Below, one piece after another: positions 1 through 64,000 of a DNA stretch of 64,000 bases; positions within the stretch are counted from its first letter, which is position 1, and each line of letters starts with the position of its first letter. The DNA is from a virus, in IMG/VR virus record IMGVR_UViG_3300009181_000044, positions 1 to 64,000 of that record, one strand, 5' to 3'. The translations under genes and the position numbers were made by a program. The notes below the pieces were generated by a model that saw nothing but the letters and a program-made list of their open reading frames with translations, was not told the DNA's origin and did not search any database.

Positions 1-1
1 A

Positions 2-166
2 CCGCCACCGCCACCGCCCACTCAGCCACAGAATACAGCGGAAAAGATTGAGCGATTATTAACCGAACTAGAACTCTTAACTCAGCAATTACGACATGAA
101 AACTCCAATGCAACTCCTACGGGAATTCGACCCAACACAACCGATTCCAGAACCCGTTCCACATAG
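2..166 (+). CDS. C-terminal end of an upstream gene (partial)
   Basis: An open frame runs in from the left edge and stops at TAG 164-166. The visible 54 residues begin with a proline run (alternating P codons), followed by an amphipathic stretch TAEKIERLLTELELLTQQLR and a polar tail. It overlaps the MazG-like start at 96 by 71 bases, which is long for a phage and lowers confidence. No family is recognisable; a Pro-rich linker plus a short helix would suit a C-terminal tail of a larger protein. Confidence 0.35.
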   Translation, partial: PPPPPPTQPQNTAEKIERLLTELELLTQQLRHENSNATPTGIRPNTTDSRTRST

Positions 167-422
167 CCAAAAAAATATACAGCGACTCCTAGACAAACTG
201 CAAGAGGAGTCAGCTGAAGTTATTCAAGCCATAAGCAAAGTCCGCAGATTTGGTGAACACAACCACCACCCAGATCGCAAAACCACTAATCACGAAGAAT
301 TCATTCAAGAAATAACAGATTTCCTGGCAATTGTTGCAGCCCTAGAACAACTAGAATATTGTAACTTAACTATACACCAACACTCCGTCTACCGGAAAAC
401 GCAAGCCTTAATCTCCTCATAA
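96..422 (+). CDS. MazG-like nucleotide pyrophosphohydrolase-type protein
   Basis: 108 residues. The core LQEESAEVIQAISKVRRFG followed about 20 residues later by EITDFLAIVAALE matches the MazG/HisE-like all-alpha NTP pyrophosphohydrolase pattern: E37/E38/E41 and E72/D75 are the likely metal ligands. Such enzymes hydrolyse NTPs or dNTPs to monophosphates and PPi; phage versions are thought to clean nucleotide pools or alter alarmone levels. The N-terminal 25 residues are proline-rich and lie outside the domain. Alternative start at M5 (position 108). Assignment rests on the helix motif only. Confidence 0.6.
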   Translation: MKTPMQLLREFDPTQPIPEPVPHSQKNIQRLLDKLQEESAEVIQAISKVRRFGEHNHHPDRKTTNHEEFIQEITDFLAIVAALEQLEYCNLTIHQHSVYRKTQALISS

Positions 423-431
423 AAAATACGC

Positions 432-461
432 TTGTGCTTTATACAGTCGATATGATATAAT
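432..461 (+). promoter_or_regulatory. sigma70-type promoter, TTGTGC-18-TATAAT
   Basis: -35 TTGTGC at 432-437, 18-base spacer, -10 TATAAT at 456-461. It lies just after the MazG-like stop and drives the 654-1749 gene pair through a leader of about 185 nt. Confidence 0.65.
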
Positions 462-521
462 TTAGTATAAATTGATAAAGTTTAAGACTAGACACTTTGA
501 GTGGATTGCCTACAATCACGG

Positions 522-581
522 AAATCTAGTGTGCTGGGAGGAGCTCGCGACTTACGGGGATCCAGTAACACACTAGAATTT
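522..581 (+). promoter_or_regulatory. structured 5' leader element
   Basis: In the long leader upstream of the 654 gene, AAATCTAGTGTG (522-533) pairs with CACACTAGAATTT (569-581), a 12-bp stem with one bulged A. Directly inside it CTGG (534-537) pairs with CCAG (562-565), leaving a purine-rich internal loop. One copy of the TTTAGGGTCA motif follows at 589-598. This could be a cis-acting RNA controlling the 654-1749 operon; I recognise no riboswitch or ribozyme class. Confidence 0.45.
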
Positions 582-653
582 GCGTAGATTTAGGGTCAAT
601 GCACAATCAAAGTAGACTAGTCTAAAGGTTTTGGGAAAACTACGTTTAAAAAA

Positions 654-1430
654 ATGCTACAATTAAGAAAACTAACTATAACTGAATTACCACTTAACTT
701 AATTGCTACAATGACGGAAACTGAATTGGAGGATTGGGCTGTAAAGAACCAACTCAATCGCATGGGATCGTGGCTCTTGCCCCAACTTGTGGCGGCTTTT
801 GGTTCGTGGCGACTCATCCTAGTTGACGGCAAACCAGATGTTAAACTGACCCTAAAGCACAACTGTGAGTCTAGTTTAGAAGCTCAGGCATACTGGCGGC
901 TAAGCCGAATTCCACGCACGTGCCTATTAACCAAGCAGGTAGCAATTCCAGAGTATGCTGTGTTAACTCCACTAATCCTAGCAGGATTTAAGCGTATGCA
1001 GGCAGTTGGCTATGCGTCATGGCAGGGTTTAGAAAATTTAAGCTATGTCATAGAACCCCGTCTCTTGGAGGCAGTTTGTGTTGATGTGCCTGACTTAGGG
1101 TCAGAGCGACTATTGGAGATTAGACAACAGGGGTTAACAACACGCAGTGGCAAAAGTGCAGGTCAACTAAAGTCAGCAGAAACTACTTGGAGCTTGAATG
1201 GAATATCGGACACTGAGTTGGGACATCTACCCAAATTAACACAATCCATATTAGCTCAAATCTGGCTGGCCCATCCGGTTCACAGAAGTGGGCTTATGAT
1301 TTTAGATCCGGGCAACTGGGATCACATGCCAGAACCACTAATTGCACCCACAATATTTAAACAACCCATTAAAGAATCTGAAGTAATAAACGCAAAAGAA
1401 ACAGCAAAAACACTACTACCGTGGATGTAA
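654..1430 (+). CDS. conserved-looking phage protein of unknown function
   Basis: 258 residues, soluble, with no signal peptide or membrane segment. Leucine- and tryptophan-rich, with a central acidic stretch (DVPDLGSERLLEIRQQGL) and a C-terminal half reading like a compact alpha/beta domain. No motif allows a functional call. ATG 654 has only an A-rich upstream region and no good Shine-Dalgarno, so initiation may depend on the leader fold. It is followed after one base by the HTH gene at 1432, so the two are co-transcribed. The gene carries two copies of the YTTAGGGTCA motif (847-856 and 1094-1103). Confidence 0.7.
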   Translation: MLQLRKLTITELPLNLIATMTETELEDWAVKNQLNRMGSWLLPQLVAAFGSWRLILVDGKPDVKLTLKHNCESSLEAQAYWRLSRIPRTCLLTKQVAIPEYAVLTPLILAGFKRMQAVGYASWQGLENLSYVIEPRLLEAVCVDVPDLGSERLLEIRQQGLTTRSGKSAGQLKSAETTWSLNGISDTELGHLPKLTQSILAQIWLAHPVHRSGLMILDPGNWDHMPEPLIAPTIFKQPIKESEVINAKETAKTLLPWM

Positions 1431-1431
1431 G

Positions 1432-1749
1432 ATGAAATACAATAAAGAAATCACTGACCGTATTATAGCTGACTACAAGGCTAAGGTGCCAGTTCGAGAT
1501 ATAGCTAATGCAATTGACGTACCAGAACGCTCAATTATAGCAAAATTAAGCTCTTTAGGAGTTTACGAGAAAAAAACGTATGTTAATAAACGAGGTGAGC
1601 TGCCCGTAAAAAAATCCGAGCACATTGAACGCATAGCACAACTGCTTGAGGTCAATTCAGAGACCCTAGAATCGCTGGAAAAGGTAAATAAGGGAGTACT
1701 TAAGTTAATTGAACTTAAATTGACCAAATCTGACCCTAAACCAGAATAA
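1432..1749 (+). CDS. small HTH protein, paralogue 1 of 4
   Basis: 105 residues. Residues about 8-45 (ITDRIIADYKAKVPVRDIAN, then PERSIIAKLSSLGVYEKKTY) form a helix-turn-helix of the resolvase/sigma-like type, followed by a basic linker and a C-terminal helix (LESLEKVNKGVLKLIELKL). The layout is the same as in the proteins at 3145, 4266 and 9308; this is the most diverged and the only one on the plus strand. A DNA-binding regulatory role is inferred from the fold; no phage regulator name fits. The 3' end carries a TGACCCTAAA motif (1731-1740), and a strong terminator follows. Confidence 0.75.
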   Translation: MKYNKEITDRIIADYKAKVPVRDIANAIDVPERSIIAKLSSLGVYEKKTYVNKRGELPVKKSEHIERIAQLLEVNSETLESLEKVNKGVLKLIELKLTKSDPKPE

Positions 1750-1768
1750 TTGCCCATAATTCGACACA

Positions 1769-1801
1769 AGCCTACTTAATTTCGGTTAAGTAGGCTTTTT
1801 T
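1769..1801 (+). terminator. rho-independent terminator after the HTH gene
   Basis: Stem AGCCTACTTAA (1769-1779) pairs with TTAAGTAGGCT (1786-1796) around a six-base loop, followed by a T run to 1801. It ends the plus-strand operon. Confidence 0.9.
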
Positions 1802-1937
1802 GCGTCTGCTCTAATCAGGTCAAATCAGGCTATTTTGCGGCACCACTGCAATTGTTACGGTTTAGGGTCAGTAGAACTCAAAGGTTACACTTTAGGGTCA
1901 GAACAGGAACCTATGGGTAAAAATCAAGAATTTGCAC

Positions 1938-1971
1938 TTGACAAGTTGAACACACACTGGTAAAATGGCGC
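1938..1971 (+). promoter_or_regulatory. promoter of the GGCGC class (cassette 1, no palindrome)
   Basis: TTGACA (1938-1943), 17-base spacer, TAAAAT (1961-1966), immediately followed by GGCGCAG. The GGCGC after the -10 is shared with cassettes 2-9. This copy lacks the palindromic spacer. It drives the candidate small RNA at 1973-2064. Confidence 0.65.
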
Positions 1972-1972
1972 A

Positions 1973-2064
1973 GGCACGTCGAAAATTTGCGATGTGGTTT
2001 ATTTTACGCAAAACAAAGCCCCCTCACCGCGACGTGTAGGGGGCTTTGAACTCGCCAGTTTTTT
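1973..2064 (+). ncRNA. candidate small pseudoknotted RNA
   Basis: Downstream of the 1938 promoter: GCACGTCG (1974-1981); hairpin TTTGCG (1986-1991)/CGCAAA (2007-2012); hairpin CAAAGCCCCCT (2014-2024)/AGGGGGCTTTG (2038-2048). The 13-base loop of the second hairpin contains CGACGTGT (2030-2037), which pairs fully (one G-U) with 1974-1981, making a pseudoknot. Six T residues at 2059-2064 could end the transcript about ten bases after the stem. No ORF is present. Function unknown. Confidence 0.5.
2010..2048 (-). terminator. hairpin terminator on the minus strand
   Basis: The 11-bp stem 2014-2024/2038-2048, read leftward, is followed by a U-rich tail (TTTGTTTTG), fitting a terminator for the minus-strand transcript that carries the tRNA. 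The same stem is part of the plus-strand small RNA. Confidence 0.5.
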
Positions 2065-2743
2065 AGTGGTTGTCTAAGTGCAGCTGCCAAGCCGCACACT
2101 GGTTTCCTCAGTGGTTCTCTAACAGGACTTCTGGAAGACGGTCTTCACGGCCTGACCCTAAACTGCACACTGCCTCACTGACGTTACTGTGAGCATACCG
2201 GTGGTTAGGGGAGTAATGCGCTACGCTTCCAACGCTTGCGCCCTTTTTAACGACTTAGGGTCGAGCCGGTTATATTGTTGCTCCCGCTCGGACTAAAGCA
2301 GGGACTAGCCTTGTAACGTGGACAATTACGACTGATTAGAGACCGCTGCAGTTTAGGGTCATTAACGCTACTGGGGGTTCCACCCAGATTACCTGACTCA
2401 TAGGTCAAGCTCTTAAGGTCTTAGATGATAGCTGTATTTATAGAGTTCTTTCTCTTCTAGTTTTGTATTCACACTCATAGTGGAGTCGGGAGGAGTATAG
2501 ACTTTGCTCCGAGCCTAGGGTTACGTACTATTTACAAACTACCACAAGGGATTTATGTTTAGGTTCGGTTCCTGACCCTAAGCTGCGACTAGCGGTGTTG
2601 TAGTAACACGCACACTAGCTGCGATTGCTTGGGTTTCGCTAGACTTGCACTAGCTCATCAGAGGAATATGGTGGGCGGTGTGTAGCTTCTCACACCATCA
2701 AGTTGTTATCAGATTCGTAAATCTGTCGCATAACACCCAAAAC
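2049..2743 (-). ncRNA. candidate large structured non-coding RNA next to tRNA-Glu
   Basis: About 700 bases without any usable ORF, directly 3' of the tRNA-Glu on the same strand and closed by the hairpin at 2014-2048. It is dense in stems, for example GTTAT/ATAAC enclosing AGATT/AATCT (2704-2734), GGTGTG/CACACC, GCTAG/CTAGC, GTGTT/AACAC, CTGGG/CCCAG (2371-2387) and CTCAC/GTGAG. A perfect 15-bp long-range helix pairs 2153-2167 with 2347-2361, and a 9-bp helix pairs 2264-2272 with 2574-2582; these cross, so they imply a pseudoknot or alternative folds. Phage-borne giant RNAs of the GOLLD and ROOL classes also sit beside tRNAs; membership is untested. Confidence 0.45.
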
Positions 2744-2818
2744 TGGTACTCGGCAGGAGAATCGAACTCCTCTTTCCGCCGTGAAAGGGCAGCGTCCTAA
2801 CCGATAGACGAGCCGAGC
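2744..2818 (-). tRNA. tRNA-Glu (anticodon TTC)
   Basis: 75 bases with CCA encoded. The acceptor stem GCTCGGC pairs with GCCGAGT (one G-U), followed by discriminator A and CCA at 2746-2744. The anticodon arm has loop CTTTCAC with anticodon TTC; the T arm is GAGGAG-TTCGATT-CTCCTG in outline. Promoter at 2919-2947 upstream. Phage tRNAs typically compensate for codon-usage or tRNA-cleavage stress. Confidence 0.93.
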
Positions 2819-2918
2819 AGGATACTAAGGGCTGTGGCTCGGGTAATTTATTCCCCACAATTAAGACGCATAACGGATAAATCCCGTTTCCGCTGTCACC
2901 CTGAATTAATATATAATA

Positions 2919-2947
2919 ATTATAACGTAATCAAGCTCGGTAATCAA
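2919..2947 (-). promoter_or_regulatory. minus-strand promoter of tRNA-Glu, TTGATT-17-TATAAT
   Basis: -35 TTGATT (complement of 2942-2947), 17-base spacer, TATAAT (complement of 2919-2924). It belongs to the same TTGATT class as the promoters of the 4266 gene and of 3090-3118. The transcript would start near 2912 and run through the tRNA. Confidence 0.7.
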
Positions 2948-3089
2948 GTAAAAATAAACAGTCGTTGTTATCAGAACTAACTTAGGTGAATTTAAAAAAA
3001 TTAATTAGGTTGACTAAGTGTTCATTAACAAACGGGCGGCCGGGTTTTCACGGTCATTCATTAAGCCCTTCCCGACTGTTTATAAATAA

Positions 3090-3118
3090 ATTATACAGCA
3101 AATAGGGTCGTCAATCAA
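3090..3118 (-). promoter_or_regulatory. minus-strand promoter in non-coding DNA, TTGATT-17-TATAAT
   Basis: -35 at 3113-3118 and -10 at 3090-3095 (complement), 17-base spacer. Just downstream, CGACTGTTTAT (3074-3084) is complementary over 11 bases to ATAAACAGTCG (2955-2965), closing a domain of about 130 nt. The 2819-3144 stretch holds no ORF; it appears to be transcribed leader or ncRNA upstream of tRNA-Glu. Confidence 0.6.
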
Positions 3119-3144
3119 GTGAAGATTTTCTGACCCTAAATTGC

Positions 3145-3453
3145 TCAAGGCAGGCGAGCTGCCAAGAGTTCGAGTGCTTCGTGGGTTGCCTTTTCCAGGC
3201 TTTCCAGCACTTCTTCACTAGCGCCCACTTTGTAGGCAATCAGGCTTACCAGCTGAGCCTTGGTCACGCGAGTGCCAGTAGCCTTGCTTTTGGCCTTGTA
3301 CACGCCTTCGCGGCTGAGCTTGGCCACGATGCTGCGGGTAGATTTGCCCAGTTGTAGGGCAAGGATTTCTACAGCCAAGCCTTGGCTGTAACCCTGCAAG
3401 AGTTCAGCCGTTTGTTCGGCGGTGTAGTTGGTTTTGGTAGCTTCAGTCATCAT
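3145..3453 (-). CDS. small HTH protein, paralogue 2 of 4
   Basis: 102 residues. HTH core SQGLAVEILALQLGKSTRSI then VAKLSREGVYKAK, and the shared C-terminal helix LESLEKATHEALELLAARLP. It has the same length and architecture as the proteins at 1432, 4266 and 9308. Two consecutive ATG codons (3453, 3450) follow AAAAGGACAT; spacing favours the second. Own promoter at 3491-3519. GC is visibly higher than in the neighbouring minus-strand genes, hinting at separate acquisition. Probable DNA-binding regulator; target unknown. Confidence 0.75.
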   Translation of the reverse strand: MMTEATKTNYTAEQTAELLQGYSQGLAVEILALQLGKSTRSIVAKLSREGVYKAKSKATGTRVTKAQLVSLIAYKVGASEEVLESLEKATHEALELLAARLP

Positions 3454-3490
3454 ATGTCCTTTTGGTTGGTTTCTGCGCTGTTAAAAGATT

Positions 3491-3519
3491 ATTATACAAC
3501 TATTGCGGCACATCGTCAA
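3491..3519 (-). promoter_or_regulatory. minus-strand promoter, TTGACG-17-TATAAT
   Basis: -35 complement of 3514-3519, -10 complement of 3491-3496, spacer 17. It lies inside the last codons and just past the stop of the 44-residue gene at 3500-3634 and drives the 3145 gene. Confidence 0.65.
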
Positions 3520-3634
3520 ATTCAAAAAACTTGTCGTGTACGTAGATAGTACCGAGATTTTTGGATAGCTCTGTCTCCACAAATTCTGCAAACCACTGCT
3601 CCTGGTTTAAGCTGAAAAATTCGTTGTCCGACAT
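3500..3634 (-). CDS. 44-residue acidic small protein
   Basis: ATG at 3634, stop TAG at 3500-3502. The protein begins MSDNEFFSLNQEQWFAEFVE and ends EFDDVPQ; it is strongly acidic and aromatic, with no membrane segment. Shine-Dalgarno AAGGA lies nine bases upstream and a TTGCCA-17-TATAAT promoter sits at 3662-3690, so it looks genuinely expressed. Acidic tiny phage proteins are often host-takeover inhibitors or DNA mimics; here that is only a possibility. Confidence 0.6.
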   Translation of the reverse strand: MSDNEFFSLNQEQWFAEFVETELSKNLGTIYVHDKFFEFDDVPQ

Positions 3635-3661
3635 TTGCCATTCCTTGTTATCATAAAATAA

Positions 3662-3690
3662 ATTATACATAAATCAAAACTTTTTGGCAA
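3662..3690 (-). promoter_or_regulatory. minus-strand promoter, TTGCCA-17-TATAAT
   Basis: -35 complement of 3685-3690, -10 complement of 3662-3667, spacer 17. Drives the 44-residue gene. Confidence 0.6.
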
Positions 3691-3735
3691 ATGTAAATTT
3701 TTTCGCTTGATTGCGCACTTGAATCGAAAATACAC

Positions 3736-3774
3736 TTGACAACACTAGGTTTAGCACTGTATAATTTTGGCGCA
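3736..3774 (+). promoter_or_regulatory. plus-strand cassette 2: TTGACA-18-TATAAT then GGCGC
   Basis: TTGACA 3736-3741, TATAAT 3760-3765, GGCGC from 3769. The spacer is not palindromic in this copy. No plus-strand gene follows. Confidence 0.65.
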
Positions 3775-3787
3775 GGTGACACGGTGA

Positions 3788-3861
3788 TTTTTACACTTGC
3801 TTTCCCACTGGCGCAGCCGGTATACATGCTCGTTTTTACACTTGCTTTTCCACTGGCGCAG
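3788..3861 (+). repeat. 29-bp direct repeat, two copies, 45 bp apart
   Basis: Copies at 3788-3816 and 3833-3861 differ by one base; both contain CACTTGC and end in CTGGCGCAG, the same start and end as the promoter cassette (CACTTGAC ... TTGGCGCAG), as if they were shortened copies. A GGCATGCATGCC palindrome follows at 3862-3873. The 3775-4053 stretch otherwise shows only short GTAC-bounded hairpins (near 3879 and 3906) and one GTAGTAC at 3919; no credible gene. Confidence 0.7.
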
Positions 3862-4053
3862 GGCATGCATGCCCTGTCGTACTAAAGTACCACAAAATCG
3901 CCGGCAAGTACTGAAAAAGTAGTACATCCGCAAAAATAGCCGCAAACTGGCACAGAATCTGCTAATAGCAAGAATCGTGCCAGCCCCAGCGGCGCAAGAA
4001 GTATGCCAAGTGGTAAGAAAACAACATCAGGGAAAACACCTACAAAATATTTC

Positions 4054-4090
4054 TTGACACGCGCCCCAAAATTGTGTTATAATTTTGGCG
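4054..4090 (+). promoter_or_regulatory. plus-strand cassette 3 with palindromic -10
   Basis: TTGACA 4054-4059, 18-base spacer, TATAAT 4078-4083, GGCGC at 4087. The -10 lies in an imperfect palindrome (4066-4088; outer arms CCAAAATT/AATTTTGG). Upstream AACATCAGGGAAAACACC resembles the leader block of the other cassettes. Confidence 0.7.
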
Positions 4091-4092
4091 CC

Positions 4093-4184
4093 AATAACCC
4101 TACTGACTGTAGGGTTATTAAGCTAAAAAATAACCCTGCGCTGGGCAGGGTTACTAAAAATATGCTAGGGGGATTTTCACCCCC
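4093..4184 (+). other. three successive hairpins in the cassette 3 leader
   Basis: AATAACCCTAC (4093-4103)/GTAGGGTTATT (4109-4119), AACCCTGC (4132-4139)/GCAGGGTT (4145-4152) and GGGGG (4168-4172)/CCCCC (4180-4184). Together with the terminator at 4235-4261 they would make a short, highly structured plus-strand RNA of about 170 nt. Confidence 0.55.
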
Positions 4185-4234
4185 ATGCCCGAATAAAAAA
4201 TCGGATATTAAAAATTATATGATAGCATATTTTT

Positions 4235-4261
4235 AAAAAGCCCCTGCTTTTGGCAGGGGCT
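4235..4261 (-). terminator. terminator of the 4266 gene
   Basis: Stem 4239-4247/4253-4261 (AGCCCCTGC/GCAGGGGCT) followed on the minus strand by TTTTTAAAAA. Starts five bases past the stop of the HTH gene. Confidence 0.85.
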
Positions 4262-4265
4262 GTAA

Positions 4266-4592
4266 TCAAATAGGTTTACTATTTGCCAAAGCGTCAAAAA
4301 TCGCTTTCAGTGCCGATTTATTGGCTTTTGTAAGACTTTCGATGTCATTTTCCGGCAAGCGGAGAATCGCACCGATAGCGTCTGCATGAGCGTCTTTTTT
4401 GACTACAGCTTCGCCCGTTTTGGAAACGTAAGTTTTAGCCACATAGACCTTTTCGCGTGACAATTTCGCCACAACGGAACGCACAGTTTTGCCCAAATTT
4501 TGGGCAATGGTTTCCACCGATACCCCTGAGGTATAATCGGCAATCATCGCAGAGGTTTGCTCTGGAGTGTAATTTACAACTTTCGCAGTCAT
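4266..4592 (-). CDS. small HTH protein, paralogue 3 of 4
   Basis: 108 residues. HTH at about 14-45 (AMIADYTSGVSVETIAQNLG then KTVRSVVAKLSREKVYVAK), basic linker KTGEAVVKK, C-terminal helix ESLTKANKSALKAIFDAL. Very close to the 9308 protein (identical over LGKTVRSVVAKLSREKVYVA), so a recent duplication. Own promoter and terminator make it an autonomous unit. A candidate to bind the palindromes of the surrounding cassettes, but nothing in the sequence proves it. Confidence 0.8.
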   Translation of the reverse strand: MTAKVVNYTPEQTSAMIADYTSGVSVETIAQNLGKTVRSVVAKLSREKVYVAKTYVSKTGEAVVKKDAHADAIGAILRLPENDIESLTKANKSALKAIFDALANSKPI

Positions 4593-4618
4593 TTTGCTTT
4601 CCTTTCATTTAAAAATAA

Positions 4619-4647
4619 ATTATAACCCATAAACCAGAAAAAATCAA
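4619..4647 (-). promoter_or_regulatory. minus-strand promoter, TTGATT-17-TATAAT
   Basis: -35 complement of 4642-4647, -10 complement of 4619-4624. Drives the HTH gene; a GAAAGGAAAG ribosome-binding site lies between it and ATG 4592. Confidence 0.75.
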
Positions 4648-4683
4648 GTGTGTGCAAAAATACAACATAGGGGAAAACACCTA

Positions 4684-4722
4684 TTGACAACCCCCAAAAT
4701 TATATGTTATAATTTTGGCGCA
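4684..4722 (+). promoter_or_regulatory. plus-strand cassette 4 with perfect palindrome
   Basis: TTGACA 4684-4689, 18-base spacer, TATAAT 4708-4713, GGCGC. Palindrome 4694-4718: CCAAAATTATA, TGT, TATAATTTTGG (perfect 11-bp arms). The 36 bases ending at the -35 (4654-4689) are identical to those of cassette 8. Confidence 0.8.
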
Positions 4723-4727
4723 GCAAA

Positions 4728-4771
4728 GTAGTACTTTGGTTTCCAATTTTACTTGGAAACCAAAGTGTTAC
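4728..4771 (+). other. 19-bp hairpin downstream of cassette 4
   Basis: Arms 4728-4746 and 4753-4771 (start GTAGTACTTTGG, end CCAAAGTGTTAC) pair along 19 bases with two G-U pairs around TTTTAC. It has no T run, so it is not a classical terminator on either strand, and lies three bases from the stop of the convergent gene. Confidence 0.7.
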
Positions 4772-4773
4772 AA

Positions 4774-5448
4774 TCAGGCGAATTGTTCTAACAATTGTTC
4801 GCAGTGTAGCTGTACATCCAAAGTATCAACGCAATCTTTAAAATGCAGTAAAAATAACTCGGCATGATCGCCAGTAGTTATATGTGAGTGCCAAACCCCA
4901 GTATTAAAACTAAAGAAGTCACCATCACGAACATTTACAGATTCGGTAACCATTTCCTCACCCGAACCATTATCAAACAGATCAAAAATATGCTCGTCTG
5001 ACAATGCCAAATAGGGATTATTATCTGTATAATATTCAACTCCATGAAAATTCACAACTGCATCATTGTTACCTTTGATAAGCATACAAAGATTCATTGT
5101 GCTAGTGGTGTCATATATGTGACGATGTACACCCCAGTTTGCAACATAGTTTTTGCCTATGTAATAGTGCAAACCCATAGCATCCAACAATTCGATAAGC
5201 TCAGGGAAATTCTTCTCAATTTGAGACCATTCGACCTTTAGGGGTTTACCCTCTAAACCTTGGTCAAGCCTTACAATGGCATTTTCTTCGCCACCTTCGG
5301 CACAAATGCCCCAATAATCACAGTTAATGGCATTTTTATTTTTACCAAAAATATAACCTTCAACCAAGGTTAGCAAGCGTGACAACTCTTTTAAATTGTC
5401 ATCGGTTCTTTTAAATTTGACAAAATTATTGCCTACAGTTTTGATCAT
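4774..5448 (-). CDS. cupin-like / 2-oxoglutarate-Fe(II) oxygenase-like protein
   Basis: 224 residues. NWGVHRHIYDTTSTMNLCML (about 107-126) followed by VNVRDGDFFSFNTGVWHSHI (about 171-190) has the pattern of a double-stranded beta-helix metalloenzyme: His and Asp in the first strand pair, GDxxxF turn, distal His. This resembles aspartyl/asparaginyl beta-hydroxylase-like proteins common in aquatic phages. Substrate unknown. Own promoter at 5474-5503. The family call is from motif spacing; a non-enzymatic cupin is possible. Confidence 0.5.
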   Translation of the reverse strand: MIKTVGNNFVKFKRTDDNLKELSRLLTLVEGYIFGKNKNAINCDYWGICAEGGEENAIVRLDQGLEGKPLKVEWSQIEKNFPELIELLDAMGLHYYIGKNYVANWGVHRHIYDTTSTMNLCMLIKGNNDAVVNFHGVEYYTDNNPYLALSDEHIFDLFDNGSGEEMVTESVNVRDGDFFSFNTGVWHSHITTGDHAELFLLHFKDCVDTLDVQLHCEQLLEQFA

Positions 5449-5473
5449 TTTCGTTTCCTTCGTTTAAAATGAA

Positions 5474-5503
5474 ATTATACCACAAAATCCAAAAAACACA
5501 CAA
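5474..5503 (-). promoter_or_regulatory. minus-strand promoter, TTGTGT-18-TATAAT
   Basis: -35 complement of 5498-5503, -10 complement of 5474-5479, spacer 18. Drives the oxygenase-like gene. Confidence 0.6.
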
Positions 5504-5537
5504 GTGTGCAAAAATACAACATCAGGGTTTATCCCCA

Positions 5538-5576
5538 TTGACACCGGCTAAAATTATATGTTATAATTTTGGCGCA
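5538..5576 (+). promoter_or_regulatory. plus-strand cassette 5 with palindromic -10
   Basis: TTGACA 5538-5543, 18-base spacer, TATAAT 5562-5567, GGCGC. Palindrome 5548-5572 with 10 of 11 arm positions matching. It is followed by a hairpin with 13-bp arms CTGAAAACAAAAG (5580-5592) and CTTTTGTTTTCAG (5619-5631). Confidence 0.75.
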
Positions 5577-5627
5577 GCCCTGAAAACAAAAGTATTCAGT
5601 TTATTTCTAAACCGAAACCTTTTGTTT

Positions 5628-5840
5628 TCAGAAAAAGTTAAACAATCCGATTACGTTTGCAACAAAAAATGTACCATTAAGTACACCTAATGCTTTGTCC
5701 TTCTTTTGATAAGCAACCCACAACCAAGCAAGTGAGCCAAAAGTAAACAAAACATATCCAATTTGAAACATTTTGGTTGCAACGGCAAACGAACCAAAAA
5801 TACTAGTCAGAGTGCCGAACCAAGAAACAAAAGTAATCAT
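5628..5840 (-). CDS. small two/three-helix membrane protein
   Basis: 70 residues, almost entirely hydrophobic: segments at about 4-19, 26-45 and 53-70, with a KKDK turn between the second and third. The GYVLFTFGSLAWLWVAYQKK stretch resembles small phage inner-membrane proteins of the PnuC/PQ-loop type, but it is too short for a firm call. ATG 5840 is preceded by GGAGA that overlaps the end of the SprT-like gene (stop at 5844), so the two are translationally coupled. Confidence 0.65.
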   Translation of the reverse strand: MITFVSWFGTLTSIFGSFAVATKMFQIGYVLFTFGSLAWLWVAYQKKDKALGVLNGTFFVANVIGLFNFF

Positions 5841-5843
5841 TTA

Positions 5844-6197
5844 TTAAATCTCCATTGAGTGATATGCTTTAGCGGGTAAACCATATTTTACCATGATTTC
5901 AGACCATGTGCGCCCATGCCAGCGATTATTTTTTGGCAAGCCATGAAAAATATAATCAATTTGATGTGCAATTTCGTGTGGTAAAATAACATTAAGCATC
6001 TCAATTGAATGCTTTTGCATAAACTTCATGCCGAAATTAATACAATTGTTTTCAACCTCACAGTTAGCGGCAGTTACTGTAAACCTTTTGTTTGCAATAA
6101 TGACGGGTCGATCAATGCGAATCAATCGGGGATAGATTTCGCAAAATTCAAGCCATACCGAATCAGCTTTTTTGTTGATTGTTTTCATTGTGTCCAT
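5844..6197 (-). CDS. SprT-like zinc metalloprotease domain protein
   Basis: 117 residues from ATG 6197. NVILPHEIAHQIDYIFHG carries the HExxH zinc site (residues 74-78) and HGRTW supplies the third ligand (His94), as in SprT/Spartan-like proteases that act on DNA-protein crosslinks. The C-terminal zinc ribbon of SprT is absent. Start uncertain: a -10 TATAAT (complement of 6204-6209) lies only six bases before ATG 6197, so the message may be leaderless; ATG 6188 is the alternative, and a longer TTG start at 6215 would lie upstream of transcription. Confidence 0.75.
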   Translation of the reverse strand: MDTMKTINKKADSVWLEFCEIYPRLIRIDRPVIIANKRFTVTAANCEVENNCINFGMKFMQKHSIEMLNVILPHEIAHQIDYIFHGLPKNNRWHGRTWSEIMVKYGLPAKAYHSMEI

Positions 6198-6265
6198 GCC
6201 TGAATTATACATCAAAACCCCGTTGTTTTTTAATCACACACAAAAAATAAGTTATTAAATAATGC

Positions 6266-6302
6266 TTGACAAGCCCCAATTATATAATATATAATTGGCG
6301 CA
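6266..6302 (+). promoter_or_regulatory. plus-strand cassette 6 with perfect palindrome
   Basis: TTGACA 6266-6271, 18-base spacer, TATAAT 6290-6295, GGCGC. Palindrome 6276-6298: CCAATTATAT, AAT, ATATAATTGG. Confidence 0.8.
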
Positions 6303-6305
6303 GCC

Positions 6306-6355
6306 AGAAACGAAAGTATTACATTTCGTTTCTTTTTGAAAACCTGAGTTTTCAA
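6306..6355 (+). repeat. 50-bp hairpin block, copy 1
   Basis: Hairpin AGAAACGAAA (6306-6315)/TTTCGTTTCT (6324-6333) followed by TTTT and a second hairpin GAAAAC/GTTTTC. The block is identical to 7641-7690. On the plus strand the first stem with its T run could terminate the cassette 6 transcript after about 40 nt. Confidence 0.8.
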
Positions 6356-6609
6356 TTTTTCTTGGCTGGGCAAATTTTGTAGTACAAAATAATTGCAATA
6401 AAAATTAAGTTTGCGGCATAATTGAAAACCAAAGGTAACATCATGGTGGGAAAAACGAAAACAAAAGTAAACACCTCGCCAAAGCCCCACATAAGCAAAA
6501 ACCCCCATGTAAGCCCATCAGAGTTCTTATTTTGATAAGATTCGATAGCTTGTGGCAAGCCACAAAATGCCAACAAAATCGAACCAGCCCAACCAAAAAT
6601 TTCTAACAT
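6352..6609 (-). CDS. PQ-loop / SemiSWEET-like membrane protein
   Basis: 85 residues, three predicted membrane helices (about 5-18, 33-52, 58-77). GLPQAIESYQNKNSDGLTWG is a clear PQ-loop signature, as in SemiSWEET sugar transporters and related bacterial triple-helix units that dimerise. Role in infection unknown; sugar or small-metabolite leakage is a guess. ATG 6609 has AGGTGAAATT upstream and a promoter at 6648-6676. Confidence 0.75.
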   Translation of the reverse strand: MLEIFGWAGSILLAFCGLPQAIESYQNKNSDGLTWGFLLMWGFGEVFTFVFVFPTMMLPLVFNYAANLIFIAIILYYKICPAKKN

Positions 6610-6647
6610 AATTTCACCTATATAATTTTATCTACAGTCACGCACCG

Positions 6648-6676
6648 ATTATAGGGCATCTCTGAATTGTCGTCAA
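6648..6676 (-). promoter_or_regulatory. minus-strand promoter, TTGACG-17-TATAAT
   Basis: -35 complement of 6671-6676, -10 complement of 6648-6653, spacer 17. Drives the PQ-loop gene. The 6677-6762 stretch beyond it is AT-rich and shows nothing else. Confidence 0.65.
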
Positions 6677-6762
6677 TATCATATCGTTTTTGTGTGTAAA
6701 AAAACAACAATAACAATATAACCCAATAAATGCGATATTTTGAAATAATAATCATTTTATTA

Positions 6763-6786
6763 ATAATCGGGATTTCTCCCGATTAT
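6763..6786 (-). terminator. hairpin terminator after the exonuclease gene
   Basis: ATAATCGGGA/TCCCGATTAT with a four-base loop, followed on the minus strand by an AT-rich run; starts four bases past the exonuclease stop. Confidence 0.7.
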
Positions 6787-6789
6787 ATT

Positions 6790-7488
6790 TTATTTTGCAA
6801 CAAAGTGGTTTTTAACCTGAAAATCTTGCCACGCATAAGGTTTGATATTATCAAGCCAATTGCGTTTTTTGATTATGTGCGAGAGAATGGGCAGTTCAAA
6901 ATCTCGGGCATCTTCTAATGCGGTATGCGGTTCAATAATAATATTATTATTAATAAAGCCACACACAATCTCAGCATTAGTTTTGAATGTCATATTGCCA
7001 TTTTTTGTGGCATTATTAAATTGGTGATTATCAAGCGCAAATTGTTTAAATGCTTTTTTATTGCAGATATTACCAACGCTCGCTTGCCAAAGGCAAAATC
7101 GAGAATTAAACCCTGATAAATCAATGCCAGTATTTGCACATTTTGACAAATCAAAAGCCAGATTATATGCAGTCAATGAGGGATTATATTTGCCAATGGC
7201 TTGATTAATCCATTTATTAATGGCATTAACTGAGGCGGACATTCTCGCCCCTGTTTCTAGCATGGCATTATATCCGGCTTTGCGTTTTTGCAAACCAGCA
7301 TAACCCCAAATATCATTTGCATTTTTATCATGGAATAATTCCATTGTGCTATAATGCCCGATTACCAAAACCGCACATTGATTGTAAATTTTACCATTAC
7401 GATCAACAATCACAATGGCAAAATCTGCCACAGTGTCATTAATGGTTGTCTCAGTGTCGAGAATTGCAAAAAATTGTTTTTTAGCCAT
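6790..7488 (-). CDS. DnaQ-like DEDDh 3'-5' exonuclease
   Basis: 232 residues. Exo I FAILDTETT (D11, E13), Exo II TAYNLAFDLSKC (D113) and Exo III EPHTALEDARD (H188, D193) give the complete DEDDh set of RNase T / polymerase epsilon-subunit type exonucleases. It stands alone, away from replication genes, so RNA/DNA turnover or end trimming is as likely as proofreading. TATAAT (complement of 7518-7523) with an extended TTGATG element lies upstream, with TTGTGC as a possible -35 at 19 bases. Confidence 0.85.
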   Translation of the reverse strand: MAKKQFFAILDTETTINDTVADFAIVIVDRNGKIYNQCAVLVIGHYSTMELFHDKNANDIWGYAGLQKRKAGYNAMLETGARMSASVNAINKWINQAIGKYNPSLTAYNLAFDLSKCANTGIDLSGFNSRFCLWQASVGNICNKKAFKQFALDNHQFNNATKNGNMTFKTNAEIVCGFINNNIIIEPHTALEDARDFELPILSHIIKKRNWLDNIKPYAWQDFQVKNHFVAK

Positions 7489-7600
7489 TGTGTGCCATCG
7501 TGTTGTTGAAGTCCCAATTATACATCAAAAAACCGCCCCACGCACAAAAAATTTAAAAATATTTTTTTGTTGTATTTACGCAAATTAGGGGTTTACCCTA

Positions 7601-7637
7601 TTGACACGCGCCCAATTATACTAGTATAATTGGCGCA
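7601..7637 (+). promoter_or_regulatory. plus-strand cassette 7 with perfect 22-bp palindrome
   Basis: TTGACA 7601-7606, 18-base spacer, TATAAT 7625-7630, GGCGC. Palindrome 7612-7633 (CCAATTATACT/AGTATAATTGG), uninterrupted. Upstream AGGGG, TTTA, CCCT forms a second small inverted repeat next to the -35. Confidence 0.8.
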
Positions 7638-7640
7638 GCT

Positions 7641-7690
7641 AGAAACGAAAGTATTACATTTCGTTTCTTTTTGAAAACCTGAGTTTTCAA
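7641..7690 (+). repeat. 50-bp hairpin block, copy 2
   Basis: Identical to 6306-6355. Including the preceding cassette sequence (ATAATTGGCGCAGC), the match is 65 bp with one mismatch, evidence that cassette plus hairpin move or duplicate as a unit. Confidence 0.8.
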
Positions 7691-7881
7691 ATTATGTGAA
7701 ATTTATCTTTGGGGGTTTCATCCCTTGCAAGTGAACAAATTATCACAGCTTGAAACCATCCGCAAAAATATAAACCAGCAATCCAAAGTAAACCGCCGTC
7801 TTCGTAAGCCCTTAGTCCACACAAAAGGGTTGTAACAGTAGTCAGAATAGTTAAAAAGATTTTGAAAACAGAAGTGTTCAT
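7687..7881 (-). CDS. small membrane protein
   Basis: 64 residues from ATG 7881 (AAGGACATTAAAATG gives a good ribosome-binding site; a longer reading frame would run into the HAD gene). Two hydrophobic segments at about 5-21 and 29-47, then a polar tail ARDETPKDKFHII. No family recognised. It follows the HAD gene by one base, so it is co-transcribed. Confidence 0.65.
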   Translation of the reverse strand: MNTSVFKIFLTILTTVTTLLCGLRAYEDGGLLWIAGLYFCGWFQAVIICSLARDETPKDKFHII

Positions 7882-7882
7882 T

Positions 7883-8359
7883 TTAATGTCCTTGTTTGCT
7901 TGGTACATATACGCCACGAATATCAAAACGATCACAAACCGCTTTTAGATAAGTAATATTATCTTCATAAAATGTAAATTCGGCATCTTTGAAATTTAGC
8001 AAATTAAAGAATTTAGCCAAACCTGCAATTTTAAGGGTTGCACCTGATACATTGTCGCCATCTTTGCGAGATATGATATAATCTGGTTCGCCTAGAATCT
8101 CGCTAATAAATTGATTATCAGCATCCCGCAAAACACGGGCAGTAGCAATAATAACAAAACAATTCTCATTTCTGAGGTCTGTTTTGTATTGTTCTGCCAA
8201 TGGTAAAAGTGAATCTTCCAATGCACGATATTCATTTTCACGCCAATAATCAAGGTCGATACGCTCGCCATTGTCGCCAATGATAGTGCGATACCGATGC
8301 AATGAGTCAACAATTGTGCCATCCATGTCATATATTGAAACCTTTGTGATTTTAGCCAT
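7883..8359 (-). CDS. HAD-superfamily phosphatase
   Basis: 158 residues. Motif I SIYDMDGTIVDS (nucleophile D11, acid D13), motif II CFVIIATAR (T73), motif IV FYEDN (E132, D133). The cap is minimal, as in polynucleotide 3'-phosphatase-like and nucleotidase HAD proteins of phages. Substrate unknown. ATG 8359 is preceded by AAGGAAAAG, and TATAAT with the extended TTGATG element (complement of 8391-8396; -35 TTGTTG) lies upstream. Confidence 0.85.
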   Translation of the reverse strand: MAKITKVSIYDMDGTIVDSLHRYRTIIGDNGERIDLDYWRENEYRALEDSLLPLAEQYKTDLRNENCFVIIATARVLRDADNQFISEILGEPDYIISRKDGDNVSGATLKIAGLAKFFNLLNFKDAEFTFYEDNITYLKAVCDRFDIRGVYVPSKQGH

Positions 8360-8462
8360 TTTTGCTTTTCCTTGTTACGATAGAGCAATTATACATCAAA
8401 AATCGCCCATACAACAAAAAATATTGAAAATAGCAAAAATACAACATAGGGGAAAACACCTA

Positions 8463-8499
8463 TTGACAGACCCCAATTATATAACATATAATTGGCGCG
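8463..8499 (+). promoter_or_regulatory. plus-strand cassette 8 with perfect palindrome
   Basis: TTGACA 8463-8468, 18-base spacer, TATAAT 8487-8492, GGCGC. Palindrome 8473-8495: CCAATTATAT, AAC, ATATAATTGG. Confidence 0.8.
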
Positions 8500-8502
8500 C
8501 CC

Positions 8503-8550
8503 ATGTAGTACCTTTGTTTTCAATTTTTCCTGAAAACAAAAGCATTACAT
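8503..8550 (+). other. 20-bp hairpin downstream of cassette 8
   Basis: Arms 8503-8522 (begins ATGTAGTACC) and 8531-8550 (ends GCATTACAT) pair over 20 positions with two mismatches and one G-U. The far end reaches the stop codon of the convergent gene. Confidence 0.65.
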
Positions 8551-8717
8551 TAATCAACCTGTATGTCTACAATTTTTTCTTGTGTGCTATCAGTCACAAT
8601 GTACATTGTGACCACGCCAAGTCCAACCATATACACACAATTTTGAATTGTGTGTATTATAGCATGAGGGTATTTTTTGCCAACATAATCAGCAACAACC
8701 AAGGGGATATTATTCAT
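8550..8717 (-). CDS. 55-residue protein, end of a micro-gene chain
   Basis: ATG 8717, stop TAA 8550-8552. Begins MNNIPLVVADYVGKKYPHAI and contains a hydrophobic stretch (CVYMVGLGVVTMYIV, residues about 27-41), so possibly membrane-bound. Its ATG overlaps the stop of the preceding 24-codon ORF as ATGA. No family recognised. Confidence 0.6.
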   Translation of the reverse strand: MNNIPLVVADYVGKKYPHAIIHTIQNCVYMVGLGVVTMYIVTDSTQEKIVDIQVD

Positions 8718-8788
8718 TTTGATAACCAATACAAAAGCGAAACCTTAACGGCAACAAACACAGAAAACCACAAAAGAAATTCAATCAT
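8714..8788 (-). CDS. 24-residue membrane micropeptide
   Basis: ATG 8788, stop TGA 8714-8716. Sequence starts MIEFLLWFSVFVAVKVSLLY: a single membrane helix ending in WLSK. It overlaps both neighbours by ATGA. Could be a functional micropeptide or a coupling ORF. Confidence 0.5.
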   Translation of the reverse strand: MIEFLLWFSVFVAVKVSLLYWLSK

Positions 8789-8985
8789 AACCAACCTTCT
8801 TCAGCTTTTTGATAAGAGTCCATGCTGTCCACAATCTTGTGCAAAGCCTCGAATTGTTCTTGCAGAAATTCTCTAGATTCCCATTCTTGTGGGGTGAAAT
8901 GTCTGGGACGCATACCATGTACATCCTTATAAAAATCCCAAATGGTATCCTGCAATTGTTGCAGGGTTGTGTGTTCGTTAAACAT
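8785..8985 (-). CDS. small acidic helical protein
   Basis: 66 residues from ATG 8985, whose A is the last base of the preceding TGA (TGATG overlap). Mostly helical and acidic (LQEQFEALHKIVDSMDSYQK, C-terminal EEGWL), with MRPRHFTPQEWESRE in the middle. No domain recognised. Second gene of a chain 9116 to 8550. Confidence 0.65.
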   Translation of the reverse strand: MFNEHTTLQQLQDTIWDFYKDVHGMRPRHFTPQEWESREFLQEQFEALHKIVDSMDSYQKAEEGWL

Positions 8986-9116
8986 CAAAGATCATCCTCA
9001 GAGAAAAATTGTTCAAGTGCCCCATTGTATTCGGAAAGGTTTGCAAACGCAAGACCATTACGATCACAGAATCGGTGAAAGCGGTTTAATTGTGCTTTAG
9101 TGTATTTTGTTTTCAT
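8985..9116 (-). CDS. 43-residue basic/acidic small protein, leaderless
   Basis: ATG 9116, stop 8985-8987. Begins MKTKYTKAQLNRFHRFCDRN and ends EQFFSEDDL: a basic N-terminal helix and acidic tail. TATAAT (complement of 9124-9129) lies only seven bases before the ATG, so transcription should start at or near the start codon; the upstream in-frame extension would not be transcribed. No family recognised. Confidence 0.6.
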   Translation of the reverse strand: MKTKYTKAQLNRFHRFCDRNGLAFANLSEYNGALEQFFSEDDL

Positions 9117-9123
9117 GTTGTCT

Positions 9124-9151
9124 ATTATACAAGGTTTTCTAAGATTTGCAA
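9124..9151 (-). promoter_or_regulatory. minus-strand promoter, TTGCAA-16-TATAAT
   Basis: -35 complement of 9146-9151, -10 complement of 9124-9129. Drives the four-gene chain 9116-8550 with almost no leader. Confidence 0.55.
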
Positions 9152-9188
9152 GCGTTTTGCGAAAATACCACATAGGGACAAACCCCTA

Positions 9189-9225
9189 TTGACACACCCC
9201 AATTTTATGTGATAAAATTGGCGCA
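9189..9225 (+). promoter_or_regulatory. plus-strand cassette 9 with perfect palindrome
   Basis: TTGACA 9189-9194, 18-base spacer, TAAAAT 9213-9218, GGCGC. Palindrome 9199-9221: CCAATTTTAT, GTG, ATAAAATTGG. Upstream TAGGG, ACAAA, CCCCTA is a second inverted repeat abutting the -35. Confidence 0.8.
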
Positions 9226-9229
9226 AACA

Positions 9230-9283
9230 AAGTAGTACCTTTGTTTGCAAAAGGGCAAGTAGTACCTTTGTTTGCAAAAGGGC
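9230..9283 (+). repeat. perfect 27-bp tandem repeat, two units
   Basis: Units 9230-9256 and 9257-9283 are identical, each carrying GTAGTACCTTTGTTTGC. CAAACAAAG just upstream pairs with CTTTGTTTG in either unit around TAGTAC, so two alternative hairpins are possible. Confidence 0.85.
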
Positions 9284-9305
9284 AGGGTCAATAACCCTGC
9301 CCTTT
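9277..9305. terminator. bidirectional terminator between cassette 9 and the HTH gene
   Basis: AAAGGGCAGGGT (9277-9288) pairs with ACCCTGCCCTTT (9294-9305). It lies two bases past the stop of the minus-strand gene; the minus-strand side continues TTTTGC. Confidence 0.75.
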
Positions 9306-9307
9306 GG

Positions 9308-9631
9308 TCAGGCTTTTTCAGCCTTGATAAAATCGGCAATTTTTGCCAATGCAGTTTTGTTAGCCTTAGTCAGCGAATCAGCATCAGCCTCAGAGAGTGC
9401 CAGTGCCTTAGCGATGAAATCAGCGAATTCATCTTTTTTAACAACGGCTTCACCCGTCTTGGTGGTGTATGTCTTGGCAACATAAACCTTCTCGCGAGAG
9501 AGTTTAGCAACAACAGATCGAACAGTTTTGCCAAGGGATTCAGCAATGGATTCGACCGATGTGCCAGCCTGATAGTCAGCGACCATTTTAGCGGTTTGTT
9601 CGGCAGTGTAGTTTACAGTTTTTGCAGTCAT
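9308..9631 (-). CDS. small HTH protein, paralogue 4 of 4
   Basis: 107 residues. HTH at about 14-45 (KMVADYQAGTSVESIAESLG then KTVRSVVAKLSREKVYVAK), linker KTGEAVVKK, C-terminal helix DSLTKANKTALAKIADFI. Nearest relative is the 4266 protein. TATAAT (complement of 9672-9677) upstream and GGAGA ribosome-binding site. Expected to bind DNA as a dimer via the C-terminal helix; that is inference. Confidence 0.8.
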   Translation of the reverse strand: MTAKTVNYTAEQTAKMVADYQAGTSVESIAESLGKTVRSVVAKLSREKVYVAKTYTTKTGEAVVKKDEFADFIAKALALSEADADSLTKANKTALAKIADFIKAEKA

Positions 9632-9688
9632 AGAAAAATCTCCATTTAGTTGAGAGGTTGAAAAGAATTTATTATATCACACATTTAG

Positions 9689-9772
9689 TTAATAAAGCCA
9701 TACCCACAAAGGGGCAAAGGCTATTGCCACAAATAGGATAGCTTGCAGAAATTCAATAGCAAGTTGTTTCAT
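9689..9772 (-). CDS. 27-residue membrane micropeptide
   Basis: ATG 9772, stop TAA 9689-9691. MKQLAIEFLQAILFVAIAFA then PLWVWLY: one membrane helix. AAGGTG is seven bases before the ATG and a TTGATC-17-TATAAT promoter sits at 9803-9831; an in-frame ATG pair further upstream would give 36 residues. The signals make it more than a random ORF. Confidence 0.55.
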   Translation of the reverse strand: MKQLAIEFLQAILFVAIAFAPLWVWLY

Positions 9773-9802
9773 GTTGGTCACCTTGTTTGTCATCATGTAT
9801 TT

Positions 9803-9831
9803 ATTATAACATCAAAACAAAAAAAGATCAA
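9803..9831 (-). promoter_or_regulatory. minus-strand promoter, TTGATC-17-TATAAT
   Basis: -35 complement of 9826-9831, -10 complement of 9803-9808, spacer 17. Outermost promoter of the minus-strand accessory zone. Confidence 0.65.
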
Positions 9832-9840
9832 GTGTGTGTT

Positions 9841-9895
9841 TAAATACAACATTAGGGAATGTACCTATTGACAGGGGGGTTAAGAGACATACTGT
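9841..9895 (+). other. degenerate cassette 10 at the boundary of the accessory zone
   Basis: Keeps the leader block (AAATACAACATTAGGGAATG, then TACCTA) and TTGACA (9868-9873), but the palindrome, TATAAT and GGCGC are gone (a G run and unrelated sequence follow). It marks the end of the cassette array. The rest of 9896-10019 holds no gene or clear signal. Confidence 0.6.
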
Positions 9896-10019
9896 TACAC
9901 ACACGCTACTGGACCCACCCACACGGCCTATCAGGGGAAATTTTTGGAAACCCATCTGGGTGCGTAAACCACTGCACACAACAAAACACAACCGCAAAAA
10001 CCACCACAAAAAAATCAAC

Positions 10020-10048
10020 TTGCCACAGCCTACCCAAACTGATATAAT
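10020..10048 (+). promoter_or_regulatory. promoter of the structural operon, TTGCCA-17-TATAAT
   Basis: TTGCCA 10020-10025, spacer 17, TATAAT 10043-10048, then AAAAAGGAC as ribosome-binding site for ATG 10069. Confidence 0.75.
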
Positions 10049-10068
10049 AGAACCAAAAAGGACAACCC

Positions 10069-10542
10069 ATGACACAAATGCTACCTGCTGAAGTCATTAA
10101 GATAGCCCCAGAAGCACTAGAAGTGGCCAATTGCTATCTACAACTTAACGACCCTAGAAAGGTCGCACACGAACTAGACCTGGATGTAGAAACTGTAACT
10201 GAACTACTAAAGCGACGTGAAGTTAAAGCTTACATAGACTCGGTATTTTTTGACTCGGGCTATAACAACCGCTTTCTTATGCGTCGAGCCATGGATGCAC
10301 TAATCAAACAAAAGTTTCAGGAATTAGAAGAAGCTGGAGCAGGCTCGCAAAAAGACATTTCAGAACTCTTAGCGCTTTCGCACAAGATGAGCATGGATCT
10401 CATGGACAAAGAAATTCAGCTGGAAAAAATCCGGGCAGGTACTGCACCGCAAAAACAAGTTAATGTGCAAATTAACGAAGGTTTAGATGGAAGCAAGTAT
10501 TCAAAGCTGGTACAGCAGTTAATCTCAGGAGAAGGTGTTTAA
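10069..10542 (+). CDS. terS: terminase small subunit
   Basis: 157 residues. N-terminal HTH region (NDPRKVAHELDLDVETVTEL then LKRREVKAYID), central helices for oligomerisation (DISELLALSHKMSMDLMDKE) and a C-terminal tail ending DGSKYSKLVQQLISGEGV. The layout and the position one gene cluster before the large subunit fit the DNA-recognition subunit of the packaging motor, which binds pac/cos DNA as a ring. First gene of the head operon; its stop overlaps the next ATG (TAATG). Confidence 0.8.
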   Translation: MTQMLPAEVIKIAPEALEVANCYLQLNDPRKVAHELDLDVETVTELLKRREVKAYIDSVFFDSGYNNRFLMRRAMDALIKQKFQELEEAGAGSQKDISELLALSHKMSMDLMDKEIQLEKIRAGTAPQKQVNVQINEGLDGSKYSKLVQQLISGEGV

Positions 10543-11252
10543 TGAACCTTGCTAGTAAAATTACTATTGTTGTGCCTTGCAAAAATGAAGAAAACTATAT
10601 TGCCCACTTACTATACGCACTACGTGCTCAAGACGTTGGCAATACTAGGATTATTATTGCAGATTGTAGCACTGATACTACCAGAGCAGTTATTGCGGCT
10701 AACAGGTATGGTTTAAATGTTGAAGTTATTGAAGGCGGACCTGTATCAGTCGCAAAGAATCGTGGTGCTGCATTAGTCACTACACCTTATATCTTATTTA
10801 TTGACGCAGACGTAAGATTTTTTAACACTGGTGTTATTTGGGATGCTGTCCGCACCCTAGAAAACAAGAACTTAGATTTAGTGGGTTTAAATGTCCGCTG
10901 CTATGACGGCGACCGACGAGCACAAATTGGTTTCACAATATTTAATTGTGTAAATAATATCCTAAAGTACTTTGCGCCTTTTGCAGTAGGTGCGTTTATG
11001 CTAACACGTCGTGATAGATTTCAGGAACTAGGTGGTTTTCCAGAACAGTTCGCTACATCCGAAGATTACTTTTTATCGCGCAAGTATAGCACTCGCAAGT
11101 TCCGGTTACTTAAACACTACTTTGGACAAGACTCGCGTAGGTTTCGCAAGATGGGTTATTTTGGCATGACCAAGTATTTAGTTGTAAACTTTTTAAACAG
11201 AAATAACAAAGCCTACTGGGATAACCTAGACTCTTCAAAGTATTGGAGCTAA
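10542..11252 (+). CDS. family 2 (GT-A) glycosyltransferase
   Basis: 236 residues. IVVPCKNEENYIAHLLYALR (nucleotide-sugar site), IIADCSTD, LFIDADV (DxD, 88-90) and GAFMLTRRDRFQELGGFPE with SEDYFLSRK (acceptor/catalytic region) are the canonical GT2 motifs. A short C-terminal basic/aromatic tail could associate with membrane. It would transfer a sugar to a host surface glycan, phage DNA or a virion protein. Its location between the terminase subunits is unusual and suggests an inserted extra gene. Confidence 0.88.
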   Translation: MNLASKITIVVPCKNEENYIAHLLYALRAQDVGNTRIIIADCSTDTTRAVIAANRYGLNVEVIEGGPVSVAKNRGAALVTTPYILFIDADVRFFNTGVIWDAVRTLENKNLDLVGLNVRCYDGDRRAQIGFTIFNCVNNILKYFAPFAVGAFMLTRRDRFQELGGFPEQFATSEDYFLSRKYSTRKFRLLKHYFGQDSRRFRKMGYFGMTKYLVVNFLNRNNKAYWDNLDSSKYWS

Positions 11253-11579
11253 ATGATTACCATAACCGCTGCGGCTCACAAACAAATTGCAGAAGTATTA
11301 GCTAAACGTGGTCATGGTATCGGTATTAAGATTGGTGTCAAAACTACTGGGTGTAGTGGGTTAGCTTATGTACTGGAATATGTAGATAGTATGGACTATA
11401 CAGAAAATACTGTGAATTATAGCCTAACAGACTTTTGTGTGCTAGTTAGTTTAAAGGACGAGCCTTACCTAAAAGGTTTAACAATGGATTGGGTTCGCGC
11501 AGGACTTAATACAGGTTTTGATTTCCAAAACCCAAATGAACGTGACCGCTGTGGTTGCGGAGAAAGTTTTCGAGTATAA
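11253..11579 (+). CDS. iscA: A-type iron-sulfur cluster carrier (IscA/HesB-like)
   Basis: 108 residues, full domain length. Cys34 in KTTGCSGLAYVLEYVD and the C-terminal pair Cys100/Cys102 in RDRCGCGESF are the three conserved cluster ligands. The protein accepts and delivers Fe-S clusters to apo-enzymes. Related genes are known from marine phages as auxiliary metabolic genes. It sits immediately upstream of the terminase large subunit with a one-base TAATG overlap, so it is expressed late with the structural genes. Confidence 0.92.
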   Translation: MITITAAAHKQIAEVLAKRGHGIGIKIGVKTTGCSGLAYVLEYVDSMDYTENTVNYSLTDFCVLVSLKDEPYLKGLTMDWVRAGLNTGFDFQNPNERDRCGCGESFRV

Positions 11580-12868
11580 TGAGCTTAATAATTTCCCGAC
11601 CAGACGTCAATTGTGACGTAATAGTTGACTTTCCCGCTACCACACGCTTTATCAAGCTGCCTATTACCAACTACCTAAAGTTATTAGATATCTACGATAC
11701 TATCAACCGACCCCAAATTGCATTAATCAACGCAGTCAACGATCCACAATACCGTTTTATCTGCGCAGCCCTAGCTCGCCGACTAGGCAAAACTTATATC
11801 GCCAACATTATTGGGCAATTAGTAACCTTAGTGCCTGGGTCTAATGTCTTAATTATATCGCCTAACTATAATCTCAGCTCAATCTCATTTGAGCTGCAGC
11901 GCCGCCTAATCAAACACTTTGACCTAGAAGTTTCACGAGACAACTTAAAAGACAAGATCATTGAACTTGAGAATGGCAGCACCATTCGCATGGGCTCACT
12001 TTCGACTGTGGACTCAACTGTGGGTCGCAGCTACGACTTAATTATCTTTGATGAAGCTGCATTGGGTGAAGGTGGTGAAGCTGCCTTTAACGTTGCACTT
12101 CGCCCAACCCTAGACCGACCAGGTGCTAAGGCCCTTTTCATCTCAACTCCACGTGGTCGCAACAACTGGTTCTCACAGTTTTACAATCGCGGATTTGATC
12201 CCAACTTTCCAGAATGGGTTTCGCTACAAGCTGACTATACAGAAAATACCCGCATGGCAGAATCAGATGTTGACGAAGCCCGCCGAAGCATGAGCAAGGC
12301 AGAGTTTGAGCAAGAGTACATGGCCAGCTTTACCACGTATGCAGGTCAAATCTATAACTATAGTGCCCAAGATGTAGAAACACCCGCAACCGACTTGATG
12401 GGCGAAGCCATTGCTGGCTGTGACCCTGGCTATCGCGACGAAACTGCGTTTGTGGCTGTGGTATACGATCATAAAACCGATTGTTTTTGGGTAGTAGACG
12501 AATACTTAAAAGCGGAAAAAACCACACGTGAGCATGCAGAGCAGTTTCAGCTGTTATGTGTGAAGTGGGGTATAGAAACCATTTTTATTGACTCAGCAGC
12601 TGCACAGTTTGCGTCAGACTTAGCTTACCTTTACAACTTGGCAACCACCAAGGCTAAAAAAGACGTGCTCCCCGGAATTGCTTATGTACAAACCTTAGTA
12701 CAACAAAATCGCCTTAAAGTGGCCCCACACTGCCAGCATGTGCTAGCTATGTTAGATCAATACCGCTGGGATGATAAAGAAGGCTTGCAACGCGAGCGTC
12801 CTAAGCACGATAAGTACTCTCACATGGCTGATGCCTTACGATATGCACTTTATACTTATACACTATGA
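11579..12868 (+). CDS. terL: terminase large subunit
   Basis: 429 residues from ATG 11579 (overlapping the IscA stop). ATPase: Walker A ARRLGKT (66-72), Walker B LIIFDEA (D158, E159), coupling motif ISTPRGRNNW (188-197). RNase H-like nuclease: D282 in GCDPGYRDET, D338 in FIDSA, and HMADALRYA near the C-terminus. It powers DNA translocation into the prohead and cuts the concatemer. Confidence 0.95.
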   Translation: MSLIISRPDVNCDVIVDFPATTRFIKLPITNYLKLLDIYDTINRPQIALINAVNDPQYRFICAALARRLGKTYIANIIGQLVTLVPGSNVLIISPNYNLSSISFELQRRLIKHFDLEVSRDNLKDKIIELENGSTIRMGSLSTVDSTVGRSYDLIIFDEAALGEGGEAAFNVALRPTLDRPGAKALFISTPRGRNNWFSQFYNRGFDPNFPEWVSLQADYTENTRMAESDVDEARRSMSKAEFEQEYMASFTTYAGQIYNYSAQDVETPATDLMGEAIAGCDPGYRDETAFVAVVYDHKTDCFWVVDEYLKAEKTTREHAEQFQLLCVKWGIETIFIDSAAAQFASDLAYLYNLATTKAKKDVLPGIAYVQTLVQQNRLKVAPHCQHVLAMLDQYRWDDKEGLQRERPKHDKYSHMADALRYALYTYTL

Positions 12869-13539
12869 TACCTAATAGACCTATTAATGTACCACCTAGT
12901 TTTAGACCACAGGAGGCCCAAAACTTTCAAACTACGCCTGTAGTCAGTGAAATTACAGGCGATACGGCAGATAGTGATTATATACCAGACGCAGAATCTG
13001 TGATTGTGGCTACACCACTTAACTTAGACCCTGCATACTGGATTCAGCATGTAGGTGCTAAAGTTGACATTGTAGCAGGCAACTTAGTGCTGTCCGAAAC
13101 TGGCTTTTTAACTGTAAGCACAAGTCCCCAACAATACGCACTATATGTTGATACCTGGACTGGTTTGGTAGCACCCATATGCCCGCGCACAGATTATCGT
13201 GCTAGACGTTACGAGTATCGTAAACAAGACTGCATTACCCTAGTGGCAGAATGGGTAGATAACCATTTTAATTTAAATAGCTTAGCAGCTGTAAAAGCCG
13301 TTAATAGGGTCGAGTATAGAAATTTATACATGACAGGCTTTGTGGAAAAGATTATTGATTTTGGCTTTCAACTTGTTACTAACTTACAAGTAGGCGACGT
13401 TGTTATGTATGATGGGTACGCGCAGTGTGGAGTTATTGTGGAAGAGGGCAAGATCTTATATCAAGTATTAGACAAGTTTAGTTGCATAGACATCATAGAT
13501 ATGAGCAAGATACAAGGAATATATAGATATGCCAACTAA
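12865..13539 (+). CDS. NlpC/P60-like domain protein, possibly inactive
   Basis: 224 residues. N-terminal Pro-rich and acidic part, then from about 107 an NlpC/P60-like core: YRKQDCITLVAEWVDNHF (candidate catalytic Cys), LQVGDVVMYDGYAQCGVIVE and ILYQVLDKFS. In active tail peptidoglycan hydrolases the strand after GD carries a His (HxGIY); here the position reads QCGVI. So either a pseudo-enzyme or a different family. Overlaps terL by ATGA. Confidence 0.45.
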   Translation: MIPNRPINVPPSFRPQEAQNFQTTPVVSEITGDTADSDYIPDAESVIVATPLNLDPAYWIQHVGAKVDIVAGNLVLSETGFLTVSTSPQQYALYVDTWTGLVAPICPRTDYRARRYEYRKQDCITLVAEWVDNHFNLNSLAAVKAVNRVEYRNLYMTGFVEKIIDFGFQLVTNLQVGDVVMYDGYAQCGVIVEEGKILYQVLDKFSCIDIIDMSKIQGIYRYAN

Positions 13540-14143
13540 AAGACTTTATATAGATGGTAATGGCGTTTTAAGCATTACAAACTACGCAAATTCTACTAAT
13601 GCACACGCTAATCCTACTGCAAATATTGATGATGTACACTTACACAGCAGCTTACCTTACTTACGCTTAAAACAAACTTTTGGCCCTGTTAACGTTACCT
13701 TACCAGCAATTGCAAAAAGCACTTATGAGCCTCCTGCTGGTGGCGGCGGTAAGTCTGGCGGAGCAACTGGTCTTTGTGTAGTTGCCACAGAACTAACACA
13801 CCAAGGACAATGGACTAGACGTGACTATAATAGATTAACTTCGTGGAGCCGTAAAAAACTTGACAAAACGTTTTTAGGTCGTTGTTTACACTACGGATAT
13901 CCTGTAGTTGCTGAACGTTTTGTATTGCCGTACTTAAAACAACCCAATACTTGGTTGGCCAAATATTTGGCCTGGTCATTTAATAATGCTACTGCCATCT
14001 TACAAAATAAATCATTCTCTTGGTTAAGCTTACCCAGTGTAGCATTATGGGTTGTAGCTATGACTATAGTAGGTGTATTTATAACCAAAAAACAACACCT
14101 TAAAACTATTGAAAAGCTAACTGGGGGCAAGCATGGCCTATGA
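13529..14143 (+). CDS. virion-associated protein with C-terminal membrane helix
   Basis: 204 residues. A Gly-rich hinge (PPAGGGGKSGGATG, about 70-83) separates an N-terminal beta-rich part from a helical basic domain (RRDYNRLTSWSRKKLDKTFL), followed by a hydrophobic helix LPSVALWVVAMTIVGVFITK (about 169-188). Overlaps both neighbours by 11 bases. No family recognised. Confidence 0.6.
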   Translation: MPTKRLYIDGNGVLSITNYANSTNAHANPTANIDDVHLHSSLPYLRLKQTFGPVNVTLPAIAKSTYEPPAGGGGKSGGATGLCVVATELTHQGQWTRRDYNRLTSWSRKKLDKTFLGRCLHYGYPVVAERFVLPYLKQPNTWLAKYLAWSFNNATAILQNKSFSWLSLPSVALWVVAMTIVGVFITKKQHLKTIEKLTGGKHGL

Positions 14144-14402
14144 CGTTGTATCGGGGTATATTAGTAATCATTTTTTAGGAACTACCACTGTTGCTGATCC
14201 AATTATTATGCTGGAGATTGATGGAGCTGTACAAGCATGCAGTTATATTGTACAACGCATAGGCAACAGTGTTAGGTACGTATATCCCAGAGTGATTACA
14301 GTTAGTGGAGTAAATAACGTATACTTAACCGCCATAAGTCAACTATACGGTAGCGATTTACCTGAAATAACAAAATCTATTAAAGTTTATGTATCGGAAT
14401 AA
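14133..14402 (+). CDS. small beta-rich protein, unknown
   Basis: 89 residues, no charged clusters, alternating hydrophobic pattern (IIMLEIDGAVQACSYIVQRI) typical of a small virion beta-sandwich. Followed after two bases by the 14405 gene. No family recognised. Confidence 0.6.
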   Translation: MAYDVVSGYISNHFLGTTTVADPIIMLEIDGAVQACSYIVQRIGNSVRYVYPRVITVSGVNNVYLTAISQLYGSDLPEITKSIKVYVSE

Positions 14403-14404
14403 CC

Positions 14405-15319
14405 ATGGTTGAAAGAGTAAGCATAACACCACAAGTAATGACACTACGAGATGCTGGAGGCAATCCTACATTTTCTACTGATTTTCGCTATATTAAAAAT
14501 ACTAGTCCAGGTACATTATCTTTAACGCAAGAAAACAAAATCCCCGTACCTTATAAGAGTTCAATTACTACTAGTCAAGATGGTGGACATACTACTTATG
14601 ACCCAGGAATACTTGACACTACTTTAAGTACAGGTACAAACTATAAACCATGGGATAGAATTGGTACTGCGCCAGCTAAAGGAACTTTTGTTATTACACC
14701 CCAAGCAATCTATAGATGGGGAATTGCTAGCCAGTCTGGCAGTAACGGTAGAATAACTAGATATTCTACTACTAACTTAAACAGTGGAACCCAAAATGTA
14801 CTACTTGCTTGGCCAGGATTAATAGGGTATATATTAGTAAATGGCCAGTATCAGAGTAGGTACTATCCAGAATATGGAGCAAGCTACTGGAGCGCATTAT
14901 ACGCATATTTATATGATTGGTATTACGTACGAGTAGTAGGTGCTAGTCAATATCAAACATTCTTTAGAGGCGATGTAGTAGGCAGAATACTTCAGACTTC
15001 GGCAAAGAGCGGCGACAATAACATCGACCCTTCCACCGCAACCACATTATATATACCAGTTGAAGCAGGAGATGTAGTTGACTTAGAGTATAACTATAAT
15101 TACGATTATAATTATTCTACTGGTCAATATGACTATGTAAGTCAAGGTCTGCGCATGTATTGGCAAAGCGTTAGTGGAGTAACAGACGGGTATTATAATG
15201 GATTTGGTATGCCAGCAGGAAGTATTAAATATTTAGGTGGTGTAGATGATACTGTTTACCCAATCAGGGCCAGATTTTACTCAGACACTGCAACTCTACC
15301 TTTAGGGGTTACAGCATGA
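14405..15319 (+). CDS. tyrosine-rich putative virion protein
   Basis: 304 residues, strongly enriched in Tyr, Ser and Thr (VDLEYNYNYDYNYSTGQYDY near 218-237; YYPEYGASYWSALYAYLYDW near 156-175). No signal peptide or coiled coil. The composition resembles phage decoration or adhesin proteins. Overlaps the next gene by ATGA. Confidence 0.6.
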   Translation: MVERVSITPQVMTLRDAGGNPTFSTDFRYIKNTSPGTLSLTQENKIPVPYKSSITTSQDGGHTTYDPGILDTTLSTGTNYKPWDRIGTAPAKGTFVITPQAIYRWGIASQSGSNGRITRYSTTNLNSGTQNVLLAWPGLIGYILVNGQYQSRYYPEYGASYWSALYAYLYDWYYVRVVGASQYQTFFRGDVVGRILQTSAKSGDNNIDPSTATTLYIPVEAGDVVDLEYNYNYDYNYSTGQYDYVSQGLRMYWQSVSGVTDGYYNGFGMPAGSIKYLGGVDDTVYPIRARFYSDTATLPLGVTA

Positions 15320-15822
15320 GTTTAAAAATTAGTGGTACAAATATAGTAGTTAACAATGCAAGTGGTGTAGAGCAGTTTAATAGTAATGACAAACTTGTTT
15401 ACAGAAAAGCTACGGTTACAGGTAGCACAACCCTTGGGGGTTCTAATTCAGCTCAAGTACTTCAAGCAATACCCAATGTACTATTAAACCCGCAAAAAGA
15501 CTTTTCTTTAATGTATATTAAAGTTACTGGTGGAACAGGTAACTTAATGAATACTTTTTTAAATTCTACTATTCAATTAAATTTCCCTCTACTTTTAAAT
15601 GTTGCTTACAGCACAACAAGTGCTGCTGTAACAGAATACGACGTACTATCTGGAATGATTAATCCAGGAGAAGGGTGGAATAGTACAGGATTTGTGCCCT
15701 ACGTAGAATTTGTAACAGTAAGTTACGCAAAATCAGGCGGTCCAGGGTATTTTGAAGAAAATCCCTTAACAACAGCAACAATAAGTTTTGACTGGAAAGC
15801 AGTCATTTTAAGCTATAGGTAA
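15316..15822 (+). CDS. putative virion protein, unknown
   Basis: 168 residues, beta-rich, few charges. Starts MSLKISGTNIVVNNASGVEQ. The C-terminus (ATISFDWKAVILSY) reads as a final beta strand. Lies between two other small putative virion genes with almost no spacers; no family recognised. Confidence 0.6.
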   Translation: MSLKISGTNIVVNNASGVEQFNSNDKLVYRKATVTGSTTLGGSNSAQVLQAIPNVLLNPQKDFSLMYIKVTGGTGNLMNTFLNSTIQLNFPLLLNVAYSTTSAAVTEYDVLSGMINPGEGWNSTGFVPYVEFVTVSYAKSGGPGYFEENPLTTATISFDWKAVILSYR

Positions 15823-15825
15823 TAT

Positions 15826-16038
15826 ATGGATTTAACAAATAAACAAATTAGAATTAACAGTACTTCAATCGGAGGACTACCAGCAATAACAGTAGTAAAT
15901 GTATCCGTTATGCAGGAAGTAAGCCCTGGTATTAAACAAATATTGGGTACTTATGAGCTGCAGTTTGAGGAGGCATATAGCAATCCCGGAGACCCTAATC
16001 TGCTGAGTGCTATAACAGAAAAACTAACTGCGCTATAA
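15826..16038 (+). CDS. small protein, unknown
   Basis: 70 residues. Starts MDLTNKQIRINSTSIGGLPA and ends with an acidic helix. Last gene before the internal Dps promoter. No family recognised. Confidence 0.55.
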   Translation: MDLTNKQIRINSTSIGGLPAITVVNVSVMQEVSPGIKQILGTYELQFEEAYSNPGDPNLLSAITEKLTAL

Positions 16039-16077
16039 AACGCAACTACAGCAAAACTGGGTCATAAAAAATCCTCA

Positions 16078-16106
16078 TTGACTTTTATGTGCTTATCCAG
16101 TATAAT
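16078..16106 (+). promoter_or_regulatory. internal promoter for dps, TTGACT-17-TATAAT
   Basis: TTGACT 16078-16083, spacer 17, TATAAT 16101-16106. It gives the Dps gene (and possibly the HNH and head genes) its own transcription start inside the late operon. Confidence 0.7.
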
Positions 16107-16160
16107 ACTAGGAAATGTACTGGCTGGTTTAAAGAAATTTTACGGCTAACAGGAAAAATT

Positions 16161-16601
16161 ATGGACAAAGAACAATACTTACAGGCATTACGCGTAGCGT
16201 TTGCTAGCGAATTCAGTTTTTTCTTAAAGGCTGCCAACTTCCACTGGAATGTAGAAGGGTCACTATTCCCACAATATCACGAATTGTTTGGTAATATTTA
16301 CCAAGAAGTTTATGGGTCAATTGATGCCTTTGCCGAGGAACTACGTGCTGCCCGAATTTATACGCCAGCGGCTTTTGAAACACTAGATGAGCTTTCAGAA
16401 GTTGAATGTCAAGAGCTAGTACCCAACGGTATGCAGATGACACAAGAATTATTGGCTGACTCAGACTTAATGGCAGAAATGTTTCATGAAGTGTTTATGA
16501 TGGCAGAAGCGCAACACGATCACGGTCTATCAAACTTTTTAGCAGACCGTCAAGATGCTCACCGCAAGCATTCATGGATGTTACGCAGCACACTAAAATA
16601 A
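16161..16601 (+). CDS. dps: Dps/ferritin-like protein
   Basis: 146 residues from ATG 16161 (AGGAAAAATT upstream; the longer frame starts next to the -10). NFHWNVEGSLFPQYHELFGN and YQEVYGSIDAFAEELRA carry the Dps ferroxidase signature: H28, H40, D55, E59. Dps dodecamers oxidise and store iron and protect DNA from Fenton damage. The N-terminus lacks a lysine-rich DNA-binding tail. With IscA it forms a second iron-related gene in the head operon. Confidence 0.88.
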   Translation: MDKEQYLQALRVAFASEFSFFLKAANFHWNVEGSLFPQYHELFGNIYQEVYGSIDAFAEELRAARIYTPAAFETLDELSEVECQELVPNGMQMTQELLADSDLMAEMFHEVFMMAEAQHDHGLSNFLADRQDAHRKHSWMLRSTLK

Positions 16602-17033
16602 ATGGCTAAGAACACAAATAAACGTATTCCTGTTAAGTGGGTCAGAGACCGTGCTAAAGCAGCTTACGAAAAGAAGACTAGCTGTCACATCTGCGAAACC
16701 GCAGCAGACTTAGAGCTTCATCATTTACACTCAGTAACAATACTCTTAGAAACATGGGCTGAACAAAAAGGCTATGACATTTCTACTGATGATGGTATTT
16801 TAGCCGTAAGAGACGAGTTTATCAGCGAGCATCATGTTGAGTTGTATGAAGAAGTTTACACCCTTTGTAATCGTCATCATGTAGCGTTGCATAGTGTTTA
16901 TGGTAAGGCTCCACAACCTGGATCGGAACCGAAACAGGCCCGTTGGATCGGGATACAGCGTGAAAAATTCTTGACAGGTGGAACCGTTGTACCCACAACA
17001 AGTTCAGGTAGTTTTTTCTCTGAGTTTATCTAA
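16602..17033 (+). CDS. HNH-like zinc-finger nuclease domain protein
   Basis: 143 residues. TSCHICETAADLELHHLHSV and LCNRHHVALHSVYGK give a CxxC...HH...CxxHH arrangement, the beta-beta-alpha metal HNH fold. HNH proteins near terminase and portal genes often assist cleavage of packaged DNA. Here it starts directly after the Dps stop. The Val-rich insert between the Cys pairs is longer than usual, so a structural zinc protein is also possible. Confidence 0.7.
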   Translation: MAKNTNKRIPVKWVRDRAKAAYEKKTSCHICETAADLELHHLHSVTILLETWAEQKGYDISTDDGILAVRDEFISEHHVELYEEVYTLCNRHHVALHSVYGKAPQPGSEPKQARWIGIQREKFLTGGTVVPTTSSGSFFSEFI

Positions 17034-17044
17034 AGGGAAAAGTT

Positions 17045-18229
17045 ATGTCATGGATTACACGTACAGGTGATTGGTTTCGCACAAAGCTGAACCCAGCACA
17101 ATCAAGAATCGCACAAAGCGAAGGTAGCCGAATAGGTACTACCGCAAAAATTGGTTATTTACAAGCGTTTCAGAAACTAGAAGCTGTAAATAGATCAGTT
17201 AACATGGTAGTCTCAGCTTGCGCCAGCCTAGACTACGACGTTAAAGACAAAATACACGAAGGTATTGTTACTGGCATTCGTCAGAAACAACTATCTACAC
17301 TGCTGAACTTTAGGCCTAATCCTTATCAGTCAGCCCAAGATTTCAGAATGGCGATTTTCCAAGACTTAATCTTGGATGGTAATGTGTTTGTACACTTTGA
17401 TGGTGTATTTATGTATCACTTACCAGCCAAAGACGTACAAATTTTACCTGATACAAAAACGTTTGTTCAGGGTTACTTGTACAACGGATTAGTAGAGTTC
17501 AAAGAATCAGAAGTGTTCCACTTCAAAGATATTAATTCTAGAAGTATCTATCGCGGTAGTTCTAGAGTTGAAGCAGCAGACCAGTCAATCAATCTGCTAT
17601 ATTCAATGAAAGATTTCCAAGATCATTTCTTTGATAATGGAGCAGTTTTTGGATTAATCTTAACTAGTGATAATACACTATCACAAGTTGCTAAAGATAA
17701 AACTATTCAAAACTGGTTGCAACGATACAGTGCTAAATCCGGTGGTAAAAAGCCCGTAATCTTAGACTCAGGTTTAAAACCCCATTCAGTATCACAAACA
17801 AGTTTCAAGGAAATGGATTTTGATCTTTCAATCAAGACTCATTCAGCCATGATTATGCAAGCAATTGGAGTTCCGCCGATCTTAATGGAAGGTGGAAATA
17901 ACGCCAATATCAGCCCAAATTTACGACTATTTTACTTAGAAACAGTAATGCCTATTGTTAGAAGATTTACTTCTTCTTTAGAAAGATATTACGGTTACGA
18001 CATAGAAGCAATTACAAGCTCTGTTGGCGCATTACAGCCAGAATTAAAAGAGCTTGCCGCATACCACTCAACACTAGTTAATGCAGGAATTATTACTGCT
18101 AACGAAGCACGAAAAGAATTACGTTATGAGCCTATAGCAGGCAATGACGAAATAAGGATACCAGCTAATATTGCTGGTTCAGCTGCTAACCCAGCTCAAG
18201 GAGGACGTCCCGCCTCCGCTAAAGAATAA
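17045..18229 (+). CDS. portal protein (HK97 type)
   Basis: 394 residues. HK97-like portal features: N-terminal helix, LLNFRPNPYQSAQDFRMAIF, GNVFVHFDGVFMYHLPAKDV, and clip/stem region IMQAIGVPPILMEGGNNANI with LRLFYLETVMPIVRRFTSSL. Forms the 12-mer ring at the capsid vertex, docking the terminase. Ribosome-binding site GGGAAAAG. Followed by the protease-capsid fusion. Confidence 0.93.
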   Translation: MSWITRTGDWFRTKLNPAQSRIAQSEGSRIGTTAKIGYLQAFQKLEAVNRSVNMVVSACASLDYDVKDKIHEGIVTGIRQKQLSTLLNFRPNPYQSAQDFRMAIFQDLILDGNVFVHFDGVFMYHLPAKDVQILPDTKTFVQGYLYNGLVEFKESEVFHFKDINSRSIYRGSSRVEAADQSINLLYSMKDFQDHFFDNGAVFGLILTSDNTLSQVAKDKTIQNWLQRYSAKSGGKKPVILDSGLKPHSVSQTSFKEMDFDLSIKTHSAMIMQAIGVPPILMEGGNNANISPNLRLFYLETVMPIVRRFTSSLERYYGYDIEAITSSVGALQPELKELAAYHSTLVNAGIITANEARKELRYEPIAGNDEIRIPANIAGSAANPAQGGRPASAKE

Positions 18230-18240
18230 CAAGGGGTAAT

Positions 18241-20187
18241 ATGGTAGACAAAAACAAAGTACTGCACCTAAACAGTACATTCATCAAAAGTGAAACACTA
18301 CCTACCAAAGACGGAATGATCGACTCTATCACAATCGAAGGTTACGCAAGTACCAATGATATGGATAGACAAGGTGACGTTGTCCCGACTAATGTCTGGG
18401 AAGCGGGAATGGAAAATTACTTAAAAAACCCAGTAATTTTAGCCTACCACGATCATTCAGAGCCAGTCGGTAGGATGATAGAACATAGAATTGACGGCAA
18501 AGGATTGTGGATTAAAGCCAGAATCTCAGCAGCTGCTGACGATGTGTTTAATCTTGTAAAGGACGGCATACTGACCGCATTTAGTATTGGATTCCGTATC
18601 TTAGATGCAGAGTACAACAGTGCAGCAGAAGTGTTTGTAGTTAAGGAACTGGAATTGCACGAAATATCAGTAGTGTCAGTACCAGCTAATCAAAATACAA
18701 TATTTAGTCTTTCTAAAGCGTTTAACGACGCAGAAGAATTTAAATCTTTCAAAATGCAATTTGCACCCAAAAGCGAGTCAGCTAAAGGGCTAGAATCCTC
18801 TACGGAAGCAAAAAGCGACATTAATAAGGAATGGAACATCATGGATCCAAAAGAATTAGAAACATTGTTAGCAGCTACAGCACAAAAAGCCGCTGAACAA
18901 ACAGCAAAAGCTATTGCAGATCAAAATGCAAAAGCACAAGCTGATCAAGCTGCAAAAGCACAAGCTGAAGCAGACTTAACAGCAAAAATCAAATCAGCAA
19001 TGAGCACAGTAGATACTGGTGCTGAGCGTTTACTAGCCGAAGTTGAAAAGCGTCTAGCTGCAACTGAAGAAAGCCACAAAGGTGCTCTAGAAGGTCTAGA
19101 AACTGCTCTAAGAGAAAAAGCTGCCGAAATTGAAGCTATCACAAAGTCTCGCATGACTTTCAGCGACAGCAAGCAAGATGGTATGGCTTACGCTGACAAA
19201 GAAAAAGCAGTTATGCTAGCTAAAATGACTGGCAAAGCTCTAGAAAGCACAAAACTAGGTCGTGATCTAGTACAAAAATACGGTGCTCACGTACCATCAG
19301 CTACCTGGGAACAAGAAGTATCTTTAAACCTAGAGTCTGAAGTTCGTCGTCGTTTAGTTGTTGCTCCTATTTTCCGCAACATTGCTATGCAGACCAACGT
19401 AATGACAATTCCAGTAAATCCAGAAGCAGGTACTGCTACTTGGGTTACTAACGCTGACTTTGGCGCTGTTCCTGGAAGTGTTGGTGTTGCTGGTGCAAGT
19501 GCTGGTGGCAATGCTACTCATGCATTAAAAGAGATTACTCTAAATGCATACAAACTAGCTACAAACGAGTACACAGCATACGAAGAAGAAGAAGACGCAC
19601 TATTGGCTCTAATGCCAATCATCCGTGACGGTATGGTTCGTCGTGTTGCTCGCGCTGTTGACAAAGCATTCTTGTTAGGTGCTGGTTCAGGCGGTGACCC
19701 TGTTAAAGGTCTAAGCATCTGGGCAAGCAATACTACAGCTACTGGTAACACAGTTGCTGCTGGTATGACAGTTGCTAAAATGCGCACTTTACGTCAAGGT
19801 CTTGGTGCTTGGGGTCTAGACCCACAAGAAGTAATTTATATCGTTAATACCGATGTATATTACCAGTTGCTAGAAGACACAGTCTTCCAGACAATGAACC
19901 AAGTTGGTACACAAGCTACATTACTAACTGGTCAAATCGGCCAGATCGGTGGCAGCCCAGTATTAGTTTCCGCAGAGTTTGCTACCCCAGGAACTGGTGT
20001 TGCAGGCGCAGTCTGTGTAAACCCAGGTAACTTCATTGTTGGTAACCAACGTGGTCTACGCATTGATACTCAAGAATTAGTTGAAACACAACGCCGTGTT
20101 ATGGTAGCTAGCCTACGTACCGGTATGACTCGTGTTACTACTAACCTAGGTAACGCTGTAACAGCACACAAGTACACAGCATCTTAA
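18241..20187 (+). CDS. fused prohead protease, scaffold and major capsid protein
   Basis: 648 residues. Residues 30-155 are an S78 prohead protease: H70/H72 in LAYHDHSEPVG, S115 in LTAFSIGF, E141 in HEISVVSVPANQ. About 200-300 is an Ala/Lys/Glu-rich coiled coil (scaffold or delta domain). From about 305 an HK97-fold capsid follows (LVQKYGAHVPSATWEQEVSL, VAPIFRNIAMQTNVMTIPV, C-terminal TGMTRVTTNLGNAVTAHK). Self-cleavage would release protease and delta domain. An internal ATG (18841) has its own ribosome-binding site. Confidence 0.93.
   Translation: MVDKNKVLHLNSTFIKSETLPTKDGMIDSITIEGYASTNDMDRQGDVVPTNVWEAGMENYLKNPVILAYHDHSEPVGRMIEHRIDGKGLWIKARISAAADDVFNLVKDGILTAFSIGFRILDAEYNSAAEVFVVKELELHEISVVSVPANQNTIFSLSKAFNDAEEFKSFKMQFAPKSESAKGLESSTEAKSDINKEWNIMDPKELETLLAATAQKAAEQTAKAIADQNAKAQADQAAKAQAEADLTAKIKSAMSTVDTGAERLLAEVEKRLAATEESHKGALEGLETALREKAAEIEAITKSRMTFSDSKQDGMAYADKEKAVMLAKMTGKALESTKLGRDLVQKYGAHVPSATWEQEVSLNLESEVRRRLVVAPIFRNIAMQTNVMTIPVNPEAGTATWVTNADFGAVPGSVGVAGASAGGNATHALKEITLNAYKLATNEYTAYEEEEDALLALMPIIRDGMVRRVARAVDKAFLLGAGSGGDPVKGLSIWASNTTATGNTVAAGMTVAKMRTLRQGLGAWGLDPQEVIYIVNTDVYYQLLEDTVFQTMNQVGTQATLLTGQIGQIGGSPVLVSAEFATPGTGVAGAVCVNPGNFIVGNQRGLRIDTQELVETQRRVMVASLRTGMTRVTTNLGNAVTAHKYTAS
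18829..18843 (+). promoter_or_regulatory. internal ribosome-binding site and start for a scaffold-capsid product
   Basis: AAGGA about ten bases upstream of ATG 18841 (MDPKELETLLAATAQ...) inside the fusion gene would give a 448-residue product without the protease, as nested starts do in lambda C/Nu3. This would let capsid outnumber protease. Confidence 0.6.
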
Positions 20188-20208
20188 TTTTATTAAGTAG
20201 TTGATGTT

Positions 20209-20234
20209 GACAGGGCTTAACCGCCCTGTCTTTT
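20209..20234 (+). terminator. terminator after the capsid gene
   Basis: GACAGGGC (20209-20216)/GCCCTGTC (20223-20230) then TTTT. A second 12-bp hairpin, CTTTTAAAAGGA/TCCTTTTAAAAG (20230-20262), follows and precedes the connector gene; partial termination would set capsid mRNA apart from the tail genes. Confidence 0.8.
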
Positions 20235-20277
20235 AAAAGGATTTTCAGAGTCCTTTTAAAAGACAAGAGAGGCAAAT

Positions 20278-20844
20278 ATGGGATTAAATCTAACAACTAG
20301 AGCAGACTATAAAGCCTATGTGGGTATAAAAAGTACAACTCAAGACGCAGTAATTGACGCACTAATACCAAGAGTATCAGACTTTGTTAAAAACTACTGC
20401 AAAAGAACTTTTGTAGATAATTGGGATACTGCAAGAGTAGAAGCATTTGACGGCGGGTTTGATAGACTTATCTTAGCTGAGAATCCAGTTAGAGCTATTT
20501 CTACAGTACAATACAGTATTGACTTTGGTCAAACATTTACAGCTTTAACACAATATACAGACTACGTTATTGATGGATATACGGTACGAAGCACACTATC
20601 TTCAGGATTTCCATACTTACTACGCGGCTATAAAGTCACTTATACTGGTGGATACGAAGATACTCCTCAAGACCTAGAGCTAGCAATCTTTGATTTAATG
20701 AGCTACTACCTAAAAAATGATAGTGCAGTACATAGTCAAAAACTACCAAGTCCAAATACTACACAGATACAGTATATTAACGATTCACAGTTACCGGCCC
20801 ATATTAAACGTGTACTAGACAGTTATCAGGCGGATTATACATAA
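20278..20844 (+). CDS. head-tail connector protein (gp6-like)
   Basis: 188 residues. LTTRADYKAYVGIKSTTQDA then VIDALIPRVSDFVKNYCKRT is the typical helical start of HK97 gp6-type adaptors; YKVTYTGGYEDTPQDLELAI then FDLMSYYLKND is the matching C-terminal helix. It binds below the portal ring. GAGAGG ribosome-binding site; overlaps the next gene by TAATGG. Confidence 0.85.
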   Translation: MGLNLTTRADYKAYVGIKSTTQDAVIDALIPRVSDFVKNYCKRTFVDNWDTARVEAFDGGFDRLILAENPVRAISTVQYSIDFGQTFTALTQYTDYVIDGYTVRSTLSSGFPYLLRGYKVTYTGGYEDTPQDLELAIFDLMSYYLKNDSAVHSQKLPSPNTTQIQYINDSQLPAHIKRVLDSYQADYT

Positions 20845-22241
20845 TGGCCAGTAAAGTAACTCTCAAAGATCTTATAAGCACACTAGATCCACAAATTAGG
20901 TCTAGCTTATTGTATGATACACGAACATTAGATTTAGACAAAAGACCGCACGTTTTAGATATTTCTAAAACGAGTTTACAGGTTAACAATCGTGGCAATA
21001 CTATTCCATCTTTTAACGAGTTATATAATACATTTATCGAAGTAGTAGCTAAAAAAGTACCGGCTTCTAGAACATTTAGTTCAATTGATCAGATACCAGG
21101 TAATTATTTTAAATCATCAAAACCTTATTTAATATATGTAAATAGTGGATCACTGCAGTTACTTTTGTCAATGTCTTTTAAGTCTATTCAAGAGTTTGTT
21201 AGTGATGTTGTCAGAGACCCTAAATTGGTTAAAACAGCATTTGGAGTACGAGAAAATAAAAAGCCAGAGTGGGAAGGTCAGCCAGTCGAAGACTGGAAAC
21301 TTGCCGGCACTACTAGCCTTTTAGACATAGGACATATTCCTAGTGCTGAATCTGCCGAATACTTTGTATCACCACTAGCACAAAAAATTGGCACAATTTT
21401 AGATAACTTTGAAGCAAGAGGTATTTCAGCTAATAGTGAGGCATATAAACTTGCGGTTGATAGTCTTAATAAAATAACAAGTATTCAAGCAAAAGTTGAT
21501 TACGAATTTAGAAACAGTACACCAGAAGTATTTCAAAAAGTAGAAAACCTATTTGGAACAATGTTTGTTGCAGTAACCATACAAACTTCCGATATTAACC
21601 AAAAAGAGTTTGGTGACAAAGAATTAAAGATATTTCAAGCATTTAAAGAAAAGCTAGCCATATACTTAGCAAAACCCAGTTTAGTTAAAAGTTACTTAGG
21701 TTTAAGTGGTTCAAATACCATATTACAAGATATAGAACAAGCTTTTGTTGATATATTAAAAACTGGTAAAAGTAAGTTAAAAATACACGCTAAACAAAAA
21801 AGTACTAAAGGCAAACAAACAAAAATTGGAGTAAGTAATAAACTACCAATAACTAGTACTATTAAATCAAAGATTGGTAAACCTGCAGCACCTGTTACTA
21901 AACAGCTTAATACCGTAAACTTACCTGTTCTTTTACTTTTTATAAATCAGCACCTACAAGATGTTATAAGCGCTAATATGGGTGACGGTTCCCGTAGCGA
22001 TATTTTAAACTACAGAACAGGTAGATTTGCTGCCTCTGCACAAGTTACGGCACTATCACAAAGTCGTGAAGGCCTGATAACTGCTTTTTATAGTTACATG
22101 AAGAATCCTTACGCAACTTTTAGTGACGGCGGCAAACAAGCAAGACCACGATCTAGAGATCCTAAACTGCTAATAGGTACTTCAATTAAAGAGATCGCTG
22201 CTCAGCAGGTAACAAATAGATTAAGGGCAGTATTAGTATGA
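20844..22241 (+). CDS. putative neck/tail completion protein
   Basis: 465 residues, large for this locus. The N-terminal 350 residues are helical and basic without known motifs; the C-terminal part (LNYRTGRFAASAQVTALSQS, FYSYMKNPYATFSDGG, RDPKLLIGTSIKEIAAQQV) matches a conserved pattern I associate with phage virion proteins between connector and tail terminator. Possibly a fused head-closure protein. Stop overlaps the next ATG (ATGA). Confidence 0.6.
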   Translation: MASKVTLKDLISTLDPQIRSSLLYDTRTLDLDKRPHVLDISKTSLQVNNRGNTIPSFNELYNTFIEVVAKKVPASRTFSSIDQIPGNYFKSSKPYLIYVNSGSLQLLLSMSFKSIQEFVSDVVRDPKLVKTAFGVRENKKPEWEGQPVEDWKLAGTTSLLDIGHIPSAESAEYFVSPLAQKIGTILDNFEARGISANSEAYKLAVDSLNKITSIQAKVDYEFRNSTPEVFQKVENLFGTMFVAVTIQTSDINQKEFGDKELKIFQAFKEKLAIYLAKPSLVKSYLGLSGSNTILQDIEQAFVDILKTGKSKLKIHAKQKSTKGKQTKIGVSNKLPITSTIKSKIGKPAAPVTKQLNTVNLPVLLLFINQHLQDVISANMGDGSRSDILNYRTGRFAASAQVTALSQSREGLITAFYSYMKNPYATFSDGGKQARPRSRDPKLLIGTSIKEIAAQQVTNRLRAVLV

Positions 22242-22675
22242 GTCGTAGAACATCAATAATAACAGCATTAGCCACAAAGTTAAATACAATTAACGGCACA
22301 AGTCCTTATAGCACTAACTTGTTTAGTAATGCTTATGCTAAATTAAAATTCTGGGATGAAGTAAATGACTTTCCGTCAGTTTATATGAGTCCAGGAATGG
22401 AGCAACGTGAATATCTTCCAGGAGATTTTGCCTGGGGATACTTAGGCGTATCAATAAAAGTTTATTGCAAAGGCGAAGATTGCCAACAGCAACTAGAACT
22501 TTTATTACAAGATATAGAAACTTGTGTAGATGCAAATCGTAGATTGGTTTATAATAGTACCAACAACTTTGAGACAACAGAGATATTGGTTCAAAGTATA
22601 ACTACCGATGAGGGCTTACTATACCCTTACGCAGTCGGTGAAATTAACTTGCAAGTCCGATATCAGGTCATGTGA
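22238..22675 (+). CDS. tail terminator/completion protein
   Basis: 145 residues. Helical start SIITALATKLNTINGT, central FPSVYMSPGMEQREYLPGDF and WGYLGVSIKVYCKGED, C-terminal strand VGEINLQVRYQVM: the alpha/beta layout of gpU-like tail terminators that cap the tail tube. Position directly before the tube gene supports this. Confidence 0.75.
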   Translation: MSRRTSIITALATKLNTINGTSPYSTNLFSNAYAKLKFWDEVNDFPSVYMSPGMEQREYLPGDFAWGYLGVSIKVYCKGEDCQQQLELLLQDIETCVDANRRLVYNSTNNFETTEILVQSITTDEGLLYPYAVGEINLQVRYQVM

Positions 22676-22750
22676 GCAACCATGCGGCAGTGCTAACAAC
22701 AGATAAATGTCTAGTTTATGTACTAAAGCATTAACAAAAAAGGAAATGAA

Positions 22751-23971
22751 ATGGCATTTAATTTAATTCGTAACGCCAGAGTATTCTTTACCACAAATAC
22801 TAACTCTTTTGGAGTAGTTAATACTGGTACAATGACCAGCACTAACACCTTTGAATTACAAGTTTTAGATGGTTTAAGTTTTACTCAGAACACAACAACA
22901 GAAACAATTACGCTAAACGAAGCAGGTGCAACACCTAATCGTGGTCAGCGTAACTTCAACACTGCCTTAGAGCCAGTTGACTTTTCGTTTAGTACTTATA
23001 TTCGCCCACGCGATCTTGACCCACAACCAAGTGGAACAGGCTCACACCAAGTTACTGCTGAAGAAAGACACTTGTGGAACGCAATGTTTGGCTACACAGC
23101 ACTAGGTGCCGCTGGCGCAACTGGTGCCGCAGGTCAAGCTTGGTCTGATGGTCCCGATGATGCAGTTACAACAAGCTACGCTACTGTAACACTAAGCAAT
23201 TCTAACAGAAATCAACTACTACAGTTTGGCTTAATTATTGTTCTAGATGACGCAACTTTTGTTATTGACAATTGCGTTATGGATACAGCAACCATGGACT
23301 TTGGTTTAGATACAATTGCTATGGTACAGTGGGCAGGTAAAGCTAGTGCTATTCGTCAGTTTGACAAAACTACATTAACTAACGGTTCTGGTATAGTTAC
23401 TGCAACAGCAGTAAACTCAAGTAATACACCGTTCACTGGTACCGCTGTTCTTAAAGATACACAAGCTGCTTATCTAGCTAATAAATTAAGCACAGTTACC
23501 CTAAAATCAGGTATCTCAGGTTCTGGCTCTACTTATGATATTGCCCTAACAGGTGGTTCAGTAACTATTGCTAACAATATCACGTACTTAACACCAAGTA
23601 ACTTGGGCGTTGTTAACCAGCCAATTACCTACTTTACAGGTACACGTTCTGTAACTGGATCTATTAATGCTTACCTACGTACTGGTTCACTAAGTGCAAC
23701 AGCACTTTATAATGCATTGGTTACAGCAAGTGCAACAGATGTTAACCCAGCGTATAACTTGTCTTTAAGTGTTGGTGGTAGCTCAAGCGCAACAACTCGC
23801 GTTGACTTGTTAATGCCAGCTGTTGTATTGCAGATTCCTACAATTGCAACTGAACAAGTTATTTCTACCACAATCGGATTTACTGCGCAAGGTTATGCCA
23901 GCACTTCATTCGACATTGGTGCAAACAACGAAATTGAACTTCGTTACTTCGTAGCTAATACTAACTATTAA
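22751..23971 (+). CDS. major tail tube protein
   Basis: 406 residues. Starts MAFNLIRNARVFFTTNTNSF and contains LNEAGATPNRGQRNFNTALE then PVDFSFSTYIRP, a pattern typical of tube subunits (beta sandwich and stacking loop). The C-terminal half (GTRSVTGSINAYLRTGSLSA, VVLQIPTIATEQVISTTIGF) looks like a second beta domain. GGAAATGAA ribosome-binding site, own terminator downstream: expected to be highly expressed. Confidence 0.85.
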   Translation: MAFNLIRNARVFFTTNTNSFGVVNTGTMTSTNTFELQVLDGLSFTQNTTTETITLNEAGATPNRGQRNFNTALEPVDFSFSTYIRPRDLDPQPSGTGSHQVTAEERHLWNAMFGYTALGAAGATGAAGQAWSDGPDDAVTTSYATVTLSNSNRNQLLQFGLIIVLDDATFVIDNCVMDTATMDFGLDTIAMVQWAGKASAIRQFDKTTLTNGSGIVTATAVNSSNTPFTGTAVLKDTQAAYLANKLSTVTLKSGISGSGSTYDIALTGGSVTIANNITYLTPSNLGVVNQPITYFTGTRSVTGSINAYLRTGSLSATALYNALVTASATDVNPAYNLSLSVGGSSSATTRVDLLMPAVVLQIPTIATEQVISTTIGFTAQGYASTSFDIGANNEIELRYFVANTNY

Positions 23972-23983
23972 TCATAGTTTTAT

Positions 23984-24016
23984 AGATGCCGGCACGATCA
24001 CCGGCATCTCTTTTTA
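23984..24016 (+). terminator. terminator after the tail tube gene
   Basis: AGATGCCGG/CCGGCATCT (23984-23992/24001-24009) followed by C and five T. Confidence 0.9.
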
Positions 24017-24049
24017 ACCATCCATATTAAATTAATAACAAGGGCAATA

Positions 24050-24466
24050 ATGTCTCAACTTTCTTTAAAATCAATGCTAGTACCAAGTAAAACCAATGTG
24101 GTTGAATACCCAGGTATGCCAGGCCTTGAAATTACTATCAACTTTTTAAGCCGAGAAATTTTACAAACAATTCGTAAAAAAGCAACTAAAACTAGTTTTA
24201 AGAATCGCCAAGCAGTCGAAGAACTGAATGACGATTTATTTCTGGACTTATATGTTCAGAACTCAATTAAAGGCTGGAAAGGATTTAAAATGTCCTATCT
24301 AGAACAACTAGCACCAGTTGAAGTGGCTGAAGGTGAAGCGGATACTGAACTAGAATATACACAAGACAATGCTCTCGCACTAATGAAAGCATCTAGTAGC
24401 TTTGACAGTTTTATTAGCGAACAGGTTACAGACCTGGGAAACTTTTCGACGAACAAACAGAGTTAG
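24050..24466 (+). CDS. tail assembly chaperone, short form (G-like)
   Basis: 138 residues ending at TAG 24464-24466. Acidic C-terminal half (EVAEGEADTELEYTQDNALA). Lies between tube and tape measure, the standard place of lambda G / GT chaperones. The last codons carry the slippery heptamer GGGAAAC, making a -1 shifted longer product. Confidence 0.85.
   Translation: MSQLSLKSMLVPSKTNVVEYPGMPGLEITINFLSREILQTIRKKATKTSFKNRQAVEELNDDLFLDLYVQNSIKGWKGFKMSYLEQLAPVEVAEGEADTELEYTQDNALALMKASSSFDSFISEQVTDLGNFSTNKQS
24436..24442 (+). promoter_or_regulatory. -1 programmed frameshift site GGGAAAC
   Basis: In the G frame the site reads G GGA AAC, an X-XXY-YYZ heptamer of the lambda GGGAAAG type. Slipping back one base continues at 24442 in the frame of the downstream ORF, which otherwise lacks an ATG. 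CGAC/GTCG (24447-24450/24466-24469 region) could form a weak downstream stem. Confidence 0.85.
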
Positions 24467-24840
24467 TCGTAAACTGTTTGGAAAACTACTTTCAAAACTC
24501 TGACGTTGGTATGACCAAGGATCAATATTTTGAAATGTGTGAAGCACTAAATACTGAACCAGTTGACTCAGATATACCAGTAGAATACTTAGACTTTCCT
24601 GTTGAAATACAGCAAGTTTTTAATATTTACTTTTTAATGAGCGACATATGGGATGGAATGAATGGAACCTATCAAGGTAAGAATACTTCAATAATTTTTG
24701 AACTATTGAATGTGTATGATATACCGCACGAAGATAGATTAATCTATTTAACGTTTATTCGTGCTATGGATAATATCCGTAAGCGACTGATAAATGAAAA
24801 GGTAAGACAAGCGCACGATAAAAAGCCCTCCACAAGTTAG
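24442..24840 (+). CDS. tail assembly chaperone T domain (made by -1 frameshift)
   Basis: Open frame continuing after the GGGAAAC slip: KLFDEQTELVVNCLENYFQN and about 112 more residues. The joined G-T product (24050-24442 plus 24442-24840) is 263 residues. The first in-frame non-ATG start (TTG 24478) has no ribosome-binding site. The T part is helical, with acidic patches and a basic end (RKRLINEKVRQAHDKKPS); it is expected to recruit the tape measure during tail assembly. Confidence 0.85.
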   Translation, partial: LFDEQTELVVNCLENYFQNSDVGMTKDQYFEMCEALNTEPVDSDIPVEYLDFPVEIQQVFNIYFLMSDIWDGMNGTYQGKNTSIIFELLNVYDIPHEDRLIYLTFIRAMDNIRKRLINEKVRQAHDKKPSTS

Positions 24841-24854
24841 TTGAGGGCTTTTTT
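24821..24854 (+). terminator. terminator overlapping the end of the chaperone
   Basis: AAAAGCCCTC (24821-24830)/GAGGGCTTTT (24843-24852) and a T run; the stem's first arm encodes the last residues of the T domain. Confidence 0.9.
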
Positions 24855-24874
24855 ATTGCTTGAAATTTTTTGGT

Positions 24875-24903
24875 TTGACAGTTTTTAGTCCACGTGATAT
24901 AAT
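24875..24903 (+). promoter_or_regulatory. promoter for the tape measure gene, TTGACA-17-TATAAT
   Basis: Consensus -35 (24875-24880) and -10 (24898-24903), spacer 17, directly after the terminator. Gives tail-tip genes an independent start. Confidence 0.85.
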
Positions 24904-24967
24904 GAGTGACAGTTATGAATATTTGCTGTAGAAGTGTTTCTACAGCCATATAATGCCGGGAGAATCC

Positions 24968-27900
24968 ATGAGCAATGAGACGATTAAAATTGGTATAGAC
25001 GTTAGTTCCAACGGAACCCTACCTAAAAGTGAAAAAGAAGCCGCCGCACTAAATAAGCAATTAGAAGCTTTGGCTAGAAATGCTGATCGCGCAAATAAAG
25101 CTCAGCAAGGTGGTACTGGCGGCAGCCGTAAAGCTGCGGCTACTATGGACAATACGGGCTATAGAAATTTACAAGGCACTGCTCAAACAAGCGGTGCTGA
25201 AGGACGAGACTTTGCAAAACAGTCGCAAGGTCTTGGTGGATTGGTACGTGTGTACGCTACCTTTGCTGCAAACATATTTGCTGTAAGTGCAGCATTTACT
25301 GCCTTGAAAGAAGCTGCAGCAACAGAAAACATGGTTAAAGGACTTGACCAACTAGGTGCAGCAAGCGGCCGTAATTTGGGTACGCTTTCTAAACAAATTG
25401 CCGCAAGTGTGGACGGAGCAGTATCACTTAGAGAAGCAATGACTTCTGTGGCTCAAGCTAGTTCTGCAGGTTTAAATACTAAACAAATAAAAGATTTAGC
25501 GTTAGTAGCCAATAAAGCATCTCAAGCTTTAGGCTTAAATATGTCTGATGCTATGAGCCGTCTAAGTCGCGGTATTAGCAAGATTGAGCCGGAACTATTA
25601 GACGAATTAGGTATTTTTGTTAAAGTTGATGAAGCAACGCAAAAGTATGCCTTAGCTGTTGGTAAAACTACAGCCTCATTATCAGACTTTGAAAAACGCC
25701 AAGCTTTTGCTAATGCAGTACTTGACCAAGCAAAAGAAAAATTTAGTGCTATTGACGTAGCCGCTAATCCTTATGATAAACTACTAGCCAGTGTTAAGAA
25801 TCTAGCAACAAGTGGATTAGAGCTAGTCAATACATTTTTAGCACCTGCTGTTAAATTTTTAGCTGAGTCTCCTACAGCTTTAGCAGTTGTTTTTGCTAGC
25901 ATTGCTGGAATACTATTAAAACAAGCACTGCCTGCATTAGGCGAATTTCGTCGTGGCATAGAGTCCACTAGAAAAGCATCGGCAGATGCGGCTGCTGCTT
26001 TTGCAAAAGCCTTCCCAGATACTTTCCAAGAAAAATTACTTCGTCAGTTTCAAATACCAGATCTAGAAAAATCTGTAGCTAGAGCAGAAGCAAATTTAAA
26101 TAGACTAAACAAAAACCCAGCACTTGATAAAACACTTGCTAATAATTTATCTAGTGCTATTGCTGCAGACCCTAAAGCGCTAGCCAGTGCTAAAGAAATA
26201 TTAGAAAATCGTAATAAAATTATTGAAACCGGTAAAAAAGGCAGTGCGCAAGCAACAGCTGCTCAAATTGAGAATGCTAGAGCAGATAAACTACAGCTAG
26301 AAGGAGCTATTGCAGTTTATAAAGCTAAACTTGATCTAATAAAAGCCAACAGCTTATTAACGGCAGGACAAGATAAGATGGAAACAAAGGCAGGAGCCCC
26401 TATTAGTAAGTGGGACCCTGAAACTTTAGCTTTAGCAAGATATATAAAATTACGAAAAGAAGTTACTAAAAGTGAATTAATTTCAGGTGCAGCCGAAACT
26501 GCTTCTATTTTAGGAGTTAGAGCTGCTTGGTCAGAACTTCATGCAAATGTACAAAAAGAAGGCTTGGGAACTTGGGATAAATATACTACGCTTGCCAAAG
26601 GCACACTAGCTGCCGTAACTACAAGAATTATGGGAATTGTGGGTGCGCTAGGCACTCTAGGACAAATGGCAGGTGCTGCTATAGCAGTATTTTCACTAAT
26701 TGACTCTTTTGCATCAAGCGCTACAAAAGAAGTAGAAGCTTTTAATGCTGCAACCGATGCTACTAAAGCAGCATTAAAAGGCGTAAACGATACGTACGAT
26801 CTATATCTTATAAAGAAAAAAGAAAGTTTTAGTCTTGAAAGTATTTCTGCATTTACAAACGCACTAGGCGGACTAACAGATGCGTTTGAAAGCCAGATAT
26901 TAGCGGTTAGAAAGTTTGATGCAGCTGCAAATGACTGGGATAGATTTAAAGACAGTTTTGCTAGTTTATTTGGTGGCGGTAATGCCAATAAGTTAAAACA
27001 AGGTGCAAAAGATACTGTTCAGGGCGTGTTAAAGTCACTAGAATTTAGCTCTTATAAGAAACAAGATGAAAGTCTGCTAGCTAGTGTTTTAGGGCTAGAT
27101 GACCCTAAACTTTTGTATGATACAAAAGCACTAGATAAAGCACTAGAAGCAATACCGGATGCTGAATTACTAAGAAAACTGGATCAAGTAAAAGCAACGG
27201 TACAAGGTATTAGAGAGCAAGAAGAGTATGCAACAAATGCTGCAAAAGCTTTTGCAGAAAGTTTAGGCACAATTGGTAAAATTACTGATCAGATGATTCA
27301 AGCTAATGCTTTTACAGATCTTCAAGGTAAACTAGGAGTAGAATTAGTAAATGCTTCAGATAGGTTTGCTCAGTCTTTACAAGACCCACTAAAAGCTTTA
27401 GAAGCGATAGCCAAACTTAGTAAGGATCCTAAAGCTTTAGCTGCTTTAAATATTACTGATTTGACAGAATTAGCACAAGCTGCAAAATTTGAAAGAGAAA
27501 TTAGCGTTGCTACTAAAGAAAGAGTTGAAGCTGAAAAAGAACTAGAACAAGCAAAAGCAGGCAAAGGTAAGCTTAGTACTGCTCCTGATGCAGGAACTTT
27601 TGGACAGGGTGGAGTAGGTTTTCTAGAAACTACAAAGCAAAGAGACATAGAAAACGCAAATGCTGCACTACAAAAAGCAATTAGTCAGGTAGAGAAAGCT
27701 CAAAAAGAAGGAGCTAACTTTGCTATTAGTCAAGTTGGTTTAATAGATAAGATTGCTAGTGCTGGACTTGAGAAAATTGAATTAGGGTTGAAGAAAACAA
27801 AAGAACTTGCAGCTATATCTCTTGCACGAGCACAACTAAGTTTTGCAGCATCTGCAGGATTTGACACGTCTAACGATGAATACAAGTTACGTATACAAGA

Positions 27901-30900
27901 GCTAAAAATACAAGAAAGTTTAATAGAAGCTAGTTATAATGCACAAATTATAACGCAGAAAAATACTGATGCATTAGGCTTACTGAGCGCAGCATTGCAG
28001 CAACAAGTAGCAACCGCAATGAAAGAGAAAACTGGCGCTAAACCAGAAGAAATTGCATTAGCTGAAACTATGTTAAAGCAAGCAGAAGGTGCTATACTTA
28101 AACTTACTGCAAAAAGCCTACTACAAGAAGGCATGAGTGTTAGTAGTATTCGCTCAACACTGGGTGAAAGAGAAGACGGTGTTCCCAGTGAAAAAATAAA
28201 ACTAGCTCTTTTACAGGCACAAGCTTCTCAAAGAGCCGATAATTTGGCTAAAGCTCAGCGAGAAGCTCAACTTGAACAAATTGGTGTTGACAGACAAATA
28301 GCTGGTTATGATAAAGAAGCAAAAGCTAAGAATTATCAGCTTAAAATAACACAAGACGCGATAGCAATTAGTAAAACTAGGTTAGAGATAGAAGGCCAAC
28401 TACTTGGTATATACGAACAAGTAAATGCTTATAGCTCAGAAGAAATTATTAAGTTAAAAACTGCTAATCAGCAGGCAAAAGATAACGCTGATTTTGCTAG
28501 CAAACAGGCGCAACTTGATAAAGAATTGCGCGATTTAAATGATGCAGCTAAAATAGCTACTATAACAAACGAAAAACAACAATTAGCTTTATTGACTGCA
28601 CAAAACAAAGAAAAACAAGTTAACTTAGACTTAGAAAAGGCTACTAAAGTATTTGGTCAAGAAATAGCTGATATTAAAGCACGATCAGCAATAGCACAGG
28701 CTAAATTAGCTTTACAAACAAGTTTAGAAGCAGAAAAACTAAGATTAACTAATTCTCTTGAAGAAGCCAAACTTAGCAATAAACAGCGCGAAATAGAACT
28801 AAAATTACAGTTAAATCAACTAGACGAAATTACTGCTAATAGACTTAGAACTCAAAACGATTTAGCCTCACAAAACCTAAAGTTTACTGAACAAGATTTA
28901 AAACTTAAGTCAGACTTATTGCAAAAAGAAGAAGCCGCAAGACAAGCACAAAAGATATTTGATGCTGCAGCTGCACAAGCTGTTGCAAATCCAACCGAAG
29001 CAAGCACGGGTGCTTTAGCTAGTGCAGGTGAAGGGTTAACCAATGCTCAAAAACAAGTTGACGTAAGTACGCAAGCAATTAGCATTAATAATCAAGTAAA
29101 CGAAACTGTTAAAACAGGTATCCAACTACAAGCTGAATTAAACGAAAAATTATTAAGACAAGCTGAACACCTAAAACTAGTTCAAAGTACCGCAGAAAGT
29201 TTAGGCGTAGTATTTGGCGAAACAGGTAAAGCTATGGGCGATACCTTAACTGCATTTGATGCATTACAAACTAACCAGAAAAATCGTGCTGAGCAACTTA
29301 AAAATGCTGCAGGCGATGAAGCACGTCAAGCTGAACTTAAAAAGCAATTTGCTAAAGAAGAAGTTGGAGATCAAGCAAGGGTTATCGGTGCCGCAAAAGG
29401 TATGTTTGATAAAAAGAGCTTAATATACAAACAGCTAGAAGGAATTGAAAAAGCTTATCACTTATTTAAATTAGGCACATTTATAGCAGAAACAGCTATG
29501 AGTGCCTGGGCTACTGCAATGCAGATTAAAGATACAGTTACTAAGACCATGGCTGCACAAACAGAAGGGGTTGCACAAGGTGCTCTAGCTGTTATAAAAT
29601 CTTTAGCCAGCTTACCATTTCCAGCTAACTTAGCTGCGGGAGCTGTAACGGCAGCAGTTGTAGCAGCTTTACTGAGTAAACTTGGCAGCGGTGGTCCTTC
29701 GGTTAGTACAGGCGGTTCGTTTGCCATGAACAGTGCACAAATGCAAGAAACACAAGGTACTGGAACAACTTACGATGCTAGCGGCAATAAGATTGAAACT
29801 GGTGGTGGAGTATTTGGTGATAGTACCTCAAAAGTTGATAATATCAATAAGTCTTTAGAAATTATCAGAGATAATTCTGTAGATGGATTGGCATATGATG
29901 ACAGGTTACTAAAATCATTTGAGCGTGTAGCTAATGCTATGACTGGTGCAGCTCAGGCAATTTACACAATTCCTGGACTTCGTCAGGGCGGTAAGTTTGG
30001 TACCCAAGCGGGAGAAATTAGTTCTGCTTCAGGCTGGAACAGCATTCCTCTCATTGGTGGACTATTGGGCAATATTTTTGGTGGCGGAACTAGCGCAGCT
30101 ACAAGTATTGAAAGTTCAGGTATACAATTACGCGGTAGTTTAGAACAAATTATTACAGATACTAGCAATAGTATTAAACAATATAAAGATGTTTTACAAC
30201 AATTTCACCGTGATGGAGGCTGGTTTGGTCAAGACGATGATTGGACAGTGAGATGGCGTGAAACTATGACAATTAAAAGCGAAGTGGGGGATGCCATTAA
30301 AGACATATTTGTTGAGTCCAAAAATATGTTTATTGAAGTAGGTAAAAGTGCTGGAGTTAGTGTTTCTCAAGTACAACGAGCATTTGAGACTTTAGCAACT
30401 AATCTTGATCTAGATTTGCGTGGATTGACTGGCGATCAGATTGTAAAAGAACTAAACGCAGTTATTGGTAGTAAGCTAGATGAGGCAGCCAAAATTTTAT
30501 TTTCAAGTTTTGATAAATATAAAAAGTTTGGTGAAAGTTACTTAACTACTGTAGTCAGAGTTGTTGATGCTAATACTAAAATTCAGCAAGTTCTTACAAA
30601 TATTGGTATTGATAAACTTGTAACCGGGTTATTTGATATAACTGAAGCAATGGTTACTACTGCCGGAGGTCTAGATAAGTTTATTAGTCAATATGATTTC
30701 TTTAAATCTAATTTCTTAAGTGCAACAGAGCAACTAGTTCCTGTACAAAAAGCAGTAAACTATGAATTAGATAGACTAAAAATTACTACTGCAACTAGCC
30801 GCGAAGGTTTTGCAGCATTAATAAGATCATTAGACGTTACTACCCAAACGGGTCGCGATACTTATCAAGCTTTAATGAATTTAGCTCCTGGAATTGATCA

Positions 30901-31897
30901 AGTGTTTAAAGCACAGGAAAAGGTAGCCGCAGAGCGCGAAGGCTTACAAAAGAAGATTTTAGAATTAGAGAATGATACAGTAACTTTACGTAATAAAGAG
31001 CTGTTAGCGCTTGATGCAAGTAATCAAGCACTGCAAAAACAAATCTGGGCTCTTGGTGAACAACAAACTGCTGCTAAAAACTTAAAGTCAAATCTTGACA
31101 GTGTAACCAAAACCATTAAAGGTCAAATTACTAGCCTAACAGACTATAAAAATGCACTACTAACAGGCGACAAAGGTTCAATGACTACAAGTCAACAATA
31201 TCAATCTGCAAAAGACGATATTACTAACCTGCTATCTATTATTAACGGTATACCAAAAACCAAAGAAGAAGAAGACGCACGTAATTTAGCCATTAGTAAA
31301 TTATCGGGTTCAACTGATAAGTTCTTAGGTTTAAGTCGTGAACTTTTTGCAAGTGGTGCTCAATATACTGCTGACTTTAATACAGTACTTGCTATAGTTG
31401 CACAAACAAGTAGTACCCTAGAAACTCAGTTAACAGATTCACAAAAACAACTAGATGCATTAAAAACTTCTGAAAGCTATTTATTTAGCATTGAAGCCAG
31501 TAGCAAAACAACTGCAACATTAATGCAAGAATACATAGATGCTACTTCTAAGCTAATAGGTACTGGTTATTCTAAGGTAATGGCAACAGGTACAAATTAC
31601 GTGCCACAAGATATGACAGCGTTAATTCACAAAGGTGAACGCGTTATTCCTGCAGCAGATAACTTTGTGCTAATGTCTAGACTAACTACTACTGATAACT
31701 ATACTCGCGATATGTCTATTCAAATCCGTGAATTAAATCAGAAAATAACAAGTTTAGAACGTACTGTTGCAGAAGGTGCTGTTATGAATGCTCAAGCTAC
31801 TGATCGTAACACTGAGCAAATTGCTCAAGCAGTTACAGATGGATCTGATAAAACAGTTCAAGTAACTCGTATTCAGAATAAGGCTACGATTAAATGA
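24968..31897 (+). CDS. tail tape measure protein
   Basis: 2309 residues from ATG 24968 (GGGAGAATCC upstream; the ATG at 24953 lacks a site). Helical throughout, rich in Ala, Lys, Glu and Gln, with long coiled coils (about 1050-1400) and hydrophobic segments near 96-115, 302-322, 554-580 and 1550-1570. The N-terminus resembles TMP-type starts (AANIFAVSAAFTALKEAA). At roughly 1.5 angstrom per residue the tail would be near 350 nm. The C-terminal AQATDRNTEQIAQAV coil probably binds the tail tip. Confidence 0.95.
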   Translation: MSNETIKIGIDVSSNGTLPKSEKEAAALNKQLEALARNADRANKAQQGGTGGSRKAAATMDNTGYRNLQGTAQTSGAEGRDFAKQSQGLGGLVRVYATFAANIFAVSAAFTALKEAAATENMVKGLDQLGAASGRNLGTLSKQIAASVDGAVSLREAMTSVAQASSAGLNTKQIKDLALVANKASQALGLNMSDAMSRLSRGISKIEPELLDELGIFVKVDEATQKYALAVGKTTASLSDFEKRQAFANAVLDQAKEKFSAIDVAANPYDKLLASVKNLATSGLELVNTFLAPAVKFLAESPTALAVVFASIAGILLKQALPALGEFRRGIESTRKASADAAAAFAKAFPDTFQEKLLRQFQIPDLEKSVARAEANLNRLNKNPALDKTLANNLSSAIAADPKALASAKEILENRNKIIETGKKGSAQATAAQIENARADKLQLEGAIAVYKAKLDLIKANSLLTAGQDKMETKAGAPISKWDPETLALARYIKLRKEVTKSELISGAAETASILGVRAAWSELHANVQKEGLGTWDKYTTLAKGTLAAVTTRIMGIVGALGTLGQMAGAAIAVFSLIDSFASSATKEVEAFNAATDATKAALKGVNDTYDLYLIKKKESFSLESISAFTNALGGLTDAFESQILAVRKFDAAANDWDRFKDSFASLFGGGNANKLKQGAKDTVQGVLKSLEFSSYKKQDESLLASVLGLDDPKLLYDTKALDKALEAIPDAELLRKLDQVKATVQGIREQEEYATNAAKAFAESLGTIGKITDQMIQANAFTDLQGKLGVELVNASDRFAQSLQDPLKALEAIAKLSKDPKALAALNITDLTELAQAAKFEREISVATKERVEAEKELEQAKAGKGKLSTAPDAGTFGQGGVGFLETTKQRDIENANAALQKAISQVEKAQKEGANFAISQVGLIDKIASAGLEKIELGLKKTKELAAISLARAQLSFAASAGFDTSNDEYKLRIQELKIQESLIEASYNAQIITQKNTDALGLLSAALQQQVATAMKEKTGAKPEEIALAETMLKQAEGAILKLTAKSLLQEGMSVSSIRSTLGEREDGVPSEKIKLALLQAQASQRADNLAKAQREAQLEQIGVDRQIAGYDKEAKAKNYQLKITQDAIAISKTRLEIEGQLLGIYEQVNAYSSEEIIKLKTANQQAKDNADFASKQAQLDKELRDLNDAAKIATITNEKQQLALLTAQNKEKQVNLDLEKATKVFGQEIADIKARSAIAQAKLALQTSLEAEKLRLTNSLEEAKLSNKQREIELKLQLNQLDEITANRLRTQNDLASQNLKFTEQDLKLKSDLLQKEEAARQAQKIFDAAAAQAVANPTEASTGALASAGEGLTNAQKQVDVSTQAISINNQVNETVKTGIQLQAELNEKLLRQAEHLKLVQSTAESLGVVFGETGKAMGDTLTAFDALQTNQKNRAEQLKNAAGDEARQAELKKQFAKEEVGDQARVIGAAKGMFDKKSLIYKQLEGIEKAYHLFKLGTFIAETAMSAWATAMQIKDTVTKTMAAQTEGVAQGALAVIKSLASLPFPANLAAGAVTAAVVAALLSKLGSGGPSVSTGGSFAMNSAQMQETQGTGTTYDASGNKIETGGGVFGDSTSKVDNINKSLEIIRDNSVDGLAYDDRLLKSFERVANAMTGAAQAIYTIPGLRQGGKFGTQAGEISSASGWNSIPLIGGLLGNIFGGGTSAATSIESSGIQLRGSLEQIITDTSNSIKQYKDVLQQFHRDGGWFGQDDDWTVRWRETMTIKSEVGDAIKDIFVESKNMFIEVGKSAGVSVSQVQRAFETLATNLDLDLRGLTGDQIVKELNAVIGSKLDEAAKILFSSFDKYKKFGESYLTTVVRVVDANTKIQQVLTNIGIDKLVTGLFDITEAMVTTAGGLDKFISQYDFFKSNFLSATEQLVPVQKAVNYELDRLKITTATSREGFAALIRSLDVTTQTGRDTYQALMNLAPGIDQVFKAQEKVAAEREGLQKKILELENDTVTLRNKELLALDASNQALQKQIWALGEQQTAAKNLKSNLDSVTKTIKGQITSLTDYKNALLTGDKGSMTTSQQYQSAKDDITNLLSIINGIPKTKEEEDARNLAISKLSGSTDKFLGLSRELFASGAQYTADFNTVLAIVAQTSSTLETQLTDSQKQLDALKTSESYLFSIEASSKTTATLMQEYIDATSKLIGTGYSKVMATGTNYVPQDMTALIHKGERVIPAADNFVLMSRLTTTDNYTRDMSIQIRELNQKITSLERTVAEGAVMNAQATDRNTEQIAQAVTDGSDKTVQVTRIQNKATIK

Positions 31898-33597
31898 AAA
31901 CAGTAACAGAAATGGTGACCTGGCTTAATACGCCAGGTCATATTAAATGTGTATTAGCAGATATTACAGAAGTTGGAAACTCCGCAGTTTCCAACTTCTT
32001 TTTATCTAATGTTGCTTATTTTGGCGACAATCAAAACTATAACGCCGCTATAACAGGCGGCTTAAGTTTTTCAGAAAGTTTAAATGTTGACGGTCAAGCT
32101 TCACTTAGTTTTGGTAGTCTTGAAATTGTTAATACTGGTGGTGTTCATGACGCATATTTAACGTATGTGTGGAGCAAGCGACCAATTAAAGTTTACTTAG
32201 GCGATCCCAGTTGGCCTAAATCAGATTTTGTACTAATCTTTGATGGTTTAATACAAGAGATAACTGCGCCTGGCGAAAATGCTTTAAGTTTTACACTATT
32301 TGATAAACTACAGCGTTTAAACGACCCTATTTCAGAGCGTACTATAGCAGATACAAATTACTCACAGAATACCTTAAAAAATGTTTTACCACTGTTATTT
32401 GGCGAAGCATTTAATATTCAACCGCTATTGGTAGACAAAGGCGGTGCTAGTGGCATACCTGGAGTTATAACTACTTCAGCTACTACATCAACAATAACAG
32501 GTATCACATCTACTCTTAGTATGCTGGAAGGGCAAGTATTAACAAAAGTAAGTGGTACAGGTGCATTTGGCACTAATCCAACTATTATAAGCGTAAATAG
32601 TGCCACACAAATTACAATCACAAGTGCATCTTCAAATACCGCAGGCTCACTAACTTTTAATGTGGGTGGCGTGAGTGGCGCAGGCCAAACGTACATGATT
32701 CATGATGGTGCTATAAATGGTTTAATTGAAGCCAGGGATAGTGGGGTTCCAATTACAGTAACTGAAAATAATGGTTCAGGTACTTTTACACTACTAACTA
32801 GTCCAGTAGGAACTATTACTTGTAGTGCGCAGGGCAGAACTACATACACTAATACAGTACCTGGAATTATTAGACAAATAGTAACTAACTACGGTACTAC
32901 CGCAAATAGGTTTACAGATAGCGAAATAAGTTTTGATGACTTTACTAACGCAAGTGCAGTAGGTTTTTATTCTAGTGATCGCACAAATATCTTAGATGCT
33001 TGCAATCAATTAGCAAAAAGTTTAAATGCAAACTTAATATGTCCGTCAATTGTGGTAACAAGCGGCGTTGTAAGTGCTAGTAAATTAAGGTTAGTAGAAA
33101 TTAAAGCGCCAGCAGGAACAGCAAAATATACGCTTAATGACGATAACATGATACTTAACTCTTTAAGTATTCAACAAATGTTTCCAGTCAAACCCAGTAT
33201 TAAATTAGGTTATTGCAAAAATTATACTATTCAAACCACAGTAGCCGGCGGCGTAAATCCTGAAAGTAGGTTCGACGAACCTTATATTTACTTGCCCTTA
33301 GAAAATACCGATAAAAAGACCTTATACAGAGACAGTGGGACTGTTAGTGAAGAAGAAACACTACTGTTAGTTACTACAGAAGCTACTACAGAAGCACAAA
33401 AACGTCTTAGTTTATGGGAAACACAAAGATACGTAATTACTGCCAACTATTTACCGCACTTAATGTTTGTGCAATTAGGTGATATAGTAACAATACAGAG
33501 CGCTAGATTTGGATTAGGTGCAGGAAAATTAGGCATGGTATATTCCGTAACCCGTAATTGGACCACCGGAATAGTCAGCATAGGAGTTTTAGTATGA
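31894..33597 (+). CDS. tail tip / distal tail protein
   Basis: 567 residues, overlapping the tape measure by ATGA. First 150 residues (KRPIKVYLGDPSWPKSDFVL, IFDGLIQEITAPGE) look like a beta-sandwich belt as in hub-type tail proteins; the C-terminal third (GYCKNYTIQTTVAGG, LPHLMFVQLGDIVTIQSARF) ends with an OB-like hub pattern. Likely the distal tail or baseplate hub linking tube and fibres. No enzyme motif. Confidence 0.7.
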   Translation: MKTVTEMVTWLNTPGHIKCVLADITEVGNSAVSNFFLSNVAYFGDNQNYNAAITGGLSFSESLNVDGQASLSFGSLEIVNTGGVHDAYLTYVWSKRPIKVYLGDPSWPKSDFVLIFDGLIQEITAPGENALSFTLFDKLQRLNDPISERTIADTNYSQNTLKNVLPLLFGEAFNIQPLLVDKGGASGIPGVITTSATTSTITGITSTLSMLEGQVLTKVSGTGAFGTNPTIISVNSATQITITSASSNTAGSLTFNVGGVSGAGQTYMIHDGAINGLIEARDSGVPITVTENNGSGTFTLLTSPVGTITCSAQGRTTYTNTVPGIIRQIVTNYGTTANRFTDSEISFDDFTNASAVGFYSSDRTNILDACNQLAKSLNANLICPSIVVTSGVVSASKLRLVEIKAPAGTAKYTLNDDNMILNSLSIQQMFPVKPSIKLGYCKNYTIQTTVAGGVNPESRFDEPYIYLPLENTDKKTLYRDSGTVSEEETLLLVTTEATTEAQKRLSLWETQRYVITANYLPHLMFVQLGDIVTIQSARFGLGAGKLGMVYSVTRNWTTGIVSIGVLV

Positions 33598-36500
33598 CAG
33601 TAACAGCCGTGAATGCCAGAGACGTAGCTTTAAAAAATACTGCTATTAGAGTAGTAGGAGTATCTACTAATTATATTAGTTTGACTTGCCCTACTCAACA
33701 GTTTAAATATGGATCTGATAATCAACCTCAACCTGTTGCCGCCGTAGTTACCGCAACTTTAGCAGGTTACTTACAAGGCACAGTTACATTTACTTATTCT
33801 GGATTTATTACAGCACCAACAATTAGTGGTAATCAACTTTCTATTAACCCCGATAATTTTACAGGGGATGTAGCTACTGTAAATGCTAGCTTAAACTACC
33901 AAGGTGTAAACTACCAGGCAGTGCCCATTACAATTTCCAAAATATTTAATCAACTAGTAGCAAAAACTACTAGAACTATTGATTTATTACCCGCCTACAC
34001 AGACGGTACAGGATACACATTACCTGCTGCAGATAACTATCTTGAGCTATACAATGGTATATCTAAAGTAACTACTGGTGTAGCATATAGCCCCGGATCT
34101 CAAACAAAAAATGGTGTAACCGTTGCAGTAAACACATCAACTGGTTTAATCACTGTTAGTGAGGCTACACCCAATGCCTGGACTAGTAATTCAGAAAATT
34201 TTACACTTACTGCAACTAGAAATTTAATTGCATATACTACAACTTATACCATAACTAAAGCCAAACAAGGTACCGGTGGAGCACAACTTGCAGAAATTGC
34301 ACTTTATCAGTGGGCAACAACACAGCCAGCTACTCCAACTGGAACAAGTACTTATACGTGGTTAAGTAAAAGTCATGCTTATATAGGCACGGATACTTGG
34401 AAAGAAACTGTACCTACTAGTCCAGGTGGTGTAGGTATCAAACTATGGCAAATTACGGTAGCTATATTAGCACAATCTTCACTTAGTACAACTACTTATG
34501 TAGTTAATAGTACAAGTTGGGCTGGCGGAACTGTAAGACAAATAACAACGGAAGCTAATGCCTTAATTAAAACCTATACTGCTATTGTGTACCAAAATGC
34601 ACTAAGTGGTGCGCCAACTATTGCAGGAGCTACAACGTATAGTTGGATAACAAATACCATGGCAGCAGAGCCAGGCAATTGGACTTTTGCTCCGCCTGCA
34701 GCTCAAACTGGTTATACATTATATCAAGCTGCAGTTAGTATAATAGCGGCTCAAACAGATACAGTTACTGCCGTAAATTGGGTATCTGCAAGCATTACTC
34801 CAGTAAGATATTATGGTACAGATGGTGCTAGTGCTCGCAGAGCGTACATTTTAGTACCCTCTGCGGTTACCCCCGCAAGTACCCCCGCAACAGTTTCTAC
34901 TACAGGAAATAGTACATACCCTACTAGTGGTACTTGGTTTACTACTAATTCAAACGGTATAACTTGGACTGTAACCTGGTTAGCAAATGCTCCTAACTCT
35001 ATTAGTGAGGGATATACCCTTTACCAAAGTGATGGTGTGTTTGTTACTAATGGCAATACTAGTTGGGGCTTTCCATACATTAGTTCTTTAAAGGTAGGTA
35101 ACTTAGCAGCAATCAGTGTAAATACTGGTGGTTTAACAATTTCAGATTACATTAAAGGTGGTAACGCCACTAGTCTTACAACCGGTAATGGTTTTTATGT
35201 AGACTCAAGTGGGTATATTAGAGTAGGCACTCCTGGAGCTGCTCAACTAAAGTTTGATGCTAGTGGATTAAAAATATCGGACTCCACAGGTACGGATATT
35301 TTTACTGTAGTTAGTACTGCTAGTACAAATGCAACTACAGCACTACAAACTGCAGGAAGTGTTACTTGGCTGGGCGATGATGCAGTACAAATAATTACCG
35401 GCACTCAACTAAAGAAAATAAGCGGTAATAATCTGGCTTGGGATTCCCAAAGATATTCAGCCGAAAGTTACGTAAATGGTGCCTACATAACTTTTATTCC
35501 TGTTAGTACAGCCAATGATTTCATGATAGGTTTAAATGCTGACCCAACTACTAATTCAAGTTACAGTACTCTTGACTTTGCTTGGTATTGCACTGTTGCC
35601 GGCACTTTAGAAATATATGAAAACAATACTGGACAAAGTTTTGACGCAGGTATACCTGCTCAAACATATAATAGTAGCACAGTTTTAGGTATTGTATATG
35701 ATGGTAAAACTGTAAAATATTACAAAGATGGAACAGTAATAAGAACAGTAACAAAAAGTGCTAATATAAGACTTTATGCAGATAGTAGTTTTTGTACACT
35801 TAATGCAGAAGCTAAATCTATCAGATTTGGTCCTGTAGGTGCAGCAGGTACTGATGGCATTACTCCTACTATAGCAGTAGGTACAATAACTACAGGGGGT
35901 GCTGGCAGCTCTGCATCAGTTACTCCAACTACTAGTGGCACAAATACAACACTAAATTTTACTATTCCTCAAGGATATAAAGGCGATAATGGAGTATCTT
36001 ATTCATTACTAGCAAGTCAACAAGTAATACGTAAACTAGCAAATGGAACCTTTAGTATCCCGTATGTAACGGGTTACATTAAAAAATCAGATGGAACTAC
36101 TGTTAGTGACTACAACGGATATTTTAAAATTTACAATGATAGTACAGGCTTAGTATATACTAGTGCCGCAGCAGAAAGTAATAAAACGTATAATTTTTCT
36201 AGTGTTCCCGCCACAATGGCAGTAGATATATACGCATACGTTGATAGTGGATTTACTCAACTAATAGGTAGAATATCTATACCTGTAATTAAAGATGGTG
36301 CAGACTCTATAGTTCCCGGAGATGCAGGAGCTCGAGGTAGTTTACAAGGTTACGGTTCAAAGTATGGTATTACCACAGATTCTTGGAATAATAACTTAGC
36401 TAATCGTGTAATTTTTAATCTTGTTAATGGTTCTGCCGCGACAAGTGAAGTAACTTTTACAAGTTACAATCAAATAGGTGATACGGTTACCTTTACAAAT

Positions 36501-36713
36501 TCTGCACAAACAGCATCGTTTACTAAATTCTGGGATGGCACTACATGGCTAGATCCTGCCGTAATTATAAATGGCAACCTAATAGCTACTGGAACTATTG
36601 CTGCTAATAGACTAGCGGCTAACTCACTGTTAGTAGGGCACAGAATTGAAAATACCGCAGGCACTTTTGTTATGAATTTTGGTGCTACGCCATCTATCTC
36701 GATCTCAGTTTAA
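33594..36713 (+). CDS. central tail fibre / host-specificity protein
   Basis: 1039 residues from ATG 33594 (ATGA overlap; a longer frame extends into the previous gene). Tandem beta domains of fibronectin/Ig type, collagen-like spacer GDAGARGS, and C-terminal LIATGTIAANRLAANSLLVG with GTFVMNFGATPSISI, the pattern seen at the C-terminus of J-like tip proteins. Expected at the distal tail tip, contacting the receptor. Confidence 0.75.
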   Translation: MTVTAVNARDVALKNTAIRVVGVSTNYISLTCPTQQFKYGSDNQPQPVAAVVTATLAGYLQGTVTFTYSGFITAPTISGNQLSINPDNFTGDVATVNASLNYQGVNYQAVPITISKIFNQLVAKTTRTIDLLPAYTDGTGYTLPAADNYLELYNGISKVTTGVAYSPGSQTKNGVTVAVNTSTGLITVSEATPNAWTSNSENFTLTATRNLIAYTTTYTITKAKQGTGGAQLAEIALYQWATTQPATPTGTSTYTWLSKSHAYIGTDTWKETVPTSPGGVGIKLWQITVAILAQSSLSTTTYVVNSTSWAGGTVRQITTEANALIKTYTAIVYQNALSGAPTIAGATTYSWITNTMAAEPGNWTFAPPAAQTGYTLYQAAVSIIAAQTDTVTAVNWVSASITPVRYYGTDGASARRAYILVPSAVTPASTPATVSTTGNSTYPTSGTWFTTNSNGITWTVTWLANAPNSISEGYTLYQSDGVFVTNGNTSWGFPYISSLKVGNLAAISVNTGGLTISDYIKGGNATSLTTGNGFYVDSSGYIRVGTPGAAQLKFDASGLKISDSTGTDIFTVVSTASTNATTALQTAGSVTWLGDDAVQIITGTQLKKISGNNLAWDSQRYSAESYVNGAYITFIPVSTANDFMIGLNADPTTNSSYSTLDFAWYCTVAGTLEIYENNTGQSFDAGIPAQTYNSSTVLGIVYDGKTVKYYKDGTVIRTVTKSANIRLYADSSFCTLNAEAKSIRFGPVGAAGTDGITPTIAVGTITTGGAGSSASVTPTTSGTNTTLNFTIPQGYKGDNGVSYSLLASQQVIRKLANGTFSIPYVTGYIKKSDGTTVSDYNGYFKIYNDSTGLVYTSAAAESNKTYNFSSVPATMAVDIYAYVDSGFTQLIGRISIPVIKDGADSIVPGDAGARGSLQGYGSKYGITTDSWNNNLANRVIFNLVNGSAATSEVTFTSYNQIGDTVTFTNSAQTASFTKFWDGTTWLDPAVIINGNLIATGTIAANRLAANSLLVGHRIENTAGTFVMNFGATPSISISV

Positions 36714-36721
36714 GGAACACC

Positions 36722-37543
36722 ATGGCAAACCTAAGAGTAATTTACAACAATTTGGCAGATGCGGCTGTTATTACAGCAAGCACAACTGCCTCAGGTTTTA
36801 GTGTTGATAACCTTAAAAATACTCAAAAAACCAGCGTTCATCGTAGTACTGGTGCTGCTGTAACTTATACACTAACTTGGTCAACCGCACAAAGCATTAG
36901 TTGTGTAGCCCTGCCTGCAACAAATTTGCAGGCAGGCGATACCATTAAAATTGTAGGGTACACAGAAACCGCAGACACTACGCCTATTTACGAAACTGAC
37001 AATCTACCGGCTTGCACAGGTCGAGTAACAACACTGTATAATAAATACACGCTGCCAACTTACGTTGATTTTGGTTTTGGCGGAGCTACTAAAACCAGTT
37101 TTTGGTTTCCCACAACTTATCAGCTTAAAAAGCTAGTAATTACCTTAACTAGTACTACAGTTACAGCAATTGACTGTGCTAGACTTATTTGTGGCACATA
37201 CTGGGAAAGCACTAGACAAGCTAGTAATGGTATTCAATTAGGCTACGAAGATTTAAGTGAAATTACTACAACTCGTAGTGGTAACACGTACGAAGACCGA
37301 AAGCCTATCTCAGAAACTATGCAGTTTGATTTAGAATACCTGCCAGACGCAGACCGTAAACAACTACAAACACTAATGCGTAGCTGGGGTTCTAGTGCAT
37401 TAATATACTACTGTATATTTCCTAGCAATACTAATCCTGAGTTAACTCAAAGCTATAGTATATATGGTCGCAGTAATTCTAACAGTTTACAATATCAGTT
37501 CTTTAGTTTCTATAACACCAATCTTGATATAAAAAGTTGGTAA
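36722..37543 (+). CDS. virion protein with discoidin-like beta domain
   Basis: 273 residues. Begins MANLRVIYNNLADAAVITAS. TYTLTWSTAQSISCVALPAT and FPTTYQLKKLVITLTST follow a jelly-roll pattern often seen in phage tail-tip accessory proteins with carbohydrate-binding (F5/8-type) folds. Last gene before a strong terminator. Confidence 0.6.
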   Translation: MANLRVIYNNLADAAVITASTTASGFSVDNLKNTQKTSVHRSTGAAVTYTLTWSTAQSISCVALPATNLQAGDTIKIVGYTETADTTPIYETDNLPACTGRVTTLYNKYTLPTYVDFGFGGATKTSFWFPTTYQLKKLVITLTSTTVTAIDCARLICGTYWESTRQASNGIQLGYEDLSEITTTRSGNTYEDRKPISETMQFDLEYLPDADRKQLQTLMRSWGSSALIYYCIFPSNTNPELTQSYSIYGRSNSNSLQYQFFSFYNTNLDIKSW

Positions 37544-37550
37544 AATAAAA

Positions 37551-37579
37551 AATACCAGTCTTAGGGCTGGTATTTTTTT
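37551..37579 (+). terminator. terminator after the tail-tip genes
   Basis: AATACCAG (37551-37558)/CTGGTATT (37567-37574) then T run. Confidence 0.9.
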
Positions 37580-37582
37580 ATG

Positions 37583-37611
37583 TTGACATTAGCCTGCCCT
37601 TATGATATAAT
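37583..37611 (+). promoter_or_regulatory. promoter of the fibre array, TTGACA-17-TATAAT
   Basis: TTGACA 37583-37588, spacer 17, TATAAT 37606-37611. A 125-nt leader follows, with hairpin GTTTAT/ATAAAC near 37700 and ribosome-binding site GGGGAGA. Confidence 0.85.
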
Positions 37612-37736
37612 AATACAAAATGTCTAGACGTGTCGAATTTTTTTCTTGACAGGCTTTAGACGCTAATTAAATTGGTTTAACTATGTTATAGCAGGTTGTT
37701 TATAGAATAAACCTCCTGATAGGGGAGATATATTTT

Positions 37737-38084
37737 ATGGAGCATACAAGTCCAGACGACATAATACAAACACTTATGATGCTTGCTGTGGGAATAATTG
37801 CGGCTTTATTTGTATTTAAAAAGTTAATAAAAGATTGGCTTAGTAATGATGTTGAGTCAAATCTTATTAAACTTATGCATACTGAGCTAGAACGTCTAAG
37901 TGAGCAAAATACGGCTCTTAGCCTGGAATTAGGTCGCTTACATACTGAAGTAATTGCACTAAATCACGAACTACAAAAGTTAACTGTAGAAAATCAGCGA
38001 TTACAAACCGAGGTTATTGCTCTTACAAACGAAGTAAGTAGCTTTAAACTATTAAGACAAGGGAGTATTTATGGCAAGATCTAG
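37737..38084 (+). CDS. membrane-anchored coiled-coil protein
   Basis: 115 residues: one N-terminal membrane helix (LMMLAVGIIAALFVFKKLIK, about 12-31) and a long heptad coiled coil (about 45-105) with repeats of LxxE and EVIALxxE. This resembles an inner-membrane spanin or a T4 Imm-like anchor, but it sits at the head of the fibre operon. Overlaps the next gene by 14 bases. Confidence 0.65.
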   Translation: MEHTSPDDIIQTLMMLAVGIIAALFVFKKLIKDWLSNDVESNLIKLMHTELERLSEQNTALSLELGRLHTEVIALNHELQKLTVENQRLQTEVIALTNEVSSFKLLRQGSIYGKI

Positions 38085-38694
38085 ATTATTAGACCCCATC
38101 AATGATTTAATTACAGATGGTGGTGACGTACTTTGGAGTTTTGTGCGTGGAGAACAATTAGAGTTTCCTATTACACTAAATTTTGTAGAAGACGCCCTTA
38201 GTTGGTATGGAAATGCTAATAACAGAGGATATGTTTACGAAGCTGTAGTAGTAGAAGCAAATAATACTGTCGGACAAATCACTACACCAACTACAATTAA
38301 ACCAAACGGAATTACTAATGTATTAACTGTTAGGGTGCCCTCACTTATTGGTAACTGGGACGCAGCTTCAGCTTATAATAAAGAAGAAGTAGTCTACTAC
38401 ACTGTAAACGGAAAATACTATAAATTATTAACTGGTGCAGCCAGAACAAGCGCAGTAACTCCAGTTTTAGATACTGCATTTTGGGCTGAAACCACAATAA
38501 ATAAAGTTTACTTACAATTTCCAAAAACATTGGGCACAACTTGGACTCAAACACCAACTGTAGAAACTCCAGTTTATGGCTTCTTTGAGCTACGTGTAAC
38601 AGAACCACAAGATGCTACTTTTATACGCACTTGGAAACCTGTTAGAGGAATGGTAGAGCTTTTATTTAGTCCTACATATAGCTCTAACGATTAA
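38071..38694 (+). CDS. virion protein with CBM5/12-like module
   Basis: 207 residues. NWDAASAYNKEEVVYYTVNG then KYYKLL (about 92-117) and FWAE match the W..Y..G..V.Y.g..Y pattern of small chitin/carbohydrate-binding modules. The flanks are beta-rich. Likely a fibre base or adhesin. Confidence 0.6.
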   Translation: MARSRLLDPINDLITDGGDVLWSFVRGEQLEFPITLNFVEDALSWYGNANNRGYVYEAVVVEANNTVGQITTPTTIKPNGITNVLTVRVPSLIGNWDAASAYNKEEVVYYTVNGKYYKLLTGAARTSAVTPVLDTAFWAETTINKVYLQFPKTLGTTWTQTPTVETPVYGFFELRVTEPQDATFIRTWKPVRGMVELLFSPTYSSND

Positions 38695-38702
38695 GGAAAA
38701 TT

Positions 38703-40784
38703 ATGGCAGATATTAAACAAATTTCAGTATCTGCTTCTATTAATACTGCTCAAGATAATAGTAGCACTACAAATATAGTAACAAGCGTATCTACAACTAG
38801 TGTATCTACAAGCACTTTAGCTAGTATTACACCTAATACTCTAACACAAACTGAAAATACAGAGTTAAACGTAGTAGTTACAAATATGGGCGAGGAAAGT
38901 ATTCCAGAACCCACCTTATTTAAACGGTTAGACGATACCTTTGGGTACAGCGAGCAATTAATAAAGGTCATAGCTAAAGTACTGGTGGACTTAGCAGGTA
39001 CACAATATCAAGTTAGCGCAGCAGTCACAAAAGTATTGGCTGACCCCGCTACAGCCTCAGAAATATTTAGTAGAGTTGTAGAGTACTATAGAACATATAC
39101 AGATGCTACCACCAATACCGAACAATTGCAATTAGCCGTTGCAAAAGTATTTGCAGATATTACCGCTAATACTGAAACACTATCAAAAATACTAGATAAA
39201 ACAGCACAAGATTTAACAACTACTAGTGAGCAGCAAGTATTTCAAGCAGATAAAGTATTAGAAGACTGGGTAGACGCCACAGATGACATACTTGGCGAAG
39301 CAAACATAGATGATGATGAATATGCAGATGTTGGTAAAACTTTATCAGACTACGCAACTACCAACGATCAATTTGACAGAACTGTTACTTTTGACAGACA
39401 AGTTGCAGACGCAGATAGCGTTACAGATTTAGCACAATTTGCAGTTGATGTCAATAAAGTAGATACTGCAACTAATACAGAACAAAGAACACTAGCCGTA
39501 GATAAAATAGCACAAGATCAAGTTGCTACTACTGAACAAGCTTATTTAAACACAAATAAAGTAACACAAGAAACTACAACTACTAGTGAAACTACGCAAC
39601 TTGCAGCTGATGTTAGCAAACTTGATCAAGTAACTACTAATGAAACTAGTAGTAAAGATATTTTTCCGGTTGTGGCGGATCAAGCAGTTACAGCTGAAAC
39701 ATTTGACAGAACCGTTCAGTTTAATAGAACACTTACAGAGTCTAGTGCTACCACAGAACAAGTGCAAAAATCCGTTGAGCCTGTATTAACGGAAACTATA
39801 ACTACAAGCGAGCTAACAACACAACTTGTAGATAAGGTCGCACAAGAAAATATAACTACTACTGAACAACAAGTATTTGAAGCAACTAAAGTCTTAGAAG
39901 ATTTAGTTGATGCCACAGACGATGTGCTTGGAGAAGCAAATGTTGATGATGATCAGTATGCTCAAGTAGATAAAACAGTATCCGATTACTTGGCTACAAG
40001 TGATCAATTTGATAGAACTGTTGATTTTAATAGAACAGTTACTGATACTGATACTACTGTAGATTTAGTAACATTTGCAGCTGAAATAGTGCGTCAAGAT
40101 AACGCAATAACTTCAGAAACATTTGACAGAGTTGTTGGTTTTAATAGAGACTTTACTGATCAAACTATTAACGCAGAACAAGTGCAAAAAGTTGTTGCAA
40201 CAGTACTTGCAGAAATTACTGCTATTACAGAAGTTATAACTCAATTAATAGATAAAGCAGCTCAAGATTTAACAACTACTAGTGAATACCAGGTATTTCA
40301 AACAAACAAAGTTTTAGAAGACTGGGTAGATGCTACAGATGATTTTGATGGTGCCGCCACGATCGAAGACGATCAGTATGCTCAAGTAGATAAAACTCTA
40401 TCAGACTACGCAACTACTAGTGATTTAATTAGTACAAGTGCTAGTTATAATAGAACAGTTACTGATACTGATACTACTGTAGATTTAGTAACACTTGCAA
40501 TTCAACCAGCTTATCAAGAAACTGTAAATAGTCAAGAACAACTTGTTAAAGATGTTACAACAACTTTAACAGAATCAAAAATTTTATCTGAGGTATTCGC
40601 TGCTGCAACTGACAAAGCACTTTCAGATAATACAAACAGTAGCGATACTGTAACTCTTGTTGGAGCACTTTCTAAAACGGAAACTGTTTCAATATCAGAA
40701 ACAAAAACACTTGCTATGCAAAGCTACTTCGCTACAGACGATTACGTAGAAGCTGGGTATGTGGGTGAATACTATACTTATTAA
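38703..40784 (+). CDS. repetitive fibre protein
   Basis: 693 residues made of short repeats (TTTSEQ, DTTVDL, FDRTV, plus KVLEDWVDATDD with SDYATTSD). The longer module (KVLED.VDATDD, about 45 residues, acidic, ending FDRTVxFxR) occurs three times, near residues 185, 397 and 538. The C-terminus ends in aromatic YVEAGYVGEYYTY. Fibrous shaft protein; receptor role inferred. Confidence 0.75.
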   Translation: MADIKQISVSASINTAQDNSSTTNIVTSVSTTSVSTSTLASITPNTLTQTENTELNVVVTNMGEESIPEPTLFKRLDDTFGYSEQLIKVIAKVLVDLAGTQYQVSAAVTKVLADPATASEIFSRVVEYYRTYTDATTNTEQLQLAVAKVFADITANTETLSKILDKTAQDLTTTSEQQVFQADKVLEDWVDATDDILGEANIDDDEYADVGKTLSDYATTNDQFDRTVTFDRQVADADSVTDLAQFAVDVNKVDTATNTEQRTLAVDKIAQDQVATTEQAYLNTNKVTQETTTTSETTQLAADVSKLDQVTTNETSSKDIFPVVADQAVTAETFDRTVQFNRTLTESSATTEQVQKSVEPVLTETITTSELTTQLVDKVAQENITTTEQQVFEATKVLEDLVDATDDVLGEANVDDDQYAQVDKTVSDYLATSDQFDRTVDFNRTVTDTDTTVDLVTFAAEIVRQDNAITSETFDRVVGFNRDFTDQTINAEQVQKVVATVLAEITAITEVITQLIDKAAQDLTTTSEYQVFQTNKVLEDWVDATDDFDGAATIEDDQYAQVDKTLSDYATTSDLISTSASYNRTVTDTDTTVDLVTLAIQPAYQETVNSQEQLVKDVTTTLTESKILSEVFAAATDKALSDNTNSSDTVTLVGALSKTETVSISETKTLAMQSYFATDDYVEAGYVGEYYTY

Positions 40785-40793
40785 GGATTTTAT

Positions 40794-41261
40794 ATGTTAT
40801 TAGAAAACATCAAAACTAAAGGTACGTTGACCCTAATTCTAACAGATGAATTCGGCAACGTAAAACAACAAGCAGAAGAAAACTTAGTTGTTTCCACAGG
40901 TTTAGCTTATATTGCTAGCCGTATGAAAGATACTACACTAGCTGCAACAAGCTATATGAGTATTGGTACAGGTTCAGTAGCAGCAGCTGCAGCAAACACA
41001 CAATTGGGTGCTGAAAGCGCACGAGTTACGTTAACTTCTACTACCCTAGTAACAACAACTGTAGCTAACGATGCTATTCAGTATGTTGCATCTTTCCCAG
41101 CCGGTACAGGTACTGCAGCAATTACTGAGGCGGGTCTACACGCAGGTGCTGCAACCGCAACCGTAAATAGCGGAACACTAGTAGCTCGCACCGTATTCTC
41201 AGTAATTAACAAAGGTGCACTAGATACCTTGACAATTACTTGGAAAATTACTGTAGCTTAA
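40794..41261 (+). CDS. small fibre/tail protein
   Basis: 155 residues. Begins MLLENIKTKGTLTLILTDEF; the GLAYIASRMKDTTLAATSYM then SIGTGS stretch and C-terminal LDTLTITWKITVA match a common phage fibre-associated beta protein (TWxITV ending). GGATTTT ribosome-binding site. Confidence 0.6.
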   Translation: MLLENIKTKGTLTLILTDEFGNVKQQAEENLVVSTGLAYIASRMKDTTLAATSYMSIGTGSVAAAAANTQLGAESARVTLTSTTLVTTTVANDAIQYVASFPAGTGTAAITEAGLHAGAATATVNSGTLVARTVFSVINKGALDTLTITWKITVA

Positions 41262-41279
41262 TTTTAACAGGGGATACTT

Positions 41280-41501
41280 ATGGCGACTATTATTACACGA
41301 GTATTGGGGGTTTCGCCAAAAAATACTCCCCTTACTAATTCAGAAGTTGATAATAACTTTATTAACTTAAACACAGAACTTGGTGAAAAGTTGGTTAAAA
41401 CGTCAAATTTAAATGATTTAAGTAACGTGGCAACCGCAAGAACAAATTTAGACGTATACAGTCAAGCAGAAGCAGTGGGTTTAGCTATTGCTTTAGGATA
41501 A
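41280..41501 (+). CDS. short fibre N-terminal-type protein
   Basis: 73 residues. LTNSEVDNNFINLNTELGEK and LNDLSNVATARTNLD are typical of the attachment ends of phage tail fibres. Here it stops after the attachment-like segment, so it may be an adaptor or a truncated fibre. Confidence 0.6.
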   Translation: MATIITRVLGVSPKNTPLTNSEVDNNFINLNTELGEKLVKTSNLNDLSNVATARTNLDVYSQAEAVGLAIALG

Positions 41502-41510
41502 GGATACAAA

Positions 41511-41837
41511 ATGGCTTTCAAATCAAAAATAACAGCAAATATTGGAATAGATGCCAGTCCTAGTACCATAACTCCTACCATTACTGCAGGTCAGACTGGT
41601 ACCTTAATCGGTTTATCTATTGCCAACACAACTGCTGCAACAATTACCGTTTCAGCACGTTTAGTAAAAAATGGTGGAACATCAGCATTTTTAGTTAAAA
41701 GCGCCGCAGTACTTCCTGGCGGCGCTCTTGCCATTGTAGGCGGCGATCAAAAATTAGTTATTGAAGAAGGTGATTCAGTCACAGCCAGCGCAAGCGCAGC
41801 AACTTCAGCAGACGCAATTATTTCATACTTAATATAA
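41511..41837 (+). CDS. small virion beta protein
   Basis: 108 residues; IGIDASPSTITPTITAGQTG then TLIGLSIANTTAATITVSAR resembles a widely distributed phage fibre-associated beta-sandwich protein. Eleven bases before the large fibre at 41848. Confidence 0.6.
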   Translation: MAFKSKITANIGIDASPSTITPTITAGQTGTLIGLSIANTTAATITVSARLVKNGGTSAFLVKSAAVLPGGALAIVGGDQKLVIEEGDSVTASASAATSADAIISYLI

Positions 41838-41847
41838 GGAGTACACT

Positions 41848-44073
41848 ATGGCAGTCATAGGAAATGCTCCATTTCAGGGCTTAGTCTCTGGTGGTGAGAT
41901 TTTAGACGGTTCGATTGAAGGTGTAGACTTAAGTACTAGTGCAATTGCAGCTAGACTTGGTTATACTCCTGTCAATCCAGGTGCGGCAGCTATTACAGCT
42001 GGTTCAATTAATAACACTACAATAGGTGCCACCACAGTTTCTACAGGTGCGTTCACAACCTTAACAAGCAATGCTGCAGTAACTTTCACTGCAGGCACTG
42101 CTTCTACTACTACCGGGACAGGAACACTTGTAATCACAGGTGGTTTAGGGGTAAGCGGAAGAATTAACGCAGCCAACTTTGACGGTATTGTTGGTGCTAA
42201 TACGGCGGCGGCTGGTTCGTTTACTACGCTGAGTGCTACGAGTGCAACTACTATTACAGCCCAACTTACAGCATCGACTGGTGATGGAACATACCCAATA
42301 ATCAGCAAAGATACCAGAGCATTTAGTGCGGGTGTTACCGGCCCACAGTTAGGGTTTTTTGGGCTGGATTCAACCTCAACAAATAATTCACTTGGTGCAA
42401 TTCGTGCGCTTGCACAAACCAGTCAAAACGGAACACTAGAGGCACGAGTTTTATCAAACGGTTCCATAACCACTATCGGCACATTCTCCTCCACTGGCCT
42501 TGCAGTCACTGGAACGCTGAGTGCTACGAATACGATTACTCAAACAGGGTCAAGCGGCACATTAGCATTTAACCAAAATCAAACTATCACTGGGGCAATA
42601 GTAAATACAAAAACAGCGGTAGGGGCAAATTCCCTTGGAGCCTACGATCAATTTGCTACAAAAGACAATACTGGAGCGACAAATACATGGGCTGTTGGTG
42701 TAAATGTTAATTCAGCCAATAGCAGTTGGGAACTCTATAACGGCGGCACAAAATTTTTAATAACTCAAGCTGGCAGTGTTAGTATTGGGGGACATTCGCC
42801 TAACGCACGACTAGATGTGCGGGGTGATACTGGTTCTAGCGTAAATGCAATTATGAGAATAAGAGGCACAAACACTACCTCAAGAACAACTAGGTTGCAG
42901 TTTGAAGATTATTTGGGAACACTAGCAGATGCTACGATCGATTTTAAAATACCAACAGCAAGTTCTGCCGCTTCAGCCCTATTGCAAATGGGTATTAACG
43001 GCGCTGCTGCACTTGCTATAGACGTTAATTCTAACGTAGGTGTTGGGACTACTGCCCCACAAAACAGATTACAAGTAGTGACCACAACAAGGCCTCAATT
43101 TTCTGTAAGTTATGACGGCACAACAGGTTTGTATCTTGAAGATTCAAGTAACTCAGTTGGTAAAAGTTGGAAAATTGCTACTTCTACAGCGGTGGCAAGC
43201 GCATTAGAATTTTATCAATCAACTGCAACAAGCGGTGTTCCTGTTTGGTCAGCATCAGCGGCAATGACCCTTGATGCAAGCGGTAGGTTGTTAATTGGAA
43301 CAACTACTCCTACACAAACTTCTAACTTACTGGAAGTAAATAAAAGTCAAGGTGGTCAAACTGGTGCCCATGTTGTTAATACTTCAACCAGTAGTGCTTA
43401 TGCTGAAGCCGTACTTACTACGTCTGCATATAATACAGGATTACTCATAGGATCTGTTGGAGGAAACGTTACCACATTCGGAATTGCAACTATTGCAGGA
43501 GTAGCACCGGCTGGCGTTAGTTATATAATGCAGTTTAGTGCGTATCCAATGGTTATCAATCATTATGCGGCACAACCAATTGTATTTGGTACCGGCAATG
43601 CAAACCGCCTGACCATTGGCTCCACTGGTAACATTGGTATTGCTACCACAGCTGTCTACAACAGCGCAAAACTTTCTATTGCTGGTGACCTTGAGGCTCG
43701 TGGCAACATGAAGTCTTATAACGGAAGTAGAGGAGGTTTAGCAATTGGAGCATCGGTAAACTTATTTACTATAAATACTGGCTCTTATGGTACGGCTGTT
43801 AGCATGATTGCCTACGTTCAGCAACGAGACGATAACGTTGGTGCTTTAAGTAACTATCAATACAGCATCACTGGCTGGGGTGGCTCTGGCGTAACCGTCA
43901 ATGTTGCCAGCTCTCAAAATTACGGTGTTGCTTCTGCACTTACTGTAACTACCTCAGGTTCTAGCGGCGGTGCAGTCGTCACCCTCACAAATGCTTCAGG
44001 AAGAGCAAGCACCTCAGTGGCTGTGGTAGCCATCGTGCTGATTGGATATGAGTCAGTTAACTGGGGCTTCTAA
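41848..44073 (+). CDS. large tail fibre
   Basis: 741 residues. Starts with a LDGSIEGVDLSTSAIAARLG attachment segment, continues with Thr/Ala/Gly-rich beta-helix repeats (GSFTTLSATSATTI), two to three NVGVGTTAPQNRL-type motifs characteristic of trimeric fibre shafts, and a C-terminal beta domain ending VAIVLIGYESVNWGF. I see no S74 autoprotease signature. Confidence 0.8.
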   Translation: MAVIGNAPFQGLVSGGEILDGSIEGVDLSTSAIAARLGYTPVNPGAAAITAGSINNTTIGATTVSTGAFTTLTSNAAVTFTAGTASTTTGTGTLVITGGLGVSGRINAANFDGIVGANTAAAGSFTTLSATSATTITAQLTASTGDGTYPIISKDTRAFSAGVTGPQLGFFGLDSTSTNNSLGAIRALAQTSQNGTLEARVLSNGSITTIGTFSSTGLAVTGTLSATNTITQTGSSGTLAFNQNQTITGAIVNTKTAVGANSLGAYDQFATKDNTGATNTWAVGVNVNSANSSWELYNGGTKFLITQAGSVSIGGHSPNARLDVRGDTGSSVNAIMRIRGTNTTSRTTRLQFEDYLGTLADATIDFKIPTASSAASALLQMGINGAAALAIDVNSNVGVGTTAPQNRLQVVTTTRPQFSVSYDGTTGLYLEDSSNSVGKSWKIATSTAVASALEFYQSTATSGVPVWSASAAMTLDASGRLLIGTTTPTQTSNLLEVNKSQGGQTGAHVVNTSTSSAYAEAVLTTSAYNTGLLIGSVGGNVTTFGIATIAGVAPAGVSYIMQFSAYPMVINHYAAQPIVFGTGNANRLTIGSTGNIGIATTAVYNSAKLSIAGDLEARGNMKSYNGSRGGLAIGASVNLFTINTGSYGTAVSMIAYVQQRDDNVGALSNYQYSITGWGGSGVTVNVASSQNYGVASALTVTTSGSSGGAVVTLTNASGRASTSVAVVAIVLIGYESVNWGF

Positions 44074-44089
44074 TTTTTAAAGGAAAATC

Positions 44090-44422
44090 ATGACAACATG
44101 GACAATTGAACAACTGGAACGTGAAACTCAGACTGGTTTAGTAACTCAAGTGCACTGGCGTGCAACTGCCACAGACACAGTTGGAACTGGCGACGATACA
44201 AAAAACTACTCAGCTACCGCATACGGCTCACTAGGCTTAACAGCTGGCGATACCGTAATCCCATTTGCTGACTTAACCAAAGATGTGGTAGTTGGCTGGG
44301 TAAAAGATAAACTGGGCACAGAAGCTGTCACAACTACAGAAGCCAGCCTAGCCCAACAGCTTGCAGACCTAAAAGCACCAAAATCTACAGCAGGCTTTCC
44401 AACCAGTTGGACTGCAGTTTAA
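44090..44422 (+). CDS. small protein in fibre array
   Basis: 110 residues. TWTIEQLERETQTGLVTQVH then WRATATDTVG and a C-terminal AQQLADLKAPKSTAGFPTSW are typical of the short proteins that follow fibres in aquatic phages; perhaps a chaperone or tip cap. Confidence 0.6.
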   Translation: MTTWTIEQLERETQTGLVTQVHWRATATDTVGTGDDTKNYSATAYGSLGLTAGDTVIPFADLTKDVVVGWVKDKLGTEAVTTTEASLAQQLADLKAPKSTAGFPTSWTAV

Positions 44423-44440
44423 TATACCGGAGAACAACCC

Positions 44441-44857
44441 ATGAGTAAAGCATTAGAATTAGCCAAGTTTGGTAGGGAAACTATTCCTGCTGGTGCGGTC
44501 GTGGGTGACTCTGACACGCAAACTTTAAGCAATAAGCGTATTACGCCAAGAATTTTAGCAAGCACTAGTAATAGTGCTACACCTACATTAAATACCGATA
44601 GTTATGACATAATGGTCATTACTAACCAAACTGTTGCTATTACGTCATTTACTACTAATTTGACGGGTACGCCAACAAACGGACAAAAACTTTGGATTTC
44701 AATTACTGGTACTGCTGCTGTTGCTATAACGTGGGGTGCTTCATTTGAAGCATCTACAACAGCATTACCAACTACCACAGTTACTACTGCACGTTTAGAT
44801 GTAGGGTTTGTGTGGAATTCAACAACTACAAAATGGCGTTGCGTGGCAGCGGCATAA
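44441..44857 (+). CDS. short fibre protein
   Basis: 138 residues. Begins MSKALELAKFGRETIPAG, a frequent fibre N-terminus, with SDTQTLSNKRITPRI, then a small beta domain (GTPTNGQKLWISITGTAAVA, VGFVWNSTTTKWRCVAAA). Confidence 0.65.
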   Translation: MSKALELAKFGRETIPAGAVVGDSDTQTLSNKRITPRILASTSNSATPTLNTDSYDIMVITNQTVAITSFTTNLTGTPTNGQKLWISITGTAAVAITWGASFEASTTALPTTTVTTARLDVGFVWNSTTTKWRCVAAA

Positions 44858-44868
44858 GGAAAAAAAGC

Positions 44869-45084
44869 ATGAAAATAGACTTTGAATTTGACTCAACTTA
44901 CGGCGTATTTCGTGACGCCTTACACTTACCAGACAATCATACGTTTACAGATACAGAAATTAGCACAATGAAGCAACAACGTTTTGATAACTGGATTGCA
45001 GTAGTTACGGCTCCGCCACCAAATTACGTGCTAGATGCTGATGGAAATGTGGTGTTAGATGAAAACGGTAATCCTATAATTTAG
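44869..45084 (+). CDS. fibre-associated chaperone-like small protein
   Basis: 71 residues from ATG 44869 (AAGGAAAAAAAG upstream). MKIDFEFDSTYGVFRDALHL, FTDTEISTMKQQRFDNWIAV, then proline run and DADGNVVLDENGNPI tail: the architecture of small fibre-assembly helpers (compare 53119 and 54531). Confidence 0.6.
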   Translation: MKIDFEFDSTYGVFRDALHLPDNHTFTDTEISTMKQQRFDNWIAVVTAPPPNYVLDADGNVVLDENGNPII

Positions 45085-45093
45085 GAGTAACAT

Positions 45094-48000
45094 ATGGCCA
45101 ATAGATATTGGGTAGGTGGCACAGGTGCGTGGAGTAGTACAAGCACCGCAAACTGGTCTGCGGCGACTGGCTTGTCTTTTACCGCCAGCCGTACTGGTAC
45201 TACTTTAACCACTGTTGGTTCGCCTGCACTTGCGGTTGGTATGACTGTTTGGGGTTCAACTGGCACTAATCTTGGAACAATAAGCAGTGGCAGTGTTAAT
45301 ACGTGGACTATGAACACAAGTGGAACTGTGTCATCTCAAAGCATGAGTGCGGCGACTATTGGTGCATCTGTACCGACCGCGGCAGATTCTGTATTTTTTG
45401 ATGCCAATTCAAATAGCAGTACTACGGCATTTACAGTAACAATGTCTGTAACGCCAAGGGTCTGTAATGACTTCACAGCGTCAGGTCTCGATGGGGTTAT
45501 GACCCTTGCGGGTTCAGCTATTGGCTTGACAGTATCAGGCAGTCTTACATTTCACGCCACAAACTTTAGCCGCACCTATACGGGTACAACAACATTTAAT
45601 GCCACGACAACAGGAAAAACTGTAACCACTAATGGTGTTGCTTTTGGTTCGGTGGTTACGTTTGATGGTGTTGGCGGTGCATGGACTTTAGGTTCTGCGT
45701 TTAATTGCGGCACTAGCGACTTAACAGTTACCAACGGCACATTTGATACTTCAGCAAGTAATTATTCTGTAACTGCTGGCCGTTTATTTTCAAACAACGC
45801 AAACGTCAGAACGATAAATTTGAACGGATCAACTGTTGCTGTATCTAGTTCTAGCCCTGTCACATTTACTACAACAAACCTTACATTTAACGTAGGAACA
45901 TCAACACTTAATTGTTCTAACGTATTTCCAACATTTTCTGGTAGCGGGCTAACTTATTACAACGTATCTTTTACATCTACAACAGCATTACCAATAATCA
46001 CAGGCGCAAACACATTTAATAATTTAACTTTTGCGGGTAGAACTACTGTTGGTGTCGGCGCAGTAAGTATTTATGCAAACCAGACAATTAACGGGACGTT
46101 TACAGTAAGTGCGGGTACTGCTTCTGCATACCGCATACAAATTAACTCTGACACTTTTGGCACAATACGCACATTAACTTGTGCGGCAGTATCTTTAACT
46201 GATGTTGATTTTAGGGATATAACTATTGCAGGGGCGGCGGCCCCTGCTACTGGAACAAGAATTGGAGATGGCAAAGGCAATAGTGGAATTACATTTCCTG
46301 CGGCTAAGACTGTTTACTATCGTGCACTTGTTTCTGCGGGTTGGGGTGGTACTGGTGGTGGTCTTTGGTCTGCTACATCAGGCGGTGCAGTAGACGGAAC
46401 CATGTTCCCATTAGCACAAGACACTGCTGTATTTCCTGCGGATACATATCCTGCAAGTGGTTCAACGACAACTATCAATGATAATTACTACATTGGCACA
46501 ATAGATATGTCGTTAAGAACGTCAAATACCATGACGTTAGCAACAGGCACAACTGCACCATTTATTTACGGTAGTTGGATAAATGGTACGGGTATAACAA
46601 TATCTGGAACAGGAATACTTACATTTGCAGGGCGCACTACACAACAAATTACAAGTGCGGGTATAACATTTACTCAGCCTATAACGATTAATAGTTCAGG
46701 TGGTTCGGTTACTTTACAAGATGCATTAAATATTGGCACTAACAACCTGTTAATTCCACGGGGCACTTTTGATACATCGTCATCTGGAAATTATGCTGTA
46801 ACTGCTGCTTCTTTGCAGCTGAATCAAACCAATCCAAGAGGCGCTAATTTAAACGCATCTACTATTACGTTAAGCTCACAGTATCCAATTAGTATTCCTT
46901 CTACACTTGGTGGTTTAACATGGAATGCAGGAACATCAACCATAAATTGTACATCTCCAATAGTAGGTTGGTTCCCCGGTTCTACACAAACTTATTACAA
47001 CGTAGCATTTACATCTACTGCACTAACCACTCCGCAATTGGGTGTAACTGCATCTGATGCAAGCATATTTAATAATTTAACAATTACTGGTAGAGCTACT
47101 ATTGGCATAGGTGTTTTATCCGTTGCTTCAAATCATACAATTAACGGAACATTTACAGTAAATGCTGGCGCGGTGGCATCATGCCGCATAGCCGTTTTCT
47201 CTAGCACTTTTAACACTACACGCACATTAACTTGTGCGGCTGTATCTTTAGCGGATGTTGATTTTAGAGATATAACCATTGCAGGGGCGGCATCTCCTGC
47301 GTCAGGAACTCGACTAGGTGATTGCAAAGGCAATAGTGGAATTACATTTCCTGCGGCTAAGACTGTGTTTTATGGGGAAACTGGGTCTAGCAGTTGGGGT
47401 ACTGGAGGCATTGGTTCTTGGTCTGCTACGTCTGGTGGGGGTAGAGATTCAACGCAGTTCCCATTAGCACAAGATACTGCTGTATTTCCTGCGGCAACTT
47501 ATCCTGCCTCTGGTTCAACGACAACTATTAACGCTGAGTACAACATTGGCACAATAGATATGTCGTTGAGAACGTCAGACACGATGACGTTGGCAACAGG
47601 TGGAAATTCACTATCAGTTTATGGTAATTGGATAAATGGAACTGGGATTACATTAACTGGTACAGGTCGAATAACATATTCGGGACGAACTACACAAACA
47701 ATTACAAGTTCGGCTAAGACTTTTACACAGCCTTTTAGTGTTACCTCTCCAAGTGGTTCAGTTGTTTTGCAAGATGCGTTTACAACAAGTTCAACCCTTG
47801 CAACAAATTTAAACTATGGAACTTTAGACCTTCAGTCATACACATTAACTACAAGTTTATTTAGTTCAGCTAACTCCAACACTAGAACCATTGCTTTTGG
47901 TACAGGTCAAATATCTTGTACTGCTACAGGTACTCCGTGGGATACGCAAACAGTTACAGGACTTACTACAACAGGAACACAGGTAGTTAACATAACATAT

Positions 48001-48993
48001 ACAGGCTCTACTACTATTACAGTATTTTCAGGTCCATTATCAGAAGCAAATTCAATTAGTTTTAACTTTACTGGAGGAACTTATGGACTGTTGTTTTTAA
48101 GTATCGCTGGATATACTGCAAGAAGCGTTAACTTTACTGGTTATGCCGGAGGAGTGAGCGTAATAGCCTCAACTATTATATATGGAAGTTTAACTCTTTC
48201 TGCAAGCATGACGCTTACTTCCTTCACAGGCGGACTAACATTTGGCGCAACAAGCGGCACTCAGCAAATAACAACAAACACAAAAACAATACCTTTTCCA
48301 CTTAACTTTGATGGAGTTGGGGGCACATTCCAACTTCAAGATACGTTGACAATGGGTACTAGTAGATCCATTACATTAACTAACGGCACATTAAATTTAA
48401 ATGGTCAAACATTAACATTTACTGCTGGAAGCTTTATAACTGCAACAGGCACAAAAAATTTAACCTTTAATGGCGGCACATTAGTTGTCCCATCCTCTGC
48501 ATTTAACAACGCTGCACCCACAGGATTTACCACCACAGCAGGAACAGGAACAGGCACAATTTCCATGACTAGCGCAACCGCCAAGACGTTTGTTGGCGGT
48601 GATTCTACATTTAATTGCACAATTAACCAAGGTGGTGCTGGTGCATTGTTTATTACAGGTTCAAACACTTTCAGCAATATCACAAACACAGTACAACCAG
48701 CGTCTGTGCTATTTACCGCAGGAACCACCACCACATTCAGCAATTTCAGTTTGTCAGGCACGGCGGGAAATTTGATAACGATTGGTTCTGACACTGCCGC
48801 AAGCCACACACTGTCAAAGGCAAGCGGTACTGTAAGCAGAGACTATTTGTCAATTAGTCAGTCCATAGCTACTGGTGGGGCCAATTGGTATGCAGGGGCA
48901 AATTCCACAGACGGCGGCAATAACTCAGGGTGGGTGTTTACTGTACCCCCTACGCCTACTTCAAATGGCAACTTCTTTTTAATGTTTAATTAA
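45094..48993 (+). CDS. giant beta-helix adhesin with internal duplication
   Basis: 1299 residues, Thr/Ser/Gly/Asn-rich with regular short strands: a parallel beta-helix. N-terminal RYWVGGTGAWSSTSTANWSA is a frequent start of such adhesins. A unit of about 350 residues is duplicated (NQTINGTFTV ... TLTCAAVSLTDVDFRDITIA ... FPLAQDTAVFPADTYPASGS at about 330-480 and 680-830), with closely similar DNA. Likely a lateral fibre or spike. Confidence 0.8.
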   Translation: MANRYWVGGTGAWSSTSTANWSAATGLSFTASRTGTTLTTVGSPALAVGMTVWGSTGTNLGTISSGSVNTWTMNTSGTVSSQSMSAATIGASVPTAADSVFFDANSNSSTTAFTVTMSVTPRVCNDFTASGLDGVMTLAGSAIGLTVSGSLTFHATNFSRTYTGTTTFNATTTGKTVTTNGVAFGSVVTFDGVGGAWTLGSAFNCGTSDLTVTNGTFDTSASNYSVTAGRLFSNNANVRTINLNGSTVAVSSSSPVTFTTTNLTFNVGTSTLNCSNVFPTFSGSGLTYYNVSFTSTTALPIITGANTFNNLTFAGRTTVGVGAVSIYANQTINGTFTVSAGTASAYRIQINSDTFGTIRTLTCAAVSLTDVDFRDITIAGAAAPATGTRIGDGKGNSGITFPAAKTVYYRALVSAGWGGTGGGLWSATSGGAVDGTMFPLAQDTAVFPADTYPASGSTTTINDNYYIGTIDMSLRTSNTMTLATGTTAPFIYGSWINGTGITISGTGILTFAGRTTQQITSAGITFTQPITINSSGGSVTLQDALNIGTNNLLIPRGTFDTSSSGNYAVTAASLQLNQTNPRGANLNASTITLSSQYPISIPSTLGGLTWNAGTSTINCTSPIVGWFPGSTQTYYNVAFTSTALTTPQLGVTASDASIFNNLTITGRATIGIGVLSVASNHTINGTFTVNAGAVASCRIAVFSSTFNTTRTLTCAAVSLADVDFRDITIAGAASPASGTRLGDCKGNSGITFPAAKTVFYGETGSSSWGTGGIGSWSATSGGGRDSTQFPLAQDTAVFPAATYPASGSTTTINAEYNIGTIDMSLRTSDTMTLATGGNSLSVYGNWINGTGITLTGTGRITYSGRTTQTITSSAKTFTQPFSVTSPSGSVVLQDAFTTSSTLATNLNYGTLDLQSYTLTTSLFSSANSNTRTIAFGTGQISCTATGTPWDTQTVTGLTTTGTQVVNITYTGSTTITVFSGPLSEANSISFNFTGGTYGLLFLSIAGYTARSVNFTGYAGGVSVIASTIIYGSLTLSASMTLTSFTGGLTFGATSGTQQITTNTKTIPFPLNFDGVGGTFQLQDTLTMGTSRSITLTNGTLNLNGQTLTFTAGSFITATGTKNLTFNGGTLVVPSSAFNNAAPTGFTTTAGTGTGTISMTSATAKTFVGGDSTFNCTINQGGAGALFITGSNTFSNITNTVQPASVLFTAGTTTTFSNFSLSGTAGNLITIGSDTAASHTLSKASGTVSRDYLSISQSIATGGANWYAGANSTDGGNNSGWVFTVPPTPTSNGNFFLMFN

Positions 48994-49031
48994 AAATACT
49001 TTGCAAATAAAAATAAATACGGAGGTAACAC

Positions 49032-49718
49032 ATGAGTTACATAGGAAATAGTCCAGGAGTAGCGTCACAAAGGGTGACTACTAACATAACAGCCACGGCC
49101 GGGCAAACTCAGTTTACCACCTTGTCCGGGTACATTTTAGGATACGTGGACGTATACCTAAACGGTTCTAAGCTAATAAATGGCGTAGACTTTGAAGCTA
49201 TTACAGGCACCTACATTACACTATTCACAGCTGCTGAGCTTAGTGATGTGGTAGAACTGGTCAGTTATATACCGCGTGGTTTAACTGACGGATACACCAA
49301 AGCCGAAGCAGATGCTAAATTTTTAGACGTCGCTGGTGATACTGCCACAGGTACAGTTACCCTACCCACCCTAAACTTGACCAATGCGCTGGGTACGCAA
49401 TATGGTGGTACTGGGGTTATTAATAATGTGGCAGCAACTGTTACCAGTTCTGGTAACTTTGCGTATACCAGAACTCTTACTGCCACAACAAACGTAACAT
49501 TTCCAACAACTGGTACCCTAGCTACTATAGCAGGTACAGAAACCCTAACAAACAAAACTGTTAGTGCAGGTATTTTAACAGGTACTGTAACAGCGGGCGG
49601 CGGGGTGGGCACTAGTGGACAATTTTTACAGTCCACTAGTACAGGCGTACAGTGGGCTAGTGTTGTTTCGGCGCCTCCCATTACTAAACTACAAGCACAA
49701 TCATTTGGAGGCTTTTAA
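49032..49718 (+). CDS. fibre protein of the cyanophage MSYIGNSPG type
   Basis: 228 residues. MSYIGNSPGVASQRVTTNIT then GYILGYVDVYLNGSKLINGV is a recognisable N-terminal domain of virion proteins in cyanophages and relatives. Middle YTKAEADAKFLD helix, then fibre repeats (GTETLTNKTVSAG). Own ribosome-binding site GGAGG. Confidence 0.8.
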   Translation: MSYIGNSPGVASQRVTTNITATAGQTQFTTLSGYILGYVDVYLNGSKLINGVDFEAITGTYITLFTAAELSDVVELVSYIPRGLTDGYTKAEADAKFLDVAGDTATGTVTLPTLNLTNALGTQYGGTGVINNVAATVTSSGNFAYTRTLTATTNVTFPTTGTLATIAGTETLTNKTVSAGILTGTVTAGGGVGTSGQFLQSTSTGVQWASVVSAPPITKLQAQSFGGF

Positions 49719-50141
49719 ATGGCACAAAATACAAACCCAATCTTTCCTTTAGTTCCAGTAGTAACATGGGTCAATGCGGCAGGTCTTGTTGCAAACACAA
49801 CCACCGATTTAACTGCTGGTACTAACTACAATTCTAACTTTACTGCCAATGCAATAAATGGTTCTAGAGTTGACTTTATCCGCGTAAGAACATTAGGTAC
49901 AAACGTAGCAACAGTTATTCGCGTTTGGATTAACAATGGTTCAACTACAGCAACAGCCGCTAATAATACGCTATTTTTTGAAAGAACACTGGCTGCAACA
50001 ACTGTTTCACAAACCGCAGAACAAATTGATACAGTTCTTCCAGTAAATATATCTTTACCAGCAAGTTATAAAATTTACTACACATTTGGAACTGCTGTAG
50101 CAGCTGGCTATAGCATACAAGTAGTTGGCGGAGATTACTAA
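49719..50141 (+). CDS. small virion beta protein
   Basis: 140 residues. FPLVPVVTWVNAAGLVANTT then NGSRVDFIRVRTLGTNVAT, VIRVWINNGSTT and LPASYKIYYTFGTAVAAGYS: a jelly-roll protein found beside fibres. Abuts both neighbours. Confidence 0.65.
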   Translation: MAQNTNPIFPLVPVVTWVNAAGLVANTTTDLTAGTNYNSNFTANAINGSRVDFIRVRTLGTNVATVIRVWINNGSTTATAANNTLFFERTLAATTVSQTAEQIDTVLPVNISLPASYKIYYTFGTAVAAGYSIQVVGGDY

Positions 50142-51268
50142 TGTTTAACGGCTTTCCTACAACTGTTAGCCCATTAGTCCAGCAATGGGATTTTTCAAAC
50201 GCAAATTCAGCGCAACTAAGTAACCCTAGTAATCAAGTTGCATTAGCAGACGACTGTGCACCTACGCAACTTTTTTATGTTGGCGGTAGTTATTACCCAG
50301 TAAGGGTAATACTCCCTGCTGCGTCTGCTCTTGGAAAAATCATAAACATAAGAGTTGAACAAGTTGGAAGTGTTGTTAATTCAGGTAGTAATGGAGTTTG
50401 GGTATATGATCTACTAGCCCATCCCAATTCAAATAATGAAGGTACTGTTGTAGCAAAAATTGGAACTCCTGGAGACTTGTCTTTTGTCTGTGTTGCATAT
50501 TCAGTAAAGGATGCATCTACTCGTAGCAACTACAAATGGGCGGTTCTTAGTGGAAGTACTTCATCTTCCAATGCATTAGGAACCTACTCAGGTACAGGTT
50601 CTGCTCAGTTTGGTTATAACACAGTTTCTAGCGTTGGCTCTTTTGCCGCAGGTTCGGGCAATACTGTTTCAGGTTGGAATAGTGTTGCTTTTGGGCAGGG
50701 CCACACTGTGTCCAGTTTATATACTGGCGCTTTTGGAGGAAACTCAAACGTAGTAGATGCGGTAAACGCAACTGCTATAGGTGGGTTTTACGGAACAACA
50801 AACGGCGTAGCTTTTAAAACCGTATTTCCCGGCGATAGTCTTGGAACTTTTGGCAATAGAGGTTTAAGTCAAGCAGGGCTTTTGTCTCTTGCAGTCCAAA
50901 CAACAGATGCCACAGCAACTGCATTAAGAAGTAATTCAAGCGCCGCTGGGACAACAAACCAACTTGTTCTTCAAAACAATTCTGCAATGTACGTATCAGG
51001 GAGCATTATTGCCAACGTAACGGCAGCGGGTAATACGGCTGCTTGGAGTTTTGAGGCGGTTATTAAGCGAGGGGCTAACGCAGCCTCTACGGTGCTTGTT
51101 GGTACACCAGTAGTAAACCTAGTTGCTCGAGACGCTGGTGCTTCTACATGGATTGTTGCACTTACCGCAGACACAACAAACGGAGCATTAATGTTTACGG
51201 TAACGGGACAAGCCGCAACGACAATTCGTTGGGTGGCTAATCTTCGCTCGAATGAAGTTGGATTTTAA
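50141..51268 (+). CDS. adhesin with YadA-head-like repeats
   Basis: 375 residues. About 150-215 shows the left-handed parallel beta-roll repeat of trimeric autotransporter heads (GSAQFGYNTVSSVGSFAAGS, GNTVSGWNSVAFGQGHTVSS, TGAFGGNSNVV). The C-terminal 150 residues are a separate beta domain ending TIRWVANLRSNEVGF. A trimeric receptor-binding protein is likely. Confidence 0.75.
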   Translation: MFNGFPTTVSPLVQQWDFSNANSAQLSNPSNQVALADDCAPTQLFYVGGSYYPVRVILPAASALGKIINIRVEQVGSVVNSGSNGVWVYDLLAHPNSNNEGTVVAKIGTPGDLSFVCVAYSVKDASTRSNYKWAVLSGSTSSSNALGTYSGTGSAQFGYNTVSSVGSFAAGSGNTVSGWNSVAFGQGHTVSSLYTGAFGGNSNVVDAVNATAIGGFYGTTNGVAFKTVFPGDSLGTFGNRGLSQAGLLSLAVQTTDATATALRSNSSAAGTTNQLVLQNNSAMYVSGSIIANVTAAGNTAAWSFEAVIKRGANAASTVLVGTPVVNLVARDAGASTWIVALTADTTNGALMFTVTGQAATTIRWVANLRSNEVGF

Positions 51269-51277
51269 GGAACAATC

Positions 51278-51547
51278 ATGGCAATAGAAACAAATATACA
51301 AGAAACAGGAATTGGTGTGTCTTTTCCAACCGCATACGCACGAATTGTTGAATTTCGTGGAGACAAAACCAGCGTTCAATATCATGTCGCTGTATATGCA
51401 ACAGCAGAAGCTAGAGAAAAGAGTTTTTCTCCTATAGAGACTCACATGTTTGCATGCCCATTGCCGCAAGGAGCAGTAGAATTATTGCCATATCTTTACA
51501 GTAATTTAAAGCAACAAGCTAGGTTTGAAAACGCGGAGGATTGCTAA
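51278..51547 (+). CDS. small protein following the adhesin
   Basis: 89 residues, alpha/beta, charged: ARIVEFRGDKTSVQYHVAVY, FACPLPQGAVELLPYLYSNL. Not fibre-like in composition; possibly the cognate chaperone of the 50141 adhesin. Confidence 0.55.
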   Translation: MAIETNIQETGIGVSFPTAYARIVEFRGDKTSVQYHVAVYATAEAREKSFSPIETHMFACPLPQGAVELLPYLYSNLKQQARFENAEDC

Positions 51548-51865
51548 ATGCCTATTCCATTAAACCATGCAGGTGCAGGAACTGTAACTCTTGCAGCTCC
51601 TGCAAGCGGGTCATATACTTTAACATTTCCTACGGCAGTTGCTGCCGTAAATGGGTATATGTTATCATCAGATACTAGTGGTAATTTAAGTTGGGTAGTA
51701 GTCCCTGACCCTGTAGCCACCAACGGTATAGTAGTGAACAGTTTAACGGTATCTACCAACTATACAATCGCCGCAGGCTATTCAGGGTCATCGGCAGGCC
51801 CCGTAACACTGGCTTCAGGAGTTACAGTAACAGTCGCATCCGGTTCACGCTGGGTTGTTTTATAA
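51548..51865 (+). CDS. short fibre tip-like protein
   Basis: 105 residues. LTFPTAVAAVNGYMLSSDTS then GNLSWVVVPD and a C-terminal GPVTLASGVTVTVASGSRWV VL-type end, common in cyanophage and freshwater phage fibres. Adjacent to both neighbours. Confidence 0.65.
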   Translation: MPIPLNHAGAGTVTLAAPASGSYTLTFPTAVAAVNGYMLSSDTSGNLSWVVVPDPVATNGIVVNSLTVSTNYTIAAGYSGSSAGPVTLASGVTVTVASGSRWVVL

Positions 51866-51875
51866 AGGAAAGAAT

Positions 51876-53114
51876 ATGAGTATTGTTTTACTCGGAGCAA
51901 CAAGCGGAAGTGTTACCTTAGCCGAACCAGCCGTTGGTGGAAGTACCACTATTAATATTCCTGCTGTTTCAGGCACTATGGCTGTGTTGCCCACTGCTAC
52001 TGGGGTTCTTGCAGAAGCCAGTGGCGGCACTGGTACTGCGGTGGGTTATACAGGATTCAAGAATCGTATTATTAATGGTGCGATGGCGATTGACCAGCGT
52101 AATGCTGGGGCAATTATTAATAATGCTGGAAGCGGTGCTGGTGCATATACGCTGGATAGATTTGTTATATTTGAAAATGGGTCAATGGCATTCTCTGTTC
52201 AGCAAACTCCAAGCACAACTGAAACTGGCTATGCTGTGCGTGTTGCCGCCGGATTTCAAAATTATTTAGCAGTAACTACAACAACTGGAGCAAGCCCAGG
52301 TACAGATGTTAGATCACAACTCTATCAAAGTATTGAAGGTTATAACATTGCAGATTTTGCATGGGGAACTGCTTCTGCAAAAACTGTTACTTTATCATTT
52401 TGGGTACGAAGTTCATTAACAGGCCAATTTGGTGGTACTCTACAAGGTGGGGCTGGTCAGTCATATCCTTTTATTTACACAATCTCTGCTGCAAATACTT
52501 GGGAACAAAAATCTATTACTGTACCAGGTGCAACAGCAGGAACCTGGGTAGTTAACAACAACGCAGGTTTAACTTTAGTACTTGATCTTGGCGGCGGTTC
52601 AAATTTACTTTCGCCAACAAGCGGAGCATGGGTCACAGCAGATTATCGTGGTGTAACTGGTGATACAAAAATAAGTGAAACTACGGGAGCCACCTTCTAC
52701 ATCACAGGCGTTCAACTGGAAAAAGGCTCAACAGCAACTGCGTTTGACTTCCGCCCATATGGGACTGAGTTGGCTTTGTGTCAGCGGTATTATGAAAAAT
52801 CATATGATATTGGAACTGCAATAGGAACAAGTTCAGCTGGAATAGTTGCTCCTCAGATTACTACAACAAATTATTACAATAATGGTTTGCCTAGATGGAT
52901 GGTTGAAAAAAGAGCTACACCAACAGTTGTAATTTACAACTCTAATACTGGTACAGTAAACTCTTTGTATAATACAGATAGTGGAGCAAATGTTACTATT
53001 AGCAGTTTAACTGGTGTGAATACAAAAGGATATCAGTATATTTACAGTAGTGCTGCTGTAGCATCAGCTGGACAACGATTGGAATATCATTACACGGTAA
53101 GTGCGGAACTATAA
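51876..53114 (+). CDS. receptor-binding protein, paralogue A
   Basis: 412 residues from ATG 51876 (AAAGGAAAGAAT). N-terminal fibre segment, then [20 protein letters not shown], a carbohydrate-binding-like jelly roll ([20 protein letters not shown] type; [20 protein letters not shown]) and [20 protein letters not shown] with LCQRYYEKS, ending in a unique C-terminal domain. Same plan as 53286-54530; the C-terminal domains differ, as expected for host-range switching. Confidence 0.8.
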
Positions 53115-53118
53115 TTAT

Positions 53119-53283
53119 ATGTACAAATTAACTAATATAAATCCAAGAACAAATATCGTTGAGTGTTTAATACGTTTATCTGACGGAGCATTCATCCCAT
53201 TTGCCCCCGACAACACAGACTACCAAGCCTTTCTTGCTTGGTGCGCAGAGGGCAACACGCCTGAACCAGCAGAAGGAGCATAA
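53119..53283 (+). CDS. small fibre-assembly-like protein, paralogue A
   Basis: 54 residues from ATG 53119. [47 protein letters not shown]. It directly follows receptor-binding protein A, and a homologue follows B (54531), so each adhesin has a partner, as with fibre chaperones. Confidence 0.65.
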
Positions 53284-53285
53284 CC

Positions 53286-54530
53286 ATGGCGATCACGCTA
53301 GACGGAACTTTGGGCATCACAACCCCAGGACTGACAAACACAGGCACAGAAATCCTTGTTAATTTAACTACAACAGGCAACACCATTTTAGGTGACGCAA
53401 GCACAGACACTGTGTTAATGACTGGAGCGCCTTCTATTGGCGGTGCTGGCTTGGGCATGGGCATGGGGTTTCGCAATCGTATTATTAACGGGGATATGCG
53501 GATTGACCAGCGTAATGCTGGGGCGAGTTTGTCGCTTACTAGTGTTTCTGGATTTCCTGTTGACAGATGGAATCCTGTTATCAGACCAACGGGCGGCGGT
53601 ACTGCTACCGGACAACAAGTCTCAGATGCACCAACAGGATTTTCTAATAGTTTAAAACTAACAGTTGCAACAGCAGATACTAGTCTTGCATCACAAGATT
53701 ATTATTTTTTGTGGCAAAAAATTGAAGGATTTAATTCATACGATTTTCTGTTTGGTACCGCTAACGCATCTTCTGTAACCTTATCGTTTTGGGTTAAATC
53801 TAGCGTTACGGGACAGCTGAGTGCATTTTTACAAAACTCAGCAGAATCATATATATGCCCTATTTCATATACAATTAATGCCGCAAATACTTGGGAAAAG
53901 AAAACAATCACTTTTTCCGGTGCAACTGCTGGAACTTGGGTTGGTGCAACTAACGGTGATGGATTGCATGTTGGATTTTCATTAGCTAATGGCACCGGTC
54001 TACAAAGCACCTCTGGTGTTTGGACTGCATCTAATTTATATGGTTCCACTGGAGATATTAATTGGATGGCAACATCTGGTAATACATGGCAAATTACAGG
54101 CGTTCAGCTTGAAAAAGGCAGTACCGCAACATCGTTTGACTTTCGTGATTATGGGACTGAGTTGGGTTTGTGTCAGAGGTACTACTGGCAATTAAGCAGT
54201 TCCGACAAAGGCGGCTACACAAACGGGTTGATTTATCAAGGGTGGGCCGACACAGCCACGAGTTCAATTGGCATCGCTCAGTTTCCTGTGACCATGAGAA
54301 CTGCTCCAACGCTTTCTACAAGCGGCACAGTGGCTGACTATGTATTTAGAGCGCCACAGAGCCAAGGCATTTCCCCTGTTTGCAATGGCGTCCCAACAAT
54401 TTCAACTAGCGGAACAAATTACGTTCGCATGGGTGCAACAACAAGCAGTACGTTCACTATTGGCGCTGGTCACTATTTTAGTTTTTCTGGCAACACAACG
54501 GGCTTTGTTGGTTTTTCTGCGGAGTTATAA
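53286..54530 (+). CDS. receptor-binding protein, paralogue B
   Basis: 414 residues. [80 protein letters not shown] and LCQRYYW match paralogue A over the central 250 residues. N- and C-termini diverge (C-terminus: HYFSFSGNTTGFVGFSAEL). Confidence 0.8.
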   Translation: MAITLDGTLGITTPGLTNTGTEILVNLTTTGNTILGDASTDTVLMTGAPSIGGAGLGMGMGFRNRIINGDMRIDQRNAGASLSLTSVSGFPVDRWNPVIRPTGGGTATGQQVSDAPTGFSNSLKLTVATADTSLASQDYYFLWQKIEGFNSYDFLFGTANASSVTLSFWVKSSVTGQLSAFLQNSAESYICPISYTINAANTWEKKTITFSGATAGTWVGATNGDGLHVGFSLANGTGLQSTSGVWTASNLYGSTGDINWMATSGNTWQITGVQLEKGSTATSFDFRDYGTELGLCQRYYWQLSSSDKGGYTNGLIYQGWADTATSSIGIAQFPVTMRTAPTLSTSGTVADYVFRAPQSQGISPVCNGVPTISTSGTNYVRMGATTSSTFTIGAGHYFSFSGNTTGFVGFSAEL

Positions 54531-54698
54531 ATGACTACATACAAACTTTTAAAAGTAGATGGTGTTGAAATTGGCGTTTTTCGTAACGATAAAGACAGCA
54601 TCCCCTTTGTTGAAGACAACACTGACTACCAAGCATATTTGAAATGGCTTGCAGAGGGCAACACGCCCCTACCAGCAGACACACAAGGAGCTGTATAA
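54531..54698 (+). CDS. small fibre-assembly-like protein, paralogue B
   Basis: 55 residues: ATG 54531 right after the stop of paralogue B, stop TAA 54696-54698 next to ATG 54699. MTTYKLLKVDGVEIGVFRND, PFVEDNTDYQAYLKWLAEGN, then TPLPADTQGAV. Clearly homologous to 53119-53283 over DNTDYQA.L.W.AEGNTP.PA. Confidence 0.7.
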   Translation: MTTYKLLKVDGVEIGVFRNDKDSIPFVEDNTDYQAYLKWLAEGNTPLPADTQGAV

Positions 54699-56033
54699 AT
54701 GGCATCAATAATTAACGCAGCAACATCAGGTGGTTTAATTACCACCGCAGACACTTCAGGTATTTTAAACCTTCAAACTGCTGGAACCACAGCGATCACT
54801 GTAGATGGCTCACAAAATGTGGGTATTGGTACTACAAGTCCTTATCGTAAATTTCAAGTAGGAAACTACAGCGCAAACGCAGTAATGGCTCTTGGTTCAT
54901 CACCAACTGGTACAGGCACGCTTGTTTTTTCAACATCAGATAGTGCGCCAGGTAGATATGTGGGGACAATTGACTACAACCACACAAGCAATTATCTAGC
55001 ATTTACTACAAATGCTTCAGAGGGTATGCGTATCGACTCAAGTGGTAACTTGGGTATCAACCAATCAACACCCGCTGGAAAACTTCATGTTGTCGGTGCA
55101 ACAAATAACTGGACTCAAGTTGTTGCTGGTAGCACTACCTCTACACAATCTTATGGATTACGCATACAAGCGGGAACTACTTCCGCTGACTTTTCATTTT
55201 TAATCAGAGATGCAACTAATGCCACTGATTATTTGACGGTGACTGGAAATGGTAATGTAGGTGTTGGAACCAGCTCGCCAACTGTTAAGTTCCAAACGGT
55301 TCAAACTATTGCTGATTGGACGGGAGATTTTAAAAATTACACAGCAGGGGCTTATGGGTTAAGAGTAGATTTATCGGGTTCGTCTGGCAGCCAAGCCGCT
55401 TTACAAGTATACACTGCGACAGGTAGTGGAATAATAGTAAAAAACGATGGTCTTGTTGGTATTGGGACTTTTACGCCTTATCGTCAATTTCAAGTAGGAA
55501 ATTACAGCACAAACGCAATAATGGCCCTTGGTTCATCACCAACTGGTACAGGCACGCTTGTTTTTTCAACATCAGATAGTGCCCCTGGCAGATATGTAGG
55601 CTCGATTGACTACAATCACACAAGCAATTATCTAGCATTTACCGCAAATGCTTCAGAGCGTATGCGTATCGACTCCAGCGGTAACTTGCTTTTCAACTCA
55701 GGTTATGGGTCTGTTGCTACAGCCTACGGCTGTCGTGCTTGGGTAAACTTTAACGGCACAGGTACTGTGGCAATTCGTGGAAGCGCTAACGTATCAAGCC
55801 TCACAGATAACGGGGCGGGTAATTACTCAGTTAATTACACGACGGCAATGCCCGATGCAAACTATGCAGGTCTTGCAACTTGCAGAAGGTCCGCAGCCTA
55901 TACACTTTATGGGAATGCAACTTTTTTGCCAACATCTACATCTGCTGGACAAGTATGTACTGGCATTGAAGATTCTTACTCAGGTGAAATCCCGAATGAC
56001 TCTGAGTGGGTGCACGTTGCAATTTTTAGATAG
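54699..56033 (+). CDS. tail fibre with duplicated NVGIGT module
   Basis: 444 residues. GSQNVGIGTTSPYRKFQVGN starts a module of about 75 residues (GSSPTGTGTLVFSTSDSAPG, YVGTIDYNHTSNYLAFTTNA, MRIDSSGN) repeated nearly identically at about 255-330; the DNA of the two copies (about 54833-55053 and 55466-55686) is also almost identical. A third divergent NVGVGTSSP lies between. C-terminal beta domain ends SGEIPNDSEWVHVAIF. Confidence 0.8.
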   Translation: MASIINAATSGGLITTADTSGILNLQTAGTTAITVDGSQNVGIGTTSPYRKFQVGNYSANAVMALGSSPTGTGTLVFSTSDSAPGRYVGTIDYNHTSNYLAFTTNASEGMRIDSSGNLGINQSTPAGKLHVVGATNNWTQVVAGSTTSTQSYGLRIQAGTTSADFSFLIRDATNATDYLTVTGNGNVGVGTSSPTVKFQTVQTIADWTGDFKNYTAGAYGLRVDLSGSSGSQAALQVYTATGSGIIVKNDGLVGIGTFTPYRQFQVGNYSTNAIMALGSSPTGTGTLVFSTSDSAPGRYVGSIDYNHTSNYLAFTANASERMRIDSSGNLLFNSGYGSVATAYGCRAWVNFNGTGTVAIRGSANVSSLTDNGAGNYSVNYTTAMPDANYAGLATCRRSAAYTLYGNATFLPTSTSAGQVCTGIEDSYSGEIPNDSEWVHVAIFR

Positions 56034-56041
56034 GAGAAAAC

Positions 56042-56233
56042 ATGAACTCAAGAATTATTTATCCAACTGACGATGGTGGGGTTGCCGTCGTCATTCCAGC
56101 ACCAGAGTGCGGTTTAACCATTGAAGAAATTGCCGCCAAGGATGTTCCTGCTGGCAAAGCGTACAAAATTGTGGATGTTACTGACATTCCCTCAGACCGA
56201 ACATTTAGAGCTGCATGGGAGTACACAGCATGA
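56042..56233 (+). CDS. small conserved fibre-cluster protein
   Basis: 63 residues. MNSRIIYPTDDGGVAVVIPA, LTIEEIAAKDVPAGKAYKIV, DVTDIPSDRTFRAAWEY. I recognise this as a frequent companion of tail fibre genes in aquatic phages; function unproven. Coupled to the next gene by ATGA. Confidence 0.65.
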   Translation: MNSRIIYPTDDGGVAVVIPAPECGLTIEEIAAKDVPAGKAYKIVDVTDIPSDRTFRAAWEYTA

Positions 56234-56466
56234 TTATCATCAACATTAACAAAGCAAAAACAATTGCTCACGAAAAGCGTAGGCAAGCAAGGTCTGCTGA
56301 GTTTGCTCCGCTAGACATTAAAGCAACTATTCCAAGTGAAGCAACAGCCGCAGAAGCAGCTAGACAAGTTATCAGGGATAAGTATGCTACCATGCAAGTT
56401 GCAATTGACACAGCTGCCAATTTAGACGCAATTAAAATTGAACTAAATAGCCTATCACCCACATAA
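56230..56466 (+). CDS. small conserved fibre-cluster protein
   Basis: 78 residues from ATG 56230 (ATGA overlap). MIIININKAKTIAHEKRRQA, then an Ala-rich helical body (AAEAARQVIRDKYATMQVAI). Usually found with the preceding protein; perhaps a chaperone or cap. Last gene of the fibre array. Confidence 0.65.
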   Translation: MIIININKAKTIAHEKRRQARSAEFAPLDIKATIPSEATAAEAARQVIRDKYATMQVAIDTAANLDAIKIELNSLSPT

Positions 56467-56493
56467 CCGCTTTGGAAAGTGCATAAATAAACT

Positions 56494-56910
56494 ATGTGGT
56501 TCTTTAACTTTATACCTGAAATCTTGTTTTATGTGTTATTTATTGCAGCAGCAATAGGCTATTTAGTTAGCTTATTGCTGCCCAATAGCATACTTAAAAA
56601 ACAAGTAAAAATTACTAGTATAGTTGTGCTAGTAATATCAATATACTTACTTGGTATGTTGAAAGTAAACAACTGGTGGAAAGACAAAGCGGCCGCTCTT
56701 GAACAACAAGTTGTTGAATTAGCGGCAAAAAGTGCCGAAACAAATGTGGTAATTGAAAAACAACTAGTAACTAAAACTCAAGTTGTTAAAGTGCGCGGCG
56801 AGGAAATTGTCAAGTACATTGACAGGGAGATCGTCAAGTACAACACACAATGCGAAATTCCCAAAGAATTTATTACTCAGCACAATCGTGCTGCGGAGCA
56901 GCCCAAATGA
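56494..56910 (+). CDS. putative inner-membrane spanin-like protein
   Basis: 138 residues. Two hydrophobic segments (about 8-29 and 38-54), then a periplasmic-type coiled coil (KDKAAALEQQVVELAAKSAE, VIEKQLVTKTQVVKVRGEEI). Rz proteins have one anchor, so the two-helix N-terminus is atypical. Its stop overlaps the ATG of a lipoprotein gene (ATGA), the usual Rz/Rz1 arrangement. Confidence 0.6.
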   Translation: MWFFNFIPEILFYVLFIAAAIGYLVSLLLPNSILKKQVKITSIVVLVISIYLLGMLKVNNWWKDKAAALEQQVVELAAKSAETNVVIEKQLVTKTQVVKVRGEEIVKYIDREIVKYNTQCEIPKEFITQHNRAAEQPK

Positions 56911-57215
56911 AACACGAAGATCAAGGTGTTATTAGCTCTATGCTAACAGTTACCATTATACTTTTACTTGTTTTAGCACTTTCTGCTTGTTCAACTGTAG
57001 TACCGGTTACCGCAAAATTTCCAGAAGCGCCGGCTAAACAAGCCTTAGTAGCGTGTCCACAGCTAAACACACTACAAGAAACTGCACAGCTTTCTGATGT
57101 AGCAAAAACTGTGGTAATTAATTACACAGAGTACTATACTTGTGCAGTTAAAATGGATGCGTGGATTGAGTGGTATCAAAAACAAAAAATTATTTTTGAG
57201 GGATTAGGTAAATGA
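56907..57215 (+). CDS. lipoprotein, putative outer-membrane spanin
   Basis: 102 residues from ATG 56907. N-terminal hydrophobic helix ending LVLALSACS, a lipobox with Cys at about 28, followed by Pro-containing PVTAKFPEAPAKQALVACPQ and a C-terminal helix. With 56494 it would bridge inner and outer membranes and fuse them at lysis. Stop overlaps the endolysin ATG. Confidence 0.7.
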   Translation: MKHEDQGVISSMLTVTIILLLVLALSACSTVVPVTAKFPEAPAKQALVACPQLNTLQETAQLSDVAKTVVINYTEYYTCAVKMDAWIEWYQKQKIIFEGLGK

Positions 57216-57832
57216 ATATAACTTTACAGCAATTACAGCAATTAATTCCTAAAAATCCTTATGTAAAGCAATGGCATAACGCCTTGTCACAGCTGCTTCC
57301 AGACTACGAGATCAACACTGCTGAGCGCATAGCTGCTTTCGTTGCACAGTGTTCACATGAGTCCGGAGGTTTTACTGCACTAAAAGAAAATTTAAATTAC
57401 AAAGCAGCTACCCTACGCAAGATATTTCCAAAATATTTTCCAGATGATGCTACTGCTGCACACTATGCCAGCTTGCCTAATAAGCAGGAAGCTATTGCTA
57501 ACAAAGTATACGCTAGTCGTATGGGCAATGGTCCAGAAGAATCAGGCGATGGATACCGTTTTTGTGGTCGTGGCTTAATTCAGCTTACAGGACGCGACAA
57601 CTATTCGTGGTTTGCAGCTAGCTTAAACATTTCAGTAGAAGAAGCATCACAATATCTTCAAACATTTGAGGGTGCTGCACAATCGGCTTGTTGGTTTTGG
57701 GAAACCAATAGTTTAAATCGTTGGGCAGATGCCGGCGACATACTAACATTAACCAAAAAGATTAATGGCGGTACAATCGGCCTAGAAGACCGTAAAAAAC
57801 ACTATGAGCATGCGTTGCATGTTTTAACCTAA
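57212..57832 (+). CDS. endolysin, glycoside hydrolase family 19
   Basis: 206 residues. AAFVAQCSHESGGFTALKEN (catalytic E50), ASRMGNGPEESGDGYRFCGR then GLIQLTGRDNY, and a C-terminal KINGGTIGLEDRKKHYEHAL are GH19/lysozyme-like signatures. Cleaves the glycan of peptidoglycan. No signal peptide, so export needs a holin. Confidence 0.93.
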   Translation: MNITLQQLQQLIPKNPYVKQWHNALSQLLPDYEINTAERIAAFVAQCSHESGGFTALKENLNYKAATLRKIFPKYFPDDATAAHYASLPNKQEAIANKVYASRMGNGPEESGDGYRFCGRGLIQLTGRDNYSWFAASLNISVEEASQYLQTFEGAAQSACWFWETNSLNRWADAGDILTLTKKINGGTIGLEDRKKHYEHALHVLT

Positions 57833-57886
57833 TTTCGATTTTATAGAGGTTGCTTTATCGAAACCACGTAACTATAGGAAACTAAT

Positions 57887-57937
57887 ATGTCTGACTCTAA
57901 ACCGCTGTATTACAGCAAACTACAAGTAGTTTTGTAA
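57887..57937 (+). CDS. possible 16-residue leader ORF
   Basis: AGGAAACTAAT then ATG: MSDSKPLYYSKLQVVL, stop TAA 57935-57937 one base before the next ATG. A good ribosome-binding site and tight coupling to 57939, which lacks its own site, suggest translational coupling. Confidence 0.4.
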   Translation: MSDSKPLYYSKLQVVL

Positions 57938-57938
57938 C

Positions 57939-58703
57939 ATGGATCCCTTTACACTCTTTGCATTAGCCAATGGTGCTGTGTCTGCTGTAAAAGCAGGGTG
58001 TAAACTCTACAAAGATATAAAGGGAGCTGCTGGTGAGGTTAAAGATGTACTTAAGGATCTTGACAAGCAGTTTAATAAACAATACGAAGGCAAGCCTATA
58101 CCCAGGGAAGCCAAGCAGCAACTTCACGAAGAAAAAGAACGAATTGTTGAGTTAAGCAAAAAAGACCCTGGTGATGTGTACACACAAATTGGCGACCAAT
58201 TAGGCGTGTACTTTGACAACATGGCTAAGTGCATGGCTATTTTTGCTGAAGAAGAACGTCGCAGCAAAGAACTATATACAGGTGAAGAAAGTTTAGGCAA
58301 GCGTGCCCTGCAACGTGTGTTAATGCGTAAAAAGTTGGAACAGATGGCTAAAGAATTGCGCCAGCTGCTAATCTACGAAAGCCCTCCAGAACTAGGTGCC
58401 TTATACACTGACGTTTCTGAAATGATGGAGAAGATCAATAAGGAACAAACAACAGCCCTAGCTAAAAAAATGCGTGAAGATTACGCACGTGAGCAGCGTA
58501 AAAAACATAGAATGCGTAAATTATATGCAGAAGCTGTTTGGGGTATAGTAGCTGTTGCCGTTTGCTGTAGTGTTGGAATATTGTTTGCAGTTATAGTAGA
58601 AGATCGCATTAGAAAATATCCCCATCTTGGCACAGGATGGATCCCTAAATCAGAAGTTCAGCAGCGCACAGACGCAATACCACCAACCTATTTAGGACGT
58701 TAG
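57939..58703 (+). CDS. coiled-coil protein with C-terminal membrane helix
   Basis: 254 residues. N-terminal helix FTLFALANGAVSAVKAGCKL, long charged helices (60-195), basic stretch REQRKKHRMRKLY-like and a membrane helix IVAVAVCCSVGILFAVIVED (about 208-227), then a Pro-containing tail. Similar proteins lie in lysis/late regions of aquatic phages; function unknown. Confidence 0.65.
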   Translation: MDPFTLFALANGAVSAVKAGCKLYKDIKGAAGEVKDVLKDLDKQFNKQYEGKPIPREAKQQLHEEKERIVELSKKDPGDVYTQIGDQLGVYFDNMAKCMAIFAEEERRSKELYTGEESLGKRALQRVLMRKKLEQMAKELRQLLIYESPPELGALYTDVSEMMEKINKEQTTALAKKMREDYAREQRKKHRMRKLYAEAVWGIVAVAVCCSVGILFAVIVEDRIRKYPHLGTGWIPKSEVQQRTDAIPPTYLGR

Positions 58704-58711
58704 GAGATTGT

Positions 58712-58861
58712 ATGAGCGATGAAGATAAATCAACTACTCAGTCTTTTTGTGCTTGGTTGTTATCAATGAGATTTTGGCCAGCAATTTTAATTGTTTGGCT
58801 TGCAGAATTAATTGCAGCAGTTGTAACACTTTTATTAATGTGGTGGTACTTAAAACACTAA
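58712..58861 (+). CDS. 49-residue membrane protein, holin candidate
   Basis: ATG 58712 (AGGAGATTGT ribosome-binding site), stop TAA 58859-58861. Polar start MSDEDKSTTQSF, hydrophobic FWPAILIVWLAELIAAVVTL with LLMWWYLKH end: one or two helices. Located after the endolysin, so a holin or antiholin is possible. Confidence 0.6.
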   Translation: MSDEDKSTTQSFCAWLLSMRFWPAILIVWLAELIAAVVTLLLMWWYLKH

Positions 58862-58870
58862 GGAAATTTA

Positions 58871-59173
58871 ATGCACAATGATTTAAAACTATTTAAATGG
58901 GTAGTAATTTTGCTCATGTTACCCTTAGCACTGGCATTTTTTGGTAAAGAAAGTTTTCGCTATCCTTGCCAAGACCCCGCAAACTGGGACAAAGACTTTT
59001 GTAAAATACCTATTTGTGACGTTACCAGAACTTGTCCAGAACATATTTTTAAAGGTCAACGTGACCCTAGATTAGGACCCCCAAAAGATGGGCAAACTCA
59101 AGCACCTGTACCAGTGGCTCCAGCAATGGCATGCCAAGCACGACCAACACAAGGAACCAATTGTGGAAAATAA
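58871..59173 (+). CDS. small membrane/secreted Cys-rich protein
   Basis: 100 residues. N-terminal membrane helix or signal (WVVILLMLPLALAFFG), then a Cys-rich part (YPCQDPANWDKDFCKIPICD, RTCPEHIF) and Pro-rich tail, compatible with periplasmic disulfides. Its last 86 bases overlap the next gene in another frame. Confidence 0.6.
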   Translation: MHNDLKLFKWVVILLMLPLALAFFGKESFRYPCQDPANWDKDFCKIPICDVTRTCPEHIFKGQRDPRLGPPKDGQTQAPVPVAPAMACQARPTQGTNCGK

Positions 59174-59600
59174 TTCAATTATCTTTACTGAAGATCAGCT
59201 AATGGCTCGTCTTAAGTTTTTTATTGGTATTTGTTTAGCTCTTACCTTAACTGGTATTGTATTTGTAGTTTTATACTCAATTATTTTTATTACCCAGCCC
59301 CTAAACGCAATCAGCCCAATTGACCAAAAGTTTTTTGAAATGATTATTCCAATTGCTACTTTTTTAACCGGTACATTAAGTGGAATTATGTTATCTGGTG
59401 GCAGTAAAGAAGAAATGGAAATGAAACGCGACATGATTAAGCAAGCACAAGAAAATTCAAATACTTATGCTAAAGCTAATCCTGTTAAGATTGAACCGGT
59501 ATTTCAGTCTGGAATGTCTACAACAGCAGTAGCGCCTGCCACAGTTATTATGATTAACGGCAAACCAGCACCACAACAACCGCCCCAACCGGAGATTTAA
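59088..59600 (+). CDS. two-helix membrane protein, holin candidate
   Basis: 170 residues. Membrane helices at about 44-70 (FFIGICLALTLTGIVFVVLY) and 86-103 (IIPIATFLTGTLSGIMLSGG), then KEEMEMKRD and a Pro/Gln-rich tail. A later start at ATG 59203 (M39) would remove most of the overlap with 58871. Topology suits a class II holin. Confidence 0.6.
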   Translation: MGKLKHLYQWLQQWHAKHDQHKEPIVENNSIIFTEDQLMARLKFFIGICLALTLTGIVFVVLYSIIFITQPLNAISPIDQKFFEMIIPIATFLTGTLSGIMLSGGSKEEMEMKRDMIKQAQENSNTYAKANPVKIEPVFQSGMSTTAVAPATVIMINGKPAPQQPPQPEI

Positions 59601-59819
59601 ATGAATAATTTAAAAGCTATGCTATCCGACGATACTGCCGTTAGCAGTAAACGTGTAATTACTTTTCTTGCTTTTTTACTATGTGCTGGCGCTTTTATAG
59701 CAATGGTATATGGTTACACAGTAGATCAAAAACTATTTGATTCTATGATGTATATTGTAATTGCAGGAATAGGATTTACCGCAAGCGAAAAGTTTGCACC
59801 AACCAAGGAACCTAAATGA
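59601..59819 (+). CDS. small two-helix membrane protein, holin-like
   Basis: 72 residues. Two helices (VITFLAFLLCAGAFIAMVYG, MMYIVIAGIGFTASEKF) separated by a short polar turn. Size and topology fit a class II holin. Starts immediately after the previous stop. Confidence 0.65.
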   Translation: MNNLKAMLSDDTAVSSKRVITFLAFLLCAGAFIAMVYGYTVDQKLFDSMMYIVIAGIGFTASEKFAPTKEPK

Positions 59820-60037
59820 AGAATCTATTTTATTCAGTATGCGTAGTTCTAGGAGTTACTTTCCTAACTTTAAACAACCCAGTACTTGCGGAAGCATCAA
59901 CTAAACGGGTATGCGTTGATGTTAAAGATAAAGACGGCAAAGTTGCTAAAGATGCTAAAGGCAATCCAAAACAAAGTTGTAAAGATGTCAAACAGCATAA
60001 AAAGCTAGAAGGCACAGCAGTTCCAGAAAAGAAGTAA
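59816..60037 (+). CDS. small secreted basic protein
   Basis: 73 residues. Signal peptide MKNLFYSVCVVLGVTFLTLN with likely cleavage after VLAEA, then lysine-rich mature part with two Cys (VCVDVKDKDGKVAKDAKGN, SCKDVKQHKK) that could pair. Periplasmic role unknown. ATGA overlap with the previous gene. Confidence 0.6.
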   Translation: MKNLFYSVCVVLGVTFLTLNNPVLAEASTKRVCVDVKDKDGKVAKDAKGNPKQSCKDVKQHKKLEGTAVPEKK

Positions 60038-60050
60038 CTTAAATAAGCTC

Positions 60051-60079
60051 CCAGGGCTTATTTAGGCCCTGGTTTTATT
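60051..60079 (+). terminator. terminator after the lysis cluster
   Basis: CCAGGGC (60051-60057)/GCCCTGG (60066-60072) then TTTTATT. Confidence 0.8.
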
Positions 60080-60097
60080 AACTAACCAGGCGCAAGT

Positions 60098-60781
60098 ATG
60101 TCAAATTCATCAGGAAAAAAAGCTCGTAGATCTCAAACTCAACCAAATCCTATTGAGTTTGGATTCAAAGATGTTAAACCCTTAAATTATATTCAGGGTG
60201 AGTACTTAGAAGCAATCAAAAATAATGAGATTATATTTGGTATAGGTTCAGCAGGTACTGGAAAAACATATGTGCCAGCATCATATGCTGCTGGCGAGTT
60301 ATTTCACAGACGAATTCAAAAAATTATTTTAACAAGACCTAATGTAGAGACAGGGCGAGGTTTAGGCTTCTTGCCTGGAGAATTAGAGGAGAAATATGCT
60401 CCTTACTTAGATCCATTTGACCAAGTTTTCAGTCGCACGCTTGGCGCAGGTTTCTACGAATACGCTCTAAAATCTAAAGCTATTGAACCAAAACCGCTAG
60501 GTTTTATGCGCGGTGTATCATTTGAAAACGCTATCCTTTTAGTTGATGAAGTTCAAAACATGACTAAAACTGAGTTTAAAATGTTACTATCTAGAATTGG
60601 TAAAAACTGTAAAGTTATCCTTTCTGGAGATCCAGACCAAACTGATATTGCGGATAGTGGCTTACCAGACGCTGTAAATAGATTAACGGACATTCCTGGC
60701 ATTGAAATTGTTAGGTTCTTAGACGAAGACATTGTACGTAGTAAAATGTGTAAACAAATTATTATGGCTTATAGAAATTAA
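60098..60781 (+). CDS. phoH: PhoH-like ATPase
   Basis: 227 residues. Walker A GSAGTGKT (50-57), ILTRPNVETGRGLGFLPGEL, Walker B LLVDEVQNM (D150, E151) and LSGDPDQTDI: complete PhoH core (P-loop, RNA-helicase-like). Very common in phages of aquatic bacteria; proposed to act in RNA turnover or phosphate stress. Short spacer to the terminator on both sides. Confidence 0.95.
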   Translation: MSNSSGKKARRSQTQPNPIEFGFKDVKPLNYIQGEYLEAIKNNEIIFGIGSAGTGKTYVPASYAAGELFHRRIQKIILTRPNVETGRGLGFLPGELEEKYAPYLDPFDQVFSRTLGAGFYEYALKSKAIEPKPLGFMRGVSFENAILLVDEVQNMTKTEFKMLLSRIGKNCKVILSGDPDQTDIADSGLPDAVNRLTDIPGIEIVRFLDEDIVRSKMCKQIIMAYRN

Positions 60782-60816
60782 AAAAGCCCCTAAGTAGCAA
60801 TACTTAGGGGCTTTTT
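60781..60816. terminator. bidirectional terminator between convergent operons
   Basis: 16-bp stem (AAAAAGCCCCTAAGTA 60781-60796/60801-60816) with GCAA tetraloop and T runs on both strands; it ends phoH on the plus strand and the 60832 gene on the minus strand. Confidence 0.92.
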
Positions 60817-60831
60817 GTTTTACAGCAAAAT

Positions 60832-61011
60832 TTATTGCATGGTAGCAGCTTCTGGAGCGCTATCTTGCTTTGGCAATTGTGCTTCAGCTTGCTCACGAAC
60901 TTTTTGTGTCAAAGGATTAGCAATTTTGGCAGGCAGCTCTTGCAAACCAGCTAAAATAGCGTTTATTTCGTCAACGGAAAGTTCGGTTAAGGTAAATTTA
61001 GTATCGTTCAT
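60832..61011 (-). CDS. 59-residue protein, unknown
   Basis: ATG 61011, stop TAA 60832-60834. MNDTKFTLTELSVDEINAIL, AGLQELPAKIANPLTQKVRE, then Gln/Ala-rich tail. The LSVDEINxILxGLxELPxKx pattern recurs in small phage proteins near replication genes; function unknown. Last gene of the minus-strand nucleotide cluster. Confidence 0.7.
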   Translation of the reverse strand: MNDTKFTLTELSVDEINAILAGLQELPAKIANPLTQKVREQAEAQLPKQDSAPEAATMQ

Positions 61012-61029
61012 GTTTATATAGATAAAGGG

Positions 61030-62994
61030 TTATTTAATTGGGCAACTACCCATGGCACAGTCAGCATCTAGAATTTCATCGAAGCTATTGGTGTTTTCTA
61101 AGTTGACTTCTAAGAGTAATTTTACATACTCACTATGGTCTTCTTCAGTTACTACTTCTTGTGGAAGATATAAGTAACCTAAGTCTTTAGCAGTTTTAGT
61201 TGGGTCTGTACGATAGATGAAACTAACGCCTACATAACAATCCCAGTTTTCAAGTAACCAGTCAATAATAGCAGGTACTTCTTCTGTACCATAGCTAATT
61301 GTTACACTAGTGTTTTGCTGTGTCCAACTGGTTTGAATTAGTTTATACTTTTCTAGCTGTTCAATTGCGGAATCTAAATTAACTTCTTTTCCTTCGTGCT
61401 TATGAAATGGAACGTCGTCCCAACAAACTGGGAAAGTTACTAATACACCACTATCATCAGTCGGATGATTAATTACCCTGTAGTTAGCTTCGCGAAGTTT
61501 ATCAACAACAGGGTCATGCTTGGAGAACTGAACATTGTTGAAAATATACTTACCTAACGGCTTATGAATACCTTCTGTAGTATCCATGATCTTTGATAAG
61601 GTACCGGATGGCTTAACACAAGTAATATTTTTAGGAGCTGGCAACCCTAGTTCTTCCGCCATACCTACAGCTGCAGCAGTTGCAGTACGCTTTAGGTACT
61701 CATAGTCATAGCCAGTCATATCAGGACGCTTAGCGATCCCCGTGAGACCGACTCCACAAAGACGCAAGAAGTAATTGTTGAGGTGCCAGGATTCTTGTAA
61801 GATACCATCTTGTAAGTTAACACAAGTCTGTCTGTAATTTGCTCTAGCCGCCAGTCTAATGGCTTTGTGTAACCCTGCGGTGTCGCCCTTGAACTTGCCA
61901 ATGTCCGTTTCCGTAAGGTTACAGAAACTTTTGTTTCCAAGCAAGATCTCGACACAAGGATTGGCACCCTTAAACCAAGGGGCTCTGCGTAACGCCTCAA
62001 CTTCATTGATAAAACCTGGTTCACTTCCACCTGCCTCCAACATTAGTTGAAAAATCTTTTCTAGGTCGCTGCGATGCGGCTTTTCTTTGAATACTAGGCT
62101 ATTATTTGATTGCTGACGGTGACTGTTATTATGTAACCACCAATCTTTTTTAGCTACTGCAAATTCTTCCCATTCTGGTTGTCCGTAATCAAAGAGGGCG
62201 ATCTCAGCGCTACGACGACTAGATAATATAGTGCCCAGATGATTAACAATATCCAGAATATCCATCCGGCTAAGTAAGCTATCAGCACGACCGTTAAGAA
62301 TATTGGCAATAGCAACATAAGCGCTACTAATCGCACTATCACCACTAGAAATCCAACCATAGCCTTTTAACCTTTCGCCAGCAGGACGTAATTGTGAGAA
62401 GTCTAGCACTAATGTATCTGCTGGATATTTACCTGCTAACAACTTACCAATAGACTTTGCCCAAGCTTCTGCTGAGTCACCAATTTGCAGAGTCCACGTT
62501 TTGGTTTGTGAATCCCAAGTTTCGCTATTACTTTCTCGACCACCTTTAGCAGTGCGTTCGCTGCGTACTACACGAATATTTTTGATGGGATTTGAGAATC
62601 CGTTCAGTGTACCAACAATAGGTTTAAATCCTACTCCACAACCTTGTAACAGCAACCATAGAACATCTACTACGTCATAGACTGTTTCAACTTGTGTAAA
62701 ACTGCAATTAAATTGTGATGCTTCACGAGTCTGTGCTACGTTTGTGCCGCCTAACCAAAGTGTGCGACCACTCATTGAAACTTTACGATCTAGCATTAAC
62801 TGCTCAAGATCATAGAGTTCTGCGTATTCTTTGTCATCAAGATCACGTCCAGCAGCTCGCTGCCACAACCATTCTTGGTGATCTACTACTCGGGCAACTG
62901 TATCTTGCCAAGTTTCAAATTGTTTTCCGTCGTCTGAAATTGGTCTATTATATGTACGACGTGTTATTACTTGTGCTCTTGTACTGAATGTCAT
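61030..62994 (-). CDS. nrdJ: class II (adenosylcobalamin) ribonucleoside-triphosphate reductase
   Basis: 654 residues from ATG 62994 (AAAGGAAATC upstream). Cys pair C97 (FNCSF) and C358 (KSFCNLTE), thiyl-radical C347 and E349 in GANPCVEILL, and C-terminal shuttle cysteines C646/C651 in DCAMGSCPIK. Reduces NTPs to dNTPs with B12, for phage DNA synthesis. The motif is normally NPCGE or NPCAE; Val here is unusual. Followed (upstream) by dUTPase. Confidence 0.93.
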   Translation of the reverse strand: MTFSTRAQVITRRTYNRPISDDGKQFETWQDTVARVVDHQEWLWQRAAGRDLDDKEYAELYDLEQLMLDRKVSMSGRTLWLGGTNVAQTREASQFNCSFTQVETVYDVVDVLWLLLQGCGVGFKPIVGTLNGFSNPIKNIRVVRSERTAKGGRESNSETWDSQTKTWTLQIGDSAEAWAKSIGKLLAGKYPADTLVLDFSQLRPAGERLKGYGWISSGDSAISSAYVAIANILNGRADSLLSRMDILDIVNHLGTILSSRRSAEIALFDYGQPEWEEFAVAKKDWWLHNNSHRQQSNNSLVFKEKPHRSDLEKIFQLMLEAGGSEPGFINEVEALRRAPWFKGANPCVEILLGNKSFCNLTETDIGKFKGDTAGLHKAIRLAARANYRQTCVNLQDGILQESWHLNNYFLRLCGVGLTGIAKRPDMTGYDYEYLKRTATAAAVGMAEELGLPAPKNITCVKPSGTLSKIMDTTEGIHKPLGKYIFNNVQFSKHDPVVDKLREANYRVINHPTDDSGVLVTFPVCWDDVPFHKHEGKEVNLDSAIEQLEKYKLIQTSWTQQNTSVTISYGTEEVPAIIDWLLENWDCYVGVSFIYRTDPTKTAKDLGYLYLPQEVVTEEDHSEYVKLLLEVNLENTNSFDEILDADCAMGSCPIK

Positions 62995-63002
62995 GATTTC
63001 CT

Positions 63003-63476
63003 TTATGTACCAGTACTGCCGAAGCCGCCAGTACCGCGTTCTGTGTCGTTCCAAATATCCGTAAATGCAGGCAGCAGAACTGGGATAAGTACCAGCTGTG
63101 CAATTCTATCGCCGCGTTGAATTTTATACGGGTCTTCGGAAATATTTTTTAAGAGAACTTTGATTTCGCCACGATAGTCCGCATCAATGACGCCTACGCT
63201 ATGAGGCATAGTAATTCCCTTTTTTCCTTGACTGCTTCTGTTAAATATAAAGCCTGCGTAACCCTCTGGAAGTTTTATCGCTACTCCTGTACCAACAAGT
63301 TTTTGTTCTCCAGGATAGATTTCCAAATCTTCCATACTCATTAAATCTGCACCAGCGTCAGTGGGGTTAGCACGTTTTGGCAAGAATGCTTCGTCTTCTA
63401 CTAGACAAGGGATTTGTTGTTTGATCGCAACTGCACGATTGTGGTCGTAGGTTTGGTTAATGTTTAAAAAGCTCAT
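63003..63476 (-). CDS. dut: dUTPase
   Basis: 157 residues. All five trimeric dUTPase motifs: DAGADLMS, NRSSQGKKG, GVIDADYRGEIKVLLKN, RGDRIAQLVLIP and C-terminal RGTGGFGSTG. Converts dUTP to dUMP, keeping uracil out of DNA and feeding dTMP synthesis. Four-base overlap with the exonuclease stop; operon with nrdJ. Confidence 0.96.
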   Translation of the reverse strand: MSFLNINQTYDHNRAVAIKQQIPCLVEDEAFLPKRANPTDAGADLMSMEDLEIYPGEQKLVGTGVAIKLPEGYAGFIFNRSSQGKKGITMPHSVGVIDADYRGEIKVLLKNISEDPYKIQRGDRIAQLVLIPVLLPAFTDIWNDTERGTGGFGSTGT

Positions 63477-64000
63477 TTTATATATAGTTCTAGGGTTTCG
63501 TCTATTTGTTTACAATTATCTGCACCAATGGCTTCTTCACAGTACGTGACCAAGTCCATTAGTTGATAGTTTAGCATTAGTTGTTCTCGGCACTGGTTGA
63601 GTGCTTCAATATATTTATATTTACCAGTAAGTGGAATACTTGCAATAATATCGTAAGTACTGCCGTATTCATTAATAAGTCCCACGGCTCGTTTAGGCCC
63701 AATACCAGGTACGCCAGCAACATTGTCACCACTATCGCCTGTAAGACACTTAATACTAATGTAGTCTTCTGGCTCAAAATCATAGTGATCGTGCCAGTTA
63801 TTAAAGGTCACTTCTTTTCTGGTAACATAGCTAAATCTTGAAATATTGTTTTGAACTAACAAGTCCCAGTCTTTATCGCTTGATACAAGCCAGATATTTT
63901 CTACAGGCAGTTTTGATTTTTTACTAACAATGTACGCAGCTATGTCATCTGCCTCAACACCCTGAAACTTAATAACTGGATATTCTGTATTTTCTTGAAT
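63473..64000 (-). CDS. 5'-3' exonuclease / flap endonuclease (5' end cut off)
   Basis: The frame is open from the right edge; 175 residues are visible. FQGVEADDIAAYIV and VSSDKDWDLLV (PIN-domain acidic residues) and KCLTGDSGDNVAGVPGIGPK (helix-hairpin-helix with acidic GDxxDN) are those of T5/Taq-type 5' nucleases. Removes RNA primers or flaps. N-terminal acidic site lies outside the window. Confidence 0.9.
   Translation of the reverse strand: MQENTEYPVIKFQGVEADDIAAYIVSKKSKLPVENIWLVSSDKDWDLLVQNNISRFSYVTRKEVTFNNWHDHYDFEPEDYISIKCLTGDSGDNVAGVPGIGPKRAVGLINEYGSTYDIIASIPLTGKYKYIEALNQCREQLMLNYQLMDLVTYCEEAIGADNCKQIDETLELYIK

Follow-up and report, generated by a model that had tools for sequence, protein, structure and literature searches.

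A conserved tRNA-Glu-bearing phage RNA with a predicted type I hammerhead ribozyme, probably representing a new family of RNAs that are large and modular

The analysed DNA, referred to as the window, comprises bases 1-64000 of a viral record of 98,857 bases. Its terminase is approximately 50% identical to those of Demerecviridae (T5-like) phages, which indicates that the source is a tailed phage and distant kin of T5. The locus described here is situated between two convergent genes, A1 and A2. The longest open reading frame in 1750-3144 encodes only 53 amino acids, in agreement with the original prediction, which had pointed to about 700 bases without ORFs. The following features could be assigned:

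1432-1749, plus strand: gene A1, small protein weakly matching DNA-binding regulators (D5-like or others)
3145-3453, minus strand: gene A2, small protein weakly matching DNA-binding regulators (D5-like or others)
2919-2947, minus strand: promoter, -35 TTGATT (2942-2947), 17-bp spacer, -10 TATAAT (2919-2924)
2829-2901, minus strand: D0, 5' three-way junction (covarying alignment A2)
2744-2818, minus strand: tRNA-Glu (UUC) between D0 and D1, 3' CCA encoded (ARAGORN; Rfam tRNA, 50.9 bits)
2674-2738, minus strand: D1, three-way junction (covarying alignment A3)
2569-2666, minus strand: type I hammerhead ribozyme, predicted from covariation, window fold and pattern scan
2366-2458, minus strand: 3' domain module, three covarying hairpins (alignment A4)
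2347-2361, minus strand: inverted motif copy TGACCCTAAACTGCA, 5' arm of a 15-bp pair
2153-2167, minus strand: motif copy TGCAGTTTAGGGTCA, 3' arm of the 15-bp pair
2010-2045, minus strand: intrinsic terminator, AGCCCCC...GGGGGCT hairpin (2017-2045) followed by TTGTTTT

The original prediction for this locus was a large, structured non-coding RNA with tRNA-Glu, a minus-strand promoter and a terminator hairpin, and all of these elements were recovered: TTGATT-17-TATAAT lies exactly at 2947-2919, tRNA-Glu (UUC) at 2818-2744 and the hairpin with its T-rich tail at 2045-2017. Among the matches listed, a promoter of the same type (TTGA, a spacer of 17 to 20 bases and TATAAT, at most 110 bases upstream of D0) is present in 42 of the 51 loci with enough sequence, while a GC-rich hairpin followed by TTTTGTTTT is found in all 11 aligned group B loci. 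Based on the promoter position, the RNA would start at about 2912. The parts are arranged in the order promoter, D0, tRNA-Glu, D1, hammerhead, modular 3' part and terminator, and the minus strand was assigned as the RNA strand because of the tRNA, together with the promoter and ribozyme. Synteny and covariation, as well as the promoter and terminator, support the reading that the region encodes a conserved structured minus-strand RNA of approximately 0.9 kb, extending from the promoter (2947-2919) to the terminator (2045-2010). Folding of the single sequence neither proves an RNA nor gives its strand, since the minus strand of 2745-2049 folded alone reached a z-score of -0.85, with 4 of 20 shuffles equally stable, and the plus strand of the same stretch one of -3.38. 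The many stems seen originally were confirmed in part: four domains covary well above controls, but the minus-strand fold is no more stable than shuffled sequence.

Relatives were gathered with the A0 protein (gene at 654-1430) and the A2 protein, yielding 5 and 76 loci, respectively. In 45 non-redundant loci, the window included, the A1-A2 gene pair bounds a mostly non-coding region of 586 to 1879 bases; for this set, L070 and L073 were excluded prior to counting, nine duplicates or near-duplicates were removed and contigs ending before A1 were not used. Among named phages no relative of A2 was found, and the similarity to the RNA was limited, among the matches listed, to tRNA-Glu and neighbouring tRNAs. 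The exact D0 pattern was without match in GTDB genomes. The set was widened by two pattern scans of viral contigs to 247 sources; the sample was gathered via related proteins and patterns, so that the proportions given below are not natural frequencies.

An alignment of 11 close relatives displayed short invariant blocks between compensating stems, including CUGAUGAG-stem-CGAAAC, which we take to be the core of a hammerhead ribozyme. The partners of this core are located downstream of it, namely stem III (CCC...GGGU), the cleavage base C and stem I (UCCU/AGGA). In the window, the ribozyme is composed as follows:

2662-2666 and 2569-2573, minus strand: stem I, UUCCU paired with AGGAA
2655-2661, minus strand: core CUGAUGA
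2638-2654, minus strand: stem II, GCUAG paired with CUAGC
2634-2637, minus strand: core GAAA
2575 and 2574, minus strand: U16.1 and C17 by consensus position, stem III being long
between 2574 and 2573, minus strand: predicted cleavage site, between GGGUC and AGGAA (hammerhead consensus, GUC triplet)

A type III layout, in which GGGU upstream of D1 serves as the stem III strand, leaves stem I unpaired and was rejected; as the downstream strand (GGGUC followed by AGGA) pairs fully, the type I layout was adopted. The lowest-energy structure of 2668-2566 calculated by ViennaRNA is exactly the hammerhead fold, with an energy z-score of -1.62 and 10 of 200 shuffles as stable. The type I core (CUGANGA, GAAA, the A15.1-U16.1 pair and a cleavage base other than G) is present in the window and in 27 aligned sequences, and three stems with an open stem I are given by covariation as well as by the minimum-energy fold of the window. 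From these sequence features, the element is a complete type I hammerhead and the central feature of the RNA, which the original prediction had missed. Its unusually long stem III closes a stretch of approximately 60 nt, and its stem I measures only 4-5 bp. A single hammerhead (E 5e-21) and a single D0 occur in the whole record, which gives no hint that a circle is released by two cuts.

The 27-sequence alignment was prepared from 34 sequences found by regular expression, leaving out five close relatives and two variants with a long stem II (together L031, L044, L049, L051, L052, L055 and L065). Its rows were picked by a pattern fixing the core and GGT[CA], and the conservation of the core is thus partly by choice, while stem II bases and outer stem positions were left unfixed. 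In the stems, 94.2% of cells are paired, compared with 24-45% in slid controls. Seven of the 13 pairs changed on both sides, with 42 double-changed cells against 12.1 in shuffles, and the covariation score of 0.332 exceeds those of shuffles (0.121; 0 of 500 as high) and of slid controls (0.028-0.101). The regular expression matches 34 of the 45 regions, to which L003, L008 and L063 can be added as long-stem-II variants (37 of 45); no recognisable hammerhead was found in the other eight (L006, L035, L057, L059, L060, L061, L062 and L067). A strict automatic pattern was matched on the RNA strand of 29 of the 45 regions, on the other strand of none of the 45 and in 5 of 1800 dinucleotide shuffles. 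When the cleavage base was left free, the 43 automatic placements among the listed loci gave C in 40 cases, A in two, T in one and G in none; the lone T (L037) is probably a misplacement, since alignment A1 has GTC there. A lengthened stem II holding GACCCTAA, which is complementary to the usual cleavage strand, was observed in L003, L008, L044, L063, L064/L065, L206 and L213.

The Rfam model RF00163, whose cut-off is a detection score and not a chemical feature, gave no match in the window record and none over the cut-off in eight records. A scan at the gathering score of five contigs with compact hammerheads (L102, L091, L099, L096 and L131) was also empty; since textbook hammerheads in other contigs are missed too, the silence of Rfam weighs little against the ribozyme. 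The CUGANGA / GAAA / NUH core, the three stems and the open stem I are shared with bacterial and phage type I hammerheads (RF00163, PMC3088659) and with compact type I hammerheads in other viral contigs, e.g. L102, L089 and L099. In contrast to the RF00163 hammerheads, the present one has a stem III closing approximately 60 nt, is located inside a conserved RNA of about 0.9 kb with tRNA-Glu and scores below the Rfam cut-off. Arrays of compact hammerheads, undetected by Rfam at the gathering score, were also seen in other viral contigs, with four copies in L102 and seven matches in L091.

Outside the ribozyme, three further domains carry covariation. D0 consists of a GGGU/GCCC outer stem, a GAC/GUC stem, a variable hairpin and a UGUGG/CCACA hairpin, and combines near-invariant sequence with a covarying hairpin. 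In alignment A2 (25 of 26 sequences, L082 being left out), 97.1% of its cells are paired and its covariation is 0.238, versus at most 0.052 in slid controls and with 0 of 500 shuffles as high. For D1, composed of GG/CC closing pairs, GUUAU/AUAAC, a CAGAU/AUCUG hairpin and a GGUGUG/CACACC hairpin, alignment A3 (25 sequences from a set of 30, with ends trimmed and L011, L031, L037, L048 and L082 left out) gave a covariation of 0.387 (0 of 500 shuffles), one slid control reaching 0.293. Its terminal hairpin is 90% paired and all six pairs changed on both sides; in the inner stems 62% of cells are paired, a value that results at least partly from the alternative pairing of one subgroup. In the 3' module, a nearly invariant AAATACAGCTATC / TCTAA stretch is surrounded by invariant GAAAGAAC, GTAA and GCG blocks. 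In alignment A4, made of 16 sequences (15 of the initial 16, without L003, and L127), 94.1% is paired, both partners have changed in 11 of 14 pairs and covariation amounts to 0.535, against at most 0.142 in slid controls. Alignments of the whole region gave no covariation bonus, and domain-wise alignment was needed. Covariation across homologous regions, proposed originally as a check of the RNA, is present in the hammerhead, D0, D1 and the 3' module. The structure, strand and conservation of the predicted RNA are thus established, together with its intact ribozyme core. Other 3' modules are patchy and apparently shuffled among relatives; several relatives have little RNA past the ribozyme, and in the subgroup L049, L051, L052, L055 and L058 a terminator-like hairpin follows it almost directly.

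By regular expression, at least 53 distinct D0 elements were identified in the 247 sources. Among the matches listed, a hammerhead is located downstream of D0 in 45 of the 53 (43 by program, L072 and L208 by eye), six have none (L057, L059, L062, L211, L237 and L246) and in two the contig ends after D0 (L022 and L243). Together with the eight of 45 regions mentioned above, these six listed loci indicate that the hammerhead is not essential to every member. In 16 of the 53 listed D0 loci, the same strand encodes a tRNA at most 2.6 kb further downstream, and all 16 are tRNA-Glu; in L170, seven other tRNA genes and a tmRNA lie further on. In some loci, the window among them, the tRNA-Glu is situated between D0 and D1; in others it immediately precedes the ribozyme, the hammerhead core starting approximately 5 nt past the tRNA in L110, L204 and L212, with L032, L053 and L072 alike. 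A weaker second D0-like element (R2 E 6e-4) was seen about 220 nt downstream, start to start, in L095, L128 and L149, and in L128 it directly precedes tRNA-Glu.

The exclusive association with tRNA-Glu and the short distance between tRNA and core would both suit a tRNA operon leader and trailer, i.e. an RNA that only makes tRNA-Glu, with D0 as leader and a hammerhead trimming the 3' trailer. This explanation is unlikely, as 37 of the 53 listed D0 loci are without a tRNA within 2.6 kb, many of them still having a hammerhead, and as D1 separates the tRNA of the window from the ribozyme.

The locus had also been likened to the GOLLD and ROOL RNAs. Its size, its phage location, the tRNA inside or beside the RNA and the variable and conserved halves agree with such a relationship: GOLLD is likewise a large phage RNA near or around tRNAs with one conserved and one variable part, its linkers sometimes contain tRNAs (PMC12286853), and ROOL is likewise a large phage RNA near tRNA genes. 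In the search with covariance models that had been proposed, no match at E<=10 was obtained for GOLLD (RF02032) in the window record and four relatives, and for ROOL (RF03087) none at E<=10 in three records including that of the window, the control genomes being equally matchless and cmscan silent. In the whole Rfam library, no credible family except tRNA was found and the covarying domains match none; matches to mir-3135, Tymo_tRNA-like and Twister-sister were far below cut-off and were taken as chance. The conserved heart of the present RNA is a hammerhead, and a word search of the GOLLD/ROOL cryo-EM paper (PMC12286853) did not return "hammerhead". The RNA may assemble in a GOLLD- or ROOL-like manner, but it is quite unlikely to be a distant cousin of these two, building a multimeric cage in which a linker contains the tRNA and the hammerhead is incidental.

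Phage T5 encodes RNAX (AY543070, 40848-41566; L248), by annotation a stable RNA of 719 nt and unknown function, which adjoins a tRNA-Arg gene in this distantly related phage and has a tRNA-like stretch near its 5' end. No match of the R1 or R2 covariance models was found in RNAX (best R1 E 1.7, elsewhere in T5) and no hammerhead was seen. Comparison with the window RNA by blastn gave short matches only, with E>=0.037 and mostly at the promoter, and no homology was found.

The 15-bp long-range helix of the original prediction does exist as an inverted pair at 2153-2167/2347-2361, which consists of inverted copies of TTTAGGGTCA with flanks. Beyond this motif, 5.91 of 8 flanking positions are paired versus 5.71 after shuffling (139 of 2000 shuffles as good), and the flanks pair with their own partners scarcely better than with those taken from other loci. 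As there is no covariation beyond the shared motif, the helix is not counted as evidence. Across the 45 loci, the TTTAGGGTCAG motif occurs 2.49 times per kb in the RNA region, 0.68 on the A1 side, where it lies within about 2 kb, and 0.03 on the A2 side, the RNA region being approximately 80-fold denser than the latter; both orientations are about equally frequent in the RNA region and on the A1 side. In the record, the cluster was observed in both orientations at 589-3140 of the window (A0/A1 genes and RNA) and at 98793, and all seven exact 11-mers lie at 846-3140 or 98793. The density and two-way orientation near the RNA point to a DNA function as well, and the cluster is a candidate for an origin or for an array bound by regulators; at the RNA locus, no clear origin signal emerged from the GC skew. 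The motif overlaps the cleavage strand of the ribozyme in most members, and several keep the ribozyme without the exact motif; in L004, L011, L015, L018 and L072 the hammerhead pairing is kept while the motif is departed from. A DNA-level role of the motif at the cleavage strand seems to make part of the sequence constraint there unrelated to the ribozyme. The GACCCUAAA copies were also considered as antisense ribozyme switches and rejected, since by eye they do not follow departing cleavage strands.

It is very unlikely that the locus is a DNA element alone, i.e. a replication origin or regulator-binding array of TTTAGGGTCAG iterons in which the RNA-like pairing is a by-product of inverted copies. 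The motif densities, the confinement of the exact 11-mers and the 15-bp pair without covariation could all be explained in this way, but the hammerhead core, D0, D1 and the 3' hairpins could not: their paired changes fall outside the motif, and the hammerheads of the five loci leaving the motif still pair. Moreover, a DNA role can coexist with an RNA. That the hammerhead is an inactive relic retained as a structural element is highly improbable too: the long stem III, the short stem I and the 4 of 18 assayed consensus hammerheads that were uncleaved under the assay conditions (PMC3088659) would be in line with it, but the chemistry-critical positions are kept in the 27 sequences, picked as these are by the core pattern, and G was never placed at the unconstrained cleavage base.

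The RNA encoded by the minus strand of 2912-2010 very probably belongs to a new family of phage RNAs that are large, modular and self-cleaving. RNA polymerase would start near 2912 and produce an RNA of about 900 nt, in which the three-way-junction domains D0 and D1 would fold around tRNA-Glu. The type I hammerhead would fold during transcription and cut after GUC (2574/2573). Of the two products, the 5' piece would measure approximately 339 nt, comprising D0, tRNA-Glu, D1 and the ribozyme and ending in a 2',3'-cyclic phosphate, and the 3' piece would measure approximately 564 nt, extending from a 5'-OH end to the terminator. The cut would fix the 3' terminus of the conserved half with the tRNA and release the faster-evolving 3' half, while the tRNA could be released by host nucleases such as RNase P and others. 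We infer this transcription, cutting and use of the two halves.

Among RNAs, the large ornate ones of phages are some of the least understood. What GOLLD and ROOL do is called poorly understood (PMC12286853), and hammerheads have been described in prophages and phage intergenic regions, with the processing of long phage transcripts suggested as a role (PMC3088659). Among the open-access papers surveyed by title and abstract beginning, none describes a hammerhead inside a large tRNA-carrying phage RNA. Tentatively, the RNA could belong to an undescribed class of giant phage RNAs defined by self-processing, in which the built-in hammerhead splits the molecule; the half with tRNA-Glu and the ornate half would act separately, or come together again, during infection, perhaps as an RNA assembly serving to deliver or protect tRNA-Glu. 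As the position of the built-in cut is predicted exactly, a simple in vitro test could reveal whether self-processing takes place in a giant phage RNA. The RNA would also point to a natural function that a hammerhead can have in phages, and its constant association with tRNA-Glu provides a functional clue.

Some further elements were observed around the locus. A second promoter (TTGATT 3113-3118, TATAAT 3090-3095; 2945-3118, minus strand) is located upstream of the large RNA and is followed by a conserved element starting ACAGTCGGGAAGGGCTTAATGAAT, which may be a separate small RNA. On the plus strand, a family of promoter-like sequences ending in a TGGCGC box occurs at 1938-1966, ~3735, 4056 and 4684; these are antisense to minus-strand genes and recurrent across relatives. 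Finally, a large hairpin (AGACTAG...CTAGTCT) is possible in the leader of the gene at 654-1430 (480-640, plus strand), which holds one copy of the motif.

Follow-up and report, generated by a model that had tools for sequence, protein, structure and literature searches.

Small-loop hairpins near the start site characterize the promoters of the phage N4 virion RNA polymerase, and in promoter early stem-loops (PeSLs) the promoter drives the next gene. PeSLs mediate shuffling in T4-like phages (PMC4503421). T5-type phages use the host sigma70 polymerase throughout, their switching between gene classes has been described as unknown, and their early and late promoters reportedly differ chiefly in the discriminator (PMC7472727). 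The major nicks of T5 DNA occur at R/GCGCRGG (PMC3517423). The locus analysed here lies in a window of 64,000 nt (positions 1 to 64,000 of IMG/VR record IMGVR_UViG_3300009181_000044, which comprises 98,857 bp in full) from an uncultured phage that, judged by terminase similarity and late-gene synteny, is T5-like (Demerecviridae): the large terminase, encoded by the first of the late genes (11555-12868, plus strand) and identified as T5-type by sequence similarity, is about 50% identical to that of Vibrio T5-like phages. At the position where T5 relatives carry pre-early genes, this phage has a gene array; among its genes are one similar to T5 dmp and three that code for short paralogues of the regulator D5. 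In named phages, there was no match to the array at the DNA level and none to its HTH protein, and a BLAST-level search of the phage's own, possibly incomplete record yielded no T5-type A1 or A2, which does not prove their absence.

The genes of the array are all encoded on the minus strand, as had been noted before. They code for the predicted short D5-like DNA-binding paralogues (3145-3453, 4266-4592 and 9308-9631), a protein with a weak match to cupins (4774-5448) that has no relative in other arrays, a small membrane protein (5628-5840) that forms one shuffled module with a SprT-like metalloprotease (5844-6215), a PQ-loop membrane protein (6352-6609), a 232-aa protein without assigned family that is kept in nearly all arrays (6790-7488), and a HAD phosphatase similar to the product of the T5 pre-early gene dmp (7883-8359). 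Each leftward unit has its own -10 (TATAAT) shortly 5' of its start. These minus-strand promoters (P-) are TTGATT-17-TATAAT at 4619-4647 for the 4266-4592 unit, TTGTGT-18-TATAAT at 5474-5503 for the 4774-5448 unit, TTAAAA-18-TATAAT at 6204-6233 for the 5628-6215 unit, TTGTGC-19-TATAAT at 7517-7547 for the 6790-7488 unit, TTGTTG-18-TATAAT at 8388-8417 for the 7883-8359 unit, and TTGATC-17-TATAAT at 9803-9831 at the right edge of the array.

Against these genes point plus-strand promoters (P+), eight of which had been listed in the preliminary description. All eight were found, on the plus strand only and with 18-bp spacers; the -10 is TATAAT in seven and TAAAAT at 9189, and GGCGC follows the -10 at every site with a gap of 0-3 nt. 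A ninth site had been overlooked, a class I promoter at 1938-1971 with a non-palindromic 17-bp spacer, TAAAAT and GGCGC. The class II promoter (TTGACA-18-TATAAT, 3736-3773) also has a non-palindromic spacer and is followed at 3795-3862 (plus strand) by two units CACTTG..CCACTGGCGCAG that lack a -10, a short tandem unit found after class II promoters in relatives. In the remaining seven, which belong to class III, the -10 lies inside a CCAAW..WTTGG palindrome (H2), in agreement with the original claim. The palindrome is perfect at 4684-4721 (palindrome 4694-4718), 6266-6301 (6276-6298), 7601-7636 (7612-7633), 8463-8498 (8473-8495) and 9189-9224 (9199-9221), has one mismatch at 5538-5575 (5548-5572), and is imperfect with shorter arms at 4054-4091 (4066-4088). 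In the window, TTGACA-N17-19-TATAAT occurs nine times versus 0.03 expected from dinucleotide shuffles, and TTGACA-N16-19-TAWAAT eleven times versus 0.21. In the full record, there are exactly nine matches to TTGAC-N17-19-TAWAAT-N0-3-GGCGC, all on the plus strand and within 1938-9224, and none to the pattern read backwards. The P+ sequences have the -35, -10, spacing and extended -10 of sigma70 promoters (TGn in 165 of 208 palindromic cassettes), and their identity as promoters is well supported; their activity, function and timing we infer from the sequence.

The strand rule extends to relatives. Across 39 related arrays (524 kb), 235 P+ sites lie on one strand and none on the other; in the first relatives, GGCGC is present at 253 of 253 TTGACA-18-TAWAAT sites in array orientation, and no site of opposite orientation carried it. 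In the phage arrays, 207 of 233 P+ sites converge on the next gene; the same string in bacterial genomes is co-oriented with the next ORF in 57 of 72 cases and palindromic in 3 of 80. The order of gene modules varies among the 39 arrays while the orientation is constant, and the promoters sit at the edges of this shuffled gene array, as the earlier idea of a mobile module implied. Such a varying order at constant orientation, together with the recurrence of promoter-hairpin blocks between unrelated genes, would also be in line with a PeSL-like shuffling cassette, in which the blocks mainly provide recombination homology for moving accessory modules and promoter activity in the backward direction is a by-product. 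The comparison with PeSLs that had been drawn initially holds in so far as both are repeated intergenic blocks of promoter and stem-loop that border shuffled accessory genes, but it breaks down at the orientation, as P+ does not drive the following unit but is turned towards the one before it. Unlike in the PeSLs of T4-like phages, moreover, the -10 lies in a covarying palindrome, the discriminator is GGCGC and the phage is T5-like. Incidental promoters would not retain consensus -35, -10, spacer, GGCGC and a single strand across 235 sites, and single P+ sites occur in lineages without an array. A pure shuffling cassette is thus an unlikely explanation. In other T5-like lineages (L192, L237 and others), P+ faces pre-early-type genes and has no palindrome. 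The GGCGC/18-bp class facing pre-early genes, which is found here, is absent from the scanned regions of T5 and Vibrio phage X1, and direct homology to these phages therefore tells nothing.

Three promoter types can be separated in the clade, namely P+ with its 18-bp spacer and GGCGC, P- with TATAAT, a poor -35 and GGCGC missing in 130 of 131 sites, and a late type with a 17-bp spacer and often ACTAGTAAT or CGTGTAAAC. P+ sites are of the host-sigma70 type, like the promoter classes of T5; an assignment to the late promoters was rejected because those have a 17-bp spacer and lack GGCGC. Since GGCGC is also present in the class II follower units that have no -10, it possibly has a role outside transcription, which counts against the explanation that we prefer. 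GGCGC could be the core sequence that a phage nickase recognizes to produce site-specific nicks as in T5, with the hairpins alongside. In favour of this are its presence in the follower units and what it shares with the T5 major nick sites, namely the GCGC core, the terminase-coding strand and the T5-like phage context. We nevertheless regard this as improbable. RGCGCRGG is unmatched at most array sites (in the array region, only 1967, 3769 and 3855 match), and in ungapped searches of the window with four T5 nick contexts the array GGCGC sites, whose flanks are dissimilar, were not among the best matches. The -35 and -10 that surround the motif here are absent from T5 nick contexts, and T5 nicks are dispersed genome-wide, whereas P+ sites are restricted to the array.

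The two arms of H2 covary among cassettes. There are nine right-arm types, each with its own matching left arm, and the left arm is predicted from the right arm in 166 of 219 cassettes, compared with a mean of 53 and a maximum of 68 in 1000 shuffles, although these 219 cassettes include related sequences and the effective sample is smaller. The loops are small, the centre shifts by 1-3.5 bp and the outer length ranges from 20 to 31. Nine matched arm types, small loops and a moving centre argue for base-pairing and against one fixed dimer operator. The palindromes had also been considered as operators, in which case they would bind the D5-like HTH paralogues and these would repress P+, and it is true that three such paralogues are encoded within the array and that the palindromes cover the -10. 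For a single dimer, however, this reading fails: the arms change together, and neither half-sites nor spacing are constant. In lineage L192, furthermore, a short gene of equal size and position (without Pfam match) is present, yet there is no palindrome. Operator function is accordingly a rather doubtful option. As the -10 is located in one arm of the pairing-maintained H2 in most cassettes, a hairpin or cruciform probably acts as a gate for promoter opening. As in N4, the promoter has a small-loop hairpin close to the start, but here it comes with a sigma70 consensus that includes a -35, and the stems are long. The symmetry of H2 can also be obtained without selection, by template-switch correction in replication, and this too counts against our explanation.

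A second hairpin, H1, begins about 3 nt past GGCGC and is found in 97% of cassettes versus 4.5% after shuffling. In the window, H1 is located on the plus strand at 4093-4119 (z -5.6), 4728-4771 (19-bp stem, z -5.8), 5580-5631 (z -5.9), 6306-6333 (10-bp stem, z -4.9), 7641-7668 (10-bp stem, z -4.7), 8503-8550 (z -3.7) and, as a weak hairpin, at 9223-9248 (z -1.7). All but one of the seven array sites examined (fold z about -3.7 to -5.9) thereby bear out the supposition that structured RNA-like sequences follow the promoters. H1 was rejected as an intrinsic terminator because both strands lack a U-run; the sequence therefore does not predict a short terminated RNA, and the P+ transcript may be long or Rho-terminated. 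Just 5' of one P+ -35, a short inverted repeat ATAGGGG..CCCTAT (H3; 9172-9189, minus strand) resembles a weak leftward terminator, and similar repeats lie before several other P+. As H3 in places reads as a terminator beyond P+, H1 and H2 may fall within the 3' UTR of the leftward messages, and they could be hairpins of that UTR, with P+ overlapping them by constraint. This would leave the promoter consensus unexplained, and some units seem to end at an intrinsic terminator ahead of H1. In addition, G-T/T-G pairs in H2, which are A-C on the minus strand, exceed the reverse (28 cells, mostly at stem ends), although such wobble counts do not discriminate between the two strands, or between RNA and DNA, as the molecule that folds. 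We consider the 3' UTR explanation very unlikely.

The explanation that we prefer, with a probability of roughly one half, is that P+ sites constitute a separate sigma70-type promoter class that opposes the pre-early units and insulates them or shuts them off, with H2 gating the opening. Nearly all leftward pre-early units have at their 3' end a P+ that is aimed back into the unit. Host RNA polymerase would start RNA near GGCGC, and the nascent RNA would immediately fold into H1, antisense to the 3' end of the unit. Through this opposing transcription, each unit would be insulated from its neighbour, and P+ activation would help to shut the opposed unit off. The same cassettes also delimit the modules that are shuffled among relatives. 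More tentatively, and with clearly lower confidence, P+ may be a structure-gated sigma70 class: a DNA hairpin would hide the -10, the hairpin sequence could vary freely provided that its arms still pair, and DNA topology would set the activity. An array of this kind, aimed at every pre-early unit, could then use topology to switch transcription from the pre-early genes to later ones. The backward-promoter layout, unstudied and conserved in the window phage and dozens of relatives, may thus separate the first genes or switch them off. In a large uncultured clade, a conserved, sequence-defined promoter class is directed against pre-early genes; its discriminator is distinct, and a covarying palindrome lies at its -10. 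Antisense or topology-based switching thereby becomes directly testable, and the more than 200 natural variants of one promoter-hairpin element form a compact set.

At the left end of the array, the P+ at 1938 faces a hairpin at about 2014-2048, which is likely the leftward terminator downstream of tRNA-Glu, the only element above threshold in an Rfam scan. At the junction with the late genes, a bare -35 with its upstream repeat (9871-9876, plus strand) is present as a remnant.

Eight plus-strand promoters with 18-bp spacers and GGCGC past the -10 (at 3736, 4054, 4684, 5538, 6266, 7601, 8463 and 9189), reported in the preliminary description, were confirmed exactly at these positions, against 0.03 to 0.2 matches per window expected by chance in shuffled sequence; the palindromes listed with them comprise five perfect ones, one with a single mismatch and one with short arms. 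A ninth site of this type (P+), at 1938, has a 17-bp spacer and no palindrome, and the whole 98,857-bp record contains just these nine, all on the plus strand and all within 1938-9224. Among 160 related loci from two IMG/VR searches, 253 TTGACA-18-TAWAAT sites lie in array orientation, GGCGC follows in 253 of 253, and no GGCGC-bearing site of this form occurs on the opposite strand; 39 arrays (524 kb in total) hold 235 sites on one strand and 0 on the other. A pattern scan revealed further P+ loci. Some of these belong to other T5-like lineages, which carry genes for terminase, a dmp-like HAD phosphatase and HNH, and in which P+ again opposes leftward genes but lacks the palindrome. In bacterial genomes, the identical string is palindromic in 3/80 cases. 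There it points the same way as the next ORF in 57/72 cases; in the phage arrays it is convergent in 207/233. Elsewhere, the string thus behaves like an ordinary promoter, and here it is reversed against the genes.

The large terminase shares 48-51% identity with Vibrio T5-like phages, and the matches of T5 proteins in the window follow the late-gene order. The array is flanked by the terminase on one side and by a non-coding region rich in TAGGGTCA on the other; 10 of the 13 window copies lie at 591-3131, on both strands, with three elsewhere in the window, and this region is a possible injection-stop or origin region. It also contains a single tRNA-Glu (2744-2818, minus strand). The equivalent interval of Vibrio phage X1 is occupied by leftward genes, together with A1, a DNA-binding protein and dmp from the pre-early set. 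One array gene (7883-8359, minus strand) resembles T5 dmp (E 1.7e-9). Three others (3145-3453, 4266-4592 and 9308-9631) encode short relatives of D5 and, with 1432-1749, bring to four the short proteins with a relationship to part of D5-like regulators; a full-length D5 lies beyond the window at 76217-76951 of the record. Because of this location and gene content, we infer that the array region is the pre-early region. A conserved block GGGGCGGTTARTAGAC..CACACGC..CCCACCCACACGCGGCCTA (9877-9960) separates array and late genes in relatives; in some of them it makes up the spacer within a TTGACA-17-TATAAT promoter.

Opposing transcription is the most likely mechanism: the putative P+ promoters, a class with its own discriminator, would fire into every pre-early unit from its end and thereby insulate it and/or shut it off. 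The leftward units each carry a separate promoter, a TATAAT with a poorer -35, and late promoters have 17-bp spacers and discriminators other than GGCGC. For T5, the discriminator is reportedly the main difference between early and late promoters, and how the switch works was described as unknown (PMC7472727). Just past the terminase in the related loci L004, L018, L111 and others, a late TTGACA-17-TATAAT is followed by a conserved ACTAGTAAT discriminator.

Gene blocks are shuffled, for example a small membrane protein with SprT, a PQ-loop protein with a 232-aa protein, and the dmp-like gene; they occur in at least three arrangements among relatives, leftward in all, with P+ blocks at most module borders. 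P+ sites fall into three classes. Class I, close to the TAGGGTCA region, opposes a conserved GCCCC..GGGGC hairpin, which reads as a putative leftward terminator. Class II occupies the left end of the array, and behind it come GCACTTGAC..CACTGGCGC units spaced by about 42-46 bp; these short, iteron-like tandem units are seen at 3795-3862 and in relatives. Class III is the palindromic class (208 of 255 unique cassettes), with an extended -10 (TGn) in 165/208. T never directly follows GGCGC (0/255).

If right arms of the palindrome are typed by the third base of the -10 plus the discriminator, nine types result, and the spacer holds the complement of its own type and almost never that of another. 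Left arm and right-arm type agree in 166/219 cases, compared to at most 68 in 1000 shuffles. In one fixed-length subset, a two-sided A-T to T-A change is found in 14 sequences with 0 unpaired cases, and sliding the partner position abolishes this covariation signal. With one exception, palindromes are centred 1 to 3.5 bp upstream of the -10, and most have a total length of 20 to 31. An operator role had been suggested as well, but an operator of a single dimer requires invariant half-sites and spacing, whereas arm types, centre and length vary; base-pairing thus explains the palindrome better. Arm pairing could be a product of selection, or could result from template-switch correction. The palindrome probably adds a control layer, in which a hairpin or cruciform would form at the -10.

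The suggested comparison with the promoter early stem-loops (PeSLs) of T4-like phages holds for the shared theme of promoter, hairpin and shuffling, but not for promoter direction. With T5 nick sites, P+ sites share GCGC and the strand, but match neither the full nick consensus nor its flanks. Because of these differences, we regard the P+ cassettes as variant phage promoter-stem-loop cassettes that belong to neither group.

A second hairpin (H1) starts at a median of 3 nt past GGCGC and is present in 97% of cassettes, compared to 4.5% of shuffled sequence and 18% of random windows; fold z-scores of window examples range from -3.7 to -5.9, except for 9189 (-1.7). Neither side of H1 carries a U-run, which rules out a standard intrinsic terminator. 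The H1 hairpins of the array contain a recurring AAAGTATTAC/AAAGTATTCA motif on the plus strand, often with two per cassette in relatives.
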